Assembly (NCBI RefSeq): GCF_009674605.1
Contig: NZ_WKJO01000001.1
Location: 124,001 to 188,000, forward strand
DNA: 64,000 nucleotides
Source: Haloferax litoreum
GTDB lineage: Archaea; Halobacteriota; Halobacteria; Halobacteriales; Haloferacaceae
Direction: 5' to 3'
Position numbers and translations under genes: made by a program. The notes under the pieces were generated by a model that saw nothing but the letters and a program-made list of their open reading frames with translations, did not search any database and was not told the origin of the DNA. Shown piece after piece: positions 1 to 64,000 of this stretch. Numbering within the stretch: the stretch's first letter is position 1; each line of letters starts with the position of its first letter.

Positions 1-161
1 CGTGCAAGAAGTTGCTCGAGCTGGCCGTCTCGGTGTGCCCCGGCCATCGCAATGTAGAACTCCACTGCCCGGTCGATGGCCTTCGACTTAGTGTTCTCCG
101 GCGAAGCCATCATTAGTTCGTCGAACCGTGCCTTCCGCGCCTCAGTATCCCTGATTCTCAT
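1..161 (-). CDS. Small ribbon-helix-helix-like protein, partial (C-terminus outside window)
   Basis: A minus-strand reading frame starts at ATG 161 and runs off the left edge after about 53 codons without a stop. The visible N-terminus begins MRIRDTEARKARFDELM and continues with a Ser/Lys-rich turn and a predicted helix ending in FYIAMAGAHRD. This basic helix-turn-helix pattern resembles short haloarchaeal plasmid and provirus proteins of the DUF7386/ribbon-helix-helix type, recalled from memory only. An AGAGGAT purine tract lies 12-15 nt before the ATG, and a TATATATA box at 216-223 is suitably placed upstream. It may be a DNA-binding accessory protein of the integrated element. Function is not established. 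Confidence 0.6.
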   Translation of the reverse strand, partial: MRIRDTEARKARFDELMMASPENTKSKAIDRAVEFYIAMAGAHRDGQLEQLLA

Positions 162-215
162 TGTACACACATCCTCTCTGTAGTGGTGATTCTCGTCTCA
201 CCGAAACGTTTCTCG

Positions 216-223
216 TATATATA
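216..223 (-). promoter_or_regulatory. TATA box for the gene starting at 161
   Basis: TATATATA on the minus strand would place transcription start near 190-193, giving a leader of about 30 nt. The rest of the 162-386 spacer holds no convincing gene. Confidence 0.5.
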
Positions 224-386
224 CCAATAAGAGAAAGCAGTTGTTCGTCCTCTCGTCGACGCAGTGATTCGGCCGCGTCGAGTGCGTTCTTACACACGCC
301 GATTCTCGCGGAGTGTGCAATTCGACAGAACTCATTTTGTCGACGTCTCACCCCGTGCAGTCGCACCGAAACACCTACTCTTGAGT

Positions 387-593
387 CTACTCCTCCTCCG
401 GGTCTTTGGTTAGTTCGTACAACCCGGCGTGCAACTTTCGGACGTATCCATGCTCAACAAGGCGGCCAAGACGATTGGTTACATTCTGTCGGCTGTAGTT
501 CTGCTCGCTCGCAATGTACGCAGGACTGCAGCGGCCCTCTCGCAGCATCGACAGTATCGCACGGTCTGTGGGGTTCAGATCAATATCCTCCAT
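387..593 (-). CDS. Winged-helix DNA-binding protein (provirus repressor-like)
   Basis: This is a 68-residue protein from ATG 593, chosen because GGTGA sits just before it; an in-frame ATG 15 codons upstream (638) would put the promoter repeats inside the gene. The sequence holds a complete small winged helix: helix 1 (LNPTDRAILSML), the turn SPAYIASEQNYS, a recognition helix (RQNVTNRLGRLVEHGYV) and a wing (KLHAGLYELT). This is the arrangement of phiH-type and MarR/PadR-like haloarchaeal repressors. It is monocistronic and flanked by a 10-bp inverted repeat at 616-665 that brackets its own TATA region, so autoregulation is likely (inference). It probably controls element maintenance or excision. 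Confidence 0.8.
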   Translation of the reverse strand: MEDIDLNPTDRAILSMLREGRCSPAYIASEQNYSRQNVTNRLGRLVEHGYVRKLHAGLYELTKDPEEE

Positions 594-615
594 GCTCACC
601 GCTTGATGCGACGAG

Positions 616-665
616 TGTATCAGTATGTTCGTCTGCATTCATATTAGTAGTTTCGTACTGATACA
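616..665. promoter_or_regulatory. Inverted repeat operator pair flanking the repressor promoter
   Basis: The arm TGTATCAGTA (616-625) is repeated in inverted orientation as TACTGATACA (656-665). The centres are 40 nt apart, close to four helical turns. On the minus strand an AT-rich TATA-like CTAATATG lies between the arms at about 639-647, so one arm falls near the expected transcription start and the other just upstream of the TATA box. This is the layout expected for cooperative binding or looping by the adjacent winged-helix protein. No protein-binding data are available. Confidence 0.5.
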
Positions 666-862
666 TTGTAAAGAATTAAGTCATTGCCCAGTTGACTAAC
701 CAGTATCATCGGAAGTTCGGCTGTAGAAGGCCGACAGGCGCGGGAACGCCTTCGACCGGTGGTAGGAGAACCACCAATGGTAAAATCGACTGGAAGAGGG
801 AAGAATCCAACGGAAGGCCGTACCGAAAGTAAACCGAATATCTCTGACAGGGGTGCAGGTGG

Positions 863-1153
863 ATGAGTTCCGCACGTGCGGGTGGGATGATTTGCACCCA
901 CTGTGGGAAGTTCGTCGACAACTTCGCCCGGCACGTTGGCCGTGAAGAGTGCTCGGCCGTCGGGTTCGTCAACCGGGGCACCACCGGTGTCGACCCTCAC
1001 CAAACCGAGTTCGCTACGTCCGTCCGCATGATCACGTGGGACGACGTACCGACGTTAGAGGACGCACCCGACGGCGTGCACGGCGACGACGGTCTCGACG
1101 ACGTCCGGGAGCTGGCCGACGAACTCGAAGCCGAAGGCGTTTGGCCAGCGTAA
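863..1153 (+). CDS. Small C2HC zinc-finger-like protein
   Basis: A 96-residue acidic protein from ATG 863, preceded by GGTGCAGGTGG as ribosome-binding sequence. Residues 9-30 hold a zinc-knuckle pattern: Cys-x2-Cys (CTHC) followed by His (FARH) and Cys (REEC). The remainder is Asp/Glu-rich, and the last 40 residues look like a flexible tail with a short amphipathic helix. Codon use is typically haloarchaeal, unlike the AT-richer genes to the right. It is a single gene facing the minus-strand operon across a 361-nt spacer. Small zinc proteins of this kind are common in haloarchaeal viruses and plasmids and may bind DNA or partner proteins. The specific role is unknown. ATG 887 is an alternative start that would keep the zinc motif. 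Confidence 0.7.
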   Translation: MSSARAGGMICTHCGKFVDNFARHVGREECSAVGFVNRGTTGVDPHQTEFATSVRMITWDDVPTLEDAPDGVHGDDGLDDVRELADELEAEGVWPA

Positions 1154-1191
1154 CGCGCGCACGGACTGTCCTGTGTCGGCCTAGGGAGCCA

Positions 1192-1208
1192 CGATACAGA
1201 ATGTATCG
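1192..1208 (+). terminator. Hairpin after the zinc-finger gene; rest of the 1154-1514 spacer is gene-free
   Basis: CGATACA (1192-1198), a GAA triloop and TGTATCG (1202-1208) form a perfect 7-bp stem 38 nt after the preceding stop codon. There is no T-tract, so termination is only a suggestion. The 361-nt spacer also has an inverted repeat CCAGGT (1439-1444)/ACCTGG (1457-1462) and a direct repeat GATTTGAGAAAYG at 1462 and 1533, the second copy inside the end of the next gene. No convincing gene was seen here. Confidence 0.35.
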
Positions 1209-1514
1209 ACACCCACCGGAGTGACCGGGACGTCTCGGAAGCAATGGAATGGCGGGGCAAAGAGAACTCAGCTGCTCGCCCTTGGAGGGACCGGCCGGGA
1301 AGTCTGTCACTGCTGACGGGCAAGGCCACTATTCTTTATCCACGTGTTTGGTCGATTGTTCACCGATTTCTGAACAGTGCACTCGTACTCCCAGTGTTAG
1401 CTACCGGACCTCTCTCCCCACTCTCCCATATAGAACGACCAGGTACTGCTATTAACACCTGGATTTGAGAAACGAAACTGGCAGACTGCGGTGATTTCAC
1501 ACCGGCATAGGATG

Positions 1515-2324
1515 TTAGCCCCGTTGATTATAGATTTGAGAAATGCGCGAGCGGCTCAGACCAACGGCCTCGCCTACTTTCCCCTGTGGAATCCCCACCT
1601 CGACCATGTCGCATATCATCCCATTTCGGAGTTCTGTCTCAACTTCCTGCTTTGCGTTGTCAACCATCTCCTTGGCCTCAGAACGCTGTATGAATCCGTC
1701 CCCTTCTTTTCCACGGAGACGCGATTCTTTCTCTTCAGTCAGGTGCTTGTACACCGAATTAACAGAGTGACTCTTCGGTATCGGGTCCCACTCAAGCGTC
1801 CCCATACTTCTCGTCATTGGGTGGCCTGCGTGTGGGTTCCAATCCATCCGAAAAACGTTCGCGAAGCCTCTCCGTTCAACAAGAATCCAGACGTCGACGA
1901 GTGATTTCAGGTCGCCGTCAACGAGGTGGTCTGCCGGTGCGTTCATAATGAGGTATTTTTGCTCAACGCGCCCCGTTGCCACCAACTCCCGAATTGCCTT
2001 GTTGATTGCACTTCCTGACCTATACTTGTCCATCCCAACTTCAGACTCGTCAAGGACAAGCGAGGACCCGCGCGGCTGTTGTGTGTACGCCACCGACATC
2101 GGTCTGGGGTCGATCGCAACTTTCTCCGTCGTCAACCCCTCTTCGGTGCGGTCCATACCGTGGGCCAAACGGAGGGCAAAAGTGGTTTTACCGGTCCCCC
2201 GGTCGTTCGACGAGTCGGTGATTAGGACCACCAAGTCACGGTTTTGTTTAACCCGCTTTCGGTACATCTCTGCTAGCGGGTGGTCCGACTCCCGAAGTGT
2301 CTGCTTGATTTTGTCCATCGTCAT
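1515..2324 (-). CDS. P-loop ATPase with C-terminal helix-turn-helix
   Basis: This 269-residue protein is the last gene of a four-gene operon; its ATG overlaps the upstream stop (ATGA). Residues 29-55 form a hydrophobic strand plus P-loop (LVVLITDSS then DRGTGKTTFALRLA), an unusual Walker A in which Asn/Asp replace the first glycine. A Walker B strand SSLVLDESEVGMDKY follows near residues 87-101. Then comes a Zot/HerA-like section with YLIMNAPADHL and WILVERRG. The last 30 residues (GIPQGKVGEAVGLSRSRISQ) are a clear helix-turn-helix. It therefore looks like a DNA-linked NTPase, for example for packaging, transfer, replication or partition. The family was not identified with certainty. No Cys-rich or membrane segments are seen. 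Confidence 0.75.
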   Translation of the reverse strand: MTMDKIKQTLRESDHPLAEMYRKRVKQNRDLVVLITDSSNDRGTGKTTFALRLAHGMDRTEEGLTTEKVAIDPRPMSVAYTQQPRGSSLVLDESEVGMDKYRSGSAINKAIRELVATGRVEQKYLIMNAPADHLVDGDLKSLVDVWILVERRGFANVFRMDWNPHAGHPMTRSMGTLEWDPIPKSHSVNSVYKHLTEEKESRLRGKEGDGFIQRSEAKEMVDNAKQEVETELRNGMICDMVEVGIPQGKVGEAVGLSRSRISQIYNQRG

Positions 2325-2884
2325 AGCTTGATGTGCGGCTTGTCTTCCTCAAGACGGGCGTCTAGGCCACTCTCGTTGATGAATTTGCGACAAAGACTGT
2401 CCGCGTTTCGTGAAACGCTAATCGGGACGCTTGTCTCTAACGTCGTTTGCACTTGTTGAGGCCCCTGATGCTGCTTGTCGACGTTTATGATCCACGTATG
2501 AGACACAACTGCTGGAAGATCGACAAACCCCAAACCTGTGCCTGCAGTGCTGAAAAGCCCACTTACTGAGAAGCTTTTTTCGCGCGGACGGGAACCCAAC
2601 ACGCGGTCCCCCTCTAGCGAAGGTGGTCCGAGCGTTATCGGCCCCAACTCCTTGGTGAAATATTCATCTCCCCCCTCGTTTCGGATTAACCACTCCAGCT
2701 CTTTCGCGAAAGTCTTCACCTGCCGGAGAGCAAAAGTCTCCCACCTGTCCCCGTACACCTCTGCCGCCTCACCGCCGAGGGATACACTCGCGTTCTTGCG
2801 AGCCTGTGAAAGTTCCTGCAACCGAAGCCGTTGATTGTACTCTCCAGGGTCCTCAACTTGCTGCGGTGGTCTGTCATCACTCAT
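2321..2884 (-). CDS. Uncharacterised element protein (187 aa)
   Basis: The third gene of the operon overlaps both neighbours by 4 nt (ATGA), which implies translational coupling. The N-terminal 60 residues are charged and helix-forming (EYNQRLRLQELSQARKNASV), followed by a Trp-containing helix. The C-terminal half is beta-rich with alternating hydrophobic residues (FSVSGLFSTAGTGLGFVDL, then a strand around SHTWIINVD). There is no signal peptide, membrane segment or metal motif. Position between a regulator and an ATPase suggests a structural or complex-forming partner of the ATPase, but I do not recognise the family. Confidence 0.7.
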   Translation of the reverse strand: MSDDRPPQQVEDPGEYNQRLRLQELSQARKNASVSLGGEAAEVYGDRWETFALRQVKTFAKELEWLIRNEGGDEYFTKELGPITLGPPSLEGDRVLGSRPREKSFSVSGLFSTAGTGLGFVDLPAVVSHTWIINVDKQHQGPQQVQTTLETSVPISVSRNADSLCRKFINESGLDARLEEDKPHIKL

Positions 2885-3348
2885 CGCCCGTCAACCTCAG
2901 TAACCGGTGGGGTTTCAGGAAGGTCAGCGACTGCCACCACAGCGTCGTCGAGGGCTTCACCGACAGCCAACAACAAATCGACGTCCGCCCGTTTACCAGA
3001 TGGGCCAAACCCATACTTTGCCGGCTCTTGCTGTCCTAACTCACCTACGAATGCTGCAACCGCTTCCTTCAGACCTGTACACTCGCCCGCGAGATCAACT
3101 TCATTCCACAATCTGGCTATTTCACCGTGGTCCTCAGCTGCACTCTTTAGGCGGTGCTCGTTGTCCATCAACATCGAACTAATCACCATCTGCAGCTCGA
3201 TATGTGTCTTTTCGGTGTATTCCCGTTCGATATTTCGCTTGCAGGTCCAGAACTGACGGCGGTCTGCTTTAATGCCTTCGCGGAGCCCTTGCCGGAATTG
3301 TTCAACTGCACGGTGTCCGAACATATCTTTAGCGTCTTTGTCGGTCAT
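2881..3348 (-). CDS. Uncharacterised alpha-helical element protein (155 aa)
   Basis: The start is placed at ATG 3348, where ATGA overlaps the stop of the upstream regulator. A longer frame from 3387 would overlap that gene by over 40 nt. The protein is mostly helical: an N-terminal helical region with Lys/Arg-rich stretches (FRQGLREGIKADRRQFW, KRNIEREYTEK), then a helix containing MVISSMLMDNEH, and an acidic C-terminus ending VADLPETPPVTEVDGR. No enzyme motif is visible. It is co-transcribed with the winged-helix protein and the ATPase. Function unknown. Confidence 0.7.
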   Translation of the reverse strand: MTDKDAKDMFGHRAVEQFRQGLREGIKADRRQFWTCKRNIEREYTEKTHIELQMVISSMLMDNEHRLKSAAEDHGEIARLWNEVDLAGECTGLKEAVAAFVGELGQQEPAKYGFGPSGKRADVDLLLAVGEALDDAVVAVADLPETPPVTEVDGR

Positions 3349-4148
3349 AGTCCTGGTTCGTCGCTGTCGATGTTCTTTGTGCGCCATTCGTCGACTTTCT
3401 CTATCTGTTCGTCCATATTCCCAAGGTCCATTACTGGGCGTTCTTCGGGTACCTCACGCCCTGTCGAGATCCAGTCGACAGAGACGTCCTTGAGAAACAC
3501 GGCGTCATTGCATGGCTTGATGAGGTAGTTCTTCAGCCCCTCCGCGACGAGAATTTGGTGCGACGAGTCTCCACTTGGGACCCACCTCCCCCCGACATTC
3601 TTCTCTAAATCGTAGCCCTCCACGTAGGGGATGTGCTCAATGGGTACTGTCGGTTTGGCGTACAGCGTCCCACTCACAAGAGCAGCAGTTTCGCCAGCTG
3701 GAACCTCACCCGGTTCTAGCGACTCACGCCGGTCAGACCAGTGATTCCGGGCCCACTCGGTCCATTCCCCCGGCCTACCAAATACTTCGAACTGTATCTT
3801 GTCGCCAGCTTCTACAGGGCCATCATTCGGGTGAATTGCCGTCCACGGTGCTGTTCCCAATCCCACGAACTTGTCCGTATAGTGGTCGAACAAATCTTGA
3901 CGATGTGCCGCCTCGGTGTCTACTTGCTCCCCAAGAACTCTCCCCGGAAGGTAATATGCCGTCATGGCAGAGAACTCAATTTCCTCTACCTTTCCTCTCG
4001 AAACCAGTTCCTCAAGCCGACTTCGGATGGTATTCTTCGCGACATTGAATGCGTCCGTCAATTCTTTCACTCCCCAGACAGGCCGGGATGATTCTTTCAT
4101 GTGTCGAAGCACCTCCTCTGCCGTCACAGCGGGCTTTCTACCGGGCAT
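3345..4148 (-). CDS. Winged-helix regulator with large C-terminal domain
   Basis: This is the first gene of the minus-strand operon. ATG 4148 (MPGRKPAVTAEEVL) was chosen because haloarchaeal winged-helix proteins often begin this way; ATG 4166 (MGEVTN) with AGGTG upstream is equally possible. Residues 9-60 form a winged helix (VKELTDAFNVAKNTIRSRLEELVSRGKVEEI). The next 200 residues form an unrecognised domain with many aromatic residues, among them PWTAIHPNDG and WTEWARNHWSDRRE, and a beta-rich stretch around ETAALVSGTLYAKP. The regulatory domain plus sensor-like domain suggests that it senses a signal and controls the operon, perhaps through the inverted repeat at 4217-4249. The ligand is unknown. 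Confidence 0.75.
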   Translation of the reverse strand: MPGRKPAVTAEEVLRHMKESSRPVWGVKELTDAFNVAKNTIRSRLEELVSRGKVEEIEFSAMTAYYLPGRVLGEQVDTEAAHRQDLFDHYTDKFVGLGTAPWTAIHPNDGPVEAGDKIQFEVFGRPGEWTEWARNHWSDRRESLEPGEVPAGETAALVSGTLYAKPTVPIEHIPYVEGYDLEKNVGGRWVPSGDSSHQILVAEGLKNYLIKPCNDAVFLKDVSVDWISTGREVPEERPVMDLGNMDEQIEKVDEWRTKNIDSDEPGL

Positions 4149-4216
4149 ATTCGTTACTTCACCCATTGTTGCGCACCTGCATAACAATTCCCCTTCATAA
4201 TATCATAGTGTGAGCA

Positions 4217-4249
4217 ACTATTAAGTATGGCGAGATGGTTGTTAATAGT
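4217..4249. promoter_or_regulatory. Inverted repeat in divergent promoter region
   Basis: ACTATTAA (4217-4224) and TTAATAGT (4242-4249) form a perfect 8-bp inverted repeat with centres 25 nt apart. It lies upstream of a minus-strand TATA-like GATATTATGA at about 4195-4204, in the 320-nt spacer between the minus-strand operon and the plus-strand small genes. Binding by the winged-helix protein at 3345-4148 is a reasonable guess. Nothing else convincing was seen between 4250 and 4469. Confidence 0.4.
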
Positions 4250-4469
4250 AGGGAGACAAGAAAGGAAGGCCGTCGCTCGGCGGTCAGAATCCAGAGTACC
4301 GATCGGGGCTGCCTTCAGTGGAAAGTTGTCAGCCCCAGACCGGGGATGCTTGCACTAAGCAACGCCCTACGTCGGTTGTAGGACATCTGTATGTTCTATT
4401 CCGACATCCTTCAAGTTGCTGATAGTGTGCATCTCCGGGAGATTCACCGATACCACCTGTCAAATTGGA

Positions 4470-4694
4470 ATGAGCACACAGACGAACACAGACGAACAAA
4501 ACACGATTAAACAAAACCTCGAACGCGGTCGCAAGGGCGGGCGTGGTGATGCCGGTTACACGCTGCTGTTAGAGCGTATGACCGTCAACCAGTTTAATGC
4601 GGTCCTCGCTGGCGACTTGGACCCCGACGAACTCCGGAAAGTCCTTCTCAAAAAATCCGACGAACAAGCCACCCTCTCGGGGTGGTCAGAGTGA
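4470..4694 (+). CDS. Small element protein (74 aa)
   Basis: ATG 4470 (MSTQTNTDEQNTIKQ) was chosen over an upstream in-frame ATG at 4416 because the preceding 18 residues do not look haloarchaeal. The protein has a hydrophilic N-terminus, a basic glycine stretch (ERGRKGGRGDAG) and a helical C-terminus (MTVNQFNAVLAGDLDPDELR). It is the first of four overlapping small genes. The stop overlaps a GTG start at 4691. No known family; the basic stretch could contact nucleic acid. Confidence 0.6.
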   Translation: MSTQTNTDEQNTIKQNLERGRKGGRGDAGYTLLLERMTVNQFNAVLAGDLDPDELRKVLLKKSDEQATLSGWSE

Positions 4695-4786
4695 ACGCAA
4701 CCACCAAGTGCGAGCACTTCGGCCGCGACCTCCCCGCAAATTCCGAACGATTCTCTATCACGCTTCAGCGGGGGATGACGGCATGA
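4691..4786 (+). CDS. Very small translationally coupled ORF (31 aa)
   Basis: GTG at 4691 overlaps the TGA of the preceding gene (GTGA), and its own TGA overlaps the ATG of the next (ATGA at 4783). The peptide starts MNATTKCEHFGRDL and ends LQRGMTA. The two overlaps make it the missing link in an otherwise unbroken chain, which is the main reason to believe it. It has one Cys and one His close together but no recognisable fold. It may serve only to carry ribosomes through to the next gene. Confidence 0.5.
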   Translation: MNATTKCEHFGRDLPANSERFSITLQRGMTA

Positions 4787-4986
4787 GTCTTCTATCGGCC
4801 CTCACCTACGCCCGCGAAGATGTTGATGTACGAGAAGTCGTAAAAGCGGTGTCCGAACTCAATGATGACCTTGACCGGAATTCTGCCGTGTTATTCCCAC
4901 GGCTTGTGCGTGAACGACCCGACCTGTTTGATTTAGACCGGCTGCCGAACCATTATTCCCACCTCAAAGGTGGTCAGAATGAGTAG
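4783..4986 (+). CDS. Small helical element protein (67 aa)
   Basis: The start at ATG 4783 (MSLLSALTYAREDVD) overlaps the stop of the preceding ORF. The protein is helical throughout: YAREDVDVREVVKAVSELND, then PRLVRERPDLFDLDRLP. The end overlaps the next gene by 8 nt, and the ribosome-binding site AAAGGTGGTC of that gene lies within this one. Unrecognised; a short all-helical protein of this sort could be a protein-protein adaptor or an antirepressor. Confidence 0.6.
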   Translation: MSLLSALTYAREDVDVREVVKAVSELNDDLDRNSAVLFPRLVRERPDLFDLDRLPNHYSHLKGGQNE

Positions 4987-5164
4987 TCGGGGGTCAGTAG
5001 ATACGGATCCCTCAAAATCAACCACTCACGGCGGATTAACCGACGACGAGCGTGAGTTGTTCGAACGTCTCCACGACAAGTTCAAAGGAGAGGACATTGG
5101 GCGTGTCTTCGAAATCGCCCTTCAGTCTTCATCGGACACGGACAACGAGGAGGCGAGTTCATGA
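4979..5164 (+). CDS. Small element protein (61 aa), convergent with the integrase
   Basis: ATG 4979 sits right behind AGGTGGTC. A 9-nt longer GTG start at 4970 is possible. The sequence is Ser/Asp-rich at both ends with a central helix (LTDDERELFERLHDKFK) followed by GEDIGRVFEIALQ, which resembles the dimerisation or DNA-contact helix of small regulatory proteins. The gene runs head-on into the integrase, overlapping its 3' end by 43 nt, so the two transcripts could interfere. An excisionase-like role is possible but unsupported by homology. Confidence 0.55.
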   Translation: MSSRGSVDTDPSKSTTHGGLTDDERELFERLHDKFKGEDIGRVFEIALQSSSDTDNEEASS

Positions 5165-6429
5165 AGTTCGTCGGCGTCCATCACCGCCGGTTTTTCAGAA
5201 AGTGTTCGGCGAGCTCGAAGCAGGTCCCGGCGGACTTCGGGATCGTCGGTTTCGACGACTTTGTCATCAAGTGCCTGTCCAACGCGGTCGATGAGCTGCT
5301 TTGCTTCGAGGTCGAGGGCTTGGTTGCAGTGGATACAGAAATCCCGTTCGCGAGGTGTCTTCTTCTCGCAGCGGGGGCAAGTCACAGGGGCGACTTCCTT
5401 GGTCTCCTCTTCGCCGATGTCCAAGCCGTGCATTGCGGCGTACTGCAGTTCTTGGGTCTCACCGGAGAACTTCGCCACATATCGAGAAATAACGGGCGAC
5501 CCACGGGCACGTCCCTGGCGGTCCTCAATGAACGCCTGGGATTTCTCGCGTGTCGAGAGCCAGTACGCGTTCGACTTACGGAAGTTGGTCGGTGTAACCG
5601 GCTTCGTGACTCCTGCACGTTCACCGGAGGCCTTGAAACACTGCAGGAAGCGAGTGTAGCTGAATCGCGTCGGGTCGTTAAGTTTCGTCCAGAGATAGTC
5701 GTCGCGACCGCCGGGATGCTCGGAGAGCCAGCGCTTGACGTACGGGACGGCCATGATGAGGTGGACGTCGTGTTCACCACGTTTGCCGTCGACGCGGACT
5801 TTGAGCGAGTGCTCGCCGTCAGTGACGTCCTTGACACGCATGTCGTAGAGTTCTCCCCCTCGGAAGCCGCCTTCGAACTGCAGCGCGATGAGGGCCTTGT
5901 CTCGGGGATTGCGGGCCGCGTCAATCATCGGTTTTACATCATCCTCAAGGTCGAGCATGTCGGCCTCGTCGGGTTCGGGTTGGTAATTGCGGGAAGTCTT
6001 GGTCGAGATCCATTTGTGGGTCTCTGGAATCTCGTCTCCGCGAGTGACGTGCTTGGCGAAGAGACGGAACGCAACTCGGTAGTCACGATTGGTCTCCTGC
6101 GAACCGTCCTCGATATCGTAGGTGTCGTGAATCCATCGAGTGACAGTCTTCGCGGCGTCCTTTGCCTCATAGAACGTCTCGTCGTCCTCAACGTCGCCCT
6201 CACGTTCGGTGACGAGAGTCTCGTGGAGGCAGGCATCGGCGTGCTCGCTGATTCGGACACAGTGGCGCAAGAGCTTCTCGTGGCGATAGTGGCCGTAGTC
6301 TTCACGAAGGAGACGAAGCTCGTCGGAGAAGTCGAGCAAGAGTTCCCTATCGTGCGTACATCCCCCTCGTTTGTCGTTTCGAAGCTTCCTGCGAAGGGTG
6401 TCAACCGACTGCTTTGGGTCGGTAGGCAT
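5122..6429 (-). CDS. Tyrosine recombinase/integrase with C-terminal zinc ribbon
   Basis: A 435-residue site-specific recombinase. Residues 1-150 form the SAM-like core-binding domain. The catalytic domain shows Arg190 (FEGGFRGGELYDM), the second Arg284 (PTNFRKSNAYWL) and the nucleophile Tyr317 (SPVISRYVAKF). The His of the usual HxxR box is replaced by Thr281, as I recall from several haloarchaeal provirus integrases. Residues 351-368 (CPRC then CIHC) form a zinc ribbon, followed by a 60-residue helical tail. It lies at the edge of the AT-rich element and points into it, so it presumably catalyses integration and excision. Codon use is more haloarchaeal than that of the rest of the element. 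Confidence 0.9.
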   Translation of the reverse strand: MPTDPKQSVDTLRRKLRNDKRGGCTHDRELLLDFSDELRLLREDYGHYRHEKLLRHCVRISEHADACLHETLVTEREGDVEDDETFYEAKDAAKTVTRWIHDTYDIEDGSQETNRDYRVAFRLFAKHVTRGDEIPETHKWISTKTSRNYQPEPDEADMLDLEDDVKPMIDAARNPRDKALIALQFEGGFRGGELYDMRVKDVTDGEHSLKVRVDGKRGEHDVHLIMAVPYVKRWLSEHPGGRDDYLWTKLNDPTRFSYTRFLQCFKASGERAGVTKPVTPTNFRKSNAYWLSTREKSQAFIEDRQGRARGSPVISRYVAKFSGETQELQYAAMHGLDIGEEETKEVAPVTCPRCEKKTPRERDFCIHCNQALDLEAKQLIDRVGQALDDKVVETDDPEVRRDLLRARRTLSEKPAVMDADELHELASSLSVSDED

Positions 6430-6590
6430 GACAGTCAGGTAACTCTATGGGATGGTAAAGGTTTGGTTGGAAGCCCTCCACCGGCTCTTTCTGTCGAACA
6501 CAGTGAGGTTGAAGAGCCTCGCGTGGAGAGCGCGAACGAAGTGAGCGACCGTAGTTCACAATCCCAGCCAAACACCGAATTTTGGGCACC
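6430..6590. other. Element/chromosome junction, candidate attachment region
   Basis: This 161-nt gene-free stretch lies between the integrase start and the first chromosomal gene. No complete tRNA is present. It contains an imperfect palindromic stretch (AGCGCGAACG then AGTGAGCG) and GTTCACAATCCC, which looks like a degraded tRNA T-arm. The attachment core would be expected here or in the 3' end of the Lrp gene, but its partner copy lies outside the window, so the site cannot be fixed. Confidence 0.3.
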
Positions 6591-6821
6591 TCACCCCAAC
6601 ACGATACACGTACTCGTCCGCCCAACGCCTTCGATATCCTGAATCTCACCGGTGATGAGCGTCAGCAGTTCGCGTTCGGACTCAGCTTCGACTTCGGCGA
6701 CGATGTCGAACTCGCCGGCGACGATACTTGCTTTTCGCACGTTGTCGAGGGTCCGGACGTGTTCCACGACGTCGCTGGTGGTCCCTGCACCAGTCTGAAT
6801 CGTAACGTAGGCTTCGACCAT
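6591..6821 (-). CDS. Stand-alone Lrp/AsnC ligand-binding (RAM) domain protein
   Basis: This 76-residue protein is the RAM effector domain of the Lrp/AsnC family without a DNA-binding domain. It reads MVEAYVTIQTGAGTTSDVV, then VRKASIVAGEFDIVAEVE and the closing GVGRTSTCIVL, the standard beta-alpha-beta-beta-alpha-beta order. Family members bind amino acids or modulate full-length Lrp regulators by mixed oligomers. The gene is intact at its 3' end (stop at 6591), although the integrated element begins right after it. It is monocistronic. Confidence 0.9.
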   Translation of the reverse strand: MVEAYVTIQTGAGTTSDVVEHVRTLDNVRKASIVAGEFDIVAEVEAESERELLTLITGEIQDIEGVGRTSTCIVLG

Positions 6822-6897
6822 TCGTGACTATTGTTTGTCAGACGAGATAACTTTTCGTTCGTCGTAATGGACCACGCGCAGACGAAGTATCGACGCC

Positions 6898-7098
6898 TCA
6901 GCGGTCAGGGATGCCACAGACGCCCGCTTCCTCGCCCATCTTTTCGACGCCGGGCGCGAACCGGCCTAACTTCCAATCGGGGTCGTGGCCCGTTTCCTCT
7001 CGGTGGTCTTCGATTCGGAGGCGAGCATCTGCGAGTTTCGAGAACGTCTCTTCGAGGCCGCACGTCGGGCAGATGACCGTCGCTCGGGTGTCCGTCAT
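6898..7098 (-). CDS. Small zinc-binding protein (66 aa)
   Basis: ATG 7098 (MTDTRATVICPTCG) was chosen; an upstream ATG adds only MCSLWT. The protein has Cys-x2-Cys (CPTCG, residues 10-13) followed by a helix and His-x5-His (DHREETGHD), a C2H2-like knuckle. It ends GEEAGVCGIPDR. It is conserved in form with other small haloarchaeal zinc proteins, but its role is unknown. It is not obviously in an operon; the Lrp-domain gene is 76 nt downstream on the same strand. Confidence 0.75.
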   Translation of the reverse strand: MTDTRATVICPTCGLEETFSKLADARLRIEDHREETGHDPDWKLGRFAPGVEKMGEEAGVCGIPDR

Positions 7099-7279
7099 TG
7101 TCCAAAGAGAACACACGAGGAGAGGTAATTCTGTCGGAGACGCCTTTCCGTGTGGTTCCCAGCTGGTTCACTGAAGACTTGATTGTGGGTAGTGGGCAAA
7201 AATCACAACACAAAAACGAGTGAGCAACCGTGGTGGGCCGATTCCTGTCGAAAAAAGTTCCGTCAGGTGACTGTTGCTG

Positions 7280-7855
7280 TCAACCCATGACGAGGCTCAT
7301 CCACCGGTTCCGTTTGACGAACTCCATGTTCTCTAGGTACGCGTCCACGCCGAGGATACGGCCGGCACCGAAGGCACCGAGGCCGAACAGCAACACGGCG
7401 TAGACGATGTGGTCGTCGACGACCCACCCGTGTGCGAGTGGAAGTCCAGCCAGGATACCACCTTCCAGTGCTGCTGCCCAGTAGAACAGCATCATGATGG
7501 CACCCCAGAATGCACTAAACCGGACGAACGCACCGAGGATGAGTGCTAGCCCGGTGAGCGTGAGACCCCACATGTTTAGCTGGTCGATGAGTGGATTTCC
7601 GGCCATCGAACCCCAAAGGCCCATGAGCGGGTTCCCTGGTGGAATCGCATTCGCGAGGAATCCTGCGGCCGTCCAGTTGTTCGACGGGTCTGCATCGAGG
7701 TACGTGACCAGTTTCGTCACGCCGCCCTGGAAGAGCGTCCACCCCATCACGATGCGCATGATGAACAGTGAGAGGCCGACCCACCGTTCTGAGTATTCGA
7801 ACGTTACATCCTGTCCAAACAGTTTCGTCTCTAAGACACGGCTACTCGTTGCCAT
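7280..7855 (-). CDS. DoxX-family membrane protein
   Basis: A 191-residue integral membrane protein from ATG 7855 (MATSSRVLETKLFGQ). A longer frame to 8386 is an antisense shadow of dph5. Four hydrophobic segments are seen: WVGLSLFIMRIVMGWTLF, the stretch around LTLTGLALILGAFVRF, FWGAIMMLFYWAAALEGG and IVYAVLLFGLGAFGAG. DoxX/DoxD relatives are quinol oxidase or thiosulfate:quinone oxidoreductase subunits, but many haloarchaeal copies have no known partner. A TATTATTATATG box at about 7880-7891 puts transcription start within a few bases of the ATG, so the gene is probably near-leaderless. Confidence 0.85.
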   Translation of the reverse strand: MATSSRVLETKLFGQDVTFEYSERWVGLSLFIMRIVMGWTLFQGGVTKLVTYLDADPSNNWTAAGFLANAIPPGNPLMGLWGSMAGNPLIDQLNMWGLTLTGLALILGAFVRFSAFWGAIMMLFYWAAALEGGILAGLPLAHGWVVDDHIVYAVLLFGLGAFGAGRILGVDAYLENMEFVKRNRWMSLVMG

Positions 7856-7963
7856 ACAGAGGAAAGATTTACCGTCAACATATAATAATGTGGTGCATGA
7901 TACCACAAGTCTGGAATGACCGCCAGTCACGCCGTTTATGACAGGTGGAGACAGAACAGGAGC

Positions 7964-8776
7964 ATGCTCACCTTCATCGGACTCGGTCTCTTCGACGAAC
8001 GCTCTATCACCGTCGAAGGGCGAGAGGCACTCGCCGACGCCGACCGGGCGTTCGCAGAGTTCTACACGAGTCACCTCGTCGGTGCGACCGTCGAGGACCT
8101 CGAAGCGTACCACGACATCGACATCGACGTTCGTGACAGAGCGGGTGTCGAACAAGACCCCGACGCGATTCTCGACGCTGCCGAACAAGAACACGTAGTC
8201 TTCCTCACCGCAGGCGACACGATGATTTCCACGACTCACGTCGACCTGCGACTCCGTGCAGAGGAACGTGGCATCGAGACACGCGTCATCCACGGTGTGA
8301 CCGCTCAGACCGCTGCGAGCGGCCTCACAGGTCTCCAGAACTACCGGTTCGGGAAAGCCGTCACACTGCCGTTCCCGTACGTCCACGGGGGCGACCCGGT
8401 TCCGAAGAGTGTCGTCGACTCACTCGAAGCGAACCGCGAGCGGGGGTTACACACGCTCGTCTATCTGGATATCAAAGTCGACTGGGAGGGTCGCCGCGGT
8501 GTCGACGTCGAAGGCGACGAGTACATGACCGCCGATTACGCCGCCGAGTTGTTCGCAGAACACTGGGATGGCGACGCACTCGGCGTCGCAGTCTGCCGCG
8601 CAGGGAGTCCGAACCCTGTCGTCGCTGCCGACCGTCTCAGTGAACTCGCTGGCCGAGACTTCGGCGACCCACTTCACATGCTCATCATTCCCGGAGAGGT
8701 GCACCACGTCGAAGCGGACGCCCTGATGGGCCTCGGTGGCGCTCCCACTGACCTGTTCGACCACGACGAGCGATAA
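7964..8776 (+). CDS. dph5: Diphthine synthase
   Basis: A 270-residue S-adenosylmethionine-dependent methyltransferase of the tetrapyrrole methylase fold, which methylates the modified histidine of elongation factor 2 on the way to diphthamide. The start MLTFIGLGLFDERSITVEG is the characteristic Dph5 N-terminus. Also visible are VVFLTAGDTMISTTH (SAM-binding loop) and the closing EVHHVEADALMGLGG. Length is normal for archaea. ATG 7964 was chosen over upstream in-frame ATG 7916, whose extra 16 residues do not fit the family. The gene converges on artA. Confidence 0.95.
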   Translation: MLTFIGLGLFDERSITVEGREALADADRAFAEFYTSHLVGATVEDLEAYHDIDIDVRDRAGVEQDPDAILDAAEQEHVVFLTAGDTMISTTHVDLRLRAEERGIETRVIHGVTAQTAASGLTGLQNYRFGKAVTLPFPYVHGGDPVPKSVVDSLEANRERGLHTLVYLDIKVDWEGRRGVDVEGDEYMTADYAAELFAEHWDGDALGVAVCRAGSPNPVVAADRLSELAGRDFGDPLHMLIIPGEVHHVEADALMGLGGAPTDLFDHDER

Positions 8777-8781
8777 AAAAA
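8775..8781 (-). terminator. Oligo-T terminator of artA
   Basis: Seven A residues on the plus strand (T7 on the minus strand) lie 25-31 nt past the artA stop, preceded by GAGGACGC. Oligo-T tracts are the normal archaeal termination signal. The tract overlaps the dph5 stop codon. Confidence 0.6.
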
Positions 8782-8806
8782 GCGTCCTCAATCGAGTTCT
8801 ATCTGG

Positions 8807-9739
8807 TTAGACTCGTGGTTCGTTCGGACCATCGAACCCGAGTTCGCTGTGGAGGTCGTATTCGTCTCCGGTCAGCATGTACAGCACGTCTTCGATGATA
8901 GTGAGAAGTTCCGGTACCTCACGGACGACGAGGTACGTGATGCCGACGAGAGCGACGACAGCGAGTACCTGACTGATGATGCGGTCGGAGATGAAGAACG
9001 ACACCAGATACGGGTCAGACGACCCAAACAGGAACAGAATTTCGTCGACGAAGAAGTGGAAGTACTGCTTCCCGACAGAAATCGTGATGAACGTCGTCCG
9101 GAGGAGGTTCAGTGCGTAGATGATGGGAACGGCGATAGCCAGTCCACGGAGTTTGCGGCGAATCGGGGCGTCGACTGCCGCGATGAGACCTGCGAAGATA
9201 GCGATGCTCCCGAGTCCCGTACACGCAAGGACGACCGAAATCTCGATGCGGTGAGACCCCTGCATCCAGAGGAACGTGTTCAGGTATCCTTCGTCACCCG
9301 GAATCATGGTCGTGGAGTAGCCGAGCGACTGGATGAGGTAATCCGTCTGGGCCGCGACGGACTCCATCAAGACACCGCGTGGTGCCGGAATCGTCGTCCC
9401 GAAGAGCGTGAACGCAGGAATCGTCTCGAACGGGAGGTAGACCAGACCCATCGCGGCGACGGCGCGCGAGAGGACGAACAGGGTATCACGGCCGCTATAC
9501 AGGAGCCATCCGGCGTAGAGCGACGCAGGGACGGCAGCAATCGTCAGCAACCCCTCGATGTAACTCTTGTGAACGAGTGTAAAGTGCGGGATGAGTTGGA
9601 GCCAGAAGAGAGCGAAGAGAACCCACGCTGCAGCCATCACACGCCGCCCGAGGTCGCGGTCGCGCCCGTTTGCGACCGCACCGGCGACGAACGTGGCGAT
9701 GGCCACCCACGCAAGGATATCGGAGAGCAGACCGGGCAT
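8807..9739 (-). CDS. artA: Archaeosortase A
   Basis: This 310-residue polytopic membrane protease/transpeptidase processes PGF-CTERM proteins and attaches them to lipid. Catalytic residues are all present at the positions published for Haloferax volcanii ArtA: Cys173 (LACTGLGS), Arg214 (NLLRTTF) and Arg253 (ISDRIIS). About eight hydrophobic segments are visible. ATG 9739 (MPGLLSDILAW) is the family start; upstream in-frame codons up to 9856 are AT-rich and hydrophilic. The next gene on the same strand (csg, upstream) encodes a protein ending in PGF-CTERM, its expected major substrate, so enzyme and substrate are adjacent here. Confidence 0.95.
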   Translation of the reverse strand: MPGLLSDILAWVAIATFVAGAVANGRDRDLGRRVMAAAWVLFALFWLQLIPHFTLVHKSYIEGLLTIAAVPASLYAGWLLYSGRDTLFVLSRAVAAMGLVYLPFETIPAFTLFGTTIPAPRGVLMESVAAQTDYLIQSLGYSTTMIPGDEGYLNTFLWMQGSHRIEISVVLACTGLGSIAIFAGLIAAVDAPIRRKLRGLAIAVPIIYALNLLRTTFITISVGKQYFHFFVDEILFLFGSSDPYLVSFFISDRIISQVLAVVALVGITYLVVREVPELLTIIEDVLYMLTGDEYDLHSELGFDGPNEPRV

Positions 9740-9904
9740 ACGTGTTGGAACACGTGGACGAAATAAATCCCTTGTCGTTGCGTGCGTCGAAGGTGCGCTA
9801 CCGGTCGGTATCTGTGAACGTTCGAGATACATCGACAGTACCCGAGGCAAATCCACGGTAGCACGACCGCTCGCGGGTGTAGGTCGATAAAGAATGTTGA
9901 GGGA

Positions 9905-9995
9905 ACCGGGGGATGCCCGGTGGTTGGGTAGCGGCGATTAGTCGCGGTCTTCCCGTCGGAGACGGGAGTTCGTGAGAACTCAGTTAGTTCTCACG
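9905..9995 (-). terminator. Three tandem hairpins at the 3' end of the S-layer mRNA
   Basis: Three perfect stems lie in a row: CGTGAGAACT/AGTTCTCACG (9971-9980 and 9986-9995, 10 bp, 5-nt loop, spanning the last codons and stop of csg), TCCCGTC/GACGGGA (9951-9957 and 9961-9967, 7 bp) and ACCGGG/CCCGGT (9905-9910 and 9916-9921, 6 bp). A weak T-rich stretch (ATTCTTTAT) follows on the minus strand. Together they could terminate transcription and protect a very abundant mRNA from 3' decay. Confidence 0.5.
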
Positions 9996-12581
9996 GCGGA
10001 CTGCGAGGAGTGCCGCAGCGACGAGCGCGACGAGAGCGACAACGGCACCGAAGCCAGGCGTGCTGGATTCAGTGGTCTCTTCTGCCGGCTCTTCAGTCGG
10101 CTCTTCCGTCGATTCCTCGGTCGGCTCTTCCGTCGGCTCTTCCGTCGGGGTTGCCGTTTCCTCGGTGGTCTCCTCAGTCGTCTCTTCGGTCGTCTCTTCC
10201 ATCGTGGTCTCCGTCTCGGCGACACCGACGACGCCGTCAGCGGTGGCGTCGGAGGCGGAGCCTTTGTCGACAGAGACAGTCACGCCGAATTCGTCGCCTT
10301 CCTTCTGCTCGGAGAAGTCGAAGGCGGCCGAGAACGAACCGTCAGCAGCGACGGTTCCGCTCGCGGTCTTGAGGAAGCGCGGCTGAGTGTCGCCGGAGGA
10401 CTTCACGCGGAACGTGAGTTCCGTACCGGGTGCGACCGAAGCCGTGCCCGTGATGGTCTGCTCGGCGGCGGCCGAGACAGCGAACTCGTCCTCGTCGAGG
10501 CTGAGTTCGGGTTCGACGACTTCGAAGTCGGCAGAGGCGGTCTCGCCGTCTTCGACGTCAGTCAGGTTACCATCTTCGAGGACTTCGAACGTCGCGTTGA
10601 ACGCGTCGTCGTCCTCGACATCGAACTGCTCGTTGCCGGAGACGTAGTAGTCACCGCGCGAGGCGTTGACGTTGTCGAGGTCGTAGACGAAGAAGTACGT
10701 GTCATTCGCGCCGTCGGTGATGACCGTGGCGGCGGAGCTGTTGAGAACCTTCGGGTCGCGGTTCGGACCGGGGTTCGTCTGTTCAACGGTGAGGTTGAAC
10801 TCGTTGCCCAGGAGCATCTCGGTGTCCTTCGCGTCGAAGGCACCTTCGAGACCCGTTGCGACAACCTGGTGGACGACGACGTCGCCGTTGGCGACAGCGT
10901 CGGTCTGCGTCAGGCTCTCGTCGTCGATGGCTGCGTAGACGTCGTCGGAGTCACCGAGGTCAGCACCCGTGGGTGCCGTCCAGACTGCCTGACTGTCCGT
11001 GCTGCGCTCTTCGAGGACGAGCGTGCCGACGTTGTCGGCGTCGTCGTCAGTCGCGACTTCGAGGTCGTAGTCGCCAGCGTCGAGGAGGTCGCCGTCAGGA
11101 ATCTCCGTGTTGATGTCGTCGACGGTGACTTCGTCGTCGCTGTCGTCCACGTCGAACGAGGACGTCTTGTTCGGTGCGTAGGTGTTGAACAGGAGGACAA
11201 CCTCGCCGTCGTCGTTGCCGTCAGTGACGGAAACGTTGGCGGTGTAACCGAGGCTGTCGCCGCCGATCATCACGTCTGCTTCGTCCGTCCCCTCGACGGT
11301 GACGGTGATTTCAGCGATGTCGCCGACCTGTTCGGTGACGACGGAGGTCGAGAAGTCCGAGGACATGTCGGCGGCCTTCTTGACCGTGACCGTGTCGGAC
11401 TCGACGGAGACACCAGAGTAGGAGTCCGTCACTTCGACCGTGTAGTCGCCTTCGTCGAAGGTGCTGAGGTTGTAGTCAGCCGTACCCTGACCGCTGAGGG
11501 TGAGGGAGTCAGCCGTGCCGTCGACCTCGTCACCGTCGGCGTCGAGTGCGACGATGTCGATGGTGCGGCCGCCCGCGTTCGCGGAGACCGAGCCTTCGAG
11601 CGACTCAGCGTCGGTGATGTTCGTGTCGTCGACAGAGACACCGAGGCCGAGGTCACGGACCTCGACTTCAGCGTCCTGGACGCCACCGATGGTGAACTCG
11701 TAGGTGTCGAGCATCTTGCCTTCGGTGTCGAAGACGAAGACTTCGCTGTTCTTGCCGGTGGAACCGGAGAACTGGTACGTGTTGTCGTCGTCAGCGCCTG
11801 CAACCTCAACGTCCGTGTCAGGCGAGGTAGCGACGACTGCGACTTTCGAACCCTGGTACGCCGTGTCGTTCGTGGTGGACGCGACGTAAACAGGTGCGAA
11901 GGTGACGTCTTCGGTGCCCGTTGCCGTGTTACCCGAGCCATCCGTCACGTTGTACGTGACTTCGAGGTCATCGGTGTAGAGTTGGTCGAGCGAGACGAGA
12001 ACCTGACCAGCGGAGACGGAGTGTCCCGTGGAGAGGTTGGAGTCGCCGTCGGTGATGTTCATCTCGTTGACGGTGACGTCCTCGTCAAAGGCCACTTCGA
12101 CCTGTGCCGAGCCATCGTCGAACTGGACTGCCGAGCTAAGCGACGGTGCTGCGGCAGACTCGATGGTGACGGAGCCGTTGACCGTCGCCTGCGTCACGCC
12201 GTCGGAGAGGGACGAAGCTTCCACGACAGAGACATTGTAATCTCCAGCAGAGATGTTGTCGTAGACGGTGATGCCATCAAAAGTGATGCTATTTTCATCA
12301 GGGATGTAACCTTGGTCACTCGTAGACGGCTCAGAGGCGTTGTAGTAGCCGTCACCGTTAACGTCGATCCAAGCTTGCATGCCGGGTGAGTCACCGTCAT
12401 TGGTGTCGTCAACTGTCAGGTTGACAACTGCAGACGGGCCCTTCTCGACCGTACCCGTCGTGACGGATACGTTAGAAGCCGCGGCAGCAGCAGTGCCCGT
12501 GAACGCGATGGACCCGGCAAACACCGAGAAGACCATCAGCGCAGCGAGCAAAACCGCGCGAAGTTGTTTGTGTTTTGTCAT
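9984..12581 (-). CDS. csg: S-layer (cell surface) glycoprotein
   Basis: This 865-residue secreted surface protein starts at ATG 12581 with a Sec signal peptide (MTKHKQLRAVLLAALMV, cleaved near TGTAAAAAS). A long, acidic, beta-rich ectodomain follows, with many Asn-x-Ser/Thr sequons (NVS, NLT, NAS, NIS) and Ig-like repeats. Residues about 795-840 form a Thr/Glu/Pro linker, a likely O-glycosylated stalk. The C-terminus STPGFGAVVALVALV then RREN is a complete PGF-CTERM sorting signal. It forms the cell wall lattice and is cut and lipid-anchored by archaeosortase, encoded next door. It is slightly longer than the 827-residue H. volcanii protein. The upstream in-frame ATG at 12626 lies in the structured leader and is rejected. 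Very high expression is expected. Confidence 0.95.
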   Translation of the reverse strand: MTKHKQLRAVLLAALMVFSVFAGSIAFTGTAAAAASNVSVTTGTVEKGPSAVVNLTVDDTNDGDSPGMQAWIDVNGDGYYNASEPSTSDQGYIPDENSITFDGITVYDNISAGDYNVSVVEASSLSDGVTQATVNGSVTIESAAAPSLSSAVQFDDGSAQVEVAFDEDVTVNEMNITDGDSNLSTGHSVSAGQVLVSLDQLYTDDLEVTYNVTDGSGNTATGTEDVTFAPVYVASTTNDTAYQGSKVAVVATSPDTDVEVAGADDDNTYQFSGSTGKNSEVFVFDTEGKMLDTYEFTIGGVQDAEVEVRDLGLGVSVDDTNITDAESLEGSVSANAGGRTIDIVALDADGDEVDGTADSLTLSGQGTADYNLSTFDEGDYTVEVTDSYSGVSVESDTVTVKKAADMSSDFSTSVVTEQVGDIAEITVTVEGTDEADVMIGGDSLGYTANVSVTDGNDDGEVVLLFNTYAPNKTSSFDVDDSDDEVTVDDINTEIPDGDLLDAGDYDLEVATDDDADNVGTLVLEERSTDSQAVWTAPTGADLGDSDDVYAAIDDESLTQTDAVANGDVVVHQVVATGLEGAFDAKDTEMLLGNEFNLTVEQTNPGPNRDPKVLNSSAATVITDGANDTYFFVYDLDNVNASRGDYYVSGNEQFDVEDDDAFNATFEVLEDGNLTDVEDGETASADFEVVEPELSLDEDEFAVSAAAEQTITGTASVAPGTELTFRVKSSGDTQPRFLKTASGTVAADGSFSAAFDFSEQKEGDEFGVTVSVDKGSASDATADGVVGVAETETTMEETTEETTEETTEETATPTEEPTEEPTEESTEEPTEEPAEETTESSTPGFGAVVALVALVAAALLAVRREN

Positions 12582-12583
12582 TG

Positions 12584-12654
12584 TTATAGATGGTTCTATA
12601 ATCGGCGAAGCAGCTTTCCGCCCCACGACGCCCGAGGGTAGGTTCGGGCGGGGG
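12584..12654 (-). promoter_or_regulatory. Structured 5' leader of csg mRNA
   Basis: Two stems lie just upstream of the start codon. TTATAG (12584-12589) pairs with CTATAA (12596-12601) across a 6-nt loop, ending 2 nt before the ATG. CGCCCGA (12629-12635) pairs with TCGGGCG (12644-12650), and can be extended by CCCC (12621-12624) with GGGG (12651-12654) across a bulge. No Shine-Dalgarno sequence lies next to the ATG. Confidence 0.45.
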
Positions 12655-12704
12655 ATTACTCGCTGATATCACCTTGGGTAGGGGTACGGCCAGAGGTATC
12701 TATC

Positions 12705-12717
12705 CATATTATATATG
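12705..12717 (-). promoter_or_regulatory. Likely csg promoter (TATA region)
   Basis: The AT-rich CATATATAATATG on the minus strand is the best TATA candidate in the 270-nt spacer upstream of csg. It would give a start near 12682-12688 and a leader of about 100 nt. Confidence 0.45.
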
Positions 12718-12765
12718 TTTTGTGTATCTTCTTGGTATCAATACACTTGAGAATTGTAGTAATTC

Positions 12766-12791
12766 AAAAATATCGACACAAACGTGTCGAT
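12766..12791 (-). terminator. Stem-loop plus T-tract terminator after the VOC gene
   Basis: On the minus strand ATCGACAC, a GTTT loop and GTGTCGAT (12772-12791) are followed by ATTTTTG (T5 at 12766-12770), 61 nt past the stop of the VOC gene. The form is that of a bacterial intrinsic terminator, and it would insulate csg from upstream read-through. Confidence 0.55.
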
Positions 12792-12851
12792 GTATTGTAA
12801 CTCACCGCAAAAGAACGAAGAAACGGTCGACGAGTATCGCTGTCGAAACGC

Positions 12852-13631
12852 TTACTCGGGCGACTCGAAGTCCGCGGGGAGAACCTCGATTTCGTGGCCG
12901 TCGGGGTCCTTCGTGAACGCGTAGCGGTCGTCACAGGACTCGGGGTCACGATAATCGTCCGCCTCACGCTCCATCAGGTCGTCCCAGTAGTCGTGCAGGT
13001 CGTCGGCACGGACGGCGAGGTGACCCCACGCGTCGCCCATGGTGTAGGTGCGACCGTCGTAGTTGTAGGTGAGTTCGACCGCCATCGCTTCCTCGGACGC
13101 GCCTTCGGGTTTCATGAAGTAGTTCGCGAACGTGTCGGACTCCCAGCGCCCAGTGTGTTCGTACTCGAACTTGCGCGTCCAGAATCCGAGTGCCTCGTCG
13201 GCGTCTTCGACGCGAATCATCGTGTGGTCGAGGCTCCACTTGGCACCCTGGTCGCGCTGGACGATTTCGACTTCGTGGCCGTCGGGGTCCTTGACGAACG
13301 CGTAGCGGCCCCCGCAGGACTCGGGGTCACGGTAGTCTTCGACGCCCTCGTCCATGAGTTGCTGGTAGGAGTCTTCGAGTTCGCCCTCGGGGACGCGAAC
13401 CGCGATGTGGCCCCACGCGTCACCCATCTCGTACGTGTTGTCTCCGTGGTTGTAAGTCAGTTCGAGGACGGCACCGTCTTCGTGGAGGTCTTTCGGACCG
13501 AGATAGACGTTGGTGAACGTGTCAGCCTCCCAGCGACCCTTCTCCTCGTAGTCGAGGTGCGTCGTATACCAGTCGAGCGACTCGTCGAGGTCTTCGACAC
13601 GAATCATGACGTGGTCGAGGATTCCGGACAT
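12852..13631 (-). CDS. Two-domain VOC/glyoxalase-family protein
   Basis: A 259-residue protein made of two vicinal-oxygen-chelate domains (about residues 1-125 and 130-255). Each domain keeps the four expected metal ligands: His of LDHVMIRV/LDHTMIRV, Glu of VLELTYNH/VELTYNY, His of WGHIAVRV/WGHLAVRA and Glu of GHEVEIV/GHEIEVL. The pattern GDAWGHIAVRV is that of lactoylglutathione lyase (glyoxalase I). A fused two-domain form with two full sites is unusual for bacteria but common in this clade. Haloarchaea use gamma-glutamylcysteine rather than glutathione, so the natural thiol is uncertain. ATG 13637 (two codons upstream) is an alternative start. Confidence 0.85.
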   Translation of the reverse strand: MSGILDHVMIRVEDLDESLDWYTTHLDYEEKGRWEADTFTNVYLGPKDLHEDGAVLELTYNHGDNTYEMGDAWGHIAVRVPEGELEDSYQQLMDEGVEDYRDPESCGGRYAFVKDPDGHEVEIVQRDQGAKWSLDHTMIRVEDADEALGFWTRKFEYEHTGRWESDTFANYFMKPEGASEEAMAVELTYNYDGRTYTMGDAWGHLAVRADDLHDYWDDLMEREADDYRDPESCDDRYAFTKDPDGHEIEVLPADFESPE

Positions 13632-13765
13632 ACCCATGAGATGTGTCGGAGCGGCGAAAAACGTACCGAACGCGGAACCCCTCGTCGGTCGTTGGCACGG
13701 GCCGTCTCTCGGGGGTTCGCGTCGTTACGTGCCGCATAAGTACTCGCCGCCATTACGATTCGGTC

Positions 13766-15208
13766 GTGCCCTCCGTCCCCAATCCCGTCCGACTCCTCAT
13801 CGTCGGAATCGGACTCGCACTCTCCCGTGTCGGCCTCCTCGACAGAGAGCGTGCTGTCCGGACTGCAGACCTCGCGTGGCCGCGTATCGTCACCGGAATC
13901 GCCCGGATGTCGAAGAACGCGGTGGACGTGGCGATGGTCGGTATCGCGTCGGGGACGGTCGCAATTACTGGTGTCGGGTTCGCCGGGCCATTCTGGGGAC
14001 TCGCATTCGCACTCGGTGGCGGTATCGCGGGGGGAACAATCGCACTCGTCTCGCAGCGATTCGGTGCCGACGCAATCGAATCGTTGGGACTCGCAGTTCG
14101 GTCGAGCGTACTCCTCACCGTCGTGGCGACACTACCTGTCACGGCCATCTTCTGGCTGTACCCCACCGAACTCATCTCGCTTCTCAGTACCAATGCCGAT
14201 GCCATCGACCTCGGAGCGAAGTACCTCCGAATCGTCAGCCTCGGCGTCCCCTTCGCCGGTCTGAACCTTATCGGGAGTCGAGTGCTCGTCGGGTCCGACG
14301 ACGCCTACACCGCCATGGTCCTCCGCGCGAGCGGTGCCATCGTGAACATCGTCGTCAACGCAGCCCTCATCTTCGGCCTCGGGATGGGTGTCGAGGGAGC
14401 AGCACTCGGCACGGTCCTCTCGAACGTCGTCGTCACCAGTGCGTTCGTGATTGGCCTGTCGCGCGGCACACTCCCCGGTGTCGGTGCGTTCCCCGTCACC
14501 ATCGACCCGTTCGGACCCTTCGTCGACTTCGCGACGCTCCGCGACTTGGTCGAAATCGGCCTCCCCGTGATGGGTCGAAACCTCGTCTGGACCGTCGCCG
14601 AGTTCCCGATGCTCGCCATCCTCGACAGTTTCGGCCCCGACGTGGTCGCGGCGTTCGTCATCGCCCGGCGTATCTGGGGTATCATGAACACTCCGGGGTG
14701 GGGGTTCGGCCTCGCCTCGTCGAGTCTCGTCGGCCAAGCACTCGGGAAGAACGACGAGACGCTGGCAGAGGCGTACGGAAACGAAGTCATCCGCTTCGCC
14801 GTCGCCACGTATCTCGTGTCCGCAGTCCTCGTCGCACTGTTTGCCCGGCCAATCGTCCTCGGGTTCGTCAACGACCCCTCTGACCCGGCCGTTCCAATCG
14901 CGGTCAACCTCGTCTACGTCGCCTGCCTCGCCGTCGTCCTCCAAGGAGTCTCCGGCGGGTCGGCAGGTCCGCTCGACGCCAGCGGCGACACCCGGTGGAC
15001 CTTCGGCAGTCAGTTCGTCGGGATGTTCCTCGGGTCGATTCCGCTCGCGTACATCGGGTCGGTCACGTCGCTCGGTCTCGTCGGCCTCTATCTCGCGTTC
15101 GTCGCGGAGACGTCGATTCCGGCGACGCTCAACTACTATCGGTTCCGGACGGGGCCGTGGAAAGCGGTGAGTCGGAACTACCGCCCCGAGACGACCGCAG
15201 ACGACTGA
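13766..15208 (+). CDS. MATE-family multidrug/sodium antiporter
   Basis: A 480-residue polytopic membrane protein with about twelve hydrophobic segments in two homologous halves. MATE features include KNAVDVAMVGIASG near the first helices, FWGLAFALGGGIAGGTIALVS and GWGFGLASSSLVGQALGKN, the repeat-2 counterpart. It probably exports cationic drugs or metabolites in exchange for Na+ or H+. GTG 13766 (PSVPNPVRLLIVG) is preferred; ATG 13643 would add 41 basic residues antisense to the VOC promoter. The start appears leaderless or nearly so. Confidence 0.85.
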   Translation: MPSVPNPVRLLIVGIGLALSRVGLLDRERAVRTADLAWPRIVTGIARMSKNAVDVAMVGIASGTVAITGVGFAGPFWGLAFALGGGIAGGTIALVSQRFGADAIESLGLAVRSSVLLTVVATLPVTAIFWLYPTELISLLSTNADAIDLGAKYLRIVSLGVPFAGLNLIGSRVLVGSDDAYTAMVLRASGAIVNIVVNAALIFGLGMGVEGAALGTVLSNVVVTSAFVIGLSRGTLPGVGAFPVTIDPFGPFVDFATLRDLVEIGLPVMGRNLVWTVAEFPMLAILDSFGPDVVAAFVIARRIWGIMNTPGWGFGLASSSLVGQALGKNDETLAEAYGNEVIRFAVATYLVSAVLVALFARPIVLGFVNDPSDPAVPIAVNLVYVACLAVVLQGVSGGSAGPLDASGDTRWTFGSQFVGMFLGSIPLAYIGSVTSLGLVGLYLAFVAETSIPATLNYYRFRTGPWKAVSRNYRPETTADD

Positions 15209-15261
15209 CACACATTCCTACGCCGACGGTTTGCACGACGACTGGCGACGTTGTGACCGTC

Positions 15262-15738
15262 TCAGCGGTCTGTTTCTGCGCGGTGTGACCAGTAGAGATA
15301 GCCAGCGACGGCCCACAGGAGAACTGTTCCGACGGGCCACGCCGTCCGGTCGGGTTGGACTGAAAATCCACGCGCCAGTTCGAGTTGTGTCACGCCCGCG
15401 AGGACGAGACTCGCGGCAGTGAGTCGGATGTCCTCTCGCCCGAAGAGCACTCCAGAGAGCACGTTCACGAGAGCGACGAGGTAGAAGACCACGCTGAGGG
15501 GCCACAACAGGATGTAGTCGGGGAGCCCCATCGTGAACCGGAACAAGAAGTCGGTGATAGTCGTGAGGCTGACCGTCGAGGGCGTGACGAGTCCCCACGA
15601 GAAGAGTAACGTCGCCGCACCGGAGGAGAACGTCTGGACCGACCACGGGACGGCGCCGACTACGAGGACGAGGAGCAGTCTCGAACGACGCCGAACCGTG
15701 CCGGAGGGGTCTCCGCGCTTCTGTCCGTCGGCCGTCAC
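15262..15738 (-). CDS. Haloarchaeal membrane protein (TIGR04206-like)
   Basis: The start is GTG 15738, overlapping the stop of the DRG gene (GTGA), so it is translationally coupled. The 158-residue protein has a basic N-terminus and about five hydrophobic segments: LLLVLVVGAVPWSVQTF, ATLLFSWGLVTP, YILLWPLSVVFYLVALVNV, LTAASLVLAGVTQ and VLLWAVAGYLYW. From memory this matches the haloarchaeal TIGR04206 family, found next to DRG GTPases. Function unknown. The co-translation with a ribosome-linked GTPase is the only functional clue. Confidence 0.7.
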   Translation of the reverse strand: MTADGQKRGDPSGTVRRRSRLLLVLVVGAVPWSVQTFSSGAATLLFSWGLVTPSTVSLTTITDFLFRFTMGLPDYILLWPLSVVFYLVALVNVLSGVLFGREDIRLTAASLVLAGVTQLELARGFSVQPDRTAWPVGTVLLWAVAGYLYWSHRAETDR

Positions 15739-16844
15739 CGCTGTGCGATGATGCGGAGGATGTCTTCGTCTTTCAGTTCGTGGTCGCGGCCCACTTGTTG
15801 TTCGTCGTGCTTGGCACTCGGCCCGGAGACGCGAGCGAACCGGAAGCGTTGGTCGAGTTTCGCACCGAGTTCGTGGATGGCGTCGTCGACGGTGTCGCCC
15901 TCGCGGAGGATGAGTGGTTCCTCGTAGTCGACACCGCGCCCGGGTTTGTCCATGTAGATACGGATGAGGCCGAGTGCGTCCCACATCTCTTCTTTGAGTG
16001 CGTCGAGTCCCTTCTCCGCCTCGGCGCTGATAAACGTCACTTCGTCGGGGTCGAGGCCGACCTCGCGAAGGTCCTCCTCGACTGTCGGGAGGTAGTCTTT
16101 GTCGATGAGGTCGGCCTTGTTGACGGCGACGATAGACGGCAGGTAGACGCGGTTCTTCATGATGCCGTCGATGAGTTCGTCGATGGTGGTCTCACCGCGG
16201 AGCGTCACTTCGGCGTTGACGAACCCGTGTTCGCGGAGGATTCCCTTTATCGTCTCCTCCTCGAGTTCGACACTGTCGCTCTTCGTGACGTTGATGCCGC
16301 CTTTCCCTTTCTTCGTGATAGAGAGGTTCGGCGGCGACGTGTCCAACCGAATCTTGTTGTTGTAGAGTTCGTGTTGGAGTCGCTCGTACCGTTCTATCTC
16401 GAACACCGAGAGCATGAAGACGACGAGGTCGGCAGTCCGGACGACGGAGAGGACTTCTTTCCCGCCACCGCGGCCACCCGCAGCGCCTTCGATGAGGCCG
16501 GGAACGTCGAGAATCTGGATGTTGGCACCTTTGTACTTCAGCATCCCCGGATTGACGTTGAGTGTCGTGAACTCGTACTCGCCCGTCTCGCTGTCCGCGT
16601 TGGTGAGGGCGTTGATGAGCGTCGACTTCCCGACGCTCGGGAACCCGACCAGTGCGACAGTTGCGTCGCCCGTCTTCTCGACGGCGTATCCTTGCCCGCC
16701 ACCGGCCGAACTCTGGTTCTCGAGTTTCTCTTTCAGTTCCGCGAGTTTCGCCTTCAGTCGGCCGATGTGACCTTCGGTCGACTTGTTGTACGGCGTATTA
16801 GATATCTCCTCGCGGATATCTTCGATCTCCTCCTCCAGTCCCAT
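15735..16844 (-). CDS. drg: DRG-family GTPase
   Basis: A 369-residue translation-associated GTPase (developmentally regulated GTP-binding protein, Obg superfamily). An N-terminal helical region (MGLEEEIEDIREE) is followed by the G domain: G1 GFPSVGKST (about residue 72), G3 DVPGLIEGA, and NKAD (G4). A C-terminal TGS domain (IYMDKPGRGVDYEEP to the end) binds ribosome-associated partners. ATG 16844 is the family start; an in-frame ATG at 16940 adds an unrelated basic segment. It is the first gene of a two-gene operon with the membrane protein at 15262. Confidence 0.93.
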   Translation of the reverse strand: MGLEEEIEDIREEISNTPYNKSTEGHIGRLKAKLAELKEKLENQSSAGGGQGYAVEKTGDATVALVGFPSVGKSTLINALTNADSETGEYEFTTLNVNPGMLKYKGANIQILDVPGLIEGAAGGRGGGKEVLSVVRTADLVVFMLSVFEIERYERLQHELYNNKIRLDTSPPNLSITKKGKGGINVTKSDSVELEEETIKGILREHGFVNAEVTLRGETTIDELIDGIMKNRVYLPSIVAVNKADLIDKDYLPTVEEDLREVGLDPDEVTFISAEAEKGLDALKEEMWDALGLIRIYMDKPGRGVDYEEPLILREGDTVDDAIHELGAKLDQRFRFARVSGPSAKHDEQQVGRDHELKDEDILRIIAQR

Positions 16845-17079
16845 TGTCCAAACTTCCGCCGTGTCCGTCGAAAAACCCTTTCCTTCGGACTCGAAGATTC
16901 GGCCCGGCCGTCGGCGACTATGAACGCACGGTGACGACACACACGTCCTGTGGTTTGCGGATAGTTCGCGGTGAGACAGTGTCGAAGGGAAGACTACCAG
17001 TGGTTTCTACGCGTGTACGCGAGCGAACGAACTTCGTCACGATTATGCTCGGCGGATTCGACCCAATCGATACTGACAG

Positions 17080-17283
17080 ATGCCGAGTCCTGGGACGCTC
17101 CGCGACAGCACCCAAATCGTACTTCCGTACGACCTGTTAGACGACGTGCGAGAGGAAATCGAATCGGAATTCGTCGTCTCGATTCACGAGAACACGCCCG
17201 AGACGTGTCGAATCATCGGGAGTCCGGTCGAGATTCGGAAAGTAGGCGACTATCTGGCACGTCAGGGAATCTCGCTTCCCTAA
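17080..17283 (+). CDS. Small conserved haloarchaeal protein (VNG_1110C-like)
   Basis: A 67-residue protein, MPSPGTLRDSTQIVLPYD to RQGISLP. It has a beta-alpha-beta feel: TQIVLPYDLLDDVREEIESE, then CRIIGSPVEIRKVGDYL. It resembles what databases call the VNG_1110C family (recalled, not checked). No metal or catalytic motif. It is probably its own transcript, divergent from drg across a 235-nt spacer in which I see nothing else. Confidence 0.7.
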   Translation: MPSPGTLRDSTQIVLPYDLLDDVREEIESEFVVSIHENTPETCRIIGSPVEIRKVGDYLARQGISLP

Positions 17284-17328
17284 CGGTCGTTCCGAAGGGC
17301 TTGTTACCACACAGTCTAACTGGCGAGT

Positions 17329-17694
17329 ATGGACGAAGCGCCGGGACTCTCCGACCAGTACCGCACGGCCAGTCCATGGCCGGTGTTCGTCGCACTCGGA
17401 ATCCCCATCTCTGAACTTGGCCTCCTGTTCGACCTGTTTCCGCTCGCAGTTGGCGGGTTGCTCCTGTTCACCGGGAGCATCGCCGGGATGCTTCGCGAGT
17501 CGGGTTACGTGAAATCCACGATGTGGTCGCTCGTCGTTCTCGCGGCCGTCTTGTTCGCATTCGGCGGTTTCCTCGCGTTCACCGACGTCAACCTCGTCAC
17601 GCGTGGATACGCAGTCATCGTCGCTGGTGTGTTGCTCCTCGTCGGTGGCGTCGTCTTCGAACTGTTCGTCCGCGACCAGCGGCAGGCGATTTGA
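17329..17694 (+). CDS. Cox-cluster membrane protein (121 aa)
   Basis: It has a short soluble N-terminus (MDEAPGLSDQYRTASPWP) and four hydrophobic segments: VFVALGIPISELGLLFDLF, LAVGGLLLFTGSIAG, WSLVVLAAVLFAFGGFLAF and VIVAGVLLLVGGVVF. It starts a run of small membrane genes leading to cytochrome oxidase subunit I; such genes are known as cox cluster proteins in haloarchaea. A role in oxidase assembly or as an accessory subunit is inferred from position only. Confidence 0.75.
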   Translation: MDEAPGLSDQYRTASPWPVFVALGIPISELGLLFDLFPLAVGGLLLFTGSIAGMLRESGYVKSTMWSLVVLAAVLFAFGGFLAFTDVNLVTRGYAVIVAGVLLLVGGVVFELFVRDQRQAI

Positions 17695-17826
17695 GCGACT
17701 GACACGCGACACTGTGGTCGCAGGATGCCACGGCAGTAGTGCTGTTTGCCCAGCACAGACCGTCCCGACTCCGTCCGCAACGAGAAACCAACAATCTATT
17801 TGAACGGCGTCCCCGAGAGTCTCGAT

Positions 17827-18186
17827 ATGGCAAGCAAGACCTTCGACAAGGAGACCATCCTCGACCTGACGGTCAACATGGTTCCGTTGGTCATCATCCT
17901 GTTCTTCGTGGTGGGCTTCGCTGTCTTCAACCCCTTCGGCATCGACTCGCTCACCTCGGGGCTTCAGTTCAGCATCATGATTGCGGCGTTCGTCCTGTTG
18001 GCGGCCCTCACGTACCTCTCGGGGAAGGCCATCGCCGGGTCGGAAAAGACTGACGTCGTGTACCCGCCGGGACAGGCGACGGTCCCTGGTGTGAAACCGC
18101 TCCACGAAGAACACGCCGAAGCCGAAGCAGAACTCGAAGAATCGGGCGACGGTGACGCAGTCGAAACGGCCGAAGGAACTGCTTAA
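17827..18186 (+). CDS. Cox-cluster membrane protein (DUF6684-like, 119 aa)
   Basis: ATG 17827 (MASKTFDKETILDLTVNMV) was chosen; the frame extends to 17746 but with weak coding character. Two transmembrane segments (VPLVIILFFVVGFAVF and FSIMIAAFVLLAALTYLSG) are followed by a 45-residue acidic tail (EEHAEAEAELEESGDG). It lies 62 nt upstream of oxidase subunit I on the same strand and is probably co-transcribed. It may be a small accessory subunit that anchors or stabilises subunit I; no cofactor ligands are seen. Confidence 0.75.
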   Translation: MASKTFDKETILDLTVNMVPLVIILFFVVGFAVFNPFGIDSLTSGLQFSIMIAAFVLLAALTYLSGKAIAGSEKTDVVYPPGQATVPGVKPLHEEHAEAEAELEESGDGDAVETAEGTA

Positions 18187-18248
18187 AACCCCCCGAATCG
18201 CAGGGCGTTCCCGAATCTTTCATTACCCTGCACTCCTCAGGCACTTCC

Positions 18249-20078
18249 ATGGAGGTTAACGGACAGCTAGCACTGACGGTGTTGATGGGAATCTTCCTCA
18301 TCGCCGTCGCCGCGTGGCTCGCGCGGGTCGAAGATTGGCGGTCGTACACCCCGCTCGCGGGCGGTGGGGCCGTCGGAAGCACAGAGCAGTACGTCTCGGA
18401 GGAAAAGCCGTCCGGGGTTATTCGCTGGTTGACGACTGTCGACCACAAGGACATCGGGATTCTCTACGGTGCATATGGGCTCGTTGCCTTCGCCGTGGGT
18501 GGCCTGATGGTCGTCGTGATGCGCCTCGAACTCGCGGACCCTGCGAGTACACTGATTTCGAACACATTCTACAACTCGTTGCTCACCAGCCACGGGATTA
18601 CCATGCTCTTCCTGTTCGGGACGCCCATCATCGCGGCGTTCTCGAACTACTTCATTCCGCTCCTCATCGGCGCGGACGACATGGCATTCCCGCGTATCAA
18701 CGCAATCGCGTTCTGGCTTCTGCCGCCGGCGGCACTGCTCATCTGGGCCGGGTTCTTCCCCATTCCGGACGTCATCCCCGCGCAGACGGCGTGGACGATG
18801 TACACTCCGCTCTCGGCTGGTGCCGGATCCGGAAACCAGATGAACGCTGGTGTCGACCTGATGCTCCTCGGCCTGCACCTCTCCGGTGTCTCGGCCACGA
18901 TGGGTGCCATCAACTTCATCGCGACCATCTTCACCGAACGTAACGAGAAGGTCACCTGGGCCAACCTCGACATCTTCTCGTGGACCATCCTGACCCAGTC
19001 GGGTCTCATCCTGTTCGCGTTCCCGCTTCTCGGCAGCGCCATCCTCATGCTGCTGCTCGACCGGAACTTCGACACGATGTTCTTCGGCGTCGACGGCGGT
19101 GCAATCCTCTGGCAGCACCTGTTTTGGTTCTTCGGGCACCCCGAAGTCTACATCCTCGTGCTCCCCCCGATGGGTATCGTGAGCCTCGTGCTCCCCCGGT
19201 TCGCGGGTCGTCGCCTCTTCGGGTTCAAATTCGTCGTCTACTCCACGCTCGCGATTGGCGTGCTCTCGTTCGGTGTCTGGGCGCACCACATGTTCGCGAC
19301 GGGTATCGACCCCCGTCTCCGCGCCTCGTTCATGGCCGTCTCGCTCGCTATCGCGATTCCGAGTGCAGTCAAGACGTTCAACTGGATTACGACGATGTGG
19401 AACGGGAAGATTCGACTCACGACGCCGATGCTCTTCTGTATCGGCTTCGTGTCGAACTTCATCATCGGCGGCGTGACGGGCGTCTTCCTCGCGTCGATTC
19501 CGGTCGACCTCGTGCTCCACGACACCTACTACGTCGTCGGTCACTTCCACTACATCGTCATGGGAGCCATCGCCTTCGCCGGGTTCGCTGGCATCTACTA
19601 CTGGTTCCCCCTCTACACCGGTCGGATGTACCAGGTCACGCTCGGTAAGTGGCACTTCTGGCTGTCGATGGTCGGGACCAACCTGACGTTCTTCGTCATG
19701 GTGCTTCTCGGCTACGGCGGCATGCCACGTCGCTACGCGACGTACCTGCCGCAGTTCGCGACGCTCCACCAGATTGCGACGGTCGGTGCGCTCATCCTGC
19801 TCGTCGGCCAGATTATCTTCGTCTGGAACTTCGTCCAGTCGTGGCTCGAAGGGCCGAAAGTCGAAGACGGCGACCCGTGGGACCTCGCCGACGATGACCT
19901 GCTCACGTCCGAGTGGCACTGGTTCGACCGCAAACTGCAGACTGCCGTCACTGACGGCGGTGAAGAAGAGACTGAACTCGCGACCGACGGTGGTTTCTCC
20001 GAAAGAGAGAGCACGTTGGACGTGTCGTCCGACGATGGCGAACCAGTCGACGAGACTGACGCCGCTTCGGACGAGTAA
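18249..20078 (+). CDS. coxA: Cytochrome c oxidase subunit I (heme-copper oxidase)
   Basis: A 609-residue heme-copper oxidase catalytic subunit with 12 or more transmembrane helices. The low-spin heme ligand His is in TSHGITMLFLFG, the CuB/Tyr site in FFGHPEVYILVLPP, the CuB histidines in WAHHMFATG, and the heme a3 and heme a histidines in VVGHFHYIVMG. The Glu of GHPEVY and the Asp of DDMAFPR mark an A-type oxidase with D-channel elements. A roughly 60-residue acidic C-terminal tail is extra. It reduces oxygen to water and pumps protons in the cell membrane. Subunit II and III genes are not adjacent on the visible sequence. Confidence 0.95.
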   Translation: MEVNGQLALTVLMGIFLIAVAAWLARVEDWRSYTPLAGGGAVGSTEQYVSEEKPSGVIRWLTTVDHKDIGILYGAYGLVAFAVGGLMVVVMRLELADPASTLISNTFYNSLLTSHGITMLFLFGTPIIAAFSNYFIPLLIGADDMAFPRINAIAFWLLPPAALLIWAGFFPIPDVIPAQTAWTMYTPLSAGAGSGNQMNAGVDLMLLGLHLSGVSATMGAINFIATIFTERNEKVTWANLDIFSWTILTQSGLILFAFPLLGSAILMLLLDRNFDTMFFGVDGGAILWQHLFWFFGHPEVYILVLPPMGIVSLVLPRFAGRRLFGFKFVVYSTLAIGVLSFGVWAHHMFATGIDPRLRASFMAVSLAIAIPSAVKTFNWITTMWNGKIRLTTPMLFCIGFVSNFIIGGVTGVFLASIPVDLVLHDTYYVVGHFHYIVMGAIAFAGFAGIYYWFPLYTGRMYQVTLGKWHFWLSMVGTNLTFFVMVLLGYGGMPRRYATYLPQFATLHQIATVGALILLVGQIIFVWNFVQSWLEGPKVEDGDPWDLADDDLLTSEWHWFDRKLQTAVTDGGEEETELATDGGFSERESTLDVSSDDGEPVDETDAASDE

Positions 20079-20096
20079 CTACGAACACGAACTTCC

Positions 20097-20102
20097 TTTT
20101 TT
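20097..20102 (+). terminator. T-tract terminator after coxA
   Basis: Six consecutive T residues 19 nt past the coxA stop, after CGAACTTCC, fit an archaeal oligo-T terminator. Confidence 0.45.
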
Positions 20103-20231
20103 GACCGCCGCATTCGAGAGCGGACGCCCTCGTCGTCAGTCGCGTCGAGAGTGAGCTGTCGCTCATCGCTGTCGGCGACTGAGAAAAAAGTCGCTCGCCG
20201 TAGTGGCGACTGTTCCAACGGACAGTGCGGT

Positions 20232-20315
20232 TCAGATGACGAGGAGGATACCCACCACGAACATCAGTATCGCAACGGCCCCGAGGATGATTCCGAGAAT
20301 GTCCGTATCCGACAT
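20232..20315 (-). CDS. Single-pass membrane microprotein (27 aa) in the cox cluster
   Basis: ATG 20315 opens a 27-codon frame: MSDTDILGIILGAVAILM followed by FVVGILLVI. Nearly the whole peptide is one transmembrane helix with a short acidic N-terminus. Codon third positions are mostly G or C, as in real local genes. It lies between coxA and the next cox-cluster gene on the opposite strand. Tiny single-helix subunits are known in heme-copper oxidases (for example subunit IIa of ba3 oxidase), so a role as an oxidase accessory subunit is plausible but inferred. Confidence 0.6.
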   Translation of the reverse strand: MSDTDILGIILGAVAILMFVVGILLVI

Positions 20316-20406
20316 ACTGAGCAGTTGCGACTGTTCGGCTAAAGGTTCGTCGGTGCGTCCGAGCGGAACGAAAACTGCTAACCACGTGCGACCCAGACGG
20401 TGAGTC

Positions 20407-20670
20407 GTGAGTTCGAACGTCCGCGGTCAACGCTTCGTCCTCGGGTTGTACGCCGCTCTCGTCGCCGTCGCAGGCGTCGCGGGATTCCTCACTGGGACGT
20501 TCGTCTCGGGACTCTCGCAACCGCGGTTTCTGTTTTTGATTCCGTTCCCGGCGACACCGCTCGGTTTCGCGGCGTACGGCGCGTTGACTCTCGCACTCGT
20601 TCTCGGCATCCCACTCGCGCTCGTCGTCTTCGTCTCGGCCGGTATCGACGACGATGCGAAGAGTCAGTAG
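20407..20670 (+). CDS. Cox-cluster membrane protein (DUF7520-like, 87 aa)
   Basis: GTG 20407 (SSNVRGQRFVLGLYA) starts an 87-residue protein with two hydrophobic segments, LGLYAALVAVAGVAGFLTG and YGALTLALVLGIPLALVVF, joined by a loop with FLFLIPFPATPLGF. It ends in a short acidic tail. Position in the oxidase neighbourhood is the only functional evidence; the name is recalled from similar haloarchaeal proteins. Confidence 0.7.
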   Translation: MSSNVRGQRFVLGLYAALVAVAGVAGFLTGTFVSGLSQPRFLFLIPFPATPLGFAAYGALTLALVLGIPLALVVFVSAGIDDDAKSQ

Positions 20671-20680
20671 GCAAAATCAA

Positions 20681-20690
20681 CGAACGTTCG
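20681..20690. promoter_or_regulatory. Palindrome upstream of the stress-protein promoter
   Basis: CGAACGTTCG is a perfect 10-bp palindrome, directly upstream of the AAATACTAAG TATA-like element (about 20695) of the universal stress protein gene. Confidence 0.3.
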
Positions 20691-20727
20691 ACACAAATAC
20701 TAAGACCAGCCCGCGGGACGTGATAGT

Positions 20728-21129
20728 ATGTATCACGTGGTAATCGGTATCGACGACGATGCAGACCACGCACTCGCGTGTGTCGAAGAAGTGGCGAACC
20801 TCCCGGGCGAGGCCTCCGAGAAGGAAGTCACACTCATCCACAGTTTCACAGACAATCCGAGTGGTGCGTCCGCGACGCAGATTCACTCGGTGCGCGAGGC
20901 CAGCGAGTTCCTCGAAGACCACGGCATCGACTACGACGTCAACGAGTCGTCGGGTGACCCAGCAGAGGTTATCATCGAGTTCGCCGAGGAAGAAGACGCA
21001 GACCTCATCGTCACCGCGGGTCGGAAGCGTTCGCCTGCTGGGAAGGCACTCTTCGGTAGCGTCACGCAGACGGTGATTCTGAACTCCAATCGCCCCGTCA
21101 TGGTGACGGGCACGACGAAGCGGTCGTAA
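20728..21129 (+). CDS. Universal stress protein (UspA family)
   Basis: A 133-residue single-domain Usp protein. The N-terminal strand is MYHVVIGIDDDADHALACV. The ATP-binding glycine pattern GRKRSPAGKALFGSVTQTV is at residues 100-119. The closing strand is RPVMVTGTT. Such proteins bind ATP or AMP and help cells survive stress. Single gene with a near-leaderless start (ATG about 30 nt after a TATA-like element). It converges on the thioredoxin-like gene with only 2 nt between stops. Confidence 0.92.
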   Translation: MYHVVIGIDDDADHALACVEEVANLPGEASEKEVTLIHSFTDNPSGASATQIHSVREASEFLEDHGIDYDVNESSGDPAEVIIEFAEEEDADLIVTAGRKRSPAGKALFGSVTQTVILNSNRPVMVTGTTKRS

Positions 21130-21131
21130 AA

Positions 21132-21806
21132 CTAGTAGAGTCGGTCGAAGACGTCCGATATCGCGTCGGGCGACTGTCGACCAGATTCGTGTTCTTTCAG
21201 GTCGCCGTCACGGAACCACAGGAGCGACGGCGCCGCGTCGACGTCGAACGCCCGGCAGAAGTCACCGGCCGCTTCTCCATCGACGCCTGCGATGGCGACG
21301 CCCTCCGGGACCGTGTCGAGGATTGCGTCGAGGTCTTCCTTCATGGCGTCACACGGCGTGCAGTTCCGTCGCCACACGGTGACGACGGCGTCCGGGTTCT
21401 CGTCGAGGAACGACTCGTACGAGTCGTCGTCGAGTTCGGTGAGTTCCGCTGGCACCGGCGACGACGGTGTGATTTCGACGAGGAGACCGGCCATCACGAC
21501 GAGGAGGTCCTGTCCAACCGGGACGTCGAGGAACGACTGCGCCGCGAGGTACGCGACGACGTCTTCTCTCCCCACGTCGTGTTCGTCGAGTTGGGCTTCG
21601 ACGTTCTCCGGGTCGAGGCCGAACAGTTCGACGACGGTGTTGTGAAACTCGTCCTGTGAGACGGCACCGTAGATGTCGTGGTAGATTGCCAGTGTCTTTT
21701 CGAACTCGTCGCTGGTCGTGAGCGTTCCGTCGGGTGCTTCGTCGACTGCACCGGCGGTGACGAGCGTGTCGAGGGCAGTTTCGGGGGTAGCGGGTGTCGT
21801 TGCCAT
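21132..21806 (-). CDS. Thioredoxin-fold protein, last gene of the ABC importer operon
   Basis: A 224-residue protein with an N-terminal helical domain of about 120 residues and a thioredoxin domain from about 125. The redox site is CTPC (149-152, after VVTVWRRN), followed by the cis-proline loop DAAPSLLWF (190-198). The start is 2 nt after the livF stop on the same strand, so it belongs to the importer operon. It probably exchanges disulfides in the cytoplasm, since there is no signal peptide. The N-terminal domain is unrecognised. Its link to amino acid import is not explained. Confidence 0.85.
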   Translation of the reverse strand: MATTPATPETALDTLVTAGAVDEAPDGTLTTSDEFEKTLAIYHDIYGAVSQDEFHNTVVELFGLDPENVEAQLDEHDVGREDVVAYLAAQSFLDVPVGQDLLVVMAGLLVEITPSSPVPAELTELDDDSYESFLDENPDAVVTVWRRNCTPCDAMKEDLDAILDTVPEGVAIAGVDGEAAGDFCRAFDVDAAPSLLWFRDGDLKEHESGRQSPDAISDVFDRLY

Positions 21807-21808
21807 CG

Positions 21809-22552
21809 TTAGACACCGAGGTATCGTTCGCGGGTCTCTTGGTCGTCACGGAGTTCGTCCGCGGTGCCGTCGAAGACGATTCCTCCCTGGTCGATGACGT
21901 ACGCGCGGTCGGCCAGTTTGATGGCCGCGGCAGCGTTCTGTTCGACGAGGAGAATGGTCGTCCCGGCGTCGCTGATGCGTTCGACTGCGTCTTCGACGTC
22001 CTCGATAATCTTGGGCGCGAGTCCCTCGTACGGTTCGTCGAGGAGCAGCAGGTCCGTGTTCTGCTTGAGAGCGCGTGCGATGGCGAGCATCTGCTGTTCG
22101 CCACCAGAGAGCGTTCCTGCTCGCTGGTCTTTCCGTTCGTCTAATCGGGGGAACTGATCGTACACCTCCTCGGTCGACATCCCCTTGTGACCGAACGAGA
22201 GCGACCGTCCCCACGTGTTGGATTTGTTGTTGACGACCTCTGCGAGGTGGAGGTTCTCCGCCACCGAGAGGTTCGGGAAGATACGGCGCTCCTCGGGAAC
22301 GAGCGAGATACCCTTCACCGACACGTCCTCTGCAGGGACGCTGGTGATATCTTCCCCTTTGTACCGGATTTGTCCGTCTCGAACGTCTGGCGGCGTCGCA
22401 CCGGAGATACACCGGAGCGTCGTGGTCTTGCCCGCCCCGTTACGCCCGAGAAGCGCACAGATTTCTCCTTCCTCGACGTTCATCGAGAGGTCTCGAATGA
22501 TGTGGCTCTCGCCGTAGTAGGCGTCGATGGCGTCGATTTCGAGCAGGCTCAT
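21809..22552 (-). CDS. livF: ABC transporter ATPase, LivF/UrtE type
   Basis: A 247-residue ABC ATPase with Walker A GRNGAGKTT, the signature LSGGEQQMLAIARAL, and Walker B LLLLDEPYEGLAPK. The phrase EGLAPKIIEDV and the closing RERYLGV are typical of LivF/UrtE. It powers high-affinity import of branched-chain amino acids, urea or short amides across the membrane. It overlaps livG by 4 nt (ATGA) and so is translationally coupled. Confidence 0.92.
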   Translation of the reverse strand: MSLLEIDAIDAYYGESHIIRDLSMNVEEGEICALLGRNGAGKTTTLRCISGATPPDVRDGQIRYKGEDITSVPAEDVSVKGISLVPEERRIFPNLSVAENLHLAEVVNNKSNTWGRSLSFGHKGMSTEEVYDQFPRLDERKDQRAGTLSGGEQQMLAIARALKQNTDLLLLDEPYEGLAPKIIEDVEDAVERISDAGTTILLVEQNAAAAIKLADRAYVIDQGGIVFDGTADELRDDQETRERYLGV

Positions 22553-23310
22553 ATCTCGACACCTCCGAGGTAGGCTTCTTGGACATCCTCGTTCCCCCGA
22601 ATCTCGTCGGGAGTCCCTTCGGCGATGATGCCACCGCGACTGAGGACGACGATGCGGTCAGAGATGCTGAAGACGATTTCCATGTCGTGTTCGACGAGGA
22701 CGAACGTGAGTCCGTGGTCACGCTTGACTTGCTCGATGAGTTCGACCGTCGATTTCGTCTCTTCTGGAGACATGCCGGCGGTCGGTTCGTCCATGAGGAG
22801 CAAGTCGGGTTCACTAGCGAGTGCGATACCAATCTCCAGACGGCGTTTGTCACCGTACGGGAGGTCGGTCGCGACGGTGTTCGCACGGTCGAGCAAGCCG
22901 ACCGAGTCGAGTGTGTTGCGGGCGACGTCGTGGACGTCGGTGAGCGAGTCCCGATGTTTCAGGAACTCGAAACCGAACGCACCACGCTCGGCGGCGAGTG
23001 CCGCAATCTCTGCGTTCTCCCGGACCGTCAGGTCGGGGAAGATGGACGCGGTCTGGAACGACTTCGAGACACCGCGTTGGACCACTTCGTGCGGTTCGAG
23101 GTTGACGATAGACTCGCCTTTGAACCGGATGTCACCGCTCGTCGGGTCGAGTCGGCGCGTGATGAGGTTGATGAGCGTGGACTTGCCGGCCCCGTTCGGG
23201 CCGATGATAGAGACGCGCTCGTCCTGTTCGACGGTGAGGTTCACGTCGTCGGTGGCGACGAGGCCGCCGAACTCTTTGACGAGGTTCTCGGTTTCGAGGA
23301 GTGGCGTCAT
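22549..23310 (-). CDS. livG: ABC transporter ATPase, LivG/UrtD type
   Basis: A 253-residue ABC ATPase. Walker A is GPNGAGKST, the degraded signature is YGDKRRLEIGIAL, and Walker B is LLLMDEPTAGMSPEE. The early NLVKEFGGLVATDDV is the LivG hallmark, and the C-terminus ends VQEAYLGG. It forms the heterodimeric motor with the LivF partner. It overlaps both neighbours by 4 nt. Confidence 0.92.
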   Translation of the reverse strand: MTPLLETENLVKEFGGLVATDDVNLTVEQDERVSIIGPNGAGKSTLINLITRRLDPTSGDIRFKGESIVNLEPHEVVQRGVSKSFQTASIFPDLTVRENAEIAALAAERGAFGFEFLKHRDSLTDVHDVARNTLDSVGLLDRANTVATDLPYGDKRRLEIGIALASEPDLLLMDEPTAGMSPEETKSTVELIEQVKRDHGLTFVLVEHDMEIVFSISDRIVVLSRGGIIAEGTPDEIRGNEDVQEAYLGGVEI

Positions 23311-24467
23311 TGCTCACCTCCCATCTTCTCGGAGACGAAGGTGCGGGCACGTCCAATGATTCCCCACAGGCCGTCGGGGACGACCCAGACGACTGCGACG
23401 AACACGATACCGAGGAGCAGGTGCCAGTAGTACCCGAAGTCTTGGATGAGCACGATGTCGGTGAACGGAATCGTCAGGACCTGGATGGTGCTGACGATGT
23501 TCTCGATGTAGAGGTACAAGCCGACCCCGAGGACAGGACCGAACATCGACCCTGCACCACCGAGGACGGTCATCACGACGATGTCACCGGATTCCGTCCA
23601 GAACAACGACTGGAGCGGGACGTACGCACCGTGGATGGTGAACAGGCTTCCAGCGATGCCTGCGAAGGCACCGGAGATGATGAACGCCATGAGTTTGTAC
23701 CGCCAGACGTTGAGTCCGACGAACTCGGCGCGCTGTTCGTTCTCGCGGATTGCGCGGAACACCATGCCGTACGGCGAATTGAGGATACGGTACGCGACTG
23801 CGACTGCGGCGACGAAGAAGATGCCGACGAAGGCGTAGAGCCACGTGCCGAGGAGCATCCCACCGACAGACGGGATGTCTGCTTCGAGGTGAAGCACGCC
23901 GAAGAGGCTCCCGACGTCGACACCGGTCAGGCCGTTTTCACCGTTGGTGAGGAACGCGAGCGGTGAGGCCGCCATGAAGTACATCATCTGCGCGAACGCG
24001 AGCGTCAGGATGGAGAAGTAGATTCCACCGCGACGCAGTGACAGGAATCCGAGCACCCACGCGAAGAGGATTGCAAAGAGCGTCCCCGAGAGGACCATCA
24101 CGATTGGGTCTCCGCTAACGTTCTTCGCGACGATACCTGCTGCGTAGGCTGCACCGCCCCAGAAGGCGGCGTGACCGAACGAGAGCAGACCGGTGTACCC
24201 GAGGAGCAGGTCGAAACCGATGGCGAAGATACCCCAGATGAGGATGAGCGTGGCGAGGCTCTGGTAGCCCTGCAAGAAGTCTGAGACGACGGGTGCGCGG
24301 GCGAAGAGCCACGGGAAGAGCGCGACGAAGATGGCCGTGAGACCGACCACCGTGCCTTCTCTGCCGCGGATTTGTTCCCAGCGGCCCAATAGGTCGCCAC
24401 CGATGAGCGTCTCGCTCGTGTTCGGGTTGGCGTCCTTTGCGCTCGGGTTGGCGTCTTTCTCGCTCAT
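23307..24467 (-). CDS. livM: ABC transporter permease, LivM/UrtC type
   Basis: A 386-residue permease with about ten transmembrane segments and an N-terminal soluble extension that contains a short near-repeat (DANPSAKDANPN). Family features: LLLGYTGLLSFGHAAFWGGA and the loop GGIYFSILTLAFAQM. Together with LivH it forms the membrane channel for the substrate. It overlaps livG and livH by 4 nt each. Confidence 0.92.
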   Translation of the reverse strand: MSEKDANPSAKDANPNTSETLIGGDLLGRWEQIRGREGTVVGLTAIFVALFPWLFARAPVVSDFLQGYQSLATLILIWGIFAIGFDLLLGYTGLLSFGHAAFWGGAAYAAGIVAKNVSGDPIVMVLSGTLFAILFAWVLGFLSLRRGGIYFSILTLAFAQMMYFMAASPLAFLTNGENGLTGVDVGSLFGVLHLEADIPSVGGMLLGTWLYAFVGIFFVAAVAVAYRILNSPYGMVFRAIRENEQRAEFVGLNVWRYKLMAFIISGAFAGIAGSLFTIHGAYVPLQSLFWTESGDIVVMTVLGGAGSMFGPVLGVGLYLYIENIVSTIQVLTIPFTDIVLIQDFGYYWHLLLGIVFVAVVWVVPDGLWGIIGRARTFVSEKMGGEQ

Positions 24468-25432
24468 GGTGCCACCTCCTCGTCACCGAGGATACCCTGT
24501 GGCCGAGTCAGGAGCACGATTGCCGCAATCGCGTACAGACCGACTTGCGACCACGCGGGTGCGAGTGACACGAGTGCGGCCGTCGTCAGGCCGAAGACGA
24601 TGCCACCGACGACTGCGCCAGCGATGCTACCGACGCCGCCGATGACGACGGTGAGGAACGCCGGAACGAGGATGTTCGTCCCGATAGTCGGGTTGACGAC
24701 GTTCAGGGGGCCGCCGACGACGCCCGCGACACCGGCGAGTGCGGCACCGATGCCGAAGACGACGATGTAGGGGCGGGTAATCTTGATGCCGAGCAGTCGG
24801 ACCATCTCTGCGTCACGGGTCCCTGCGCGGACGACCAGACCGAAGTCCGTGTACTCGACGAGCAGGTAGACGAGTGCGACGAGGATGGCCGTGATTCCGA
24901 TGACCCAGAGACGCCACTGTGGGAAGTTTCCAACGATGGGGAGTGCTACGGGCCCGGAGACAGGAATTCCGGCGAACGACCCGAACGAGAGGATTCGTTC
25001 TGGTTGGTCGAACGGCAGACTGTTACTGCCGAAGAGGATGCGGAATAGTTCCTGAACGACGATTGCGAGACCGAACGTCACGAGAATCTGGTCGGTGTCG
25101 GGCCGGTCGTAGAACGGGCGAGCGACGAATCGCTCCATCAACAGTCCGACGACGAATACCAGAAGCGGGACCATCACCAACGCGGCGAAGAATCCCCAGT
25201 CGAGGCCGAGGGTCGTCAGACCCCACTCGTACAGTTTCCCGTTCGAGAGTGGGACGTTCAACGCGACGAAGAGCCCAGCGTACGTGCCGACGAGGTACAG
25301 GGCACCGTGGGCGAAGTTGACGAACTTGAGCGTTCCCAAGATGATGGAGAGACCGACCGCCAATAAGACGTAGATGGCTCCCTGCTGAAGCCCGTTGAGT
25401 AGAATGACGACGATGTCGGAGAGGACACTCAT
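24464..25432 (-). CDS. livH: ABC transporter permease, LivH/UrtB type
   Basis: A 322-residue permease with eight or more hydrophobic segments. The start MSVLSDIVVILLNGLQQGAI and the motif LKFVNFAHGALYLVGTYAG are characteristic of LivH. It ends RPQGILGDEEVAP. It lies 125 nt downstream of the binding-protein gene; the spacer contains AT-rich sequence and no gene. Confidence 0.92.
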   Translation of the reverse strand: MSVLSDIVVILLNGLQQGAIYVLLAVGLSIILGTLKFVNFAHGALYLVGTYAGLFVALNVPLSNGKLYEWGLTTLGLDWGFFAALVMVPLLVFVVGLLMERFVARPFYDRPDTDQILVTFGLAIVVQELFRILFGSNSLPFDQPERILSFGSFAGIPVSGPVALPIVGNFPQWRLWVIGITAILVALVYLLVEYTDFGLVVRAGTRDAEMVRLLGIKITRPYIVVFGIGAALAGVAGVVGGPLNVVNPTIGTNILVPAFLTVVIGGVGSIAGAVVGGIVFGLTTAALVSLAPAWSQVGLYAIAAIVLLTRPQGILGDEEVAP

Positions 25433-25557
25433 GACCGATCACCGCCCCGTCCGTGATTTGAGTTAGGTTCTAGCATGGGTATGGTACTCTTACTCATTTA
25501 CGTGTGCGTAGTTGTCTGCGATTAACTTTCATTAATATAACGGTGGTGGCAGGTGCG

Positions 25558-26946
25558 TTACTCGTAGGAGCCGAGTTCACACTCGGCGGCCGGACCTGCG
25601 TCACATGCGTATCCGAGGTCGTCGCGACTCGTGATGTTGACAATCTCGTAGTACAACCCGGACTCCTGTTCGGAGCCTGGGAGTCCCTTCACGACGGGCA
25701 CGTCGCGCTGCGCCTGGTGGTCACACCCGCGCATCGTCTCTGCGCCCATCCCGATGTTGTCGTACTCGTAGTCTTCCAGTTGCTTGATGACCTCCGGCGG
25801 GTAGAACGTGCCTGCACGCTCGACTGCCGCGGCGTACTGGAGCGTCTGCGCGTACGCGACCTGTGCCGGACCGGATGGAATGCGGTCGTACTCGCTCTGG
25901 AACGCCTCGGTGAACTCTTTCGACGGTGCGTTGTCAATTTGTGAGTCCCACGCGAGCGTTCCGTAGACGCCTTCGATAGCGCCGCCGGCCGCTTCTGCCA
26001 TCGGGCGGTTGTACAGCGGGACGATAATCTCCATGTCCTCGTTGATACCCGCGTCGACAGCCTGCTGGATGGAGTTCGCACCGTCGAGGCCGTAGTGGTT
26101 GAGGATGAGCACGTCCGCACCGGAGCTCTGTGCTTCGGAGAGGTACGTGGAGTAGTCCGTCGTCCCGAGCGGCGTCGCGACAGATTCGACTTGCTCCCAG
26201 CCTGCAACGTCGGTCATGAACTGGTTCATCGACGCCTGTTGGGTCTGTCCCCAGCTGTAGTCTGCGTAGAGCTGGTAGAAGCTCAGGCCCTCGCCGTAGG
26301 CCTCTTTCACGACAGGTGCGAGCGCCTGTCCGGTCATGTACGCGTTGAACATCTCACGGAAGGAGTAGCGGACACAGTCCTTCCCCGTGGTGTCGTTCGA
26401 GTGCGTCAGACAGGCCATGAACATGACCTTCTCGTTCTGACACAGTCCCTGCACGGCGATTGCCACCGCAGAGGACGACCCGCCGGAGATCATGATTGCG
26501 TTGTCACGCTGAATCATCCCCGACGCAGATTGTCGTGCCTGGTCTGCGTCCGTCGCGGTGTCGCCGTCGACGCTGTCGATGGTGTATCCAAGGACGCCGT
26601 CGCCCGAGAGGTCGTCGAACTGCGTGTCGACCCAGCCACCGCCCTCGTTCAGGTGCTTCACCGCGAGTTCGTACGCTCGCAGTTCGTCTTCACCCTCTGA
26701 GGCGTACGGACCGGACTGTGGAACGTTGAATCCAAAGGTCGCCGTGTCGCCTTCGATTGGATAGTTGCCGAGGGCGGGGTAGTCGTCGCCGTCACCGCCA
26801 CCGCCACCGCCGCCACCGTTGCCTCCGTCACCGTCACCGTCACCGCCACCGCCACCGCCAGTACAACCAGCCAGCCCAGCCAAACCGGCTGCACCAGTTG
26901 CCTTCAGCACATCTCGTCGATTGAGTGGCTTGGTATCCCGTGCCAT
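25558..26946 (-). CDS. livJ: Tat-exported substrate-binding lipoprotein of the LivJ/UrtA type
   Basis: This 462-residue protein starts MARDTKPLNRRDVLKATGA, a twin-arginine signal with lipobox LAGC (Cys28), so it is exported folded and lipid-anchored. A Gly/Asp linker of about 35 residues follows, then a periplasmic-binding fold (FGFNVPQSGPYASEG, MISGGSSSAVAIAVQG, DVLILNHYGLDG). The substrate (branched-chain amino acid, urea or amide) cannot be told from sequence alone. It is the first gene of the operon, with a strong TATATATA box at 26984-26991, and probably much more highly expressed than the permeases. Confidence 0.9.
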   Translation of the reverse strand: MARDTKPLNRRDVLKATGAAGLAGLAGCTGGGGGGDGDGDGGNGGGGGGGGDGDDYPALGNYPIEGDTATFGFNVPQSGPYASEGEDELRAYELAVKHLNEGGGWVDTQFDDLSGDGVLGYTIDSVDGDTATDADQARQSASGMIQRDNAIMISGGSSSAVAIAVQGLCQNEKVMFMACLTHSNDTTGKDCVRYSFREMFNAYMTGQALAPVVKEAYGEGLSFYQLYADYSWGQTQQASMNQFMTDVAGWEQVESVATPLGTTDYSTYLSEAQSSGADVLILNHYGLDGANSIQQAVDAGINEDMEIIVPLYNRPMAEAAGGAIEGVYGTLAWDSQIDNAPSKEFTEAFQSEYDRIPSGPAQVAYAQTLQYAAAVERAGTFYPPEVIKQLEDYEYDNIGMGAETMRGCDHQAQRDVPVVKGLPGSEQESGLYYEIVNITSRDDLGYACDAGPAAECELGSYE

Positions 26947-26983
26947 AGCCCAAACGACCGATAGATGGTTAATAATAGTTATG

Positions 26984-26991
26984 TATATATA
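26984..26991 (-). promoter_or_regulatory. TATA box of the importer operon
   Basis: TATATATA on the minus strand would start transcription near 26960, about 14 nt before the livJ ATG. Confidence 0.6.
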
Positions 26992-27059
26992 CCCTTTAAT
27001 TTGTATTAGTTATCCTCCAATTGAGCACACAATATTAATACGATAACTATTAACATACA

Positions 27060-27290
27060 TTATTTGTTTGTCATAGGTCCCGAAAGTGGAAGCAGAAGTG
27101 AGTTCCTACCGAGACTGGAGCATCCGAGTTGGCAGACGTAGAGTCGCTGAACGGACAGATGTCGTCGTCTGTCCGAGGAGCCATCACCAATCGCAATCCA
27201 CGACGTGACTAGTTTCGAACGGATGGAGTTCGGCGCGAATCGAGACACAACCCGTCTCGATACCTATCCAGAACGGTCGTTATTCACTAT
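27060..27290. other. GC-richer hairpin island inside the 508-nt spacer 26947-27454
   Basis: The gene-free spacer has AT-rich ends and a GC-richer middle. Two perfect 8-bp stems lie in the middle: CGGACAGA (27152-27159) with TCTGTCCG (27168-27175), and ATCGAGAC (27239-27246) with GTCTCGAT (27254-27261). A 62-codon minus-strand frame crosses it, but its peptide looks random. It could be a small non-coding RNA, a decayed gene or regulatory sequence. No TATA box could be assigned with confidence. Confidence 0.35.
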
Positions 27291-27454
27291 TTAATTACTG
27301 TCTGTATACGTGATATATCGTCTGAAATTTTAGTGATTCAACTCGAACTAGAGAATATACGACGTTCATAAAATTCATCTAAACGTGAATCTCAGATGTA
27401 TAACTAATCGCACGAGTGCTGTCTCTTCACTCGCCACAGTTGTGGCTGATAGAC

Positions 27455-28024
27455 ATGACGAAAGACACATTTTCGACCTCACGACGCTCGATTCTGAGAC
27501 TTGGTGTACTGTCCGCGGCCGGCATCGGCATCGGTATCCCCGCTGTCTCTGGGTCTGCGGCAGCGACTGTCTGCCCGAAGACACCCGGCTACTGGGCGAA
27601 CCGAGCGCCTGACAGCGAGTGGGAACCGCTCTTCGACGGCTCCGAGACATACAACATGCGCGGCGTCACGAAGGACCTCGAGGGATGGCGTGAGTTCCTC
27701 CTGGCACCGACCAAAGGCGACAAAGCGCACATCATGGCGAAACACCGCCTCGCGACGCTTCTCAACCTTCGGAACCGTCCAGGAGACGACCAGACCTGTT
27801 CAGACGCGAACATTCGAGGGACAGACTATACCATCCAGACGGTGAAGAATAACGCCGGAGCGTGGCTCGACGCCACCGACTGGGCAAACTACGGCGAAAC
27901 TAACTACAAAAAACAACGGAGCTGGACCGTCGACGGGATGGACGGCGAAACAATCAAAGACACTCTCGACGCGTTCAACAACGACCCGAGTTCACTCGGG
28001 CTCTACTGCCCCTGCGACGACTAA
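27455..28024 (+). CDS. Tat-exported protein with a TPGYW-type domain
   Basis: This 189-residue protein starts at ATG 27455 with a twin-arginine signal (STSRRSILRLG, then LSAAGIGIGIPAVSG, cleaved near SAAA). The mature part reads VCPKTPGYWANRAPDSEW, and later MAKHRLATLLNLRN, NAGAWLDATDW and TIKDTLDAFNN, ending YCPCDD. The sequence order TPG-[YF]-W, H..A..LN, A..WL, LDAYN is that of a secreted bacterial/archaeal domain (TPGFWKNH type), whose function is unknown to me. Six Cys-like positions could form disulfides or bind metal. Monocistronic. Confidence 0.75.
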   Translation: MTKDTFSTSRRSILRLGVLSAAGIGIGIPAVSGSAAATVCPKTPGYWANRAPDSEWEPLFDGSETYNMRGVTKDLEGWREFLLAPTKGDKAHIMAKHRLATLLNLRNRPGDDQTCSDANIRGTDYTIQTVKNNAGAWLDATDWANYGETNYKKQRSWTVDGMDGETIKDTLDAFNNDPSSLGLYCPCDD

Positions 28025-28188
28025 GCTCCCGCTGAGTCGGGCCGTCTACGACACGCGCACGTCAGCGGCGCCCACCGTTCCTTCCCGCCGCTTACGCGAG
28101 TCGCATATCTCTCGACCAATAGCGCTGGAAAAATCGGGGCCATTTGTAGTCGGGTTCCAATTCTGCGGTGCCGAAGACTCGACTTCGG

Positions 28189-29799
28189 TTATCCTTCTCC
28201 GACCATCCGCCCTTCGTCTTCCCACTCGCGTTCGCGCAGTTCGTACTTCTGAATCTTTCCAGTCGCCGTCTTCGGTAGTTCGGCGACGAACTCGATTTCC
28301 TTGGGGAGTTTGTACGTCGCAATCCGCTCTCGACAGAACTCGATGAGGTCTTCTGCTGTCACTCCCGGTGCATCTGGGTCGCCACCTGTCGGGACGACGA
28401 ACGCCTTCGGCGACTCGCCCCACTCGTCGGACGGAATCGGGATGACGGCCACGTCGGCCACGTGTTCGTGGTCAAACAGTGTGTCCTCCAGTTCGATACT
28501 GGAGATGTTCTCTCCACCGGAGATGATGATATCCTTCTTGCGGTCCTGGATGCTGATGAACCCATTCTCGTCCACGACGGCGAGGTCACCCATGTGGTAG
28601 TAGCCCTCTAGTCGGGCCGAGAACGCCTCGTCGGTCTCTTCGGGCTTGTTCCAGTATTTGTCCATCACCTGGTTGCCCGCGACGACGATTTCACCGATGC
28701 TCTGTTCGTCTCGTGGTACGTCGTTTCCGTCTTCGTCGACGACGCGAACGTCGGTGCCGAGGTAGCCGATTCCTTGCTTCTTCTTGACGGCGAACCGGTC
28801 ACCATCGCCCTCCAAGAATCGCTCCGCGTCCGACGTGGTGATGAGTGGTCCCGTCTCCGTCGCACCGTAGACGTGCATCAGGTGCCACCCGAATTCGTCT
28901 TCGACCGTCCGAATCGTCGCTTCCGGCGGTGCAGCACCCGCCGTAGCAGCGCGAACCGGGTTCGCCCCTGTCGTCTCGACGCCGCCTTCGTCGCGGTAGT
29001 GTTTCATCAGGATGTTCAGCACCGTCGGCGCGGCACACAGGTACGAGACGTTCTCCGTGCGGATGGCGTCTAACACGGCCTCAGCCTCGACACCGCGGGT
29101 ACAGATGTGCTTCGCGCCGTGGCCGGTGATGGCGTAGATGTGGCCCCACCCGTTGACGTGGAACATCGGGAGCGTCCACAGGTAGACGTCGCCGTCCGAG
29201 ATGTCCTGATGCATCGAGATGAGGTAGGCGTGAATCGTCTCCGCCCTGTGTGTCCGACAGACGCCCTTCGGGTCGCCCGTCGTTCCCGAGGTGTAGTTGA
29301 TGGTGATAATCTCGTCTTCGGCCATCTCGGGACGCTCGTACTCGGTGGACTCGGCGACGATGTCGTCGAAGTCCAACCAATCGCCGTCGACCTTGTCGGG
29401 GTCGTTGGTGACGAATATCTCTGTCGGGACGTCGTCGCGTATCTCCTCTATCTTCTCTGCGAACGCGTAGTCCGCGTAGATGGCTTTCACCTCGGCGTCG
29501 TTGAGCATGTACTCGAAGTCGGCCGGGACGAGTCGATAGTTCAGTGGCATGTGGACACCACCGAGTTGCATCGTCCCGTAGGCCGCTTCGAGGTGATAGT
29601 GCGTGTTCGGGTCGAGGACGGCGACGCGGTCACCCTTCTCGATGCCACGCGACTGCAACGCGGCACTGAACCCATCGACCCGTTCGCCGAGTTCCGCGTA
29701 GGAGAACCGTTCACCTGTCGTCGCGACGACCGCTTCCTCGTCCCCGTAGTACCGGCGTGCACGGTCGAGGAACTCGGTCACCAGGAGTGGTTTATCCAT
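28189..29799 (-). CDS. Acyl-CoA synthetase (AMP-forming)
   Basis: A 536-residue member of the ANL adenylate-forming family. The AMP/phosphate loop is INYTSGTTGDPKGVCRTHR. Also visible are MHVYGATETGPL, the hinge YYHMGDLAVVDENGF and the C-terminal catalytic lysine segment PKTATGKIQKYELR. It activates a medium- or long-chain fatty acid (or a related acid) to its CoA thioester via an acyl-AMP. Exact chain length is not readable. Cytoplasmic, monocistronic. Confidence 0.9.
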   Translation of the reverse strand: MDKPLLVTEFLDRARRYYGDEEAVVATTGERFSYAELGERVDGFSAALQSRGIEKGDRVAVLDPNTHYHLEAAYGTMQLGGVHMPLNYRLVPADFEYMLNDAEVKAIYADYAFAEKIEEIRDDVPTEIFVTNDPDKVDGDWLDFDDIVAESTEYERPEMAEDEIITINYTSGTTGDPKGVCRTHRAETIHAYLISMHQDISDGDVYLWTLPMFHVNGWGHIYAITGHGAKHICTRGVEAEAVLDAIRTENVSYLCAAPTVLNILMKHYRDEGGVETTGANPVRAATAGAAPPEATIRTVEDEFGWHLMHVYGATETGPLITTSDAERFLEGDGDRFAVKKKQGIGYLGTDVRVVDEDGNDVPRDEQSIGEIVVAGNQVMDKYWNKPEETDEAFSARLEGYYHMGDLAVVDENGFISIQDRKKDIIISGGENISSIELEDTLFDHEHVADVAVIPIPSDEWGESPKAFVVPTGGDPDAPGVTAEDLIEFCRERIATYKLPKEIEFVAELPKTATGKIQKYELREREWEDEGRMVGEG

Positions 29800-29975
29800 A
29801 CACGCTGTCCTTCACTAACGTTAGAGATAAATGTGCGGGGTGGTGGCACACCACTCTGTATTGGGAACGGTTGTCAACGTAGTGTCCATTACCACTCGAA
29901 TCGGCTAGCTAGAGATTATATTCCTACCTAATCTATGCAAGAAAATAACTTGGTGCTGCGGCGCGTGAAGGTTGT

Positions 29976-30221
29976 ATGGCACTCTCGGATTACACCGGCC
30001 AGTCGCCCGACGGACGCGACGAGACCATCGTCCGTGTCGTTCCGCATCGACTGTGGCGGCCTGGTGAAGAGCGAATCGAACCGTGTGCGTACAGTGGCGA
30101 ACGACTCAAACTCTCCGAGAAACACCTGCTCGTCGTCCTCGAACGAGATGGTGTTCGCGAACGAATGTACTTCCGCGACGAGTCGTCACTCTCGGCGTGG
30201 GTGAAAGAAAACGACGCCTAA
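29976..30221 (+). CDS. Small conserved haloarchaeal protein (81 aa)
   Basis: ATG 29976 is preceded by the weak ribosome-binding sequence GAAGGTTG. The sequence is MALSDYTGQSPDGRDETIV, then SGERLKLSEKHLLVVLERDG and FRDESSLSAWVKENDA. It is mainly beta-strand and compact, with one Cys and no metal site. It converges on acs with 12 nt between stops. Family not identified; conserved hypothetical. Confidence 0.65.
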   Translation: MALSDYTGQSPDGRDETIVRVVPHRLWRPGEERIEPCAYSGERLKLSEKHLLVVLERDGVRERMYFRDESSLSAWVKENDA

Positions 30222-30233
30222 GACGAGGCGGCG

Positions 30234-32228
30234 TTAGTCGACCTGGACCTTCCGCTGAATCTCTTCGACGATTTCGGGGTTTCGAAGCGTCGTCGTGTCG
30301 CCGAGTTCGTCGCCGTTCGCAATCTCTTCGAGCAGGCGGCGCATGATTTTCCCGGACCGCGTCTTCGGGAGTTCGGGCGTGAAGATGACCGCTTCCGGTC
30401 GTGCGATGGGACCGATGGCGTCTTCGACGCCTTCGACGATGCGGCCACGCATCTCGTCGTCTTCTTCCTGCCCTTCTTCGGTGATGACGTAGGCGTAGAC
30501 TGCCTCGCCTTTCACCTCGTGGTTGCCACCGACGACTGCCGCTTCGGCGACACCGGGGACGCCTACGATAGCGGACTCGATTTCCATCGTGCCGAGGCGG
30601 TGGCCCGAGACGTTGATGACGTCGTCGACACGGCCGAGGATGGTGATGTAGTCGTCTGCGTCTATCTTCGCGCCGTCTTCGGGGAAGTAGACCCAGTCGT
30701 CCGGGTCGTCGCTGTCGGTGTCAGAGTACTCTTGCCAGTACTCCTGGACGAAACGCTCGTCGTTCTTGTAGAGCGTGCGAAGCATCCCTGGCCACGGTTT
30801 GTTGACCGTGAGGTAGCCCGCTCGACCGGCGTCGACCTGTTCGCCTTTCGTGTCGACGATTTGCGCGTCGATACCCGGGAGCGGTGGTCCGGCGGACCCC
30901 GGTTTCATCTTCTTGACACCCGGGAGTGTCGTAATCATCATGCCGCCCGTCTCGGTCTGCCACCACGTGTCGACCACGGGGCACTCCTCGTTGCCGATGT
31001 GTTTGTAGTACCACTTCCACGCACGCGGGTTGATGGGTTCGCCGACCGTCCCGAGCAAGCGCAGACTCGACAGGTCGTGTTCCTCGGGGAACTGGCTTCC
31101 CCACTTCATGAACGCGCGAATCGCCGTGGGTGCCGTGTAGAAGATGTCCACCGAGTACTTCTCGATGATGTCCCACAGGCGGTCACGCCGCGGGAAGTCC
31201 GGCGTGCCTTCGTACATCACCGTGGTGGTCCCGAGTGCTAGCGGGCCGTAGACGATGTACGAGTGGCCGGTAATCCAGCCGATGTCGGCCGAACACCAGT
31301 AGGTGTCTTCTTTCTCGATGTCGAGGACCGCGTGTGAGGTCCACGCCGCGTACGCGAGGTAGCCACCGGTGGTGTGTTTCACGCCCTTCGGTTGTCCCGT
31401 CGTGCCCGACGTGTACATCAAGAAGAGCATGTCTTCGGCGTCTCGCTCGACGGGGTCCACGCGTTCGCCCGCGTGGTCGTCCATCAGGTCGTCCCAGTCG
31501 TGCTGGTTACCCTTCAGGTCGTGTCCGAACCCGTCGTCACCCAGTCGGTCGACGACAACTGTGGCGTCGACGCCGTGGTCGACACCGTCGAGGCCTTCGT
31601 TGGCCTTGTCGAGGTGGTCCAGTGCGTCGCCGCGGCGGTAGTACCCGTCACACGTGACGAGGTAACGGGAGTCTGCCGAGTTCATACGCGTCGCGAGTGC
31701 ATCTGCGGAGAACCCTGCGAAGACGACCGAGTGTGGTGCGCCGATACGGGCACACGCCAGCATGGCGATGGGGAGTTCCGGTACCATCGGCATGTAGAGC
31801 GTGACGACGTCGTCTTCTTCCACGCCGAGGTCCCGAAGCGCCGCAGCGAACTCGTTGACCTCTCGATACAGGTCCTGATACGTGTACGTTCGTGTGTCTC
31901 CGTGCTCACCCTCCCACTTGATGGCGACGCGGTTCTTGTCGCCGTTTTCGACGTGGCGGTCGACGCAGTTGTACGAGACGTTCAACTTCCCACCGGTGAA
32001 CCACTTGTAGAACGGTGGGTTCGAGTCGTCGAGCACCTCGTCGTAGTCGTCGTCCCAATCCAGCATTTCGGCGGCCTGCTCCCAGCACGCCGGCCAGTTC
32101 TCTTCGAACTCGTCGTAGACAGCCGGGTCAGAGACGTTCGCCTGTGCGACGAACTCCTCGGAGGGTTCGAACTCCTCCTGTTCTACCAGCCGTGCCTCGA
32201 GTTCACCGTCTCCGTCACCGTCTACCAT
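30234..32228 (-). CDS. acs: Acetyl-CoA synthetase
   Basis: A 664-residue AMP-forming acetate (propionate) CoA ligase. Recognisable parts: VDRHVENGDKNRVAIKWEGE, the P-loop YTSGTTGQPKG, VDTWWQTETGGMMIT, and the C-terminal KTRSGKIMRRLLE with the regulatory lysine. The length and the WWQTETG motif separate it from the acyl-CoA synthetase at 28189. It feeds acetate or propionate into central metabolism, and its neighbour methylmalonyl-CoA mutase suggests a propionate role too. An acidic N-terminal tail (VDGDGDGELEARL) is a haloarchaeal feature. Confidence 0.93.
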   Translation of the reverse strand: MVDGDGDGELEARLVEQEEFEPSEEFVAQANVSDPAVYDEFEENWPACWEQAAEMLDWDDDYDEVLDDSNPPFYKWFTGGKLNVSYNCVDRHVENGDKNRVAIKWEGEHGDTRTYTYQDLYREVNEFAAALRDLGVEEDDVVTLYMPMVPELPIAMLACARIGAPHSVVFAGFSADALATRMNSADSRYLVTCDGYYRRGDALDHLDKANEGLDGVDHGVDATVVVDRLGDDGFGHDLKGNQHDWDDLMDDHAGERVDPVERDAEDMLFLMYTSGTTGQPKGVKHTTGGYLAYAAWTSHAVLDIEKEDTYWCSADIGWITGHSYIVYGPLALGTTTVMYEGTPDFPRRDRLWDIIEKYSVDIFYTAPTAIRAFMKWGSQFPEEHDLSSLRLLGTVGEPINPRAWKWYYKHIGNEECPVVDTWWQTETGGMMITTLPGVKKMKPGSAGPPLPGIDAQIVDTKGEQVDAGRAGYLTVNKPWPGMLRTLYKNDERFVQEYWQEYSDTDSDDPDDWVYFPEDGAKIDADDYITILGRVDDVINVSGHRLGTMEIESAIVGVPGVAEAAVVGGNHEVKGEAVYAYVITEEGQEEDDEMRGRIVEGVEDAIGPIARPEAVIFTPELPKTRSGKIMRRLLEEIANGDELGDTTTLRNPEIVEEIQRKVQVD

Positions 32229-32506
32229 AGTACATGCTAACCAATAGAATCATCCATGATAAATCTATGTAGTGTGGTGGCGGGGACTGTCGATTTCGAC
32301 CCCCAGAAAGTCCGAGGTATCGGGCGAATGTTGCGACCAAACGTGTGGCCCAGAACGAGTATGGAGTGGCGCCAGCGCGAGGGCGTTGCTGTCGACGTGG
32401 TGTCACGTTTGAGGGGCAGACCGACAGTAGCGAACAGCGAAAAGACAGTGTCACTCAGACAGTGCGATATGTTCCGACGTGGACGACGGTGCGCCCACTC
32501 GGACCC

Positions 32507-34207
32507 TTACATCACGCCGATGGTCTCTCGGTAGGTGCCCCACTCCTCGGCGAACACGTCCATGATTTCACCCATCGTGACGTACGCTTTGACGGCGTCG
32601 ACGAGGACTGGCATGACGTTCTCTCCGTTCTGGACCGTCTCGCGCAGTTCGTCGAGGGCCGCTTCGACTGCCTCGTCGTCGCGTTCGTCTTTGACGTCGG
32701 CGAGACGTTCGAGTTGTCGGTCCTGTACCGCGTCTTCGACGTGGAGGAGGTCCGGGCGCGTGTCGTCGTCGGTGGCGTACTTGTTGACGCCGACGACGAT
32801 TTCTTCGCCGTCTTCGACGCGCGACTGGTACTCGTAAGAGGCCTCGCCAATCTCCTTGTGGTAGTAGCCTTCGTCGATGCCGGCGAGGACGCCATCGCGG
32901 ACAGACCCGTCACCCATCTCGCGAATCTCTTCGATGTAGGCCATCGCCTCGGCTTCGATTTCGTCGGTGAGTTTCTCTATCATGAAACTCCCACCGAGTG
33001 GGTCGATGACGTCGGCCGCACCGGACTCTTCGGCGATAATCTGCTGGGTGCGGAGTGCGACGGTGACCGCCTCCTCGGACGGGAGTGCCAGCGCTTCGTC
33101 GAAACTGTTCGTGTGGAGCGACTGGGTTCCGCCGAGAACCCCGGCGAGTGCTTGAATCGTGACGCGCACGATGTTGTTGAGCGGTTGTTGGGCCGTCAGC
33201 GACTGGCCGGCAGTCTGCGTGTGGAACTTCAGTTGCTTCGACGACTCCGCTTCGGCGTCGTACCACTCTGACATCACGTGGTGGTAGATACGGCGGGCGG
33301 CGCGGAACTTCGCCACCTCCTCGAAGATGGAGTTGTGCGAGTTGAAGAAGAACGAGAGTTGCGGGGCGAAGTCGTCGACTTCGAGGCCACGGTCGACGGC
33401 GTCTTCGACGTAGGCGAACCCGTCGGCGAGGGTAAAGGCGAGTTCCTGAATCGCCGTCGACCCCGCTTCACGAATGTGGTACCCAGAGACCGAGATGGGG
33501 CGGATACGCGGCGTCTCTTGGGCGGCGAACTCGACGGTGTCGGTGACGAGTTTGAGCGAGGGTTCCGGCGGGATGACCCACTCTTTCTGTGCGATGAACT
33601 CCTTCAGCATGTCGTTCTGGAAGGTCCCACCAATCTGGTCGCGAGGGACGCCGCGGTTGTCCGCAAGCGCGACGTACATCGCGAAGACGACGGGTGCAGA
33701 CGGGTTGATGGTGAACGACGTGGTGACCTCGCCGATGTCGATACCGTCGAAGAGAATCTCCATGTCGCGGAGCGTGTCCACGGCCACACCCTCTTTCCCG
33801 ACTTCGCCGTCCGAAAGCGGGTCGTCGGAGTCCTTTCCCATGAGTGACGGCATGTCGAAGGCCGTCGAAAGCCCGGTCTGCCCGTTCTCGATGAGGTAGT
33901 GGAAGCGCTCGTTCGTCTCCTGTGCGGTTCCGAACCCGGCGAACTGGCGCATCGTCCACGTCCGGCCACGGAACATCGTTGGATACACCCCGCGCGTGTA
34001 CGGTGCTTCGCCCGGGAACCCGAGGTCGTCTTCGTAATCGAGGTCGGCAACGTCCGCCGGCGTGTAGAGGTCGTCGACTTCGTGGTTCGAGACGGTGGCG
34101 AACCGGTCTTTCCGCTCGCCTCCTTTCTCGAGGAAGGGGTCGCGGGTCTCCGATTCCCACTCGTCGCGGGCCTCACGAATAGACGCCAGGTCCTCGTCGT
34201 CGTACAT
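32507..34207 (-). CDS. mcmA: Methylmalonyl-CoA mutase large subunit (catalytic, N-terminal type)
   Basis: A 566-residue (beta/alpha)8 substrate-binding subunit lacking the B12-binding domain, which must come from a separate small-subunit gene not seen here. Motifs: GVYPTMFRGRTWTMRQFAGF, STAFDMPSLMG, and FFFNSHNSIFEEVAKFR. It isomerises methylmalonyl-CoA to succinyl-CoA in propionate and odd-chain fatty acid metabolism. The start is close to a TATA-like ATCATTAATC at about 34230, so the leader is very short. The 278-nt spacer downstream (32229-32506) carries the acs promoter. Confidence 0.92.
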   Translation of the reverse strand: MYDDEDLASIREARDEWESETRDPFLEKGGERKDRFATVSNHEVDDLYTPADVADLDYEDDLGFPGEAPYTRGVYPTMFRGRTWTMRQFAGFGTAQETNERFHYLIENGQTGLSTAFDMPSLMGKDSDDPLSDGEVGKEGVAVDTLRDMEILFDGIDIGEVTTSFTINPSAPVVFAMYVALADNRGVPRDQIGGTFQNDMLKEFIAQKEWVIPPEPSLKLVTDTVEFAAQETPRIRPISVSGYHIREAGSTAIQELAFTLADGFAYVEDAVDRGLEVDDFAPQLSFFFNSHNSIFEEVAKFRAARRIYHHVMSEWYDAEAESSKQLKFHTQTAGQSLTAQQPLNNIVRVTIQALAGVLGGTQSLHTNSFDEALALPSEEAVTVALRTQQIIAEESGAADVIDPLGGSFMIEKLTDEIEAEAMAYIEEIREMGDGSVRDGVLAGIDEGYYHKEIGEASYEYQSRVEDGEEIVVGVNKYATDDDTRPDLLHVEDAVQDRQLERLADVKDERDDEAVEAALDELRETVQNGENVMPVLVDAVKAYVTMGEIMDVFAEEWGTYRETIGVM

Positions 34208-34342
34208 GCTCCAAAGTCAGTATGGACGATGATTAATGATTCGGGTCATTCCCAACAGGTCACCTGTTCGACCGAGCGGTGGCCCACTCGTTCGACGGAC
34301 AGACCATCGTACATATCACTCCTCGCTGACCTATGCCCGTGC

Positions 34343-34429
34343 ATGTGTAACTTCGAGAACGACACGGGCCATCCACCGGCGTCTCGGCGCCGCGTGACCG
34401 CCATCGGTGCTGGGGCCACCGGGCACTGA
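34343..34429 (+). CDS. Possible 28-aa peptide just upstream of nosD
   Basis: ATG 34343 opens MCNFENDTGHPPASRRR, ending VTAIGAGATGH, with a stop 6 nt before the nosD ATG. The SRRR-VTAIGAGA sequence looks like the start of a twin-arginine signal, but it stops at once. It may be a leader peptide coupled to nosD or a decayed remnant of an exported protein. The evidence is only position and this motif. Confidence 0.25.
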   Translation: MCNFENDTGHPPASRRRVTAIGAGATGH

Positions 34430-34435
34430 CGGTCG

Positions 34436-36388
34436 ATGGCGCTCGTAACCCCGTCCGTCACGAAGTGGGTCGCCGGCACCGCGGCCCTCGTACTCGTTCT
34501 CGCAAGCGTCTCGTTCGTCGTTCCCGCCGCCGGGTCCGTCTCTCCTGTCCCCTTCGACGACACGGTGAAGACCGGCGGCACCGCCGTCGACACCCGACTC
34601 TCCGAAGTCGAAGGCTTCGAAGTCCCCGTCGCGCAGGTTCACTTCTCGCGGTACCGATACGTCATCGGGTACTACGACGTCCAGACGGCGGCGGCGGACG
34701 TGGCCACGCCGGAGAGCACCCGGCAGTTCGGCGACCCACTCGCCGTGTTCGTCTCCGACTACGCACGAGTGACGCCACTCGTCGACGACGACGGCTACCT
34801 CAGAACCCAGTACAACCGCCACCCCGGATGGGTCGAAGCGTCGGAGGCGTCCTTCGTGGTCGACTCCGGTGCGCGCGTTCCCTCCGGTCCTCTCGTCGTC
34901 CCGTTCTCCGATGCCGACGCCGCCCGGTCGTTCGCCGACGAGTACGGCGGGGAAGTCGTCGATTGGCAGACGCTCAGAGACCGGTCGGGGAGTCCGCTCT
35001 CCGCACGACTCGCCGCGTTCGATGCGTCCGTGGCCGACCACCACGACTGGGCGACACAGACCGTCGCTGCAAGTGATTCGCTCTTCGACCGGCCCGTCTC
35101 GACAGTCGTCGGCGAGGACGCACCGACCATCGAGGCGGCAGTCGAATCCGCGCCCGAGGATACCGCTGTCTACGTCCCTGCTGGGACCTACTCGGTCGAG
35201 ACGGTCGACCTCAATCGCTCGATTACCCTCGTCGGGGCGGGACCAGAGACGCGACTCGTCGGCGACGGCAACGGAACCGTCGTTCACGTCCGCGCCAACC
35301 GGGCCGCCGTCTCGAACCTGTCAATCTCGGGGGTCGGCGACGTCGGCACCCGTCGCATTCGGGCGACCAACGAATCCGTCGATTGGGACACGCGCGTCCA
35401 ACTCGCCTACGGACGCGGCGACGCCGGTATCGTCCTCGACGGCGCGAACGAGTCAGCAATCCGTGGCGTCCACATCGACACGCCCGCAAGCGGTATTATC
35501 GTCCGCGAGAGCGCCGACAGCGTCCTCGCCAACCTCTCGGTGCATGGTTCGGAAACAGCCTCAGACGGGTTCATGGGTGCCGTCCTCATCGGTGAACGCT
35601 CAGTCGTGGAGAACTCGACGTTCCGCGACGGCCGCGACGGCATCTACACCCACCGCGCCGACGGGAGCGTCGTCAGGAACAACCGCATGGAAGACGGCCG
35701 GTACGGCGTCCACGAGATGTACACCTCGAACATGCTCGTCGCCGACAACGTCGTCCGCGAGAGTCGAGTCGGGATTATCATCATGACTCGTCCCGTCGGC
35801 AACCTCGTGGTTGGAAACGACGTGCGCGACTCCGACTTCGGGTTCATCCCCGCCGGGAGTGATACCTACGTCGCAGACAACGTGTTCGCAAACAACGAGT
35901 ACGGCATCGACGTGAGTGGTGACCGGCAGGTGTACACGCGAAACGTCGTCGTCGGCAACGAGATTGGCGTCCGCGGGAGTTCGACGTTCCCGACGAACGT
36001 CGTCGTCCACAACGACATCGTCGACAACGACGTGCAGGTCGAATCGGCCCTCGGCCCCATGCGGACGTGGACCAGCGAAGGCGAAGGGAACTACTGGGGT
36101 GACCTGCCACTGGAAGACGCCGACGGCGACGGCGCGTACGACCGGGCGTTCCAACCGTCCGGCCCCGTGGACGCCGAACTCGGCAGACACCCGGCGGCAC
36201 TCGTCCTCTCACGGTCACCCGTGATGGACGCGCTTCGCAGCGCACGTGACGAAGTCGCCGGCCTCCGTGGGTCCGGCGTCGTCGATGCGGCACCGCGGAC
36301 CGAACCAGTCCAACCAGACGTGTTGGGTGCGCTGACCCACGCTGGGTCGCCATCCAGTCAGAATACGACCGAGGGAGCAGATGTCTGA
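34436..36388 (+). CDS. nosD: NosD-type periplasmic copper-assembly protein with NosL-like N-terminus
   Basis: This 650-residue exported protein has a signal peptide (TAALVLVLASVSFVVPAAG). Residues about 45-195 match the NosL fold in order: VAQVHFSRYRYVIGYYD, FGDPLAVFVSDYA, SFVVDSGARVPSG and DAARSFADEYGGEVV, but the Cu(I)-binding Cys-Gly-Met motif is absent. A right-handed beta-helix with parallel repeats follows (about 210-560; NSTFRDGRDGIYTHRADGS and similar), and the NosD closing EGNYWGDLPLEDADGDGAYD. In denitrifiers NosD helps assemble the copper centre of nitrous-oxide reductase. No nosZ is present here, so another copper enzyme may be served. It overlaps nosF by 8 nt. Confidence 0.85.
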   Translation: MALVTPSVTKWVAGTAALVLVLASVSFVVPAAGSVSPVPFDDTVKTGGTAVDTRLSEVEGFEVPVAQVHFSRYRYVIGYYDVQTAAADVATPESTRQFGDPLAVFVSDYARVTPLVDDDGYLRTQYNRHPGWVEASEASFVVDSGARVPSGPLVVPFSDADAARSFADEYGGEVVDWQTLRDRSGSPLSARLAAFDASVADHHDWATQTVAASDSLFDRPVSTVVGEDAPTIEAAVESAPEDTAVYVPAGTYSVETVDLNRSITLVGAGPETRLVGDGNGTVVHVRANRAAVSNLSISGVGDVGTRRIRATNESVDWDTRVQLAYGRGDAGIVLDGANESAIRGVHIDTPASGIIVRESADSVLANLSVHGSETASDGFMGAVLIGERSVVENSTFRDGRDGIYTHRADGSVVRNNRMEDGRYGVHEMYTSNMLVADNVVRESRVGIIIMTRPVGNLVVGNDVRDSDFGFIPAGSDTYVADNVFANNEYGIDVSGDRQVYTRNVVVGNEIGVRGSSTFPTNVVVHNDIVDNDVQVESALGPMRTWTSEGEGNYWGDLPLEDADGDGAYDRAFQPSGPVDAELGRHPAALVLSRSPVMDALRSARDEVAGLRGSGVVDAAPRTEPVQPDVLGALTHAGSPSSQNTTEGADV

Positions 36389-37178
36389 AGGAGACACCGA
36401 CGTACGAGACGCGAGCGAGGAACCGACCGGCAGGCCAGCCAACGACCCGACCGACGAAGCGGCCGGGAAGGGGGACCACCGAGCAATCGACGCGACGGGA
36501 CTCTCACACGCGTTCGGCGACATTCGTGTGCTGGACGACGTGTCACTGTCGGTCGGGACCGGCGAAATCGTCGCTCTCGTCGGCCCGAACGGGTCGGGCA
36601 AGTCCACGCTCCTCCGGTTTCTGGCGAACGTCCGCGCACCCGACGAGGGGGCGATTCGGGTCGGGACCGATGGACACACTCGCGTCGGGTACTTACCGCA
36701 ACAACCGATATTCCGGTCTGGATTCACCGCCGCCGATACACTCCAGTTCTACGCGCAGTTCGTCGACGGCGACGTGGACGTTTCGAAGATTCTCGACCGG
36801 GTCGGCCTCGCTCACGCGGGGAACCGGCGTGTCGAAGCACTCTCCGGTGGGATGGCCCGTCTCCTCGGCCTCGGGAGAGCGCTCATCGGTGACCCGGCCG
36901 TCCTTATCCTCGACGAACCCGCGTCGGGTCTCGACCCCGGCATGGTCGAACGACTGTTCGACATCGTCTCCAGTCTGGCCGACACCGGGACGGCAATCAT
37001 CCTCTCGTCGCACAACCTCGGGCCGGTCGAACGGACCGCCGACCGTGTCGTCGTCCTCGACGACGGGTCGTTCGTCGCCGACGGAACACCACGCGAGTTA
37101 ATCGAATCTGCCGGAACCACCGACCTCCAGACGGCCTTCGGAACACTCGTCTCGACCGACGGGGTGGATGGCCGATGA
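36381..37178 (+). CDS. nosF: ABC ATPase of the Nos-type transporter
   Basis: A 265-residue ATPase with an acidic extension of about 35 residues, then Walker A GPNGSGKST, signature LSGGMARLLGLGRAL and Walker B VLILDEPASGLDP. It drives the NosFY transporter, which supplies a sulfur- or copper-related species to NosD-dependent assembly. The start overlaps the nosD end by 8 nt, and its stop overlaps nosY (ATGA). Confidence 0.88.
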   Translation: MSEGDTDVRDASEEPTGRPANDPTDEAAGKGDHRAIDATGLSHAFGDIRVLDDVSLSVGTGEIVALVGPNGSGKSTLLRFLANVRAPDEGAIRVGTDGHTRVGYLPQQPIFRSGFTAADTLQFYAQFVDGDVDVSKILDRVGLAHAGNRRVEALSGGMARLLGLGRALIGDPAVLILDEPASGLDPGMVERLFDIVSSLADTGTAIILSSHNLGPVERTADRVVVLDDGSFVADGTPRELIESAGTTDLQTAFGTLVSTDGVDGR

Positions 37179-37981
37179 CCGACGTGAGCGACCTCTTCTC
37201 GATTGCGGCCCGCGAACTCCGAACCGTCGTTCGGACGCCCGCCGTCGTCGCACTCGCCGTCGTGTTCGGTCTCACTGTCGTCGCCGTCGCCGCCGCTGGG
37301 TCCGGGTCGCGCGGTGGATACGTTCCGCTCGTCCTCGACTTGCTTCCGTTCGTGGAGGCACTGGTTCCGCTCCTCGCGTTCGCGCTCTGCTATCGCGCCG
37401 TCCTCACAGACCGACAGACGGGCGAGTTAGACGTTCTTCGGACGTTCGACGTGTCCCGACGCGCGTACATCGGCGGGGTCTACCTCGGCCGGAGTCTCGC
37501 CCTCGTCACCGTCGTCTTCGGGTCACTCCTCGTCGCGGCAGCGACCGTCCCGGTGTTGTCGCCGCCCAAACCGACGTTCCTCGCGCTGAACGCGGCGGCC
37601 GACTCGCCAGTCGCGTTCGTCCGGTTCGCCGTCCTCGCAGTCGTGTTCGCACTGGCGACGGCGGCAGTTGCACTCGCTATCTCCGCCGCCGCGCGCACGA
37701 CCAGACAGGCAATCGCCCTCGCCGTCGGGTTACTCGTCGCCTTCGTGGTCGGTGTCGATGCCGCAGCAATCGCCGGACTCGCCTCGGAGACCATTGGTAT
37801 CGACGCGGTTCCGTTCGTCCTCGCGGTGAGTCCAAACGGGGCGTTCCGCTCGCTCGTCTTCGGCGTCGCCGTCGAGACAGGGAGCGCTGCGACACCGCTC
37901 GTGGCACTCCTCGGACTCGGCGGGTGGGTCGTTGGCGCACTCGTCGTCGCCGTCGTGACGGCGTGGCGTCCGGTAGAATAG
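37175..37981 (+). CDS. nosY: Nos-type ABC permease
   Basis: A 268-residue membrane protein with about six hydrophobic segments. The N-terminus DLFSIAARELRTVVRTPAVV, a cytoplasmic segment YRAVLTDRQTGELDVLR and the segment LAVSPNGAFRSLVFGV fit NosY-type permeases. It is encoded in a tight three-gene operon with nosD and nosF. Confidence 0.85.
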   Translation: MTDVSDLFSIAARELRTVVRTPAVVALAVVFGLTVVAVAAAGSGSRGGYVPLVLDLLPFVEALVPLLAFALCYRAVLTDRQTGELDVLRTFDVSRRAYIGGVYLGRSLALVTVVFGSLLVAAATVPVLSPPKPTFLALNAAADSPVAFVRFAVLAVVFALATAAVALAISAAARTTRQAIALAVGLLVAFVVGVDAAAIAGLASETIGIDAVPFVLAVSPNGAFRSLVFGVAVETGSAATPLVALLGLGGWVVGALVVAVVTAWRPVE

Positions 37982-38030
37982 GTGTCGAGAGAGAGGGACC
38001 GACTCACCCGACTCGGTTTGAGTCGACTCG

Positions 38031-38675
38031 TCAGCCGAAGTTCTCGACCTTCGCAGCGTCGGCGTCGCCGCCGGCCGCCTCGATTGCGTCGGTCGCTGCT
38101 TCGACGAAGTCGGCGAATCCGTAGACGAACACCTGTTCGTCGGCTTCGTCCGAAAGGGCATCTGCCACGGCATCCGCGAGGACACTATCGTCGTCGGTGA
38201 CGACGACGCTCGCGCCGTCGTCGCTGAGTGCGTCCAGTCGGCCTTCGTGCGCGGGGGCGTCGTCAAGATAGACGACTGCGGCTTCGTTACCGTCGGCGAT
38301 TGCGGCCTCGGCGATGCCGACTGCGGGACCGACGCCCGGCCCACCGGCGAGGACGACGACGCGGGCCTCGCCGTCGTAGTAGCTATTCCCGAACGGACCG
38401 GAGAGGTCGATGGTGTCGCCCGCGGCGAGCGATTCGAGGTGGCGGCTGAACGGGCCGCCCTCTTCGGGGTCGATGCCGACGGTCACTTCGAACGTGTCCG
38501 TGACACCGGGCGACGAGAGAGTGTAGAATCGAGCGTACGACTCGCCGTCGATGTCGGCGGAGAGTTTGACGAACTGACCGGGTTCTGCCTCGAAGTCCGC
38601 TGGCGTCTCGAACTCGATGGCGACCGTTCCGGGTCCAACGTCACGGACCGCGTCGACGGTGACGGTTGCGTCCAT
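38031..38675 (-). CDS. Ferredoxin reductase-like FAD/NAD(P)-binding flavoprotein
   Basis: A 214-residue protein from ATG 38675 (MDATVTVDAVRDVGPG). The FAD-binding beta-barrel contains ESYARFYTLSSPGV (Arg-x-Tyr-Thr/Ser flavin site), and the NAD(P) domain contains VVVLAGGPGVGPAVG. The C-terminal half ends FVYGFADFVEAATDAIEAAGG. Similar to the FNR-like oxidoreductases that move electrons between NAD(P)H and ferredoxin or other carriers. It is divergently transcribed from korAB, which makes reduced ferredoxin, so exchange of electrons between the two is an attractive inference. Confidence 0.85.
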   Translation of the reverse strand: MDATVTVDAVRDVGPGTVAIEFETPADFEAEPGQFVKLSADIDGESYARFYTLSSPGVTDTFEVTVGIDPEEGGPFSRHLESLAAGDTIDLSGPFGNSYYDGEARVVVLAGGPGVGPAVGIAEAAIADGNEAAVVYLDDAPAHEGRLDALSDDGASVVVTDDDSVLADAVADALSDEADEQVFVYGFADFVEAATDAIEAAGGDADAAKVENFG

Positions 38676-38958
38676 GTGCGTGCTTCGGCGCAGGGTCACA
38701 AGGGCCTTGCCTTCCACCCCGGGGTTGGCGGATGTACTCGGACGCAGAAGCGGCGATGATTGCCGCGAGAGAGTCGAATTTCGAACAATTGGACATTCGT
38801 CCACCCTCCCGAGAGAGACTGCCGAATAGGCACGGATGGTCCGTCGAAAAATACACTCTCGAAGCCTGAAAGGCCGGGTTCCATTTGTTGACACCAATGT
38901 CTATTTACACAAATTTTCAGAAGGCTTTTGACCCGGCTATGGGTAGATTTCACTCAGC

Positions 38959-40719
38959 ATGCCTGCGGACTTCAATTGGGCCATCGGCGGCGAGGCTGGC
39001 GATGGCATCGACTCCACGGGGAAGATTTTCGCTCAGGCACTCTCCCGGGCTGGACGTCACGTGTTCACCTCCAAGGATTTCGCGTCGCGAATCCGCGGTG
39101 GCTACACGGCGTACAAAGTTCGGACTGCCATCGACCCCGTACAGAGCGTCGTCGACCGACTCGACGTGCTCATCGCACTCACGCAACGAACAATCGACGA
39201 GAACCTCGACGAACTCCACGAGGGCTCCGTCATCATCTACGACGGTGACCGCTCGACCATGGCCGACGTCGAGATTCCGGAGGGGATGATTGGGCTGGAT
39301 ATCCCCCTCAAAGCACTCGCCGAGGAAGCGGGTGGCGCAATCATGCGCAACGTCGTCGCACTCGGCGCGGCGTGCGCCGTCGCCGACTTCCCCATCGAGA
39401 ACCTCGACAGCGCACTGCAGAAGCGCTTCGGCGGGAAAGGCGAAGCAATCGTCGAGAACAACAAGAAGGCGGCCCGCGCAGGGCTCGAATACGTCCACGA
39501 GGAGTACGACCACGAGTACGACTACGACCTCGAAACGACGGACAACGACTACGTCCTTCTCAACGGCGACCAGGCAATCGGTATGGGTGCCATCGCCGCT
39601 GGCTGTCGCTTCTACGCCGGGTACCCAATCACGCCCGCGACCGACGTGATGGAGTACCTGACCGGGCGTATCGAGCGCTACGGCGGTCACGTCGTGCAGG
39701 CGGAAGACGAACTCGCCGCCATCAACCTCGCACTCGGTGCGGCACGCGCCGGTGCCCGCTCGATGACGGCAACTTCCGGTCCGGGTATCGACCTGATGGC
39801 CGAGACGTTCGGCCTCGTCGCCACCTCGGAGACGCCGCTTGTCATCGTCGACGTCATGCGCTCCGGTCCTTCGACCGGGATGCCGACGAAGCAAGAACAG
39901 GGCGACCTGAACATGATGCTCTACGGCGGCCACGGCGAGATTCCGCGCTTCGTCGTCGCACCAACCAGCATCTCCGAGTGCTTCTGGAAGACCGTCGAGG
40001 CGTTCAACATGGCCGAGAAGTACCAGGTTCCAGTCTACGTCGCCGCCGACCTCGCGATGGCCGTCACGGAACAGACCTTCGCACCCGAAGTCTTCGACAT
40101 GGACAAGGTCGAAATCGACCGCGGCAAGGTCGTCGACGACGACTCCATCGACGAATGGCTCGACGAGAAGGGACGGTTCCAACCGCACGCCCTCACCGAC
40201 GACGGCATCAGTCCACGCGCGTTCCCCGGCACGGAACAAGGTGCGCACATGTCCACCGGTCTCGAACACGACGAACTCGGACGCCGGACGGAAGACACCG
40301 AGATGCGCGTCAAGCAAGTCGACAAGCGTGACCGGAAGGTCGAGACGGCGAAGGCCACCGAAGACCTCTCGCCGCGCGAGTTCGGTAACCCCGACTCCGA
40401 CAAGCTCATCCTCTCGTGGGGGTCCAACGAAGGCGCCCTCGTCGAGGCACTCGACTTCCTCGAAGAGGACGGCGTCGACGTTCGCTTCCTCTCGGTCCCG
40501 TACATGTTCCCGCGTCCGGACCTGACCGAGGACATCGAGGCGGCCGACGAAGTCATCGTCGTCGAGTGTAACGCGACGGGACAGTTCGCCAACGTCGTCG
40601 AGCACGACACATTGACCCGTGTCAAGCGCATCAACAAATACGACGGCGTCCGCTTCAAGGCGGACGAACTCGCAGAAGATATCAAGGCGACCCTCGACGC
40701 AGAGGAGGATTCAGCATGA
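38959..40719 (+). CDS. korA: 2-oxoacid:ferredoxin oxidoreductase subunit alpha
   Basis: A 586-residue fused gamma-alpha subunit. Residues about 1-185 are the gamma domain (NWAIGGEAGDGIDSTGKIF). The rest is the pyrimidine-binding alpha domain (GCRFYAGYPITPATDVMEYL) and a C-terminal domain with SWGSNEGALVEALDFLEE. With KorB it converts 2-oxoglutarate (or a related 2-oxoacid) plus CoA into acyl-CoA, CO2 and reduced ferredoxin, in place of an NAD-linked dehydrogenase. The 283-nt spacer upstream holds an inverted repeat GACA-CCAA-TGTC near 38888 and no clear gene. Confidence 0.92.
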   Translation: MPADFNWAIGGEAGDGIDSTGKIFAQALSRAGRHVFTSKDFASRIRGGYTAYKVRTAIDPVQSVVDRLDVLIALTQRTIDENLDELHEGSVIIYDGDRSTMADVEIPEGMIGLDIPLKALAEEAGGAIMRNVVALGAACAVADFPIENLDSALQKRFGGKGEAIVENNKKAARAGLEYVHEEYDHEYDYDLETTDNDYVLLNGDQAIGMGAIAAGCRFYAGYPITPATDVMEYLTGRIERYGGHVVQAEDELAAINLALGAARAGARSMTATSGPGIDLMAETFGLVATSETPLVIVDVMRSGPSTGMPTKQEQGDLNMMLYGGHGEIPRFVVAPTSISECFWKTVEAFNMAEKYQVPVYVAADLAMAVTEQTFAPEVFDMDKVEIDRGKVVDDDSIDEWLDEKGRFQPHALTDDGISPRAFPGTEQGAHMSTGLEHDELGRRTEDTEMRVKQVDKRDRKVETAKATEDLSPREFGNPDSDKLILSWGSNEGALVEALDFLEEDGVDVRFLSVPYMFPRPDLTEDIEAADEVIVVECNATGQFANVVEHDTLTRVKRINKYDGVRFKADELAEDIKATLDAEEDSA

Positions 40720-41579
40720 GCTCAGACGTCCGCTTCACCGACTTCAAATCCGACAAGCAACCAACCTGGTGTCCCGGCTGTGGGGACTTCGGGACGATGA
40801 ACGGTATCATGAAGGCCCTTGCCAACTCCGGCAACGACCCCGACAACACGTTCGTGGTCGCCGGTATCGGCTGTTCCGGCAAGATTGGAACCTACATGCA
40901 CTCGTACGCCATCCACGGCGTCCACGGGCGCTCGCTTCCCGTCGCCGCCGGCGTCAAACTGGCCAACCCCAACTTGACCGTCGTCGCCGCCGGTGGTGAC
41001 GGTGACGGGTACTCGATTGGTGCAGGTCACTTCATCCACGCCGTTCGCCGCAACGTCGACATGGCGTACACCGTCATGGACAACCGCATCTACGGCCTGA
41101 CGAAGGGTCAGGCGTCCCCCACGTCGCGCGAGGACTTCGAAACCTCGACGACGCCCGAGGGTCCGCAGCAACCTCCGGTCAACCCACTCGCCCTCTCGCT
41201 GGCCGCCGGTGGGACGTTCATCGCACAGTCGTTCGCGACTGACCACAAGCGTCACGCCGAAATCGTCCAACAGGCTATCGAGCACGACGGGTTCGGCTTC
41301 GTGAACGTGTTCAGCCCGTGTGTCACGTTCAACGACGTGGACACCTACGACTACTTCCGCGACAACCTCGTGGACCTCGCAGACACGGACCACGACCCGA
41401 CCGACTACGACGCCGCCAAGGACAAGATTCTCGACTCCTCGAAGGAGTACGAGGGCGTCATCTACAAAGACGAGAGTTCGGTCTCCTACGAGCAGAAGTT
41501 CGGCGTCACGGAGAACATGTCCGACATCCCGTCGGGCGCGCCCGACGACGCGATGGACCTCGTTCGCGAGTTCTACTGA
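40716..41579 (+). CDS. korB: 2-oxoacid:ferredoxin oxidoreductase subunit beta
   Basis: A 287-residue thiamine diphosphate-binding subunit: PTWCPGCGDFGTMNGI at the N-terminus, GGDGDGYSIGAGHFIHAVRR with the GDG motif and NRIYGLTKGQASPTS. Cys residues including CPGC hold a [4Fe-4S] cluster. It overlaps korA by 4 nt (ATGA), so a 1:1 complex is expected. Confidence 0.93.
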   Translation: MSSDVRFTDFKSDKQPTWCPGCGDFGTMNGIMKALANSGNDPDNTFVVAGIGCSGKIGTYMHSYAIHGVHGRSLPVAAGVKLANPNLTVVAAGGDGDGYSIGAGHFIHAVRRNVDMAYTVMDNRIYGLTKGQASPTSREDFETSTTPEGPQQPPVNPLALSLAAGGTFIAQSFATDHKRHAEIVQQAIEHDGFGFVNVFSPCVTFNDVDTYDYFRDNLVDLADTDHDPTDYDAAKDKILDSSKEYEGVIYKDESSVSYEQKFGVTENMSDIPSGAPDDAMDLVREFY

Positions 41580-41614
41580 ACCGCGTTCGAGACGACCGAA
41601 TTACCTCGTTCGAC

Positions 41615-42325
41615 CTACCGCGACCCACTCACTTCGACTGTTCTTTCGACCGTTCCCGGATGCTCGACAGCGCTCGCCAGCGCCGCGATGGCGTCCATCT
41701 CGTCTCCGTCGGCCCCGTGAACAGCGAGGACGACGAGTATGTCTCCGTCGTGTTCTACCGTCGCGAGGTGGAGGAGTACCTCGGCGCTGCCACCCTCGTA
41801 GGCGACTGCCTCGCCATCGACAGTGGTCTCGCCGGGTTCGACGACGACGGTTCCGGTGTAGGTGACGAGTTCCGTCTCCTCACCGAGTATCGTCACGTCT
41901 CGCGCCCCGACTTCCCGAAGGCCGTTGACTTCGGGGACGTTTCCGAGCGCTTGCGCGTCGGAGAGGAGTTCGAGGCCGGTGCCGACGAGTTCACGGTTCC
42001 CGAGGTTCGCGAGTGGATTCACCGACTGGCCGGCGACTTCCCGGTTCGGCGAGGAGAGAACGAGGAGGACCGTTACGTCGTCGTCTGCTGTCGTCTTCGA
42101 GTACCCAGATGCCCACATCTCGACGCCGACGGTTCTCGACGCCGGACCGACGCCAACCTCGTACGCGAAGGGAATCACGGTGCTGTTCCCGTGGACGTAG
42201 CCGTGTGATTCGTACGCCGCCGCGGGAATCGTCGCCGGTTCGGCAGAGAGAGTGGTCGTCCCACCGAGACACCCGGCGAGAACGACGACGAACGCGAGCG
42301 CAAGGGCTGGTCGAAGTGGTCGCAT
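41615..42325 (-). CDS. Exported lipoprotein (DUF6517-like)
   Basis: A 236-residue protein with a short Sec signal and lipobox (LAFVVVLAGCLGG, Cys19). The mature part is acidic and beta-rich: VIPFAYEVGVGPASRTVGVE, then LLVLSSPNREVAGQSVNPL and AVEHPGTVERTVEVSGSR at the end. This matches what I recall as the haloarchaeal DUF6517 lipoprotein family. Role unknown. It converges on korB with 35 nt between stops. Confidence 0.75.
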   Translation of the reverse strand: MRPLRPALALAFVVVLAGCLGGTTTLSAEPATIPAAAYESHGYVHGNSTVIPFAYEVGVGPASRTVGVEMWASGYSKTTADDDVTVLLVLSSPNREVAGQSVNPLANLGNRELVGTGLELLSDAQALGNVPEVNGLREVGARDVTILGEETELVTYTGTVVVEPGETTVDGEAVAYEGGSAEVLLHLATVEHDGDILVVLAVHGADGDEMDAIAALASAVEHPGTVERTVEVSGSR

Positions 42326-42444
42326 GACGCCTCTAGAGGCGCGCTATCGACAAGACAGTCTCGCTCGCGTAGAAAATCGAATCAGGAGATAGGTTCCCCC
42401 GCGATAGTGTCTCCCCGCGACGACTTGCCAGTCGCTCTGAACAG

Positions 42445-42642
42445 TCAATCCACGACTTCCACGTGGAGTCGGTAGCGCTGTCCACAGTCGAGACATCGGG
42501 CGTCGTCTGCTTCGATGAGTTCGGTCACGAGCACCTCGCCGAACTCGCAGTTGGGGCACTCGTAGACGAGCGAATCACCCGCGATTCGGTGGGCGAAGGC
42601 GTTCGTGTTCTCTTCGGTCAGTGGTTCCGACGTGGAAGACAT
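42445..42642 (-). CDS. Small zinc-ribbon protein (65 aa)
   Basis: Starts MSSTSEPLTEENTNAFAHR. Two Cys-x2-Cys pairs (CPNC at 29-32 and CLDC at 50-53) form a zinc ribbon of the rubredoxin type, followed by GQRYRLHVEVVD. Such proteins often contact nucleic acids or proteins. It stands alone and is divergent from the aldo-keto reductase gene. Confidence 0.75.
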   Translation of the reverse strand: MSSTSEPLTEENTNAFAHRIAGDSLVYECPNCEFGEVLVTELIEADDARCLDCGQRYRLHVEVVD

Positions 42643-42774
42643 TTCGAATCACCACTAGAGAATTGGTATCACACATCACATAAAGATGTACGTCGGCCTC
42701 ACTTCGCCCGAGAGAGGCGGAAATTCACCTCCCCTTTCGGAACGTCTTTTCGACTCGCGGCCCTCGACTCGGAC

Positions 42775-43602
42775 ATGTCAGAGCTTCCCTCCGCAGAGGA
42801 CACGCCGACAGCCAACGGGATGCCGATGCTCGGCCTCGGTACCTGGGAGAACACGAACCCCGACGAGTGTGAAAACGCCGTGAAGACGGCGCTGGAGATG
42901 GGGTACCGCCACATCGACACCGCCCAGATTTACGGGAACGAAGCCGAGGTCGGTGCCGGTATCGCCGCCGCCGACGTCGAACGCGACGACATCTTCCTCG
43001 CGACCAAGGTGTGGATAAACGAACTCTCGGACGACGACGTCATCGAGAGCACCGAAGAGAGCCTCGACAAACTCGGCGTCGACTACGTGGACCTCCTGTA
43101 CGTCCACTGGCCGGCCCGTGAGTACGACGCCGAAGAGACGCTTGCGGCCTTCGACGAACTCGTCGAGCGCGGCCTGACGAAGCGCGTCGGCATCTCTAAC
43201 TTCGAACCCGAACAGGTCCGTGAGGCCGTCGAACTCTCCGACGCAGGCATCTTCGCGAACCAAATCGAACTGCACCCGCTCCTCCAGCAGGACGAACTCC
43301 GTGAGGTGTGCGCCGAGGAGGGCGTCGAAATCGTCGCGTACTCCCCGCTCGCCCGCGGCAAGGTGTTCGACGTGGATGTCCTCTCGGACGTCGCCGAGAA
43401 ACACGACGCGAGTGAGGCGCAGGTTTCGCTCGCGTGGCTTCGCGAGAAGGGTGTCACGGCCATCCCGAAGGCGACGAGCGAAGCGCACATCCGTGACAAC
43501 TGGGAGTCGCTCACGCTCGAACTCGACGACGAAGATATCGAGGCCATCGACGCCATCGAACAGGTCGACCGTCGCGTCGACCCCGACTTCGCTCCCTGGT
43601 AA
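42775..43602 (+). CDS. Aldo-keto reductase
   Basis: A 275-residue (beta/alpha)8 NADPH-dependent oxidoreductase. The catalytic tetrad is complete: Asp48 (YRHIDTAQ), Tyr53 (QIYGNE), Lys78 (LATKVW) and His111 (LYVHWPA). It reduces aldehydes such as methylglyoxal or 2,5-diketogluconate-like substrates. ATG 42775 (MSELPSAEDTPTANGM) was chosen; the frame extends further upstream antisense to the zinc-ribbon gene. Substrate cannot be told from sequence. Confidence 0.92.
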   Translation: MSELPSAEDTPTANGMPMLGLGTWENTNPDECENAVKTALEMGYRHIDTAQIYGNEAEVGAGIAAADVERDDIFLATKVWINELSDDDVIESTEESLDKLGVDYVDLLYVHWPAREYDAEETLAAFDELVERGLTKRVGISNFEPEQVREAVELSDAGIFANQIELHPLLQQDELREVCAEEGVEIVAYSPLARGKVFDVDVLSDVAEKHDASEAQVSLAWLREKGVTAIPKATSEAHIRDNWESLTLELDDEDIEAIDAIEQVDRRVDPDFAPW

Positions 43603-43682
43603 GCCACGGACGCGACCGGATTTTCTCCCGTCCCCGAGTCGAAGCCGCAACCAATTTGTCGACTCGGTCCCGACGAATCGAT

Positions 43683-43874
43683 ATGGAGTTCGACCTTCCA
43701 AAGACAATCGCCCTACTCGTCGGTCTCGTCGCGCTCGGAACCGCCGCGCTCGTCGGGATGGGTGTCATGGCGACGAGTACCGTGTTGATGATGGTGACGC
43801 CTGCGATGCTCGTCTTCGGCGCGGTGTGTCTCGCAATCGGTATCAAACACGGCGAGTACCGCGCGCTCAACTGA
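43683..43874 (+). CDS. Small two-helix membrane protein (63 aa)
   Basis: ATG 43683 (MEFDLPKTIALLVGLVALG). Two transmembrane segments (IALLVGLVALGTAALVGMG and VLMMVTPAMLVFGAVCLAIG) and a short tail GIKHGEYRALN. Conserved in form with other small haloarchaeal membrane proteins (DUF7333-like, from memory). Converges on the DUF373 gene. Function unknown. Confidence 0.7.
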   Translation: MEFDLPKTIALLVGLVALGTAALVGMGVMATSTVLMMVTPAMLVFGAVCLAIGIKHGEYRALN

Positions 43875-43984
43875 CGACGAGGTGCGGTCCAAAGCCGGGT
43901 CGGACCTGTTTTGTGTGTTCTCTCCGCGACGCTCCCATCGTGTGACTCGCCGGTAGTCCGGTCGTCGCCCTACTTTGGTCGCCG

Positions 43985-45118
43985 CTACGTCTCGTTTTCC
44001 GCCCGCGCGTCCGTCACGTCATCGAGCGTCTCGTCCGAGACGGTCGCAGAGATGCGGACACCAACGAGACTGATGACGATGCCCGCGAGGATGAACAACA
44101 CCAGTCGTTGCACTGGCGAGAGTTCGAGTCGTCCGAGGAGGACGAGGTGTGCGAGTTCGCCCTGCCGTTCGAGGAGGAATCCCGCGAACCCGCGGAGGAC
44201 CAACCCGATGGCGATGACGCCGAACGGGAGGTTCATGTACGACGTCGAGACGACTTCGTTGCCGATGAGTTCGTCGAGGAGGCGACCCGCACTGGCGGTG
44301 AGTGCCGCGAGCGCCAACCACGGGACGGTGTGGTAGACGAACAGGAGCGACGGAACCAGCAGTTCATCGCTGGTGTTCCCCGGGTTCCGAATCGCCAGTG
44401 CACCGAGGAACAGACCGACGATAGCCAGACCCGCGGCGACGGCGTAGGTGACGACGGACACCTGTCCGGAGTAGAGTGCGTCGCGGACCTGTTCGGGCGC
44501 GTTCGAGAGGAACTCGTCGATTGCGAGTCCCTTGTAGAGGAGAACCGCACCGAGAAGCGCTGCGAGGCCTGCCAACGCGACTGCCGGCGTGAACTGCACG
44601 AGTAACAGTGGCAAGAGTAGCAACCCGACGCCGACGGGAACGAGGACCGTCGAGCGGAGTTCCTCGTCGGCGAGAAACTGCTTGAGCAGGTAGTACGTCG
44701 ATTCGATGTCGTGTGCCTGCCGAACGACGACGCGGTCGACGGCGTCGACGCGCAGTCTGCTCTCGACGACGGGGACGAGTCGTTCGTCTTCGGCGCTGTC
44801 GATGACGACGACAGCGGACTCCACGTCGTACGTCGCGACCAACTCGTCGAGTTGGAGCGCGACTGCTCTGTCTGCACCGACTGCCGTCTCACTGGTGCCG
44901 GAGATGACGGCGACTTCGGCATCCTCGCGTTCGTCCCGGAGTTCCCGAGTGACGCGCAAAGCTTCGAGAAGGCAGTTGACGCTCGAATCCTCGGGGTCGG
45001 CGAGACCGACGTCGGTGACGAGCGACCGAACTGCTTCCCATCCGACGACGGGCGTCGAGAGTCCCGACTTTCGGCCGATATCGTTCGCCCGGTCGACACA
45101 GAGGACGAGCGTGGTCAC
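43985..45118 (-). CDS. DUF373-family membrane protein
   Basis: A 377-residue archaeal protein. The N-terminal soluble part of about 160 residues starts MTTLVLCVDRANDIGRKSG and contains VAVISGTSETAVGADRAVA. The C-terminal part has about six hydrophobic segments (VLVPVGVGLLLLPLLLVQF and others). The family is restricted to archaea and uncharacterised; the soluble part looks like a nucleotide or ligand-binding Rossmann-like unit. The next gene upstream on the same strand is SppA, 43 nt away. Confidence 0.8.
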   Translation of the reverse strand: MTTLVLCVDRANDIGRKSGLSTPVVGWEAVRSLVTDVGLADPEDSSVNCLLEALRVTRELRDEREDAEVAVISGTSETAVGADRAVALQLDELVATYDVESAVVVIDSAEDERLVPVVESRLRVDAVDRVVVRQAHDIESTYYLLKQFLADEELRSTVLVPVGVGLLLLPLLLVQFTPAVALAGLAALLGAVLLYKGLAIDEFLSNAPEQVRDALYSGQVSVVTYAVAAGLAIVGLFLGALAIRNPGNTSDELLVPSLLFVYHTVPWLALAALTASAGRLLDELIGNEVVSTSYMNLPFGVIAIGLVLRGFAGFLLERQGELAHLVLLGRLELSPVQRLVLFILAGIVISLVGVRISATVSDETLDDVTDARAENET

Positions 45119-45161
45119 GTGGAAGATGAATGCAGTCGCGGGCTAAAAAGCCTCCCAGTCG

Positions 45162-46163
45162 TCAGAAGCGAAACGAAAAGCCGTCGTCCACGTCGAGCGA
45201 GGATGCGATACCCGCGCCGAAAGCGTACGCGACTCCCTCAGCACCGCCACGAAGGCGGTCTGCGAGTCCGACCTGTGGCGTGAACTCCCGAATCGAAACT
45301 TCGTCTCGGTCGAGGAGTTCGGCGAGTCTGTCTTCGACGTCGTCGCGCGTCCCGAGCGAGTCTACGAGTCCGAGTTCGTGCGCTTCGTCGCCGAGGTAAA
45401 CTCGCGCTTCAGTGTCTCGAACCGTCTCGGGGTCCATGTCGCGGCCCTCGGCGACGCGTTCGACGAAGTCCTCGTAGTAGTCGTCGATGAGACCCTGCAG
45501 GTAGGCGCGTTCGTCCTCCGAGGGTTCTTTCAGGACGTTACCCGCGTCTTTGTACTTCCCTGCTGCGAACCGCTCGTAGGAGATGCCGACTTTGTCCGCG
45601 AGTTCCGAGGCGTTGACCGACGACCCGATAACGCCGATAGACCCGACGATGCTCGCGTCGTGTGCCCACAACTCGTCGCACCCGCTGGCAATCCAATAGC
45701 CTCCGGAGGCGCACACGTCGGTAGCATACGCGACGGTCGGCCCGTCGAATTCGGCCGCCGCGCGTCTAATATCGTCGCTCGACAGCACCTCGCCGCCGGG
45801 CGTGTTGAGTTTGATGAGAAGTCCCTCGGCGTTCTCGTCGTCCGCAGCGGCGTCGATTTGTTCGACGATATCGTCGGCCGGCGTCCCACTCCCTCGACCC
45901 GGTATCGGCCCAGACCCACCGTCGCGAGAGATGGGTCCTTCGACGGCGACTTCGGCGACGTCGTACGAAGGGAACGCCGACGCTGCGAGTCTGCCACCGA
46001 CGCGGAGTGCGACGACGACCGTCCCGACGACCAAGAGGACGCCGAAGAGGTCGGTGAGGTCAGTCGGAACCGAGAAGAAGAGCACCCAACCGACGAGTGC
46101 TGCGAGAACTGTCACGACGAGCACGACAGCGAGTCGGAAGAGACGCGTGAGTTGGTCCGTCAC
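45162..46163 (-). CDS. sppA: Signal peptide peptidase SppA (S49 protease)
   Basis: A 333-residue membrane-anchored protease. Two N-terminal transmembrane segments (LAVVLVVTVLAALVGWVLF and GVLLVVGTVVVALRVGG) are followed by the S49 domain. Ser153 in TDVCASGGYW is the nucleophile, and Lys203 in FAAGKYKDAG is the general base, the Ser/Lys dyad of SppA. The loop KLNTPGGEVLSSDD is also typical. It degrades signal peptides left in the membrane after secretion, fitting a window with many exported proteins. Confidence 0.9.
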   Translation of the reverse strand: MTDQLTRLFRLAVVLVVTVLAALVGWVLFFSVPTDLTDLFGVLLVVGTVVVALRVGGRLAASAFPSYDVAEVAVEGPISRDGGSGPIPGRGSGTPADDIVEQIDAAADDENAEGLLIKLNTPGGEVLSSDDIRRAAAEFDGPTVAYATDVCASGGYWIASGCDELWAHDASIVGSIGVIGSSVNASELADKVGISYERFAAGKYKDAGNVLKEPSEDERAYLQGLIDDYYEDFVERVAEGRDMDPETVRDTEARVYLGDEAHELGLVDSLGTRDDVEDRLAELLDRDEVSIREFTPQVGLADRLRGGAEGVAYAFGAGIASSLDVDDGFSFRF

Positions 46164-46252
46164 GGTGAGTCACCCATACCTGTGGCTCCGGGCGCGGGCG
46201 CTATAAAAATGACACGTCGCGTGTGCGACGAAGAGAGAGAAGTAAACCGAGC

Positions 46253-47176
46253 TTAGAGCAGACCGGCCTTCTGCAGTTTCATGAGGTCCTCGGTCTCGAG
46301 GGTCTCGCCTTCCTTGAACTTCTGGTAGATCTCCTCGGCCTCGGCCTTTGCGGCCTCGCGCTCTTCGGCACGGGAGTCCTTGCGCTGACGCTCTTCCTTC
46401 TTGTCGAGTTCGCGGAGGCGCTTCTGGACGCGGACGAAGTCCTCGTGGTGGCGGTCGGCCGCTTCCTGGGCCTCGACGAAGAGTTCGTGCATCTCGTCGG
46501 CCTTGTCACGGATGTCGTCGGCCTCGCGGTAGGCCTCTATCATCTGGTTGTGGTGCTCTTGGGCGTCGTCAGCGAGTTCGGTGACTTTCTGGTGGTGCTG
46601 GGACGCTTCCGAGCGGACCTCTTCGGCCTCGGCGATGAGTTCTTCGAGGTCACCGCTCTCTTCGACCTTGTCCTTCTTCTGACGAAGTTCGTCGCGCTTG
46701 TTCTCGATCTTCTCGATGAGTTCACGCTCGTCTTCCGTCGAGAGAACCTCGGTCTGCTGGCGGAACTCGAGTTGCTCGATCTCCTCTTTGAGCTCGTCGA
46801 TGTCCTTGCCGTCGTCGAGTTCGAGGTCGCTCTTCATCTCGTCGACCTCGTCGAACAGCTCGTTCGCCTTGGCGTTGAGCTCGTTGCGCTTGTTCTTGTG
46901 CTCCTGCACCTGCGAGTTCATCTCGTCGCGCTGCTCGCGGTGCTTCTGCGCCTCGTCGACCTTCTCGCGAGTCATCGCGTTGAGGTCGTCGCGCTTGGAG
47001 GCGCGTTCAGAAGCCATCTGGTTCAGTTCGTTGCGGCGGTCACGGAGTTGACCGGCAAGTTTGATGAGTTCGCCTTTCGAGCCGCTCTCGAGCTTTTCTT
47101 CTTGGAGATCGATGTTTCGTGACTCTTCGAGTTCCTGGACGTCGAACTCGGCAAGCACTTCCTGCTTCGTTACCAT
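46253..47176 (-). CDS. Long coiled-coil protein (DUF7121-like)
   Basis: A 307-residue protein, almost wholly heptad-rich coiled coil with Glu/Lys/Arg-heavy sequence, for example ASERASKRDDLNAMTREKVD. The ends are short and polar. It resembles archaeal phosphoserine-phosphatase-like coiled-coil proteins but has no phosphatase motif. It could act as a scaffold or chromosome-linked protein. A TATTTATTAG box at about 47329-47340 implies a leader of roughly 120 nt. Confidence 0.75.
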   Translation of the reverse strand: MVTKQEVLAEFDVQELEESRNIDLQEEKLESGSKGELIKLAGQLRDRRNELNQMASERASKRDDLNAMTREKVDEAQKHREQRDEMNSQVQEHKNKRNELNAKANELFDEVDEMKSDLELDDGKDIDELKEEIEQLEFRQQTEVLSTEDERELIEKIENKRDELRQKKDKVEESGDLEELIAEAEEVRSEASQHHQKVTELADDAQEHHNQMIEAYREADDIRDKADEMHELFVEAQEAADRHHEDFVRVQKRLRELDKKEERQRKDSRAEEREAAKAEAEEIYQKFKEGETLETEDLMKLQKAGLL

Positions 47177-47418
47177 GCGTAATCAATCCTCGATACCATC
47201 ACCGCTCCGGGCGTGGCGGCTGCTCGTTGGAGTGCAATCGACCGTGGATAAGAATTCCCGATCATTCTGCGTGCTATGCCGCCGGAACGCCGGAGGCGCT
47301 CAGGTACATGTTCATACAAGCGTCTGGCTAATAAATACTTCGGTGGCTATTCGGGTGAAAACAGTTACCACACCGCTCATACCCGGCGTATTTGCCATGT
47401 TACCCATTACCACAGAGG

Positions 47419-47426
47419 TATATAAA
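47419..47426 (+). promoter_or_regulatory. TATA box of the DUF371-like gene
   Basis: TATATAAA gives a start near 47446, about 30 nt upstream of ATG 47476. It is the clearest plus-strand TATA box in the window. Confidence 0.6.
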
Positions 47427-47475
47427 GAGCGGTCGAATCGAGGGTGCTAAACCGGACCATCACGCACGGCACAGC

Positions 47476-47901
47476 ATGGACGAGGTCATCCGCGCCCACG
47501 GGCACGAACACGTGCGCGCCGAACACGCGAGTACGTTCGAAGTGACGAGTGACGATTGGTTGACCCCCGCTGGCGACTGCATTCTCGCCATCGAGGCCGA
47601 CCGAACACCCGCCGACTTCGCCGACGAGTTCGTCGACGCATGCCAGTCCCACGACGCGACGATCTCTGTGACAGTGGCCGTGGACACGGGTGAGCAGACG
47701 TACGAGCAGACCGTTCGTGGACGAGGCCACCCCGACTTGACCTTCGACGGCGACCGAAGCATCGTCTTCCGGACGAGTGACTACGTCGACGACCGGACCG
47801 GTATGGTCGGTGCCGACCACGCGGCCGACGGGTTCGACGACGAACTCGTCGCGGCGCTGGCATCGGGTGCCGACCTCACGCTCACGATTCGCGTCGAATA
47901 A
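47476..47901 (+). CDS. DUF371-family protein
   Basis: A 141-residue archaeal protein, MDEVIRAHGHEHVRAEHAST at the N-terminus. The motif HEHVRAEHASTFEVT and the region TPAGDCILAIEAD are typical of DUF371. The fold is beta-rich; several His residues lie near the N-terminus (HGHEHVRAEH) and could bind metal. ATG 47476 was chosen for its distance from the TATA box. It precedes the endonuclease III gene by 42 nt. Function unknown. Confidence 0.8.
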   Translation: MDEVIRAHGHEHVRAEHASTFEVTSDDWLTPAGDCILAIEADRTPADFADEFVDACQSHDATISVTVAVDTGEQTYEQTVRGRGHPDLTFDGDRSIVFRTSDYVDDRTGMVGADHAADGFDDELVAALASGADLTLTIRVE

Positions 47902-47943
47902 CGCCGGAGAGTGCTTTTCATCGTCGGGTCGTAACTGCTGACT

Positions 47944-48807
47944 ATGCCCGAAGAACCGTCTGAAAACATCAGTGGTGGCCCCGGCGGTGGTGGCCGAGAC
48001 GTCGTCTTCGAGGCGGCGAGGGCCGACGGAGCGACCCGTGCAGAAGTCGTCGTCGACCGACTCGGTGACCTGTACTGGCGGAAGGCCTACGGTGGACAGG
48101 GTGGGTTCGAGTGTCTCGTCCGAACGATTCTCAGTCAGAACACGAGCGACAAAGCCAGCCAACCCGCACACGACGAGTTGATGGCTCGGTACGGTGACAG
48201 TGCAGACCTGCGTTCGACAGACGACTCGAGTGAGACTCCCCCGCGAGAACACGACCTCGCCGAATCACTCGCCGCCGCGGACCGCGACGAACTCGTCGAC
48301 GCGATTCGCTCGGCCGGCCTCTACAACCAGAAGTCGAGCCTCATCATCGGCGTCGCGGAAGAAGTGCTGGCCGATTTCGGGAGCGAAACCGACTTCGACC
48401 GCTACGTCCGCGAGGCCGACCCGTCGGAGGTCCGTGACCGACTGCTGGAGATGAAAGGTGTCGGGCCGAAGACGGCAGACTGCGTCTTACTCTTCGCGGG
48501 CGGGCGCGGTGGTGTCTTCCCCGTCGATACGCACGTCCATCGAATATCCCGTCGAATCGGTCTCGCGCCCGCCGACGCCGACCACGAGGACGTTCGGACG
48601 CACCTCGAACGTGACGTCCCCGCTGAGAAGTGTGGCTTCGGCCACACAGCGATGATTCAGTTCGGCCGGGAGTACTGTACGGCGCGAACCCCCACGTGTC
48701 TCGATGGGACAGACGAGTGTCCGATGGCAGACGTGTGCGAACGTGTCGGCATCTCGCAAGAAACCGGCGACGTAGTCGACCCCGCCGACTCAATCGTCGA
48801 TTCGTAA
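47944..48807 (+). CDS. nth: Endonuclease III-like DNA glycosylase/AP lyase
   Basis: A 287-residue HhH-GPD protein. The helix-hairpin-helix MKGVGPKTADCVLLF carries catalytic Lys176, and VDTHVHRISRR carries catalytic Asp195. Cys245, Cys252, Cys259 and Cys265 form the [4Fe-4S] cluster loop, with a spacing of 6-6-5. It removes oxidised pyrimidines and cuts the abasic site. An acidic insert at residues 83-104 is a haloarchaeal feature. Confidence 0.92.
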   Translation: MPEEPSENISGGPGGGGRDVVFEAARADGATRAEVVVDRLGDLYWRKAYGGQGGFECLVRTILSQNTSDKASQPAHDELMARYGDSADLRSTDDSSETPPREHDLAESLAAADRDELVDAIRSAGLYNQKSSLIIGVAEEVLADFGSETDFDRYVREADPSEVRDRLLEMKGVGPKTADCVLLFAGGRGGVFPVDTHVHRISRRIGLAPADADHEDVRTHLERDVPAEKCGFGHTAMIQFGREYCTARTPTCLDGTDECPMADVCERVGISQETGDVVDPADSIVDS

Positions 48808-48907
48808 CGACCGACAATCACCCGAGCGAGCATCTTATCCCGGGGTTAAGCGAGTATAGAGAAATTATACTTATTCCACCTTCCAGTCATCGTACTGATG
48901 AATCACG

Positions 48908-49468
48908 ATGAACTCGAAGAACGAGAAGTCTCTCGATAGCGACGGCCCGCGACTCTCTCGCCGACAGATACTGAAAGCCACCGCCGCATCAGCGGCTAGC
49001 GGTGCCGTACTCGCAGGGACCGCGGGTGCGACAGAACCGACGAGACGAATCAACTTCTGTGGGTGCAGTCAGGTGTGTCTCAACGCGGGCGTCGTCGAGT
49101 ACGAAGACGTCGTTACGATTTGGCTCGCAACCGAACCGTTCGGCCCCGACGATTTCGAGACGGCGACGCGAATACTCACGGTTGGCGACCGGACGTGCTT
49201 CGAGGCCGACCACCACCAGAAAATCATCGCGGTGAAGAGAGAGACGAAACCGCTCCCGACAAACGGGTCGGAGGATGGACCGACAGTGTGGTGGGGGAAT
49301 CCCTCACGCTGTGCGAAGAAGGCCCTCGAAGCGTGGGATATGAATCCGAGTTTCGAGAACACGAAAGACGGGTCGCTGTCCTACGGCACGTTCGATGGAA
49401 CCGAAGTCCTTCGGTCGAACTGTGGGTTTGGCCCCTCCGGTGGCGCACATCCGGGAAATAAACGGTGA
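48908..49468 (+). CDS. Tat-exported CGCSQVC protein
   Basis: This 186-residue protein has a twin-arginine signal (RLSRRQILKATAA, then SAASGAVLAGTAGA). The mature N-terminus TRRINFCGCSQVCLNAG contains a CGC-x3-C motif that I recall in several small secreted haloarchaeal proteins. Other Cys residues lie further on (DRTCFEAD, NPSRCAKK, RSNCGFG). It is probably secreted or cell-surface bound with disulfides or a metal site. Function unknown. Confidence 0.7.
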   Translation: MNSKNEKSLDSDGPRLSRRQILKATAASAASGAVLAGTAGATEPTRRINFCGCSQVCLNAGVVEYEDVVTIWLATEPFGPDDFETATRILTVGDRTCFEADHHQKIIAVKRETKPLPTNGSEDGPTVWWGNPSRCAKKALEAWDMNPSFENTKDGSLSYGTFDGTEVLRSNCGFGPSGGAHPGNKR

Positions 49469-49541
49469 CGAACAGTCGGTGACCAAAACGGCATCGAGAC
49501 GCAGAAGGGAACGTCGTCGAACCCGTCGAAGGACTGCCCGA

Positions 49542-49973
49542 CTAGCACGCCTTCGTCTTCAGGCCACTCACTGGCGACCCGTCGTCTTCGTAGGACGAAT
49601 CGAACCCGGACGATGCGAACATCGGGAGGTTCATCGAGTAGTCGTAGACGACGCTGAACCGCGAGAACGGGTTGGAGAGGAACTCCGTCGCGGGGCCGAC
49701 GCCGTCGAACGCGACACCAGCACGGAGTTGGATGATAGACTCGTCGCCGATACCGCCACTCGCTTCCATCCCGAATCCACCCTCTCCACCGAGGTTCTCG
49801 AACATCGAGAGGAAGACCACGAGGTCGATGCTGGCACCCTCACTCCCGATGTCGAACTGGTGACCCTCTCCGGGGAAGCACGGCGAAGTTGGTCCACTCG
49901 CCGCAGCGACGGGCCCAGTCGCGACCAGGACCACCAGCACGAACGTCACTCCCACACGAATCGCAGCGTGCAT
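49542..49973 (-). CDS. Exported small protein (143 aa)
   Basis: A clear Sec signal peptide (MHAAIRVGVTFVLVVLVAT) with cleavage near VAAA. The mature part is Gly-rich and beta-like: SPCFPGEGHQFDIGSEGASI, FGMEASGGIGDESIIQL, then SRFSVVYDYSMNLPMF, ending GLKTKAC. Two Cys, one at each end of the mature protein, could form a disulfide. It resembles haloarchaeal DUF7332-type secreted proteins (from memory). Function unknown. Confidence 0.65.
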   Translation of the reverse strand: MHAAIRVGVTFVLVVLVATGPVAAASGPTSPCFPGEGHQFDIGSEGASIDLVVFLSMFENLGGEGGFGMEASGGIGDESIIQLRAGVAFDGVGPATEFLSNPFSRFSVVYDYSMNLPMFASSGFDSSYEDDGSPVSGLKTKAC

Positions 49974-50063
49974 ACTGTCGCTTCTTCGTTCTGATAATTA
50001 AGCGTACGCGGCTATTCTCAGGACTGATACGGTCCGGTTGACCGACTGGTGTCCTCGGCGGGG

Positions 50064-50447
50064 TTATTCCTTGCCGGCCAACTGGTCGACGAGTTCGTCG
50101 AGGACGGCGTCCGCGCTGGCGAGGTTCGTCGCGAGCGGTGTCTGGTGAACGTCACAGATGCGCAGGAGTGCGGTGATGTCGGGTTCGTGGGGTTGTGCAG
50201 TCAGCGGGTCGCGGAGGAAGATGACGCCGTCACAGGTCTCACTCGCTATCTCCGCACCGATTTGCATGTCGCCGCCGAGTGGCCCCGACTGCTTGCGTTC
50301 GATGTCGAGTCCCGTCGCGTCGATGAGTCGCTGTCCAGTCGTCCCCGTCGCCATGAGTTCGAACTGTTCGAGGTCGTCTTTTCGTTCCTCGGCGAACTCG
50401 ATGAGGTCTGGTTTCTTCTCGTCGTGGGCGATGAGCGCGAGACGCAT
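50064..50447 (-). CDS. mgsA: Methylglyoxal synthase
   Basis: A 127-residue enzyme converting dihydroxyacetone phosphate to methylglyoxal and phosphate. Family features: [12 protein letters not shown] (His8, Lys12), the phosphate loop [22 protein letters not shown] with catalytic Asp60, and [18 protein letters not shown] 50447 was chosen over 50456. Cytoplasmic. The glyoxalase-like VOC protein and aldo-keto reductase elsewhere in the window could detoxify its product. Confidence 0.92.
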
Positions 50448-50528
50448 GGAAGTCACTCGTTCGAGAGTGATGATTAATGTTCGCCCAGTGACGAACGAGA
50501 AGCCCGGTCTGTGCCGAGAGCGACGTCG

Positions 50529-52451
50529 CTACTTGAAGCGGAACGTCTCGAGGTTCTTCGGCGCGAACGTCCGCATGTTGTAGTTGTGGTAGAGCGCCGA
50601 CGAGAGGTCCTGGACGGACCGTTCGTCACCGTGGACACACAGCACTTTCTCGGGACGGGGGTTCATCGTCTTGATGAAGTTCTCGAGGCCCTGCCGGTCG
50701 GCGTGACCGGAGAACCCGTCGACCGTCTCGACGTCCATCTTGAGTTTCAGCGTGTTCGAGCGACCCGTGTTGTCGCGGTCGTTGACAGGAATCTCGTCCC
50801 ATCCGTTCTGGATGCGACGACCGAGCGTCCCCTGTGCCTGGTATCCGACGAACACCAGTCGGGATTTCGGGTCGGGGCCGAGGTGGCGAAGCCACGACAT
50901 GATGGGCCCGCCAGTGACCATCCCTGACGTAGAGAGGATGATGGCCTGGTCGCCGTCGGCGACGTCCTGTCGCTCTTCTTCGCCGCCGTCGATGTGGTTG
51001 AACTCCTCGGCGAGGAACGGATTTTCGTCCTCGTGGAAGATACGGTCACGGAGTTCGTCGCGGAGGTACTCGGGGTAGGTCGTGTGGATGGCCGTCGCCT
51101 CCCAAATCATCCCGTCGAGGTGGACTGGCATCTCCGGTATCTTCCCGTCGCGCATCGCCTGTTCGAGGACGAGCATAATCTCCTGTGACCGGCCGACTGC
51201 GAACGCCGGGATGACGACCTTTCCACCGCGGTCGTACGTCTCGTTGATGACCTCGATGAGTCGCTCCTCGGAGTCTTCCTGGTCGGTCTGGTAGTCGTTG
51301 CGACCACCGTACGTGGATTCGAGGACGAGCGTCTCGACGCGCGGGAAGTCGTTGACAGCGCCGTTGAACAAGCGCGTGTCGTCGTAGTGGATGTCACCTG
51401 AGAACGCGACGTTGTAGAGGCCGTCGCCGATGTGGAAGTGCGAGACGGCGGAGCCGAGAATGTGACCTGCGTTGTGGAACGTGAGTTTCACGTCGGGGGC
51501 GATGTCGGTCACGTCGCCGTACTCCAGCGGGATGGTGTGCTTGATGGCCTCGCGAACCATCTCGGATTCGTACGGAGGCGCGCGACCTTCTTTCGACGCC
51601 ACGTCGAGGTAGTCGAGCGTCAGGAGACCCATGAGGTCACGGGTGGGTTCGGTCGTGTAGATGGGGCCGTCGTAGCCGTACTTGAACAGGAGTGGAATCA
51701 GTGCCGAGTGGTCGAGGTGAGCGTGGGTGAGGACGACGGCGTCGAGGGAGTTCGCGCCCGACCCGAGTGCCTCGGGGACCTGAAGGTACGGTACGTCGTC
51801 GGACCCCGGCTTGTCACCACAGTCGATGAGGATGCGTGTCTCGGGCGTCGAGAGGATAAAGGAGGCGCGCCCGACTTCGCGGCAGCACCCGAGCGTCGTG
51901 ATGCGGACCCACTCGTCGTTGGAGAGTTGCTCGCGGTGAATCTGTCGTCCAGTCCGTTCGAGGATTCGGCGACGGTCCTCGCGTTCTTGTTTCAGGAAGT
52001 TTCGGACGTTCGAGACGGTCGACGACTCGATCGGTGGTGTGCGAACGACTTCGGGTGTCCAGCCGACTTCCTGAGTAATCTCTCGGAGGGTCGACCCGTG
52101 CCGGCCGATGACCATCCCTGGCTTCTGCGCCTCGATGACGACTTCACCCGTATCGACGTGGAAGTCGAGGTCGGTGACGCCTGCTTCCTCCGGAATCACG
52201 TCCAGAATTTTCGGTTCGGCCTCGCGAGGGTCGGACAACACGTCCGGGTCGGGTCGAACCGTGATTCGCTTTCGAAGCTTACTCGCCAGTTTCCGGATGA
52301 GGTCGCCGTTCTTGGCGAACTTCTTGGGGTCACGTGTGTAGACGACGAGTTCGGGACCCTCGTACTTGACGTCGGAAACCGAGATGTCGCGCGGAAGTTC
52401 GTTCGTAATCTCTGCCTTCAGATTCTCGAGTTGTTTATCTACGGAGCTCAT
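50529..52451 (-). CDS. fttA: Archaeal CPSF1 nuclease/transcription termination factor FttA
   Basis: A 640-residue metallo-beta-lactamase/beta-CASP protein with N-terminal KH domains (about residues 1-170; MVIGRHGSTLREITQ). The metal-binding core is LTHAHLDHSALIPL, and the beta-CASP parts include LVLESTYGGRND and VDGFSGHADRQGL. It cuts nascent RNA and releases RNA polymerase, the archaeal counterpart of CPSF73. ATG 52451 (MSSVDKQLENLKAEI) is the family start; the frame extending further upstream to 53063 is spurious. Confidence 0.95.
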   Translation of the reverse strand: MSSVDKQLENLKAEITNELPRDISVSDVKYEGPELVVYTRDPKKFAKNGDLIRKLASKLRKRITVRPDPDVLSDPREAEPKILDVIPEEAGVTDLDFHVDTGEVVIEAQKPGMVIGRHGSTLREITQEVGWTPEVVRTPPIESSTVSNVRNFLKQEREDRRRILERTGRQIHREQLSNDEWVRITTLGCCREVGRASFILSTPETRILIDCGDKPGSDDVPYLQVPEALGSGANSLDAVVLTHAHLDHSALIPLLFKYGYDGPIYTTEPTRDLMGLLTLDYLDVASKEGRAPPYESEMVREAIKHTIPLEYGDVTDIAPDVKLTFHNAGHILGSAVSHFHIGDGLYNVAFSGDIHYDDTRLFNGAVNDFPRVETLVLESTYGGRNDYQTDQEDSEERLIEVINETYDRGGKVVIPAFAVGRSQEIMLVLEQAMRDGKIPEMPVHLDGMIWEATAIHTTYPEYLRDELRDRIFHEDENPFLAEEFNHIDGGEEERQDVADGDQAIILSTSGMVTGGPIMSWLRHLGPDPKSRLVFVGYQAQGTLGRRIQNGWDEIPVNDRDNTGRSNTLKLKMDVETVDGFSGHADRQGLENFIKTMNPRPEKVLCVHGDERSVQDLSSALYHNYNMRTFAPKNLETFRFK

Positions 52452-52651
52452 AGTTACGAGCGACCCACCCGGTCCAGCGCCGGTAGGTCTCGGGACCCGC
52501 TGCCTCAGGAGTGGTAACGCGAGACGGTCCACACGTGGTGGTTCCGTTCTCGGGCGACTGCGAAGAGAGCATAGTGAACTGAATACGGTGGAATCTCGAC
52601 CGCGGGAAGAGGCAGGGAAAACCCGCTTATCCGGATGTACCGTGTCGTCAC

Positions 52652-52658
52652 TATAAAA
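52652..52658 (+). promoter_or_regulatory. TATA box of the gene at 52701
   Basis: TATAAAA, with a start expected near 52680. It lies in the 249-nt spacer shared with the divergent fttA gene. Confidence 0.5.
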
Positions 52659-52700
52659 CCCTTCGCAAAACCGAAGCATATCGCCCCCTTTCGGAGTGAC

Positions 52701-53180
52701 ATGGAACTCACGCCAGCGGCCGTCACCGACGAACATCGATGGATTCGCGAACGGGCGGACACCATCGTTCCACTCATCAACGAGACTCGTCGCCGACTCG
52801 GGGAATTGTTCGACACGCGCGTGGGCGAAGTCGACGAAGCGACGTATCTCGCCGCCGTCGACGAGGTGTTCGCCGAGGGAGACGTCGGTGTCAACGTCGC
52901 CGCCTACGTCCGTATTCTCCGCGAACTCGACGTCGAAGACGACTACCCGGGGTTCGTCGTCGACGAGGTGCTCGGTCGGAAACTCGCGGCGACCATCGCT
53001 GGCGGCGACCCGTTGGGTCTCCTCGCGGAAGCGACGTTCCACTTCGCCGATGTCGCCGTCCATAACGACGGTCCTGCCGGACTGGACGATTTGGATGCCG
53101 CGCTCGCAGCAGGGTTCCAGACGATACTTCCCGGGTGGTCGTGGCGTGAGCGCGACTCGCCGTTCGACAGTACACTCTGA
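52701..53180 (+). CDS. Conserved haloarchaeal protein (159 aa)
   Basis: ATG 52701 (MELTPAAVTDEHRWIRERA) follows GGAGTGAC. The protein is helical and acidic, with a repeating hydrophobic pattern (IVPLINETRRRLGELFDTRV, ATYLAAVDEVFAEGDV). It has no Cys, signal or membrane segment. It is divergent from fttA, which could imply linked expression, but I recognise no family. Function unknown. Confidence 0.65.
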   Translation: MELTPAAVTDEHRWIRERADTIVPLINETRRRLGELFDTRVGEVDEATYLAAVDEVFAEGDVGVNVAAYVRILRELDVEDDYPGFVVDEVLGRKLAATIAGGDPLGLLAEATFHFADVAVHNDGPAGLDDLDAALAAGFQTILPGWSWRERDSPFDSTL

Positions 53181-53254
53181 CGAAACGGGACGTTCGGGGA
53201 GTCAGTCAGTGTCGGCTCGAAAAGTCGAGTAAAAAGTCTGCCGAGGGGTGCCGG

Positions 53255-53755
53255 TTACCACTCGACTCGTATCGGACCGTTCGACCACTCGGATTCCGAC
53301 TGTGAGACGAGTTCGTCTAATCGGGCACGAAACGCACCGACGCACTCCTCGCACGCGGTGACGTGCGAGAGGACGCCGTCTCGGTACTCCGCCATCACCC
53401 CGCGAGGGGTTCGGCGCGTCGTCCGTGCTGGACCCATCCGACCGACACCTCGCGTGATGGGGTCGCCCAGCCCCGGGAGGTGTCTGCCGTGGTCTGCGCT
53501 CCACCGCGCGTACGACGAGAGTTTGTCACGGATGCGACGTTCACGGGGCGTGAGTCTCCCCGAGAGGTCGACGAATCGGTCCCACGTCTCGACCGTGTAC
53601 TCGTCGACGACACCGTGTTCGACTGCATCGTCCAGTCGCGCCACCACCGCGTCGAACTCGTTTCGTTTGCCAGATGGCACCCAGAGTTCGACCCGGACCG
53701 GCCGACTCGTTCGAGTCGGACGCTCACCGCTCTTGGTACTGTCTATTGCTAACAC
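53255..53755 (-). CDS. Protein with zinc anti-sigma-like motif (His-x3-Cys-x2-Cys)
   Basis: GTG 53755 is preferred over GTG 53788 because GGTGGTTGG lies just upstream, and because it leaves the 53771-53787 palindrome in the promoter. The 166-residue protein has an N-terminal domain (PVRVELWVPSGKRNEFDAVV), a helical middle (RLTPRERRIRDKLSSYARW) and a C-terminal HVTACEECVGAFRARL. His131, Cys135 and Cys138 reproduce the His-x3-Cys-x2-Cys of zinc anti-sigma (ZAS) proteins. Archaea lack sigma factors, so it more likely regulates a transcription factor or acts directly. Family not identified. Confidence 0.65.
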   Translation of the reverse strand: MLAIDSTKSGERPTRTSRPVRVELWVPSGKRNEFDAVVARLDDAVEHGVVDEYTVETWDRFVDLSGRLTPRERRIRDKLSSYARWSADHGRHLPGLGDPITRGVGRMGPARTTRRTPRGVMAEYRDGVLSHVTACEECVGAFRARLDELVSQSESEWSNGPIRVEW

Positions 53756-53770
53756 GCCAACCACCAATTC

Positions 53771-53787
53771 TGGGGTACGATACCCCA
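53771..53787. promoter_or_regulatory. 17-bp palindromic operator candidate
   Basis: TGGGGTA, CGA and TACCCCA form a perfect 7-bp inverted repeat. On the minus strand it falls between the TATA-like ACATATC (about 53788-53795) and the expected start of the gene at 53255, the classic repressor position. The proS promoter lies 150 nt away on the other strand. Confidence 0.5.
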
Positions 53788-53956
53788 CGATATGTATCTA
53801 TGCGTCCTTCTGAACGTGCGACACTCGGCCGAGATTGGTGATAGCAGAGACAGGATTCACCCCGATACCCGGCGCTGTGGCCGAACGACGAGTGTTGCCT
53901 TCGGTGCCGCACCCCCTTCGGGGCGTTTAAGGGTTCGCTACGGCTACCGATGGGCA

Positions 53957-55423
53957 ATGAGCGACGAGCAGGAACTCGGTATCACCGAGTCGAAGCAGTA
54001 CAACACGGGTGAGTGGTACGCCGAGGTCGTCCAGAAGGCGGGCCTCGCGAACTACGGACCCGAGGGCATGAGCGGATTCATCGTCACGCGGCCGCGTGCG
54101 TACGCCCTGTGGGAGCGAGTCCAAGGGTACCTCGACGGTCTGTTCAAGGATACCGGCGTCCAGAACGCGTACTTCCCGCTTTTCATCCCAGAGAGCTATC
54201 TCGAACGCGAGAAGGACATCGTCGAAGGGTTCGACCCTGAAGTCGCGTGGGTCACACATGCAGGCCGTGAGGAACTCGAAGAGCGTCTCGCCGTCCGGCC
54301 AACCTCCGAGTCTATCATCGCCCCCTACATGGCACAGTGGGTCCGTAGCCACCGGGACCTGCCCCTCCGCGTGAACCAGTGGGCCTCCGTCGTTCGCTGG
54401 GAGGCGACCGAGACGAAACCGTTCTTCCGGACGAAAGAGTTCCTCTGGCAGGAGGGCCACACCGCACACGCCACCCACGACGACGCGTGGGACGAGACCA
54501 TAACCCGCCTCGACCAGTACGAGTCCGTCTACGAGGACTTGCTGGCGATTCCGGTCCTGCGCGGCGCGAAACCAGACCACGACAAGTTCCCCGGCGCGCA
54601 CACGACGACGACGGTGGAAGCACTCATGCCCGACGGGAAGTCGGTGCAGGCAGGCACCTCGCACCACCTCGGAACCGGGTTCGCAGAGGCGTTCGACCTG
54701 ACGTACACCGACGAAGACGAGGAGACGCAAGTCGCACACACCACCTCGTGGGGCCTCTCGTGGCGCTCGCTCGGCGCACTCATCATGACGCACTCGGACG
54801 ACCAGGGTCTCGTCTTGCCCCCGACAGTCGCCCCCGAACAGGTCGTCATCGTCCCCATCTGGCAAGCAGACACGCAAGAGAAAGTCCTCGAATACGCCGA
54901 AGGAATCGCCGAGGAACTCGAAGACGCCGGCGTCCGCGTCGAACTCGACGACCGAGACGAACGCAATCCCGGGTTCAAATTCAACGAGTGGGAACTCAAG
55001 GGCGTTCCCGTCCGCTTCGAAATCGGCCCGAACGAAGTCGACGACGACGTCGTCACCGCAGTCCACCGACCCGACGGTGAGTCGGTCGAACTCGACCGCG
55101 AGAACATCGCAGAGGCCGTCTTCGAGCAGTTCGACGAAGTCTACGCGAAACTCTACGCCGCCGCCGAGGAGAACCTCGAAGCGAACGTCCGCGAAGCGTC
55201 CTCCCGGAACGAGATTCTCGGCACCATCGGCCAGCACGGCGGCTACGTGAAGGCACCGTGGTGTGGCGAGGAGTCGTGCGAAGAAGAAATCAAAGAGCAA
55301 ATCGCCGCAGAAATCGTCATGGTTCCCCTGAACGACGAAGAGAGCGAGATTCACGACGGCGAAGACTGTGCCGTCTGTGGCGAGGCCGCAGAAGAGACCG
55401 CGTACTTCGCAAAGTCCTACTGA
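53957..55423 (+). CDS. proS: Prolyl-tRNA synthetase (archaeal/eukaryotic type)
   Basis: A 488-residue class II aminoacyl-tRNA synthetase. Motif 2 region: RVNQWASVVRWEATETKPFF with RTKEFLWQEGHTAH; motif 3: TTSWGLSWRSLGALIMTHSD. The anticodon-binding domain follows (VVIVPIWQADTQEKVLEYAE), and the C-terminal zinc-like domain has APWCGEESCEEE and DCAVCGEAAEE, ending in Tyr, as in archaeal ProS. ATG 53957 (MSDEQELGITESKQYNTG) is the family start. A TATA-like GTTTAAGG at 53925-53932 makes the gene near-leaderless. Confidence 0.95.
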   Translation: MSDEQELGITESKQYNTGEWYAEVVQKAGLANYGPEGMSGFIVTRPRAYALWERVQGYLDGLFKDTGVQNAYFPLFIPESYLEREKDIVEGFDPEVAWVTHAGREELEERLAVRPTSESIIAPYMAQWVRSHRDLPLRVNQWASVVRWEATETKPFFRTKEFLWQEGHTAHATHDDAWDETITRLDQYESVYEDLLAIPVLRGAKPDHDKFPGAHTTTTVEALMPDGKSVQAGTSHHLGTGFAEAFDLTYTDEDEETQVAHTTSWGLSWRSLGALIMTHSDDQGLVLPPTVAPEQVVIVPIWQADTQEKVLEYAEGIAEELEDAGVRVELDDRDERNPGFKFNEWELKGVPVRFEIGPNEVDDDVVTAVHRPDGESVELDRENIAEAVFEQFDEVYAKLYAAAEENLEANVREASSRNEILGTIGQHGGYVKAPWCGEESCEEEIKEQIAAEIVMVPLNDEESEIHDGEDCAVCGEAAEETAYFAKSY

Positions 55424-55512
55424 ACCGACAGTAGAGGAGTTCTACACGGTCTTTCATATTCTTCGTCACACGTCGAAATGTGTTTAGTGTCTATACCAAC
55501 ACTCGATATATC

Positions 55513-55561
55513 CTTATATGATATTGTAACACCCTTATGGTTTCAGGAAAAGTTGCTTATG
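55513..55561 (+). promoter_or_regulatory. Three evenly spaced CTTATG elements upstream of gltB
   Basis: CTTATATG (55513-55520), CTTATG (55534-55539) and CTTATG (55556-55561) occur at intervals of 21 and 22 nt, or two helical turns. The last lies about 28 nt before the ATG, where a TATA box for a leaderless start would be. The array may be a TATA element plus regulator sites. Confidence 0.4.
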
Positions 55562-55583
55562 GGGGTAGTGAATCTACTGAGGT

Positions 55584-58500
55584 ATGACCAAGCCACACAT
55601 AGACGCACCCTCTGCTCGTTGCGGGTTGGCCGACCCGACGGACGAGCGCTCGAACTGCGGCGTTGGGGCCGTCGTAGACCTCGAAAACGGCTCCTCGCAC
55701 CGAGTCGTCGCAGACAGTCTCGAACTCCTCGAAAACCTCGAACACCGCGGCACCACCGGGGCCGAGGAGAACACTGGCGACGGCGCTGGCATCCTGTTTC
55801 AGCGTCCAGACGCCTTCTTCGACGCCGTCGTCGACGGTGACCTGCCCGACCTGTACGCCGTCGGGTCGGTGTTCATGCCAACCGACGAAGACGTCCGAGA
55901 ACGCGTCTCGGCGGTTGTCGAAGACTCGCTCGAAGAACACGGACTCGACGTCTTCCACTGGCGCGACGTACCCACGGACAACTCAGGGCTCGGCGCAACC
56001 GCGCTGGAGTCAGAACCAGACGTCTGGCAGATGCTCGTCGAACCCGCAGACGAGATGGACGAAGACGCGTTCGACCGAGCACTCTACGTTGGTCGCCGCG
56101 CCGCCGAGAAGGCCGTTGCAAACCTCACTCTCGACGGTGTCGGTCGCTTCTACGTCTGCTCGCTGGACCGCAAGACCCTCGTCTACAAGGGACTCCTCAC
56201 GGCCGAGCAACTCCCCCAATACTACCCTGACCTCGCCGACGAACGGTTCGAGACTGAACTCGCCCTCGTCCACGCCCGATTCTCGACCAACACGCTGGGC
56301 GCGTGGCACCTCGCCCACCCGTACCGGCAGGTCATCCACAACGGCGAGATAAACACCATCCGCGGCAACGTCAACTGGATGCGTGCGCGTGAGACGGACC
56401 TTCAGAACGCCGCGTTCGGCGACGATATCGAGACGCTCAAGCCGATTACGAAGGCCGACCAGTCCGACACCGCGAGCGTCGACAACGTCGTCGAACTGCT
56501 CCTCAAGAGTGGTCGCGAACTCCCGCACGTCCTTCGAATGCTCATCCCCGAAGCGTACCGTAACGACGACGCGATGGACCAGTCGCGCCGCGACTGGTAC
56601 GACTTCCACGCCTCGCTGGTCGAACCGTGGGACGGTCCCGCGCTCGTCGCCGCAACCGACGGTGACCGCATCGCGGCGGTCCTCGACCGCAACGGCCTCC
56701 GACCGTGTCGCTACGAAGTGACGACGGACGGACGCCTCATCGTCGCCAGCGAAGTCGGCGCACTCGACACCGACCCCGCCGAACTGGAGTCGCGCGGGCG
56801 ACTTCGACCCGGTGAAATCTTCATGGCCGACCCCGACGAGGGGCGCGTCATCCCCGACGCCGAAGTGTTCGACTCCCTCACCGACGACAAGTACGGCGAG
56901 TGGGTCGAAGAACAACAGCGTCACCTCGACGATATCGCCGACCACACCGACACGAACGCCCGCGGCAACGTCAAGCAACTACGCGCCACGCAGGCGGCGT
57001 TCGGCTACACGCACGACCAGCTCAATCACATGATAGAACCCATGGCCCGCGATGGGAAGGACCCCGTCGGGTCGATGGGTGACGACACGCCGCTGTCGGT
57101 CCTCTCCGAGTTCAACCGACCGCTGTTCACCTACTTCAAGCAACTGTTCGCGCAGGTGTCGAACCCGCCGATAGACTACATCCGCGAGAAGTTGGTGACG
57201 AGTCTGGAGTCGCGGCTTGGCTTCCAGCGCAACCTCCTCGACGAGTCCGAGGACCACGCGCGACAACTCGTCCTCGACTCGCCCGTCCTCACGGACGCGC
57301 AGACGGACGCCATCAAGGACATGGACGGCGACATGACGAGCACCGTCGTCGACATCACGTACGAACGCGGCGAGGACATCCGCGACGCTATCGAATCGGT
57401 ACGCGACGACGCCGCCGAAGCTATCGAAGACGGCGCAGACATCGTCGTCCTCTCCGACCGGAACGTCGGCCCTGACCGCGTCGCCATCCCGAGTCTCCTC
57501 GCGACGGGCGCGGTCCACCACAGTCTCGTCCGCAACGGCCTGCGCAACCGCGCCGGCCTCGTCGTCGAGTCCGGTGACCCCCGCGAGGTTCACCACCTCG
57601 CGACGCTCGTCGGATACGGCGCGGGCGCGGTGAACCCGTACCTCGCGTACCAGACCATCGGCGACATCGTCGCCGGCCCGGACGGTGCCGACGAGGCGGC
57701 CGCAATCGAGGCGTACATCGAAGCCCTCGAAGACGGCCTCCTCAAGACGATGGCCAAGATGGGCATCTCGACGGTCGAAAGTTACCGCGGTGCCCAAATC
57801 TTCGAAGCGGTCGGCCTCAGTTCCGACTTCGTCGCCGAATACTTCGAAGGCACCGAGATTCGCACCGAAGGCATCGGCCTCGACGTCATCGAAGGGGACC
57901 TGCTCACCCGCCACACCGCCGCGTTCGGCGCAGACCCCAAACTCGAACGGCAAGGCGAGTACGAAAACCGCTCCAGCGGCATCCACCACGGGTGGAACCC
58001 ACAGACCGTCGGGACACTCCAGCAGGCCGTCCGCGCCGGCGACTACGAGAAGTACAAAGAGTTCGCCGAGTTGGTCAACGACCAGTCCGAGGACCTGCTG
58101 ACGCTCCGTGGCCTCCTCGAATTCGACCCCGACCGCGAACCGGTCGATATCGACGAGGTAGAGTCTGTCGAGTCCATCGTGAAGCGCTTCTCGACGGCGG
58201 CGATGTCCCTCGGGAGTCTCTCACCCGAGGCCCACGAGAACAACTCCATCGCGATGAACCGCATCGGCGGCAAGTCCAACTCCGGTGAAGGTGGCGAACC
58301 GCCGGAGCGCTTCGGCACCGAGAAGGAGTGCAACGTCAAGCAGGTGGCCTCCGGTCGCTTCGGCGTCACCTCGCACTACCTCTCGTCCGCCGACGAGATT
58401 CAAATCAAGATGGCGCAGGGGTCGAAGCCCGGTGAGGGCGGTCACCTCCCCGGCAAGAAGGTCAACGAGATGATTGCGCACGTCCGCTACGCGACGCCGG

Positions 58501-60116
58501 GCGTCGGTCTCATCTCCCCGCCCCCACTGCACGACATCTACTCCATCGAGGACCTGAAGCAACTCATCTTCGACCTGAAGTCCGCCAACCCCGACGCCGA
58601 CATCAACGTCAAGCTCGTCTCCGAGGCCGGTATCGGCACCATCGCCGCCGGCGTCTCGAAGGCGAAGGCCGACGTCGTACACATCTCTGGCTACGACGGC
58701 GGGACCGGTGCGTCGCCGAAGACGTCCATCAAGAACGCAGGTCTCCCGTGGGAACTCGGTCTCGCCGAAGCGAACCAGATGCTCCGCGCGACGGGACTTC
58801 GCTCTCGTATCCGCGTGTCCGTCGACGGCGGTATGAAGACCGGTCGCGACGTGGCAGTCGCTGCCCTCCTCGGCGGCGAAGAGTACGTCTTCGGGACGGC
58901 CTCACTCGTCACGTCTGGCTGTGTGATGGCCCGCCAGTGCCACGAGAACACCTGCCCAGTCGGCGTCGCCACGCAGGACGAGAACCTGCGTCGGCGCTTC
59001 CCCGGGCAACCCGACCACGTCATCAACTACATGACGTTCATCGCGCAGGAACTCCGCGAGATTATGGCCGAACTCGGCTTCACCTCGCTCGACGAGATGA
59101 TTGGTCGGCCGTCACTCCTCCGGCAAATCGAGACGGACCACGAGAAGGCGAAACACCTCGACCTCTCGGCGGTTCTCGCGGAACCCAAATCCGGCGCGCG
59201 TCGGAAGACCGAAGACCAGGTTCATGCAGACGTGGACACGCACGTCGACCACAAACTCATCGACGAAGCGAGTAGCGCTATCGACGACGGCGAACCCGTC
59301 GTCATCCGCCGCGAACTCTCGAACGTCGACCGCGCCGTCGGTGCGATGCTCTCGAACCGTATCTCGAACGCCCACGGTGGCGCTGGTCTGTCGGACGACA
59401 CCATCCGCTGTGAGTTCTCCGGCATCGCCGGCCAGACGTTCGGTGGATTCCTCGCGAAGGGTGTCACGATGCGCCTCACTGGGGCCGCGAACGACTACGT
59501 CGGCAAGGGTCTCTCTGGTGGCCGTGTCATCGTCCAGACGCCTGCCGAAGCCAACTACGCCGCGGACGAGAACATCCTCATCGGCAACGTCGCACTCTAC
59601 GGCGCCACGCAGGGCGAGTGTTACGTCAACGGCCTCGCCGGCGAACGCTTCGGCGTCCGCAACTCCGGCGTGAAAGCCGTCGTGGAAGGTGTCGGCGACC
59701 ACGGGTGTGAGTACATGACCGGTGGTGTCGTCGCCGTCCTCGGCGAGACGGGCCGCAACTTCGCCGCAGGTATGTCCGGCGGTGTCGCCTACGTCTACGA
59801 CCCAGACGACGAGTTCGCCGCGAAGACGAACACTGGCATGGTCACGCTCGAAGACCACCTCGACCAGTCCGACGAGAAGATGCTCACGCGTCTGGTCGAG
59901 AACCACCACGCGTACACGGACTCCGACCGGGCCGCCGAACTGCTGGACGACTGGCAGAACGCGCTCGACGACTTCGTGAAGGTGATGCCCGACGCCTACG
60001 CCGAGGTCATCGCCGAAGACGCCCAGCAAGACGTTCGGTCCGAACTGCCCGCGAAGGCGGGTGCAATCGTCGACACCGAAGCCGACAGGGTCGGCGCTGC
60101 GACGAGCGACGACTGA
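55584..60116 (+). CDS. gltB: Glutamate synthase large (alpha) subunit
   Basis: A 1510-residue enzyme making two glutamates from glutamine and 2-oxoglutarate. An N-terminal propeptide of 24 residues precedes nucleophile Cys25 (ERSNCGVGAVVDL) of the class II glutaminase domain. The FMN synthase domain includes HISGYDGGTGASPKTSIKN. The 3Fe-4S cysteines are Cys1113, Cys1119 and Cys1124 (CVMARQCHENTCPVGVATQ). The C-terminal GXGXG beta-helix includes GGRVIVQTPAEAN. No gltD small subunit follows, so ferredoxin may be the electron donor (inference). The promoter has the CTTATG array. Confidence 0.95.
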   Translation: MTKPHIDAPSARCGLADPTDERSNCGVGAVVDLENGSSHRVVADSLELLENLEHRGTTGAEENTGDGAGILFQRPDAFFDAVVDGDLPDLYAVGSVFMPTDEDVRERVSAVVEDSLEEHGLDVFHWRDVPTDNSGLGATALESEPDVWQMLVEPADEMDEDAFDRALYVGRRAAEKAVANLTLDGVGRFYVCSLDRKTLVYKGLLTAEQLPQYYPDLADERFETELALVHARFSTNTLGAWHLAHPYRQVIHNGEINTIRGNVNWMRARETDLQNAAFGDDIETLKPITKADQSDTASVDNVVELLLKSGRELPHVLRMLIPEAYRNDDAMDQSRRDWYDFHASLVEPWDGPALVAATDGDRIAAVLDRNGLRPCRYEVTTDGRLIVASEVGALDTDPAELESRGRLRPGEIFMADPDEGRVIPDAEVFDSLTDDKYGEWVEEQQRHLDDIADHTDTNARGNVKQLRATQAAFGYTHDQLNHMIEPMARDGKDPVGSMGDDTPLSVLSEFNRPLFTYFKQLFAQVSNPPIDYIREKLVTSLESRLGFQRNLLDESEDHARQLVLDSPVLTDAQTDAIKDMDGDMTSTVVDITYERGEDIRDAIESVRDDAAEAIEDGADIVVLSDRNVGPDRVAIPSLLATGAVHHSLVRNGLRNRAGLVVESGDPREVHHLATLVGYGAGAVNPYLAYQTIGDIVAGPDGADEAAAIEAYIEALEDGLLKTMAKMGISTVESYRGAQIFEAVGLSSDFVAEYFEGTEIRTEGIGLDVIEGDLLTRHTAAFGADPKLERQGEYENRSSGIHHGWNPQTVGTLQQAVRAGDYEKYKEFAELVNDQSEDLLTLRGLLEFDPDREPVDIDEVESVESIVKRFSTAAMSLGSLSPEAHENNSIAMNRIGGKSNSGEGGEPPERFGTEKECNVKQVASGRFGVTSHYLSSADEIQIKMAQGSKPGEGGHLPGKKVNEMIAHVRYATPGVGLISPPPLHDIYSIEDLKQLIFDLKSANPDADINVKLVSEAGIGTIAAGVSKAKADVVHISGYDGGTGASPKTSIKNAGLPWELGLAEANQMLRATGLRSRIRVSVDGGMKTGRDVAVAALLGGEEYVFGTASLVTSGCVMARQCHENTCPVGVATQDENLRRRFPGQPDHVINYMTFIAQELREIMAELGFTSLDEMIGRPSLLRQIETDHEKAKHLDLSAVLAEPKSGARRKTEDQVHADVDTHVDHKLIDEASSAIDDGEPVVIRRELSNVDRAVGAMLSNRISNAHGGAGLSDDTIRCEFSGIAGQTFGGFLAKGVTMRLTGAANDYVGKGLSGGRVIVQTPAEANYAADENILIGNVALYGATQGECYVNGLAGERFGVRNSGVKAVVEGVGDHGCEYMTGGVVAVLGETGRNFAAGMSGGVAYVYDPDDEFAAKTNTGMVTLEDHLDQSDEKMLTRLVENHHAYTDSDRAAELLDDWQNALDDFVKVMPDAYAEVIAEDAQQDVRSELPAKAGAIVDTEADRVGAATSDD

Positions 60117-60250
60117 ACGACACGTCGACTTCGACTCGTTTTTCGACGACCGATGGCGACGCAGCGTCGCCTCCGCTGTGCTATCGGAGAGGCTGCCATA
60201 GACCGGCCATTCCCGCAACTCACCTATTGGTTAGAAATCGTCAACTAGCC

Positions 60251-60280
60251 TATAAGTATCGACACACCATACAGTGGTGT
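60251..60280 (+). promoter_or_regulatory. TATA box and overlapping hairpin/operator before the 60281 gene
   Basis: TATAAG (60251-60256) predicts a start at about 60278, so the gene would be leaderless. ACACCA (60264-60269) and TGGTGT (60275-60280) form a perfect 6-bp inverted repeat with a TACAG spacer that fills the space between the TATA box and ATG 60281. That is the expected place for a repressor operator. Confidence 0.45.
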
Positions 60281-60502
60281 ATGAGTGACGCCGAAGTTCC
60301 CGAAGGGCGTATCGACGAGACGACCACGTGGCCAGACCTGGCGATTAGCCTCTACGACCGACTCACCGGACGCAACGCCGAGATTACCTACGCGTTCGAC
60401 GACATGGCTATCGACGTTCCGAGCGGCACTGGTGAGGACGCCGAACACGCCCACTGGCGACTCGACGGGACTGTCCGAGTCACCACCCGTGACCGAGAGT
60501 AA
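60281..60502 (+). CDS. Small conserved haloarchaeal protein (73 aa)
   Basis: ATG 60281 (MSDAEVPEGRIDETTTWPD). The peptide continues LYDRLTGRNAEITYAFDDM and ends HWRLDGTVRVTTRDRE. It is acidic with likely beta-strands in the second half. The stop overlaps the start of the next gene by 14 nt. No family recognised; the pair is probably translated together. Confidence 0.65.
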   Translation: MSDAEVPEGRIDETTTWPDLAISLYDRLTGRNAEITYAFDDMAIDVPSGTGEDAEHAHWRLDGTVRVTTRDRE

Positions 60503-60872
60503 TCTGGTCGCGCCACTGTCGGTGGACACGGAAGACCTCAGCTTGACCGTTGCAGGCGTGTCGATGCCCGTGTATTCGACTGGAACCCGGTTGTTCGTGG
60601 AAGTACCGACGGCGTGGAGTGCGCTCCGGGTCGTCCGTGCTGCCGACGTCGACTTCGAGGAAGTCGCCCGTGTATTGACCACAGCAGAGTTAACGACCGA
60701 AGTCAGGGTCCGAGGGCGGACCGTCGCTGTCGTCGGTACCGATGCTCGGCCGGGCTTCGTCTCTCGCGAACTAGGTATCGACCCGGCGGAGTTCCGGGTC
60801 GGTGGCGCGCTAACAGCACTCGGCGATGGCGTGCGTGCCACCGTGGAGCGGGTCGTTTCGATGCTCCCCTGA
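60489..60872 (+). CDS. Conserved haloarchaeal protein (127 aa), coupled to the preceding gene
   Basis: GTG 60489 (TESNLVAPLSVDTEDLSL) was chosen because it overlaps the preceding stop. The sequence is beta-rich: LTVAGVSMPVYSTGTRLFVE, RVRGRTVAVVGTDARPGFVS and FRVGGALTALGDGVRATVER. There is no signal peptide, membrane segment or metal motif. Family not recognised. The overlap and shared promoter make it likely to function with the 73-aa protein. Confidence 0.65.
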   Translation: MTESNLVAPLSVDTEDLSLTVAGVSMPVYSTGTRLFVEVPTAWSALRVVRAADVDFEEVARVLTTAELTTEVRVRGRTVAVVGTDARPGFVSRELGIDPAEFRVGGALTALGDGVRATVERVVSMLP

Positions 60873-60958
60873 GACCATCACGACACGCCCGGCGGGTGGC
60901 ACCGAACGATATCGACGGCCTCGAATCCTTTTAACACACCCCACCGAGACCATCCGAT

Positions 60959-61291
60959 ATGCCCCGCAAGTACGACAAACTGGTCCGCGACGACATCCCC
61001 GAGATAATCCGCGCGTCCGGCGAGACGCCTGTGGTACACACCGCAGACGCCGACGAATTCGACCGTCGACTCGGCGAGAAACTGGTCGAAGAAGCCGAAG
61101 AGTTCGCCGAGTCGGGGGCAGTCGAAGAACTCGCCGACGTGTTCACCGTCGTGGACGCGATTCTCGCGCGGCGCGAGAGCGACTGGGACACAGTCCGTGA
61201 ACTCGCCGCCGAGAAGACGGCAGAACGCGGTGGGTTCGAAGACGGAGTCGTCCTCGAACGCGTCGACGAGTCGTCGCCGAACTCTCAGTGA
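60959..61291 (+). CDS. MazG-like NTP pyrophosphohydrolase
   Basis: A 110-residue all-helical protein. MPRKYDKLVRDDIPEIIRAS is a typical N-terminus, followed by the metal-binding helices LVEEAEEFAESG and EELADVFTVVDAI (ExxE and ExxD). Similar to the phosphoribosyl-ATP pyrophosphohydrolase-like family that hydrolyses nucleoside triphosphates, perhaps as house-cleaning. The substrate is not known. It forms its own transcript and is followed by the epimerase gene 86 nt later. Confidence 0.85.
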   Translation: MPRKYDKLVRDDIPEIIRASGETPVVHTADADEFDRRLGEKLVEEAEEFAESGAVEELADVFTVVDAILARRESDWDTVRELAAEKTAERGGFEDGVVLERVDESSPNSQ

Positions 61292-61377
61292 CCGCTGGGT
61301 GACCGCGTTCTCACCGACCGCCGGCCACCGCCGCCGGTTCTCCCACGTTTTTCACCGCGCACCACTTCGGCCCAGAC

Positions 61378-62367
61378 ATGGACACCGCACTCGTCATCGG
61401 CGGCACCCGCTTCATCGGCCGCCACCTCGTCTCGGACCTCCTCGACCACGACTACGACGTGACCATCTTCAACCGTGGGAACCACGACAATCCCTTCAGC
61501 GACGACCCGCGCGTCCAGCACGTTCAGGGTGACCGAACCGACGACGAAGCCCTCCGCACTGCGAAACTGACCGTCGAACCGGACGCCGTCTTCGACTGCG
61601 TGGCGTACAAACCGCGCGAAGTCGCCACTGCAGTGGACATCTTCGCCGACGTCGACGCCTACGTCTACATCTCTAGCGGGGCCGCCTACGGCAACGAAGA
61701 GATTCCAAAGCGCGAGGGCGTCACGGAACTCTGCGACTGCACGGACGAACAAGCGACAGACGACTCCCACAAGAGTTACGGTCCACGGAAGGCCGAAGGT
61801 GACCGTGTCGTCTTCGAGGCGGCGTCTCGCGGCATCGACGCGATGTCGGTCAGACCGTGTATCGTCTACGGCCCGCACGACTACACCGAGCGACTCGACT
61901 ACTGGATTGCCCGCGTGCTGAACTACGACCGAATCGTCGTCCCCGACGACGGCACGAACATCTGGCACCGCGCTTACGTCGAAGACGTGGCCAGCGCGAT
62001 GCGCGTCGTCGCCGAGGAGGGCGAGGCGGGCGAGGCGTACAACGTCGGCGACCGGCGACTCGTGACGCTCGAAGAGATGGTCGAGGTCATCGCCGACGCC
62101 GCCGGAACCGACGTGGAAGTCGTCCACGCGGGCGAACGCGAACTCGCGGCGTCTGGCCTGACTATGGACGACTTCGTCCTCTACCGCGACTACCCGCACG
62201 TCCTCTCGACGGAGAAACTCGCGCGTCTCGGGTGGGAATCGACTCCCGTCGACGAGGCGATGCGCCGGTCGGTCGACGACCACCGAGCGAGCGAGCGAGA
62301 TGGGTCCGAACACGACCCCGGTCGAGACGCCGAAGAACGCGTCCTGTCTATCCTCGACACGCTCTGA
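61378..62367 (+). CDS. NAD-dependent epimerase/dehydratase-family protein (SDR)
   Basis: A 329-residue extended short-chain dehydrogenase. The N-terminal NAD site is MDTALVIGGTRFIGRHLV, with the catalytic Tyr and Lys in KSYGPRKAEGDRV (Tyr-x3-Lys) and Ser in YISSGAAYG. It ends in a substrate domain with IWHRAYVEDVASAMRVVAE. Members modify nucleotide-linked sugars; haloarchaea need these for protein glycosylation, for example of the S-layer. The sugar is not readable. Confidence 0.88.
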   Translation: MDTALVIGGTRFIGRHLVSDLLDHDYDVTIFNRGNHDNPFSDDPRVQHVQGDRTDDEALRTAKLTVEPDAVFDCVAYKPREVATAVDIFADVDAYVYISSGAAYGNEEIPKREGVTELCDCTDEQATDDSHKSYGPRKAEGDRVVFEAASRGIDAMSVRPCIVYGPHDYTERLDYWIARVLNYDRIVVPDDGTNIWHRAYVEDVASAMRVVAEEGEAGEAYNVGDRRLVTLEEMVEVIADAAGTDVEVVHAGERELAASGLTMDDFVLYRDYPHVLSTEKLARLGWESTPVDEAMRRSVDDHRASERDGSEHDPGRDAEERVLSILDTL

Positions 62368-62466
62368 GGCCGGTCTGGTCGGCCCGACAGCACAAACAGA
62401 GACGCCGCTATCGACGGCCGAGGCCGTCGCGAGAGAGACCGGTGAGAGGTGTGTGGCCGACTGGCG

Positions 62467-63159
62467 TTACGGACTCAGTTCGCCGCCGTGTTCCATCTCG
62501 GGGACTTCGTCTTCCAACCACTCGCGGAACCACTTGACGCGCTTGAGTCGCTGGTGTGCGATGCTCTGCGCTCTGTCGGATTCGAGACGGCGGGAGGCGT
62601 CCCGACCACGTTCGAAGACACGTTCGACCATCTCTGCGGCGTCCATGTGCGTCCGTGCCTCGTAGCCCATCCGAAGGAGCATGAGCGCAGTCCCGTTGGC
62701 ACCGATTTTGTCGAGGATGTCCGCCTCGATGAGACACTGCGTCTCCAGCGAGACGTCGTCGAGCGACCCCTGATACGAGTGGTCGGCGACGACCTGACAC
62801 ACCTGTTCGACGAACGACTCGGGGTAGTCTCCGTGCGTCTTGAGGAACTCGCGTGCGACGCGAGCACCCTCTTCGGCGTGAATTTCCTGTTCTGCTTCGA
62901 GCTTCGAGATGTCGTGAAAGAGCGATGCGACGCGAACCACGTCCACGTCTGCACCTTCGCGTTCGGCGATGTCCGTCGAGAGGGAGACGACGTTGAGAAT
63001 GTGGTTGAAGCGGTACTCCGCGGAGTGCCACGGGTACCAGCGCATCCGACCACCGTCGTCTTCGTTCTCGACGCTCGCGGAGAGATAGTCCGAGACGAAG
63101 CGCTTCATGTCTTCGAACTCCGCGTCGGAGACTGCCGACTCTTTGATTTCAACGCCCAC
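62467..63159 (-). CDS. HD-domain phosphohydrolase
   Basis: A 230-residue protein with an HD fold: His53 (YRFNHILNVVSLS), His82-Asp83 (LFHDISKLEAE), and later ADHSYQG and ADILDKIGANG, which supply the remaining metal ligands. It probably hydrolyses a nucleotide or phosphorylated metabolite. The start MGVEIKESAVSDAEF has no upstream overlap. No partner gene is visible. The spacer to the right (63160-63374) has no gene. Confidence 0.85.
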   Translation of the reverse strand: MGVEIKESAVSDAEFEDMKRFVSDYLSASVENEDDGGRMRWYPWHSAEYRFNHILNVVSLSTDIAEREGADVDVVRVASLFHDISKLEAEQEIHAEEGARVAREFLKTHGDYPESFVEQVCQVVADHSYQGSLDDVSLETQCLIEADILDKIGANGTALMLLRMGYEARTHMDAAEMVERVFERGRDASRRLESDRAQSIAHQRLKRVKWFREWLEDEVPEMEHGGELSP

Positions 63160-63374
63160 GGAACCACCCCAGTGGGAGTTGGCGAGTACGTATTCTCATT
63201 ACTCAGAATGAGGACCGTTCCACTCTTAGGCGTTACGACACCCTCAGTCACCGAAACGCCGTTGTCGCCCGAACTCGGCACGTCTGACGGCCTCCATTGG
63301 CAGTGACTGTCATTCCGATTTCGTCGCCAGACTGGAGGGTCACAGCTAAATCGTCACCTCGCATCGCACACGAC

Positions 63375-64000
63375 ATGACCGACGCACGCTACCTCGACGA
63401 CGCCACTCGCCTCACCTTCGAGGCGACAGTCGAAGCAGTCCGCGGCACCGACCGCGTCGTCCTCGACCAGACGTACTTCTACCCCACGGGCGGCGGGCAA
63501 CCGAACGACACGGGAACGCTCTCGGGGGACGACACCGAGTGGGTCGTCACCGACGTCGTGAAGCGCGACCGAATCGAGCACGTCGTCGACGGTGACGCAC
63601 CCGAACCGGGGACGACGGTGACGGGCGAAATCGACGCCGACCGTCGCCGCGCCCACATGCGCTACCACACGGCCCAACACCTCCTCTCTGCGGTCCTGTT
63701 GAACGAATTCGACGCCGAGACGACCGGCAACCAACTCTACGCCGACCACGCCCACCTCGACTGCGCCTACGACCGATTCGACGCCGGGGACCTCCAGACC
63801 ATCGAGACTCGCTTGAACGACCTCGTCGAATCCGGCCTTCCCGTTCGGTGGTACACCCTCGATAGAGACGAGGCAGAAGCGACGCTCGACCCCGAGCGCA
63901 CCCGACTCCACCTCCTTCCCGACTCGATTCGAGAAGTCAGAATCGTCGAAATCGGCGACGAAGACGACCCCTTCGACCGGACTGCCTGCGCAGGGACACA
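63375..64000 (+). CDS. alaX: AlaX-type alanyl-tRNA editing protein, partial (cut by right edge)
   Basis: ATG 63375 opens a frame with no stop before the edge (about 208 codons). MTDARYLDDATRLTFEATVE is the AlaX N-terminus. YFYPTGGGQPNDTG is the family's glycine motif, and HTAQH (His98 and His102) is the zinc/editing site. The start of the second metal pair (ACAGT, expected to continue with His) is at the very edge. It hydrolyses Ser or Gly wrongly attached to alanyl-tRNA. C-terminus not visible. Confidence 0.88.
   Translation, partial: MTDARYLDDATRLTFEATVEAVRGTDRVVLDQTYFYPTGGGQPNDTGTLSGDDTEWVVTDVVKRDRIEHVVDGDAPEPGTTVTGEIDADRRRAHMRYHTAQHLLSAVLLNEFDAETTGNQLYADHAHLDCAYDRFDAGDLQTIETRLNDLVESGLPVRWYTLDRDEAEATLDPERTRLHLLPDSIREVRIVEIGDEDDPFDRTACAGT

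Follow-up and report, generated by a model that had tools for sequence, protein, structure and literature searches.

The window, by which we mean the whole stretch of 64,000 nucleotides of Haloferax litoreum DNA that was analysed, carries a cytochrome oxidase locus in which a gene of only 27 codons is lodged between coxA and the gene coding for a DUF7520 membrane protein. The region 17080-18186, upstream of coxA, codes for a VNG_1110C-like protein, a DUF7541 protein and a DUF6684 protein. Beyond the DUF7520 gene are found a universal stress protein gene and a thioredoxin-like gene. The features used below are the following.

17329..17694, plus strand: DUF7541 gene, upstream of the DUF6684 gene.
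17827..18186, plus strand: DUF6684 gene, upstream of coxA.
18249..20078, plus strand: coxA, coding for an A-type (aa3) oxidase subunit I of 609 amino acids (Pfam COX1, 506 bits).
20232..20315, minus strand: 27-codon microprotein gene, ATG to TGA, with one predicted transmembrane helix.
20337..20354, minus strand: BRE/TATA-like element ACCGACGAACCTTTAGCC, whose TTT at 20341-20343 begins 28 bases before the ATG of the microprotein gene.
20407..20670, plus strand: DUF7520 membrane protein gene, the divergent neighbour of the microprotein gene in most relatives.

The 609-long CoxA has its best NCBIfam fit to CtaD_CoxA (665.3 bits, just short of the 670.75 cut-off) and carries the motif GHPEVY, which we take to be a mark of A-type enzymes. 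These best fits point to a neighbouring oxidase of A-type (aa3), not ba3. For H. volcanii, the relevant passages of PMC8305020 list HVO_0907 as coxA1, an assignment based on a paper with the title 'Cytochrome aa3 in Haloferax volcanii', and list HVO_0943 as cbaD and HVO_0945 as cbaA, compared there with the ba3 oxidase of Natronomonas. We infer that the window CoxA corresponds to HVO_0907. A loose scan of the window for the CuA motif of subunit II gave two matches, neither of them near the microprotein gene or coxA nor in a frame resembling subunit II. The window DUF7520 protein is 98% identical in Haloferax profundi; among named genomes, loci related through DUF7520 are limited to Haloferax profundi, Haloferax marinum and Halonotius roseus. 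Our literature search found no text naming DUF7541, DUF6684 or DUF7520.

The product of 20232-20315, MSDTDILGIILGAVAILMFVVGILLVI, has 27 residues with a single hydrophobic stretch. Both strands of the window together hold 138 ATG-started frames or tails of 24-36 residues, three of which (two distinct frames) contain a 19-mer with a mean hydropathy of at least 2.0; the microprotein comes first with 3.26. The complete frame with one transmembrane helix proposed in the first-pass annotation is thereby borne out. At 27 codons the gene falls short of the length that gene callers usually require, and ordinary gene calling would probably miss it. Elsewhere in the window, at 43767-43874 on the plus strand, a second short frame (MATSTVLMMVTPAMLVFGAVCLAIGIKHGEYRALN, 35 residues) also has a membrane-like helix; it lies in the gap that follows a frame which we read as aldo-keto-reductase-like, and it gave no NCBIfam match.

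Absence of the frame from close relatives or frequent stops within it had been named beforehand as signs against a gene. Instead, the single-sequence search matched the full length without internal stop in every one of the 15 genus genomes, one of which is the window's own, with E from 1e-9 to 5e-8. Extended to the family with E up to 10, it matched 105 of 170 genomes, two of them weakly, and a 20-row profile found the microprotein at E<1e-10 in 103 of the 170. Weak extra hits of the single-sequence search (E 0.2-1.8) lie by their coordinates mostly inside CoxA and were judged to be chance likenesses of hydrophobic helices. The 103 genomes provided 106 family loci, the best-matching frame being taken at each: the frame is 27 residues long in 85 and 28 in 21, starting with ATG in 103 and GTG in 3. 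Addition of 40 loci chosen from the best matches in other families made a set of 146, in which lengths range from 27 to 32 residues.

Selection acts at the codon level. Pooled over 105 genus pairs, which are not independent of one another, dN/dS is 0.29, and in the five alternative frames of this DNA pN/pS is 0.69, 0.82, 0.96, 2.46 and 3.42. A chance frame is rejected on this ground together with the conservation throughout the genus. We conclude that 20232-20315 is a real, selected protein-coding gene. In the class sample, strong matches to its product occur under 8 of 11 haloarchaeal family labels. No full-length match was found outside the class in 187 genomes (the phylum sample of 226 less 39 of the class, as counted from listing order), where four weak partial matches had a best E of 0.007.

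The promoter-like box accompanies the gene across this range. With the 146 loci aligned at the start codon, a TTT begins between -34 and -18 in 136, and at -28 or -27 in 115; base shuffles gave a mean of 17.3 with a maximum of 26 in 200 shuffles, and a downstream control gave 13/146. A TATA box so near the ATG means, in haloarchaeal promoters, that transcription should start at the ATG or immediately beside it. The box 28 bases before the microprotein start thus implies a leaderless mRNA, from which the peptide would be translated.

The gene had been described as antisense, which does not hold. The coxA stop codon is at 20078, so the two genes do not overlap, and the microprotein gene is a convergent, independent unit with its own promoter-like box. 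At 117 convergent loci measured, the stop-to-stop gap between coxA and the microprotein gene has a minimum of 12 bases and a median of 157, without a single overlap. The microprotein gene is found on the coxA strand at 13 of the 106 family loci, still between coxA and the DUF7520 gene; these are all five genomes of one genus and eight of the 11 of another. The box is kept in all 13. Flipping of the strand with place and box preserved indicates an autonomous gene that keeps its position but not its orientation.

The helix, called from hydropathy and periodicity, has several nearly fixed positions: L11 and M18 are present at all 146 loci, L25 at 144, G22 at 142 and A15 at 136, whereas Gly at position 8 is found at 107 only. 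Positions 9, 13, 16, 20, 23, 24 and 27 are variable. Residues 8, 11, 15, 18, 22 and 25 follow the 3-4 spacing of a heptad and fall on one face of the helix, with a mean entropy of 0.39 bits versus 1.36 elsewhere in the helix, the face having been chosen after seeing the data. Independently of that choice, the entropy has a periodicity peak at 98 degrees, like that of an alpha-helix, and none of 20000 permutations, run on a coarser angle grid, was as strong for the 121 distinct but related sequences. Conservation also affects L7 (139 loci), F19 (136) and T21 (128). Lys or Arg occupies residue 4 in 96 of 146 sequences and neither occurs after residue 6. Cys, His and Trp are absent from all 146, so binding or handling of haem or copper by the peptide is unlikely. 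Packing against another membrane protein would be the natural reading of such a helix.

Searches of Pfam, NCBIfam, PHROGs and PDB gave no family covering the microprotein beyond matches judged to be noise, and a PLSDB search gave no match. The weak Pfam matches were Mycobacteriophage_TM (13 of 20 members, best E 0.0024), DUF2970 and HCV_NS4a. These, and weak NCBIfam matches with a best E of 0.0027, were judged to be matches of low-complexity helices. A cytochrome c oxidase assembly protein model was touched by one of 32 members at E 0.086, also a low-complexity match in our judgement. In the main texts of the literature searched we recognised no description of the microprotein, and it may have been detected earlier in H. 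volcanii. No such peptide is mentioned in the passages of PMC8305020 on the oxidases. An H. volcanii Ribo-seq study (PMC12482152) reports that mass spectrometry detected no protein of less than 25 residues, and the word 'oxidase' is absent from its main text. As judged from sequence, the microprotein is a protein family covered by no library searched, found in the majority of the haloarchaeal families in the sample and linked to the coxA locus of aa3 type.

This tie is seen in the neighbourhood of the gene. Among the 106 family loci, CoxA lies within ~1.5 kb in 97 and DUF7520 nearby in 101; for the 40 loci chosen from other families the numbers are 33 for CoxA (one of them a distant fragment) and 32 for DUF7520. 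Nine family loci have no CoxA within ~1.5 kb. They include that of G167 and one of G092, where CoxA starts ~1.4 kb away, as well as G169, whose best CoxA is 0.3 Mb from the microprotein, and G049, where it is on a different contig. At loci L113, L114 and L126, all of one f3 genus, DUF7520 is present with no CoxA within 2.5 kb. Four f4 loci (L222-L225) have the microprotein beside DUF6684 and DUF7541, in L223 also DUF7520, and the 19.5 kb searched there gave no CoxA; apparently the oxidase gene has moved out of this cluster and left the accessory genes behind.

Phyletic distribution links the two proteins as well. This CoxA is found at E<=1e-150 in 102 of the 170 family genomes, all 102 of which carry the microprotein. 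Among the 68 others the microprotein occurs in one, G059 (73% complete), where CoxA is cut by the contig end beside it, as is visible in locus L046. When 26 genomes were examined singly, G049 being included as a carrier, 24 had only CoxA relatives of 38-43% identity, mostly in frames of 820-860 residues, G163 (56% complete) had no CoxA match and G049 alone had a 60% match. G049 is also the only one of the 26 with DUF7520.

The class sample extends this pattern to 391 genomes, with CoxA in 269 and the microprotein in 265 at E<=0.05 (32-row profile). At E<=1e-3 both are found in 253 genomes, CoxA only in 16, the microprotein only in three and neither in 119, in a tally whose non-family part was computed from hand-typed lists and to which 78 family genomes were added by hand. 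Inspection of the 16 CoxA-only genomes revealed a helix frame of 28-37 residues near coxA in 14, six of these being candidates only. The frame has 28-29 residues in 13, most with a TTT box upstream, and G193 has a diverged version of 37 residues near coxA. The locus of G219 is cut by a contig end, and G323, whose CoxA is 58% identical, has no candidate frame within flanks of 1.5 kb. The six candidates, mostly MPRKE- or MARKE-like and beside a 56-58% identical CoxA, were judged by length, place and box. At loci L191, L192 and L194-L197 a 28-residue helix frame, MPRKE- or MARKE-like and with MSRQV in L197, lies near such a 56-58% identical CoxA and close to a DUF7541 gene; these frames are perhaps a second branch of the microprotein family.

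The microprotein-only genomes are G190 and G200, which have only CoxA relatives of 39-40% identity, and G410. At the G410 locus (L215), the CoxA relative next to the microprotein gene, which is intact, is matched as three separate segments; frame breaks or assembly errors may be the cause. Copy numbers differ between the two proteins. At least two CoxA matches are found in 55 of the 102 family genomes, a few of them being pieces of one broken gene; only three family genomes, G038, G060 and G092, have two strong microprotein matches. The extra copies of G038 and G092 are 2.8 kb from a second CoxA.

Small single-helix proteins that serve terminal oxidases are known in other systems. According to PMC8951039, CydX lies along CydA in the bd oxidase and is needed for its assembly, stability and activity, whereas CydH (CydY), whose gene stands apart from the oxidase operons, nevertheless occurs together with bd oxidases of the L-subfamily. 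The microprotein is alike in kind to CydX/CydS/AppX and CydH (CydY), all of one short transmembrane helix of ~3-4 kDa; it shares with them the conservation of a short single helix as a protein and a phyletic presence that follows the oxidase. It differs from them in that they serve bd and not haem-copper oxidases, and in that its gene stands beside that of subunit I, with its own box and usually in opposite orientation. Homology is not indicated: no CydX/CydH family appears among the Pfam and NCBIfam matches, and a profile search of PDB at E up to 10 matched neither a chain of this sort nor any oxidase chain, its one match being a putative transmembrane protein (E 0.96). For A-type oxidases, the aa3 enzymes of Paracoccus and Rhodobacter have subunit IV, a single-helix accessory subunit of ~50 residues.

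The microprotein is very likely to be a minute component so far missing from the haloarchaeal oxidase built on this CoxA, or else a helper of it. We privilege, at a probability of roughly 0.6, the reading that it is a translated single-helix accessory subunit of 27 residues, structural or stabilising, of the aa3-type enzyme; by analogy, a subunit like CydX or CydH in kind appears to be the best reading. It brings together features computed from the genomes: the selected frame, the near-constant length, the promoter-like box, the linkage to and co-occurrence with CoxA, and the near-invariant helix face. Membership in the complex we infer from them. In this scheme the leaderless mRNA would be translated into a 27-residue membrane peptide inserting N-inside, in keeping with the Lys/Arg placement at its charged N terminus. 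The face formed by L11, A15, M18, G22 and L25 would then pack along a groove of CoxA, or else between it and an adjoining subunit, and this packing may let the oxidase assemble stably, as CydX does for the bd oxidase. Several points count against the reading. Copy number is not one per CoxA, and the f4 and f3 loci with no CoxA nearby also speak against a strict subunit, as do G190, G200, G049, G169 and G323; moreover, conservation extends beyond one face, as L7, F19 and T21 show. A self-dimer would also explain the fixed face.

The main competing explanation, which we consider rather unlikely, is that of a non-stoichiometric helper in assembly or maturation of the aa3 oxidase, acting with the DUF6684, DUF7541 and DUF7520 proteins and possibly serving more than one CoxA. 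The four f4 loci without CoxA, the distant CoxA relatives of G190 and G200 and the single microprotein copy usual in genomes with several CoxA matches all favour it; together with G049, G169 and G323, these cases would be equally compatible with an assembly factor or with a protein partnering the DUF proteins. However, the lack of Cys, His and Trp in 146 sequences is against a helper of this sort, a short and almost wholly hydrophobic helix with fixed positions resembles a packing element, and within the family, with hardly an exception, it is present where one type of CoxA is.

It is improbable that the microprotein is a regulatory membrane peptide standing on its own, made under certain conditions and acting on the membrane or transiently on the oxidase. 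E. coli YohP (PMC12719787) is an example of a small stress-induced membrane protein in bacteria, and the box and strand of the microprotein gene, independent of coxA, agree with regulation of its own. Its linkage to coxA and their joint loss, however, point to a role dedicated to the oxidase over a general one. It is far less probable that the stretch works as DNA or RNA, as the DUF7520 promoter region or a regulatory RNA near the 3' end of coxA, with an incidental frame. Its location in a short gap, by a divergent gene start and convergent to coxA, would suit such a function, but codon-level selection operates in exactly the microprotein frame, its amino acids are conserved across haloarchaeal families and the frame survives inversion at 13 of the 106 loci. 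A purely antisense RNA or promoter DNA was rejected on account of frame selection, the strand flips and the lack of overlap with coxA.

The first-pass annotation had pointed to the tiny subunits of ba3-type oxidases. According to PMC3128077, archaeal subunit IIa (CbaD) proteins have 53-78 residues and a conserved Gly and Trp, their genes were looked for immediately before that of subunit II, and in several genomes they had been left unannotated. Like subunit IIa, the microprotein is a small single-helix protein at a haem-copper oxidase; unlike it, a component of B-type enzymes, it is encoded between a convergent coxA and a divergent DUF7520 gene, next to an A-type CoxA. Membership in the CbaD family is hardly credible: a single helix in an oxidase cluster is the common ground, set against an adjoining A-type CoxA with CtaD_CoxA as its best fit, a length of 27-32 residues, no Trp in 146 sequences and a gene that is not upstream of that of subunit II. 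What stands of the earlier proposal of an oxidase-cluster microprotein is a genuine single-helix gene tied to the coxA locus, whose product may be an oxidase subunit; the ba3 link is not supported.

Taken across the class, it is close to an even bet that the microprotein represents a haloarchaea-wide, so far unrecognised aa3 subunit of 27-28 residues, perhaps the smallest of any haem-copper oxidase, which would have stayed at the coxA locus from an ancestor early in the haloarchaea onwards, transcribed from a leaderless promoter of its own, flipping strand and rarely leaving its place. Haloarchaeal terminal oxidases are highly diverse and their respiratory chain has a number of unresolved questions, according to the passages of PMC8305020 on this subject. 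A protein of 27 residues, kept by selection and present or absent together with one type of oxidase, would be a missing component or helper of this enzyme. Its case shows that genes of less than 30 codons can be found by joining leaderless promoter, frame conservation and phyletic co-occurrence.
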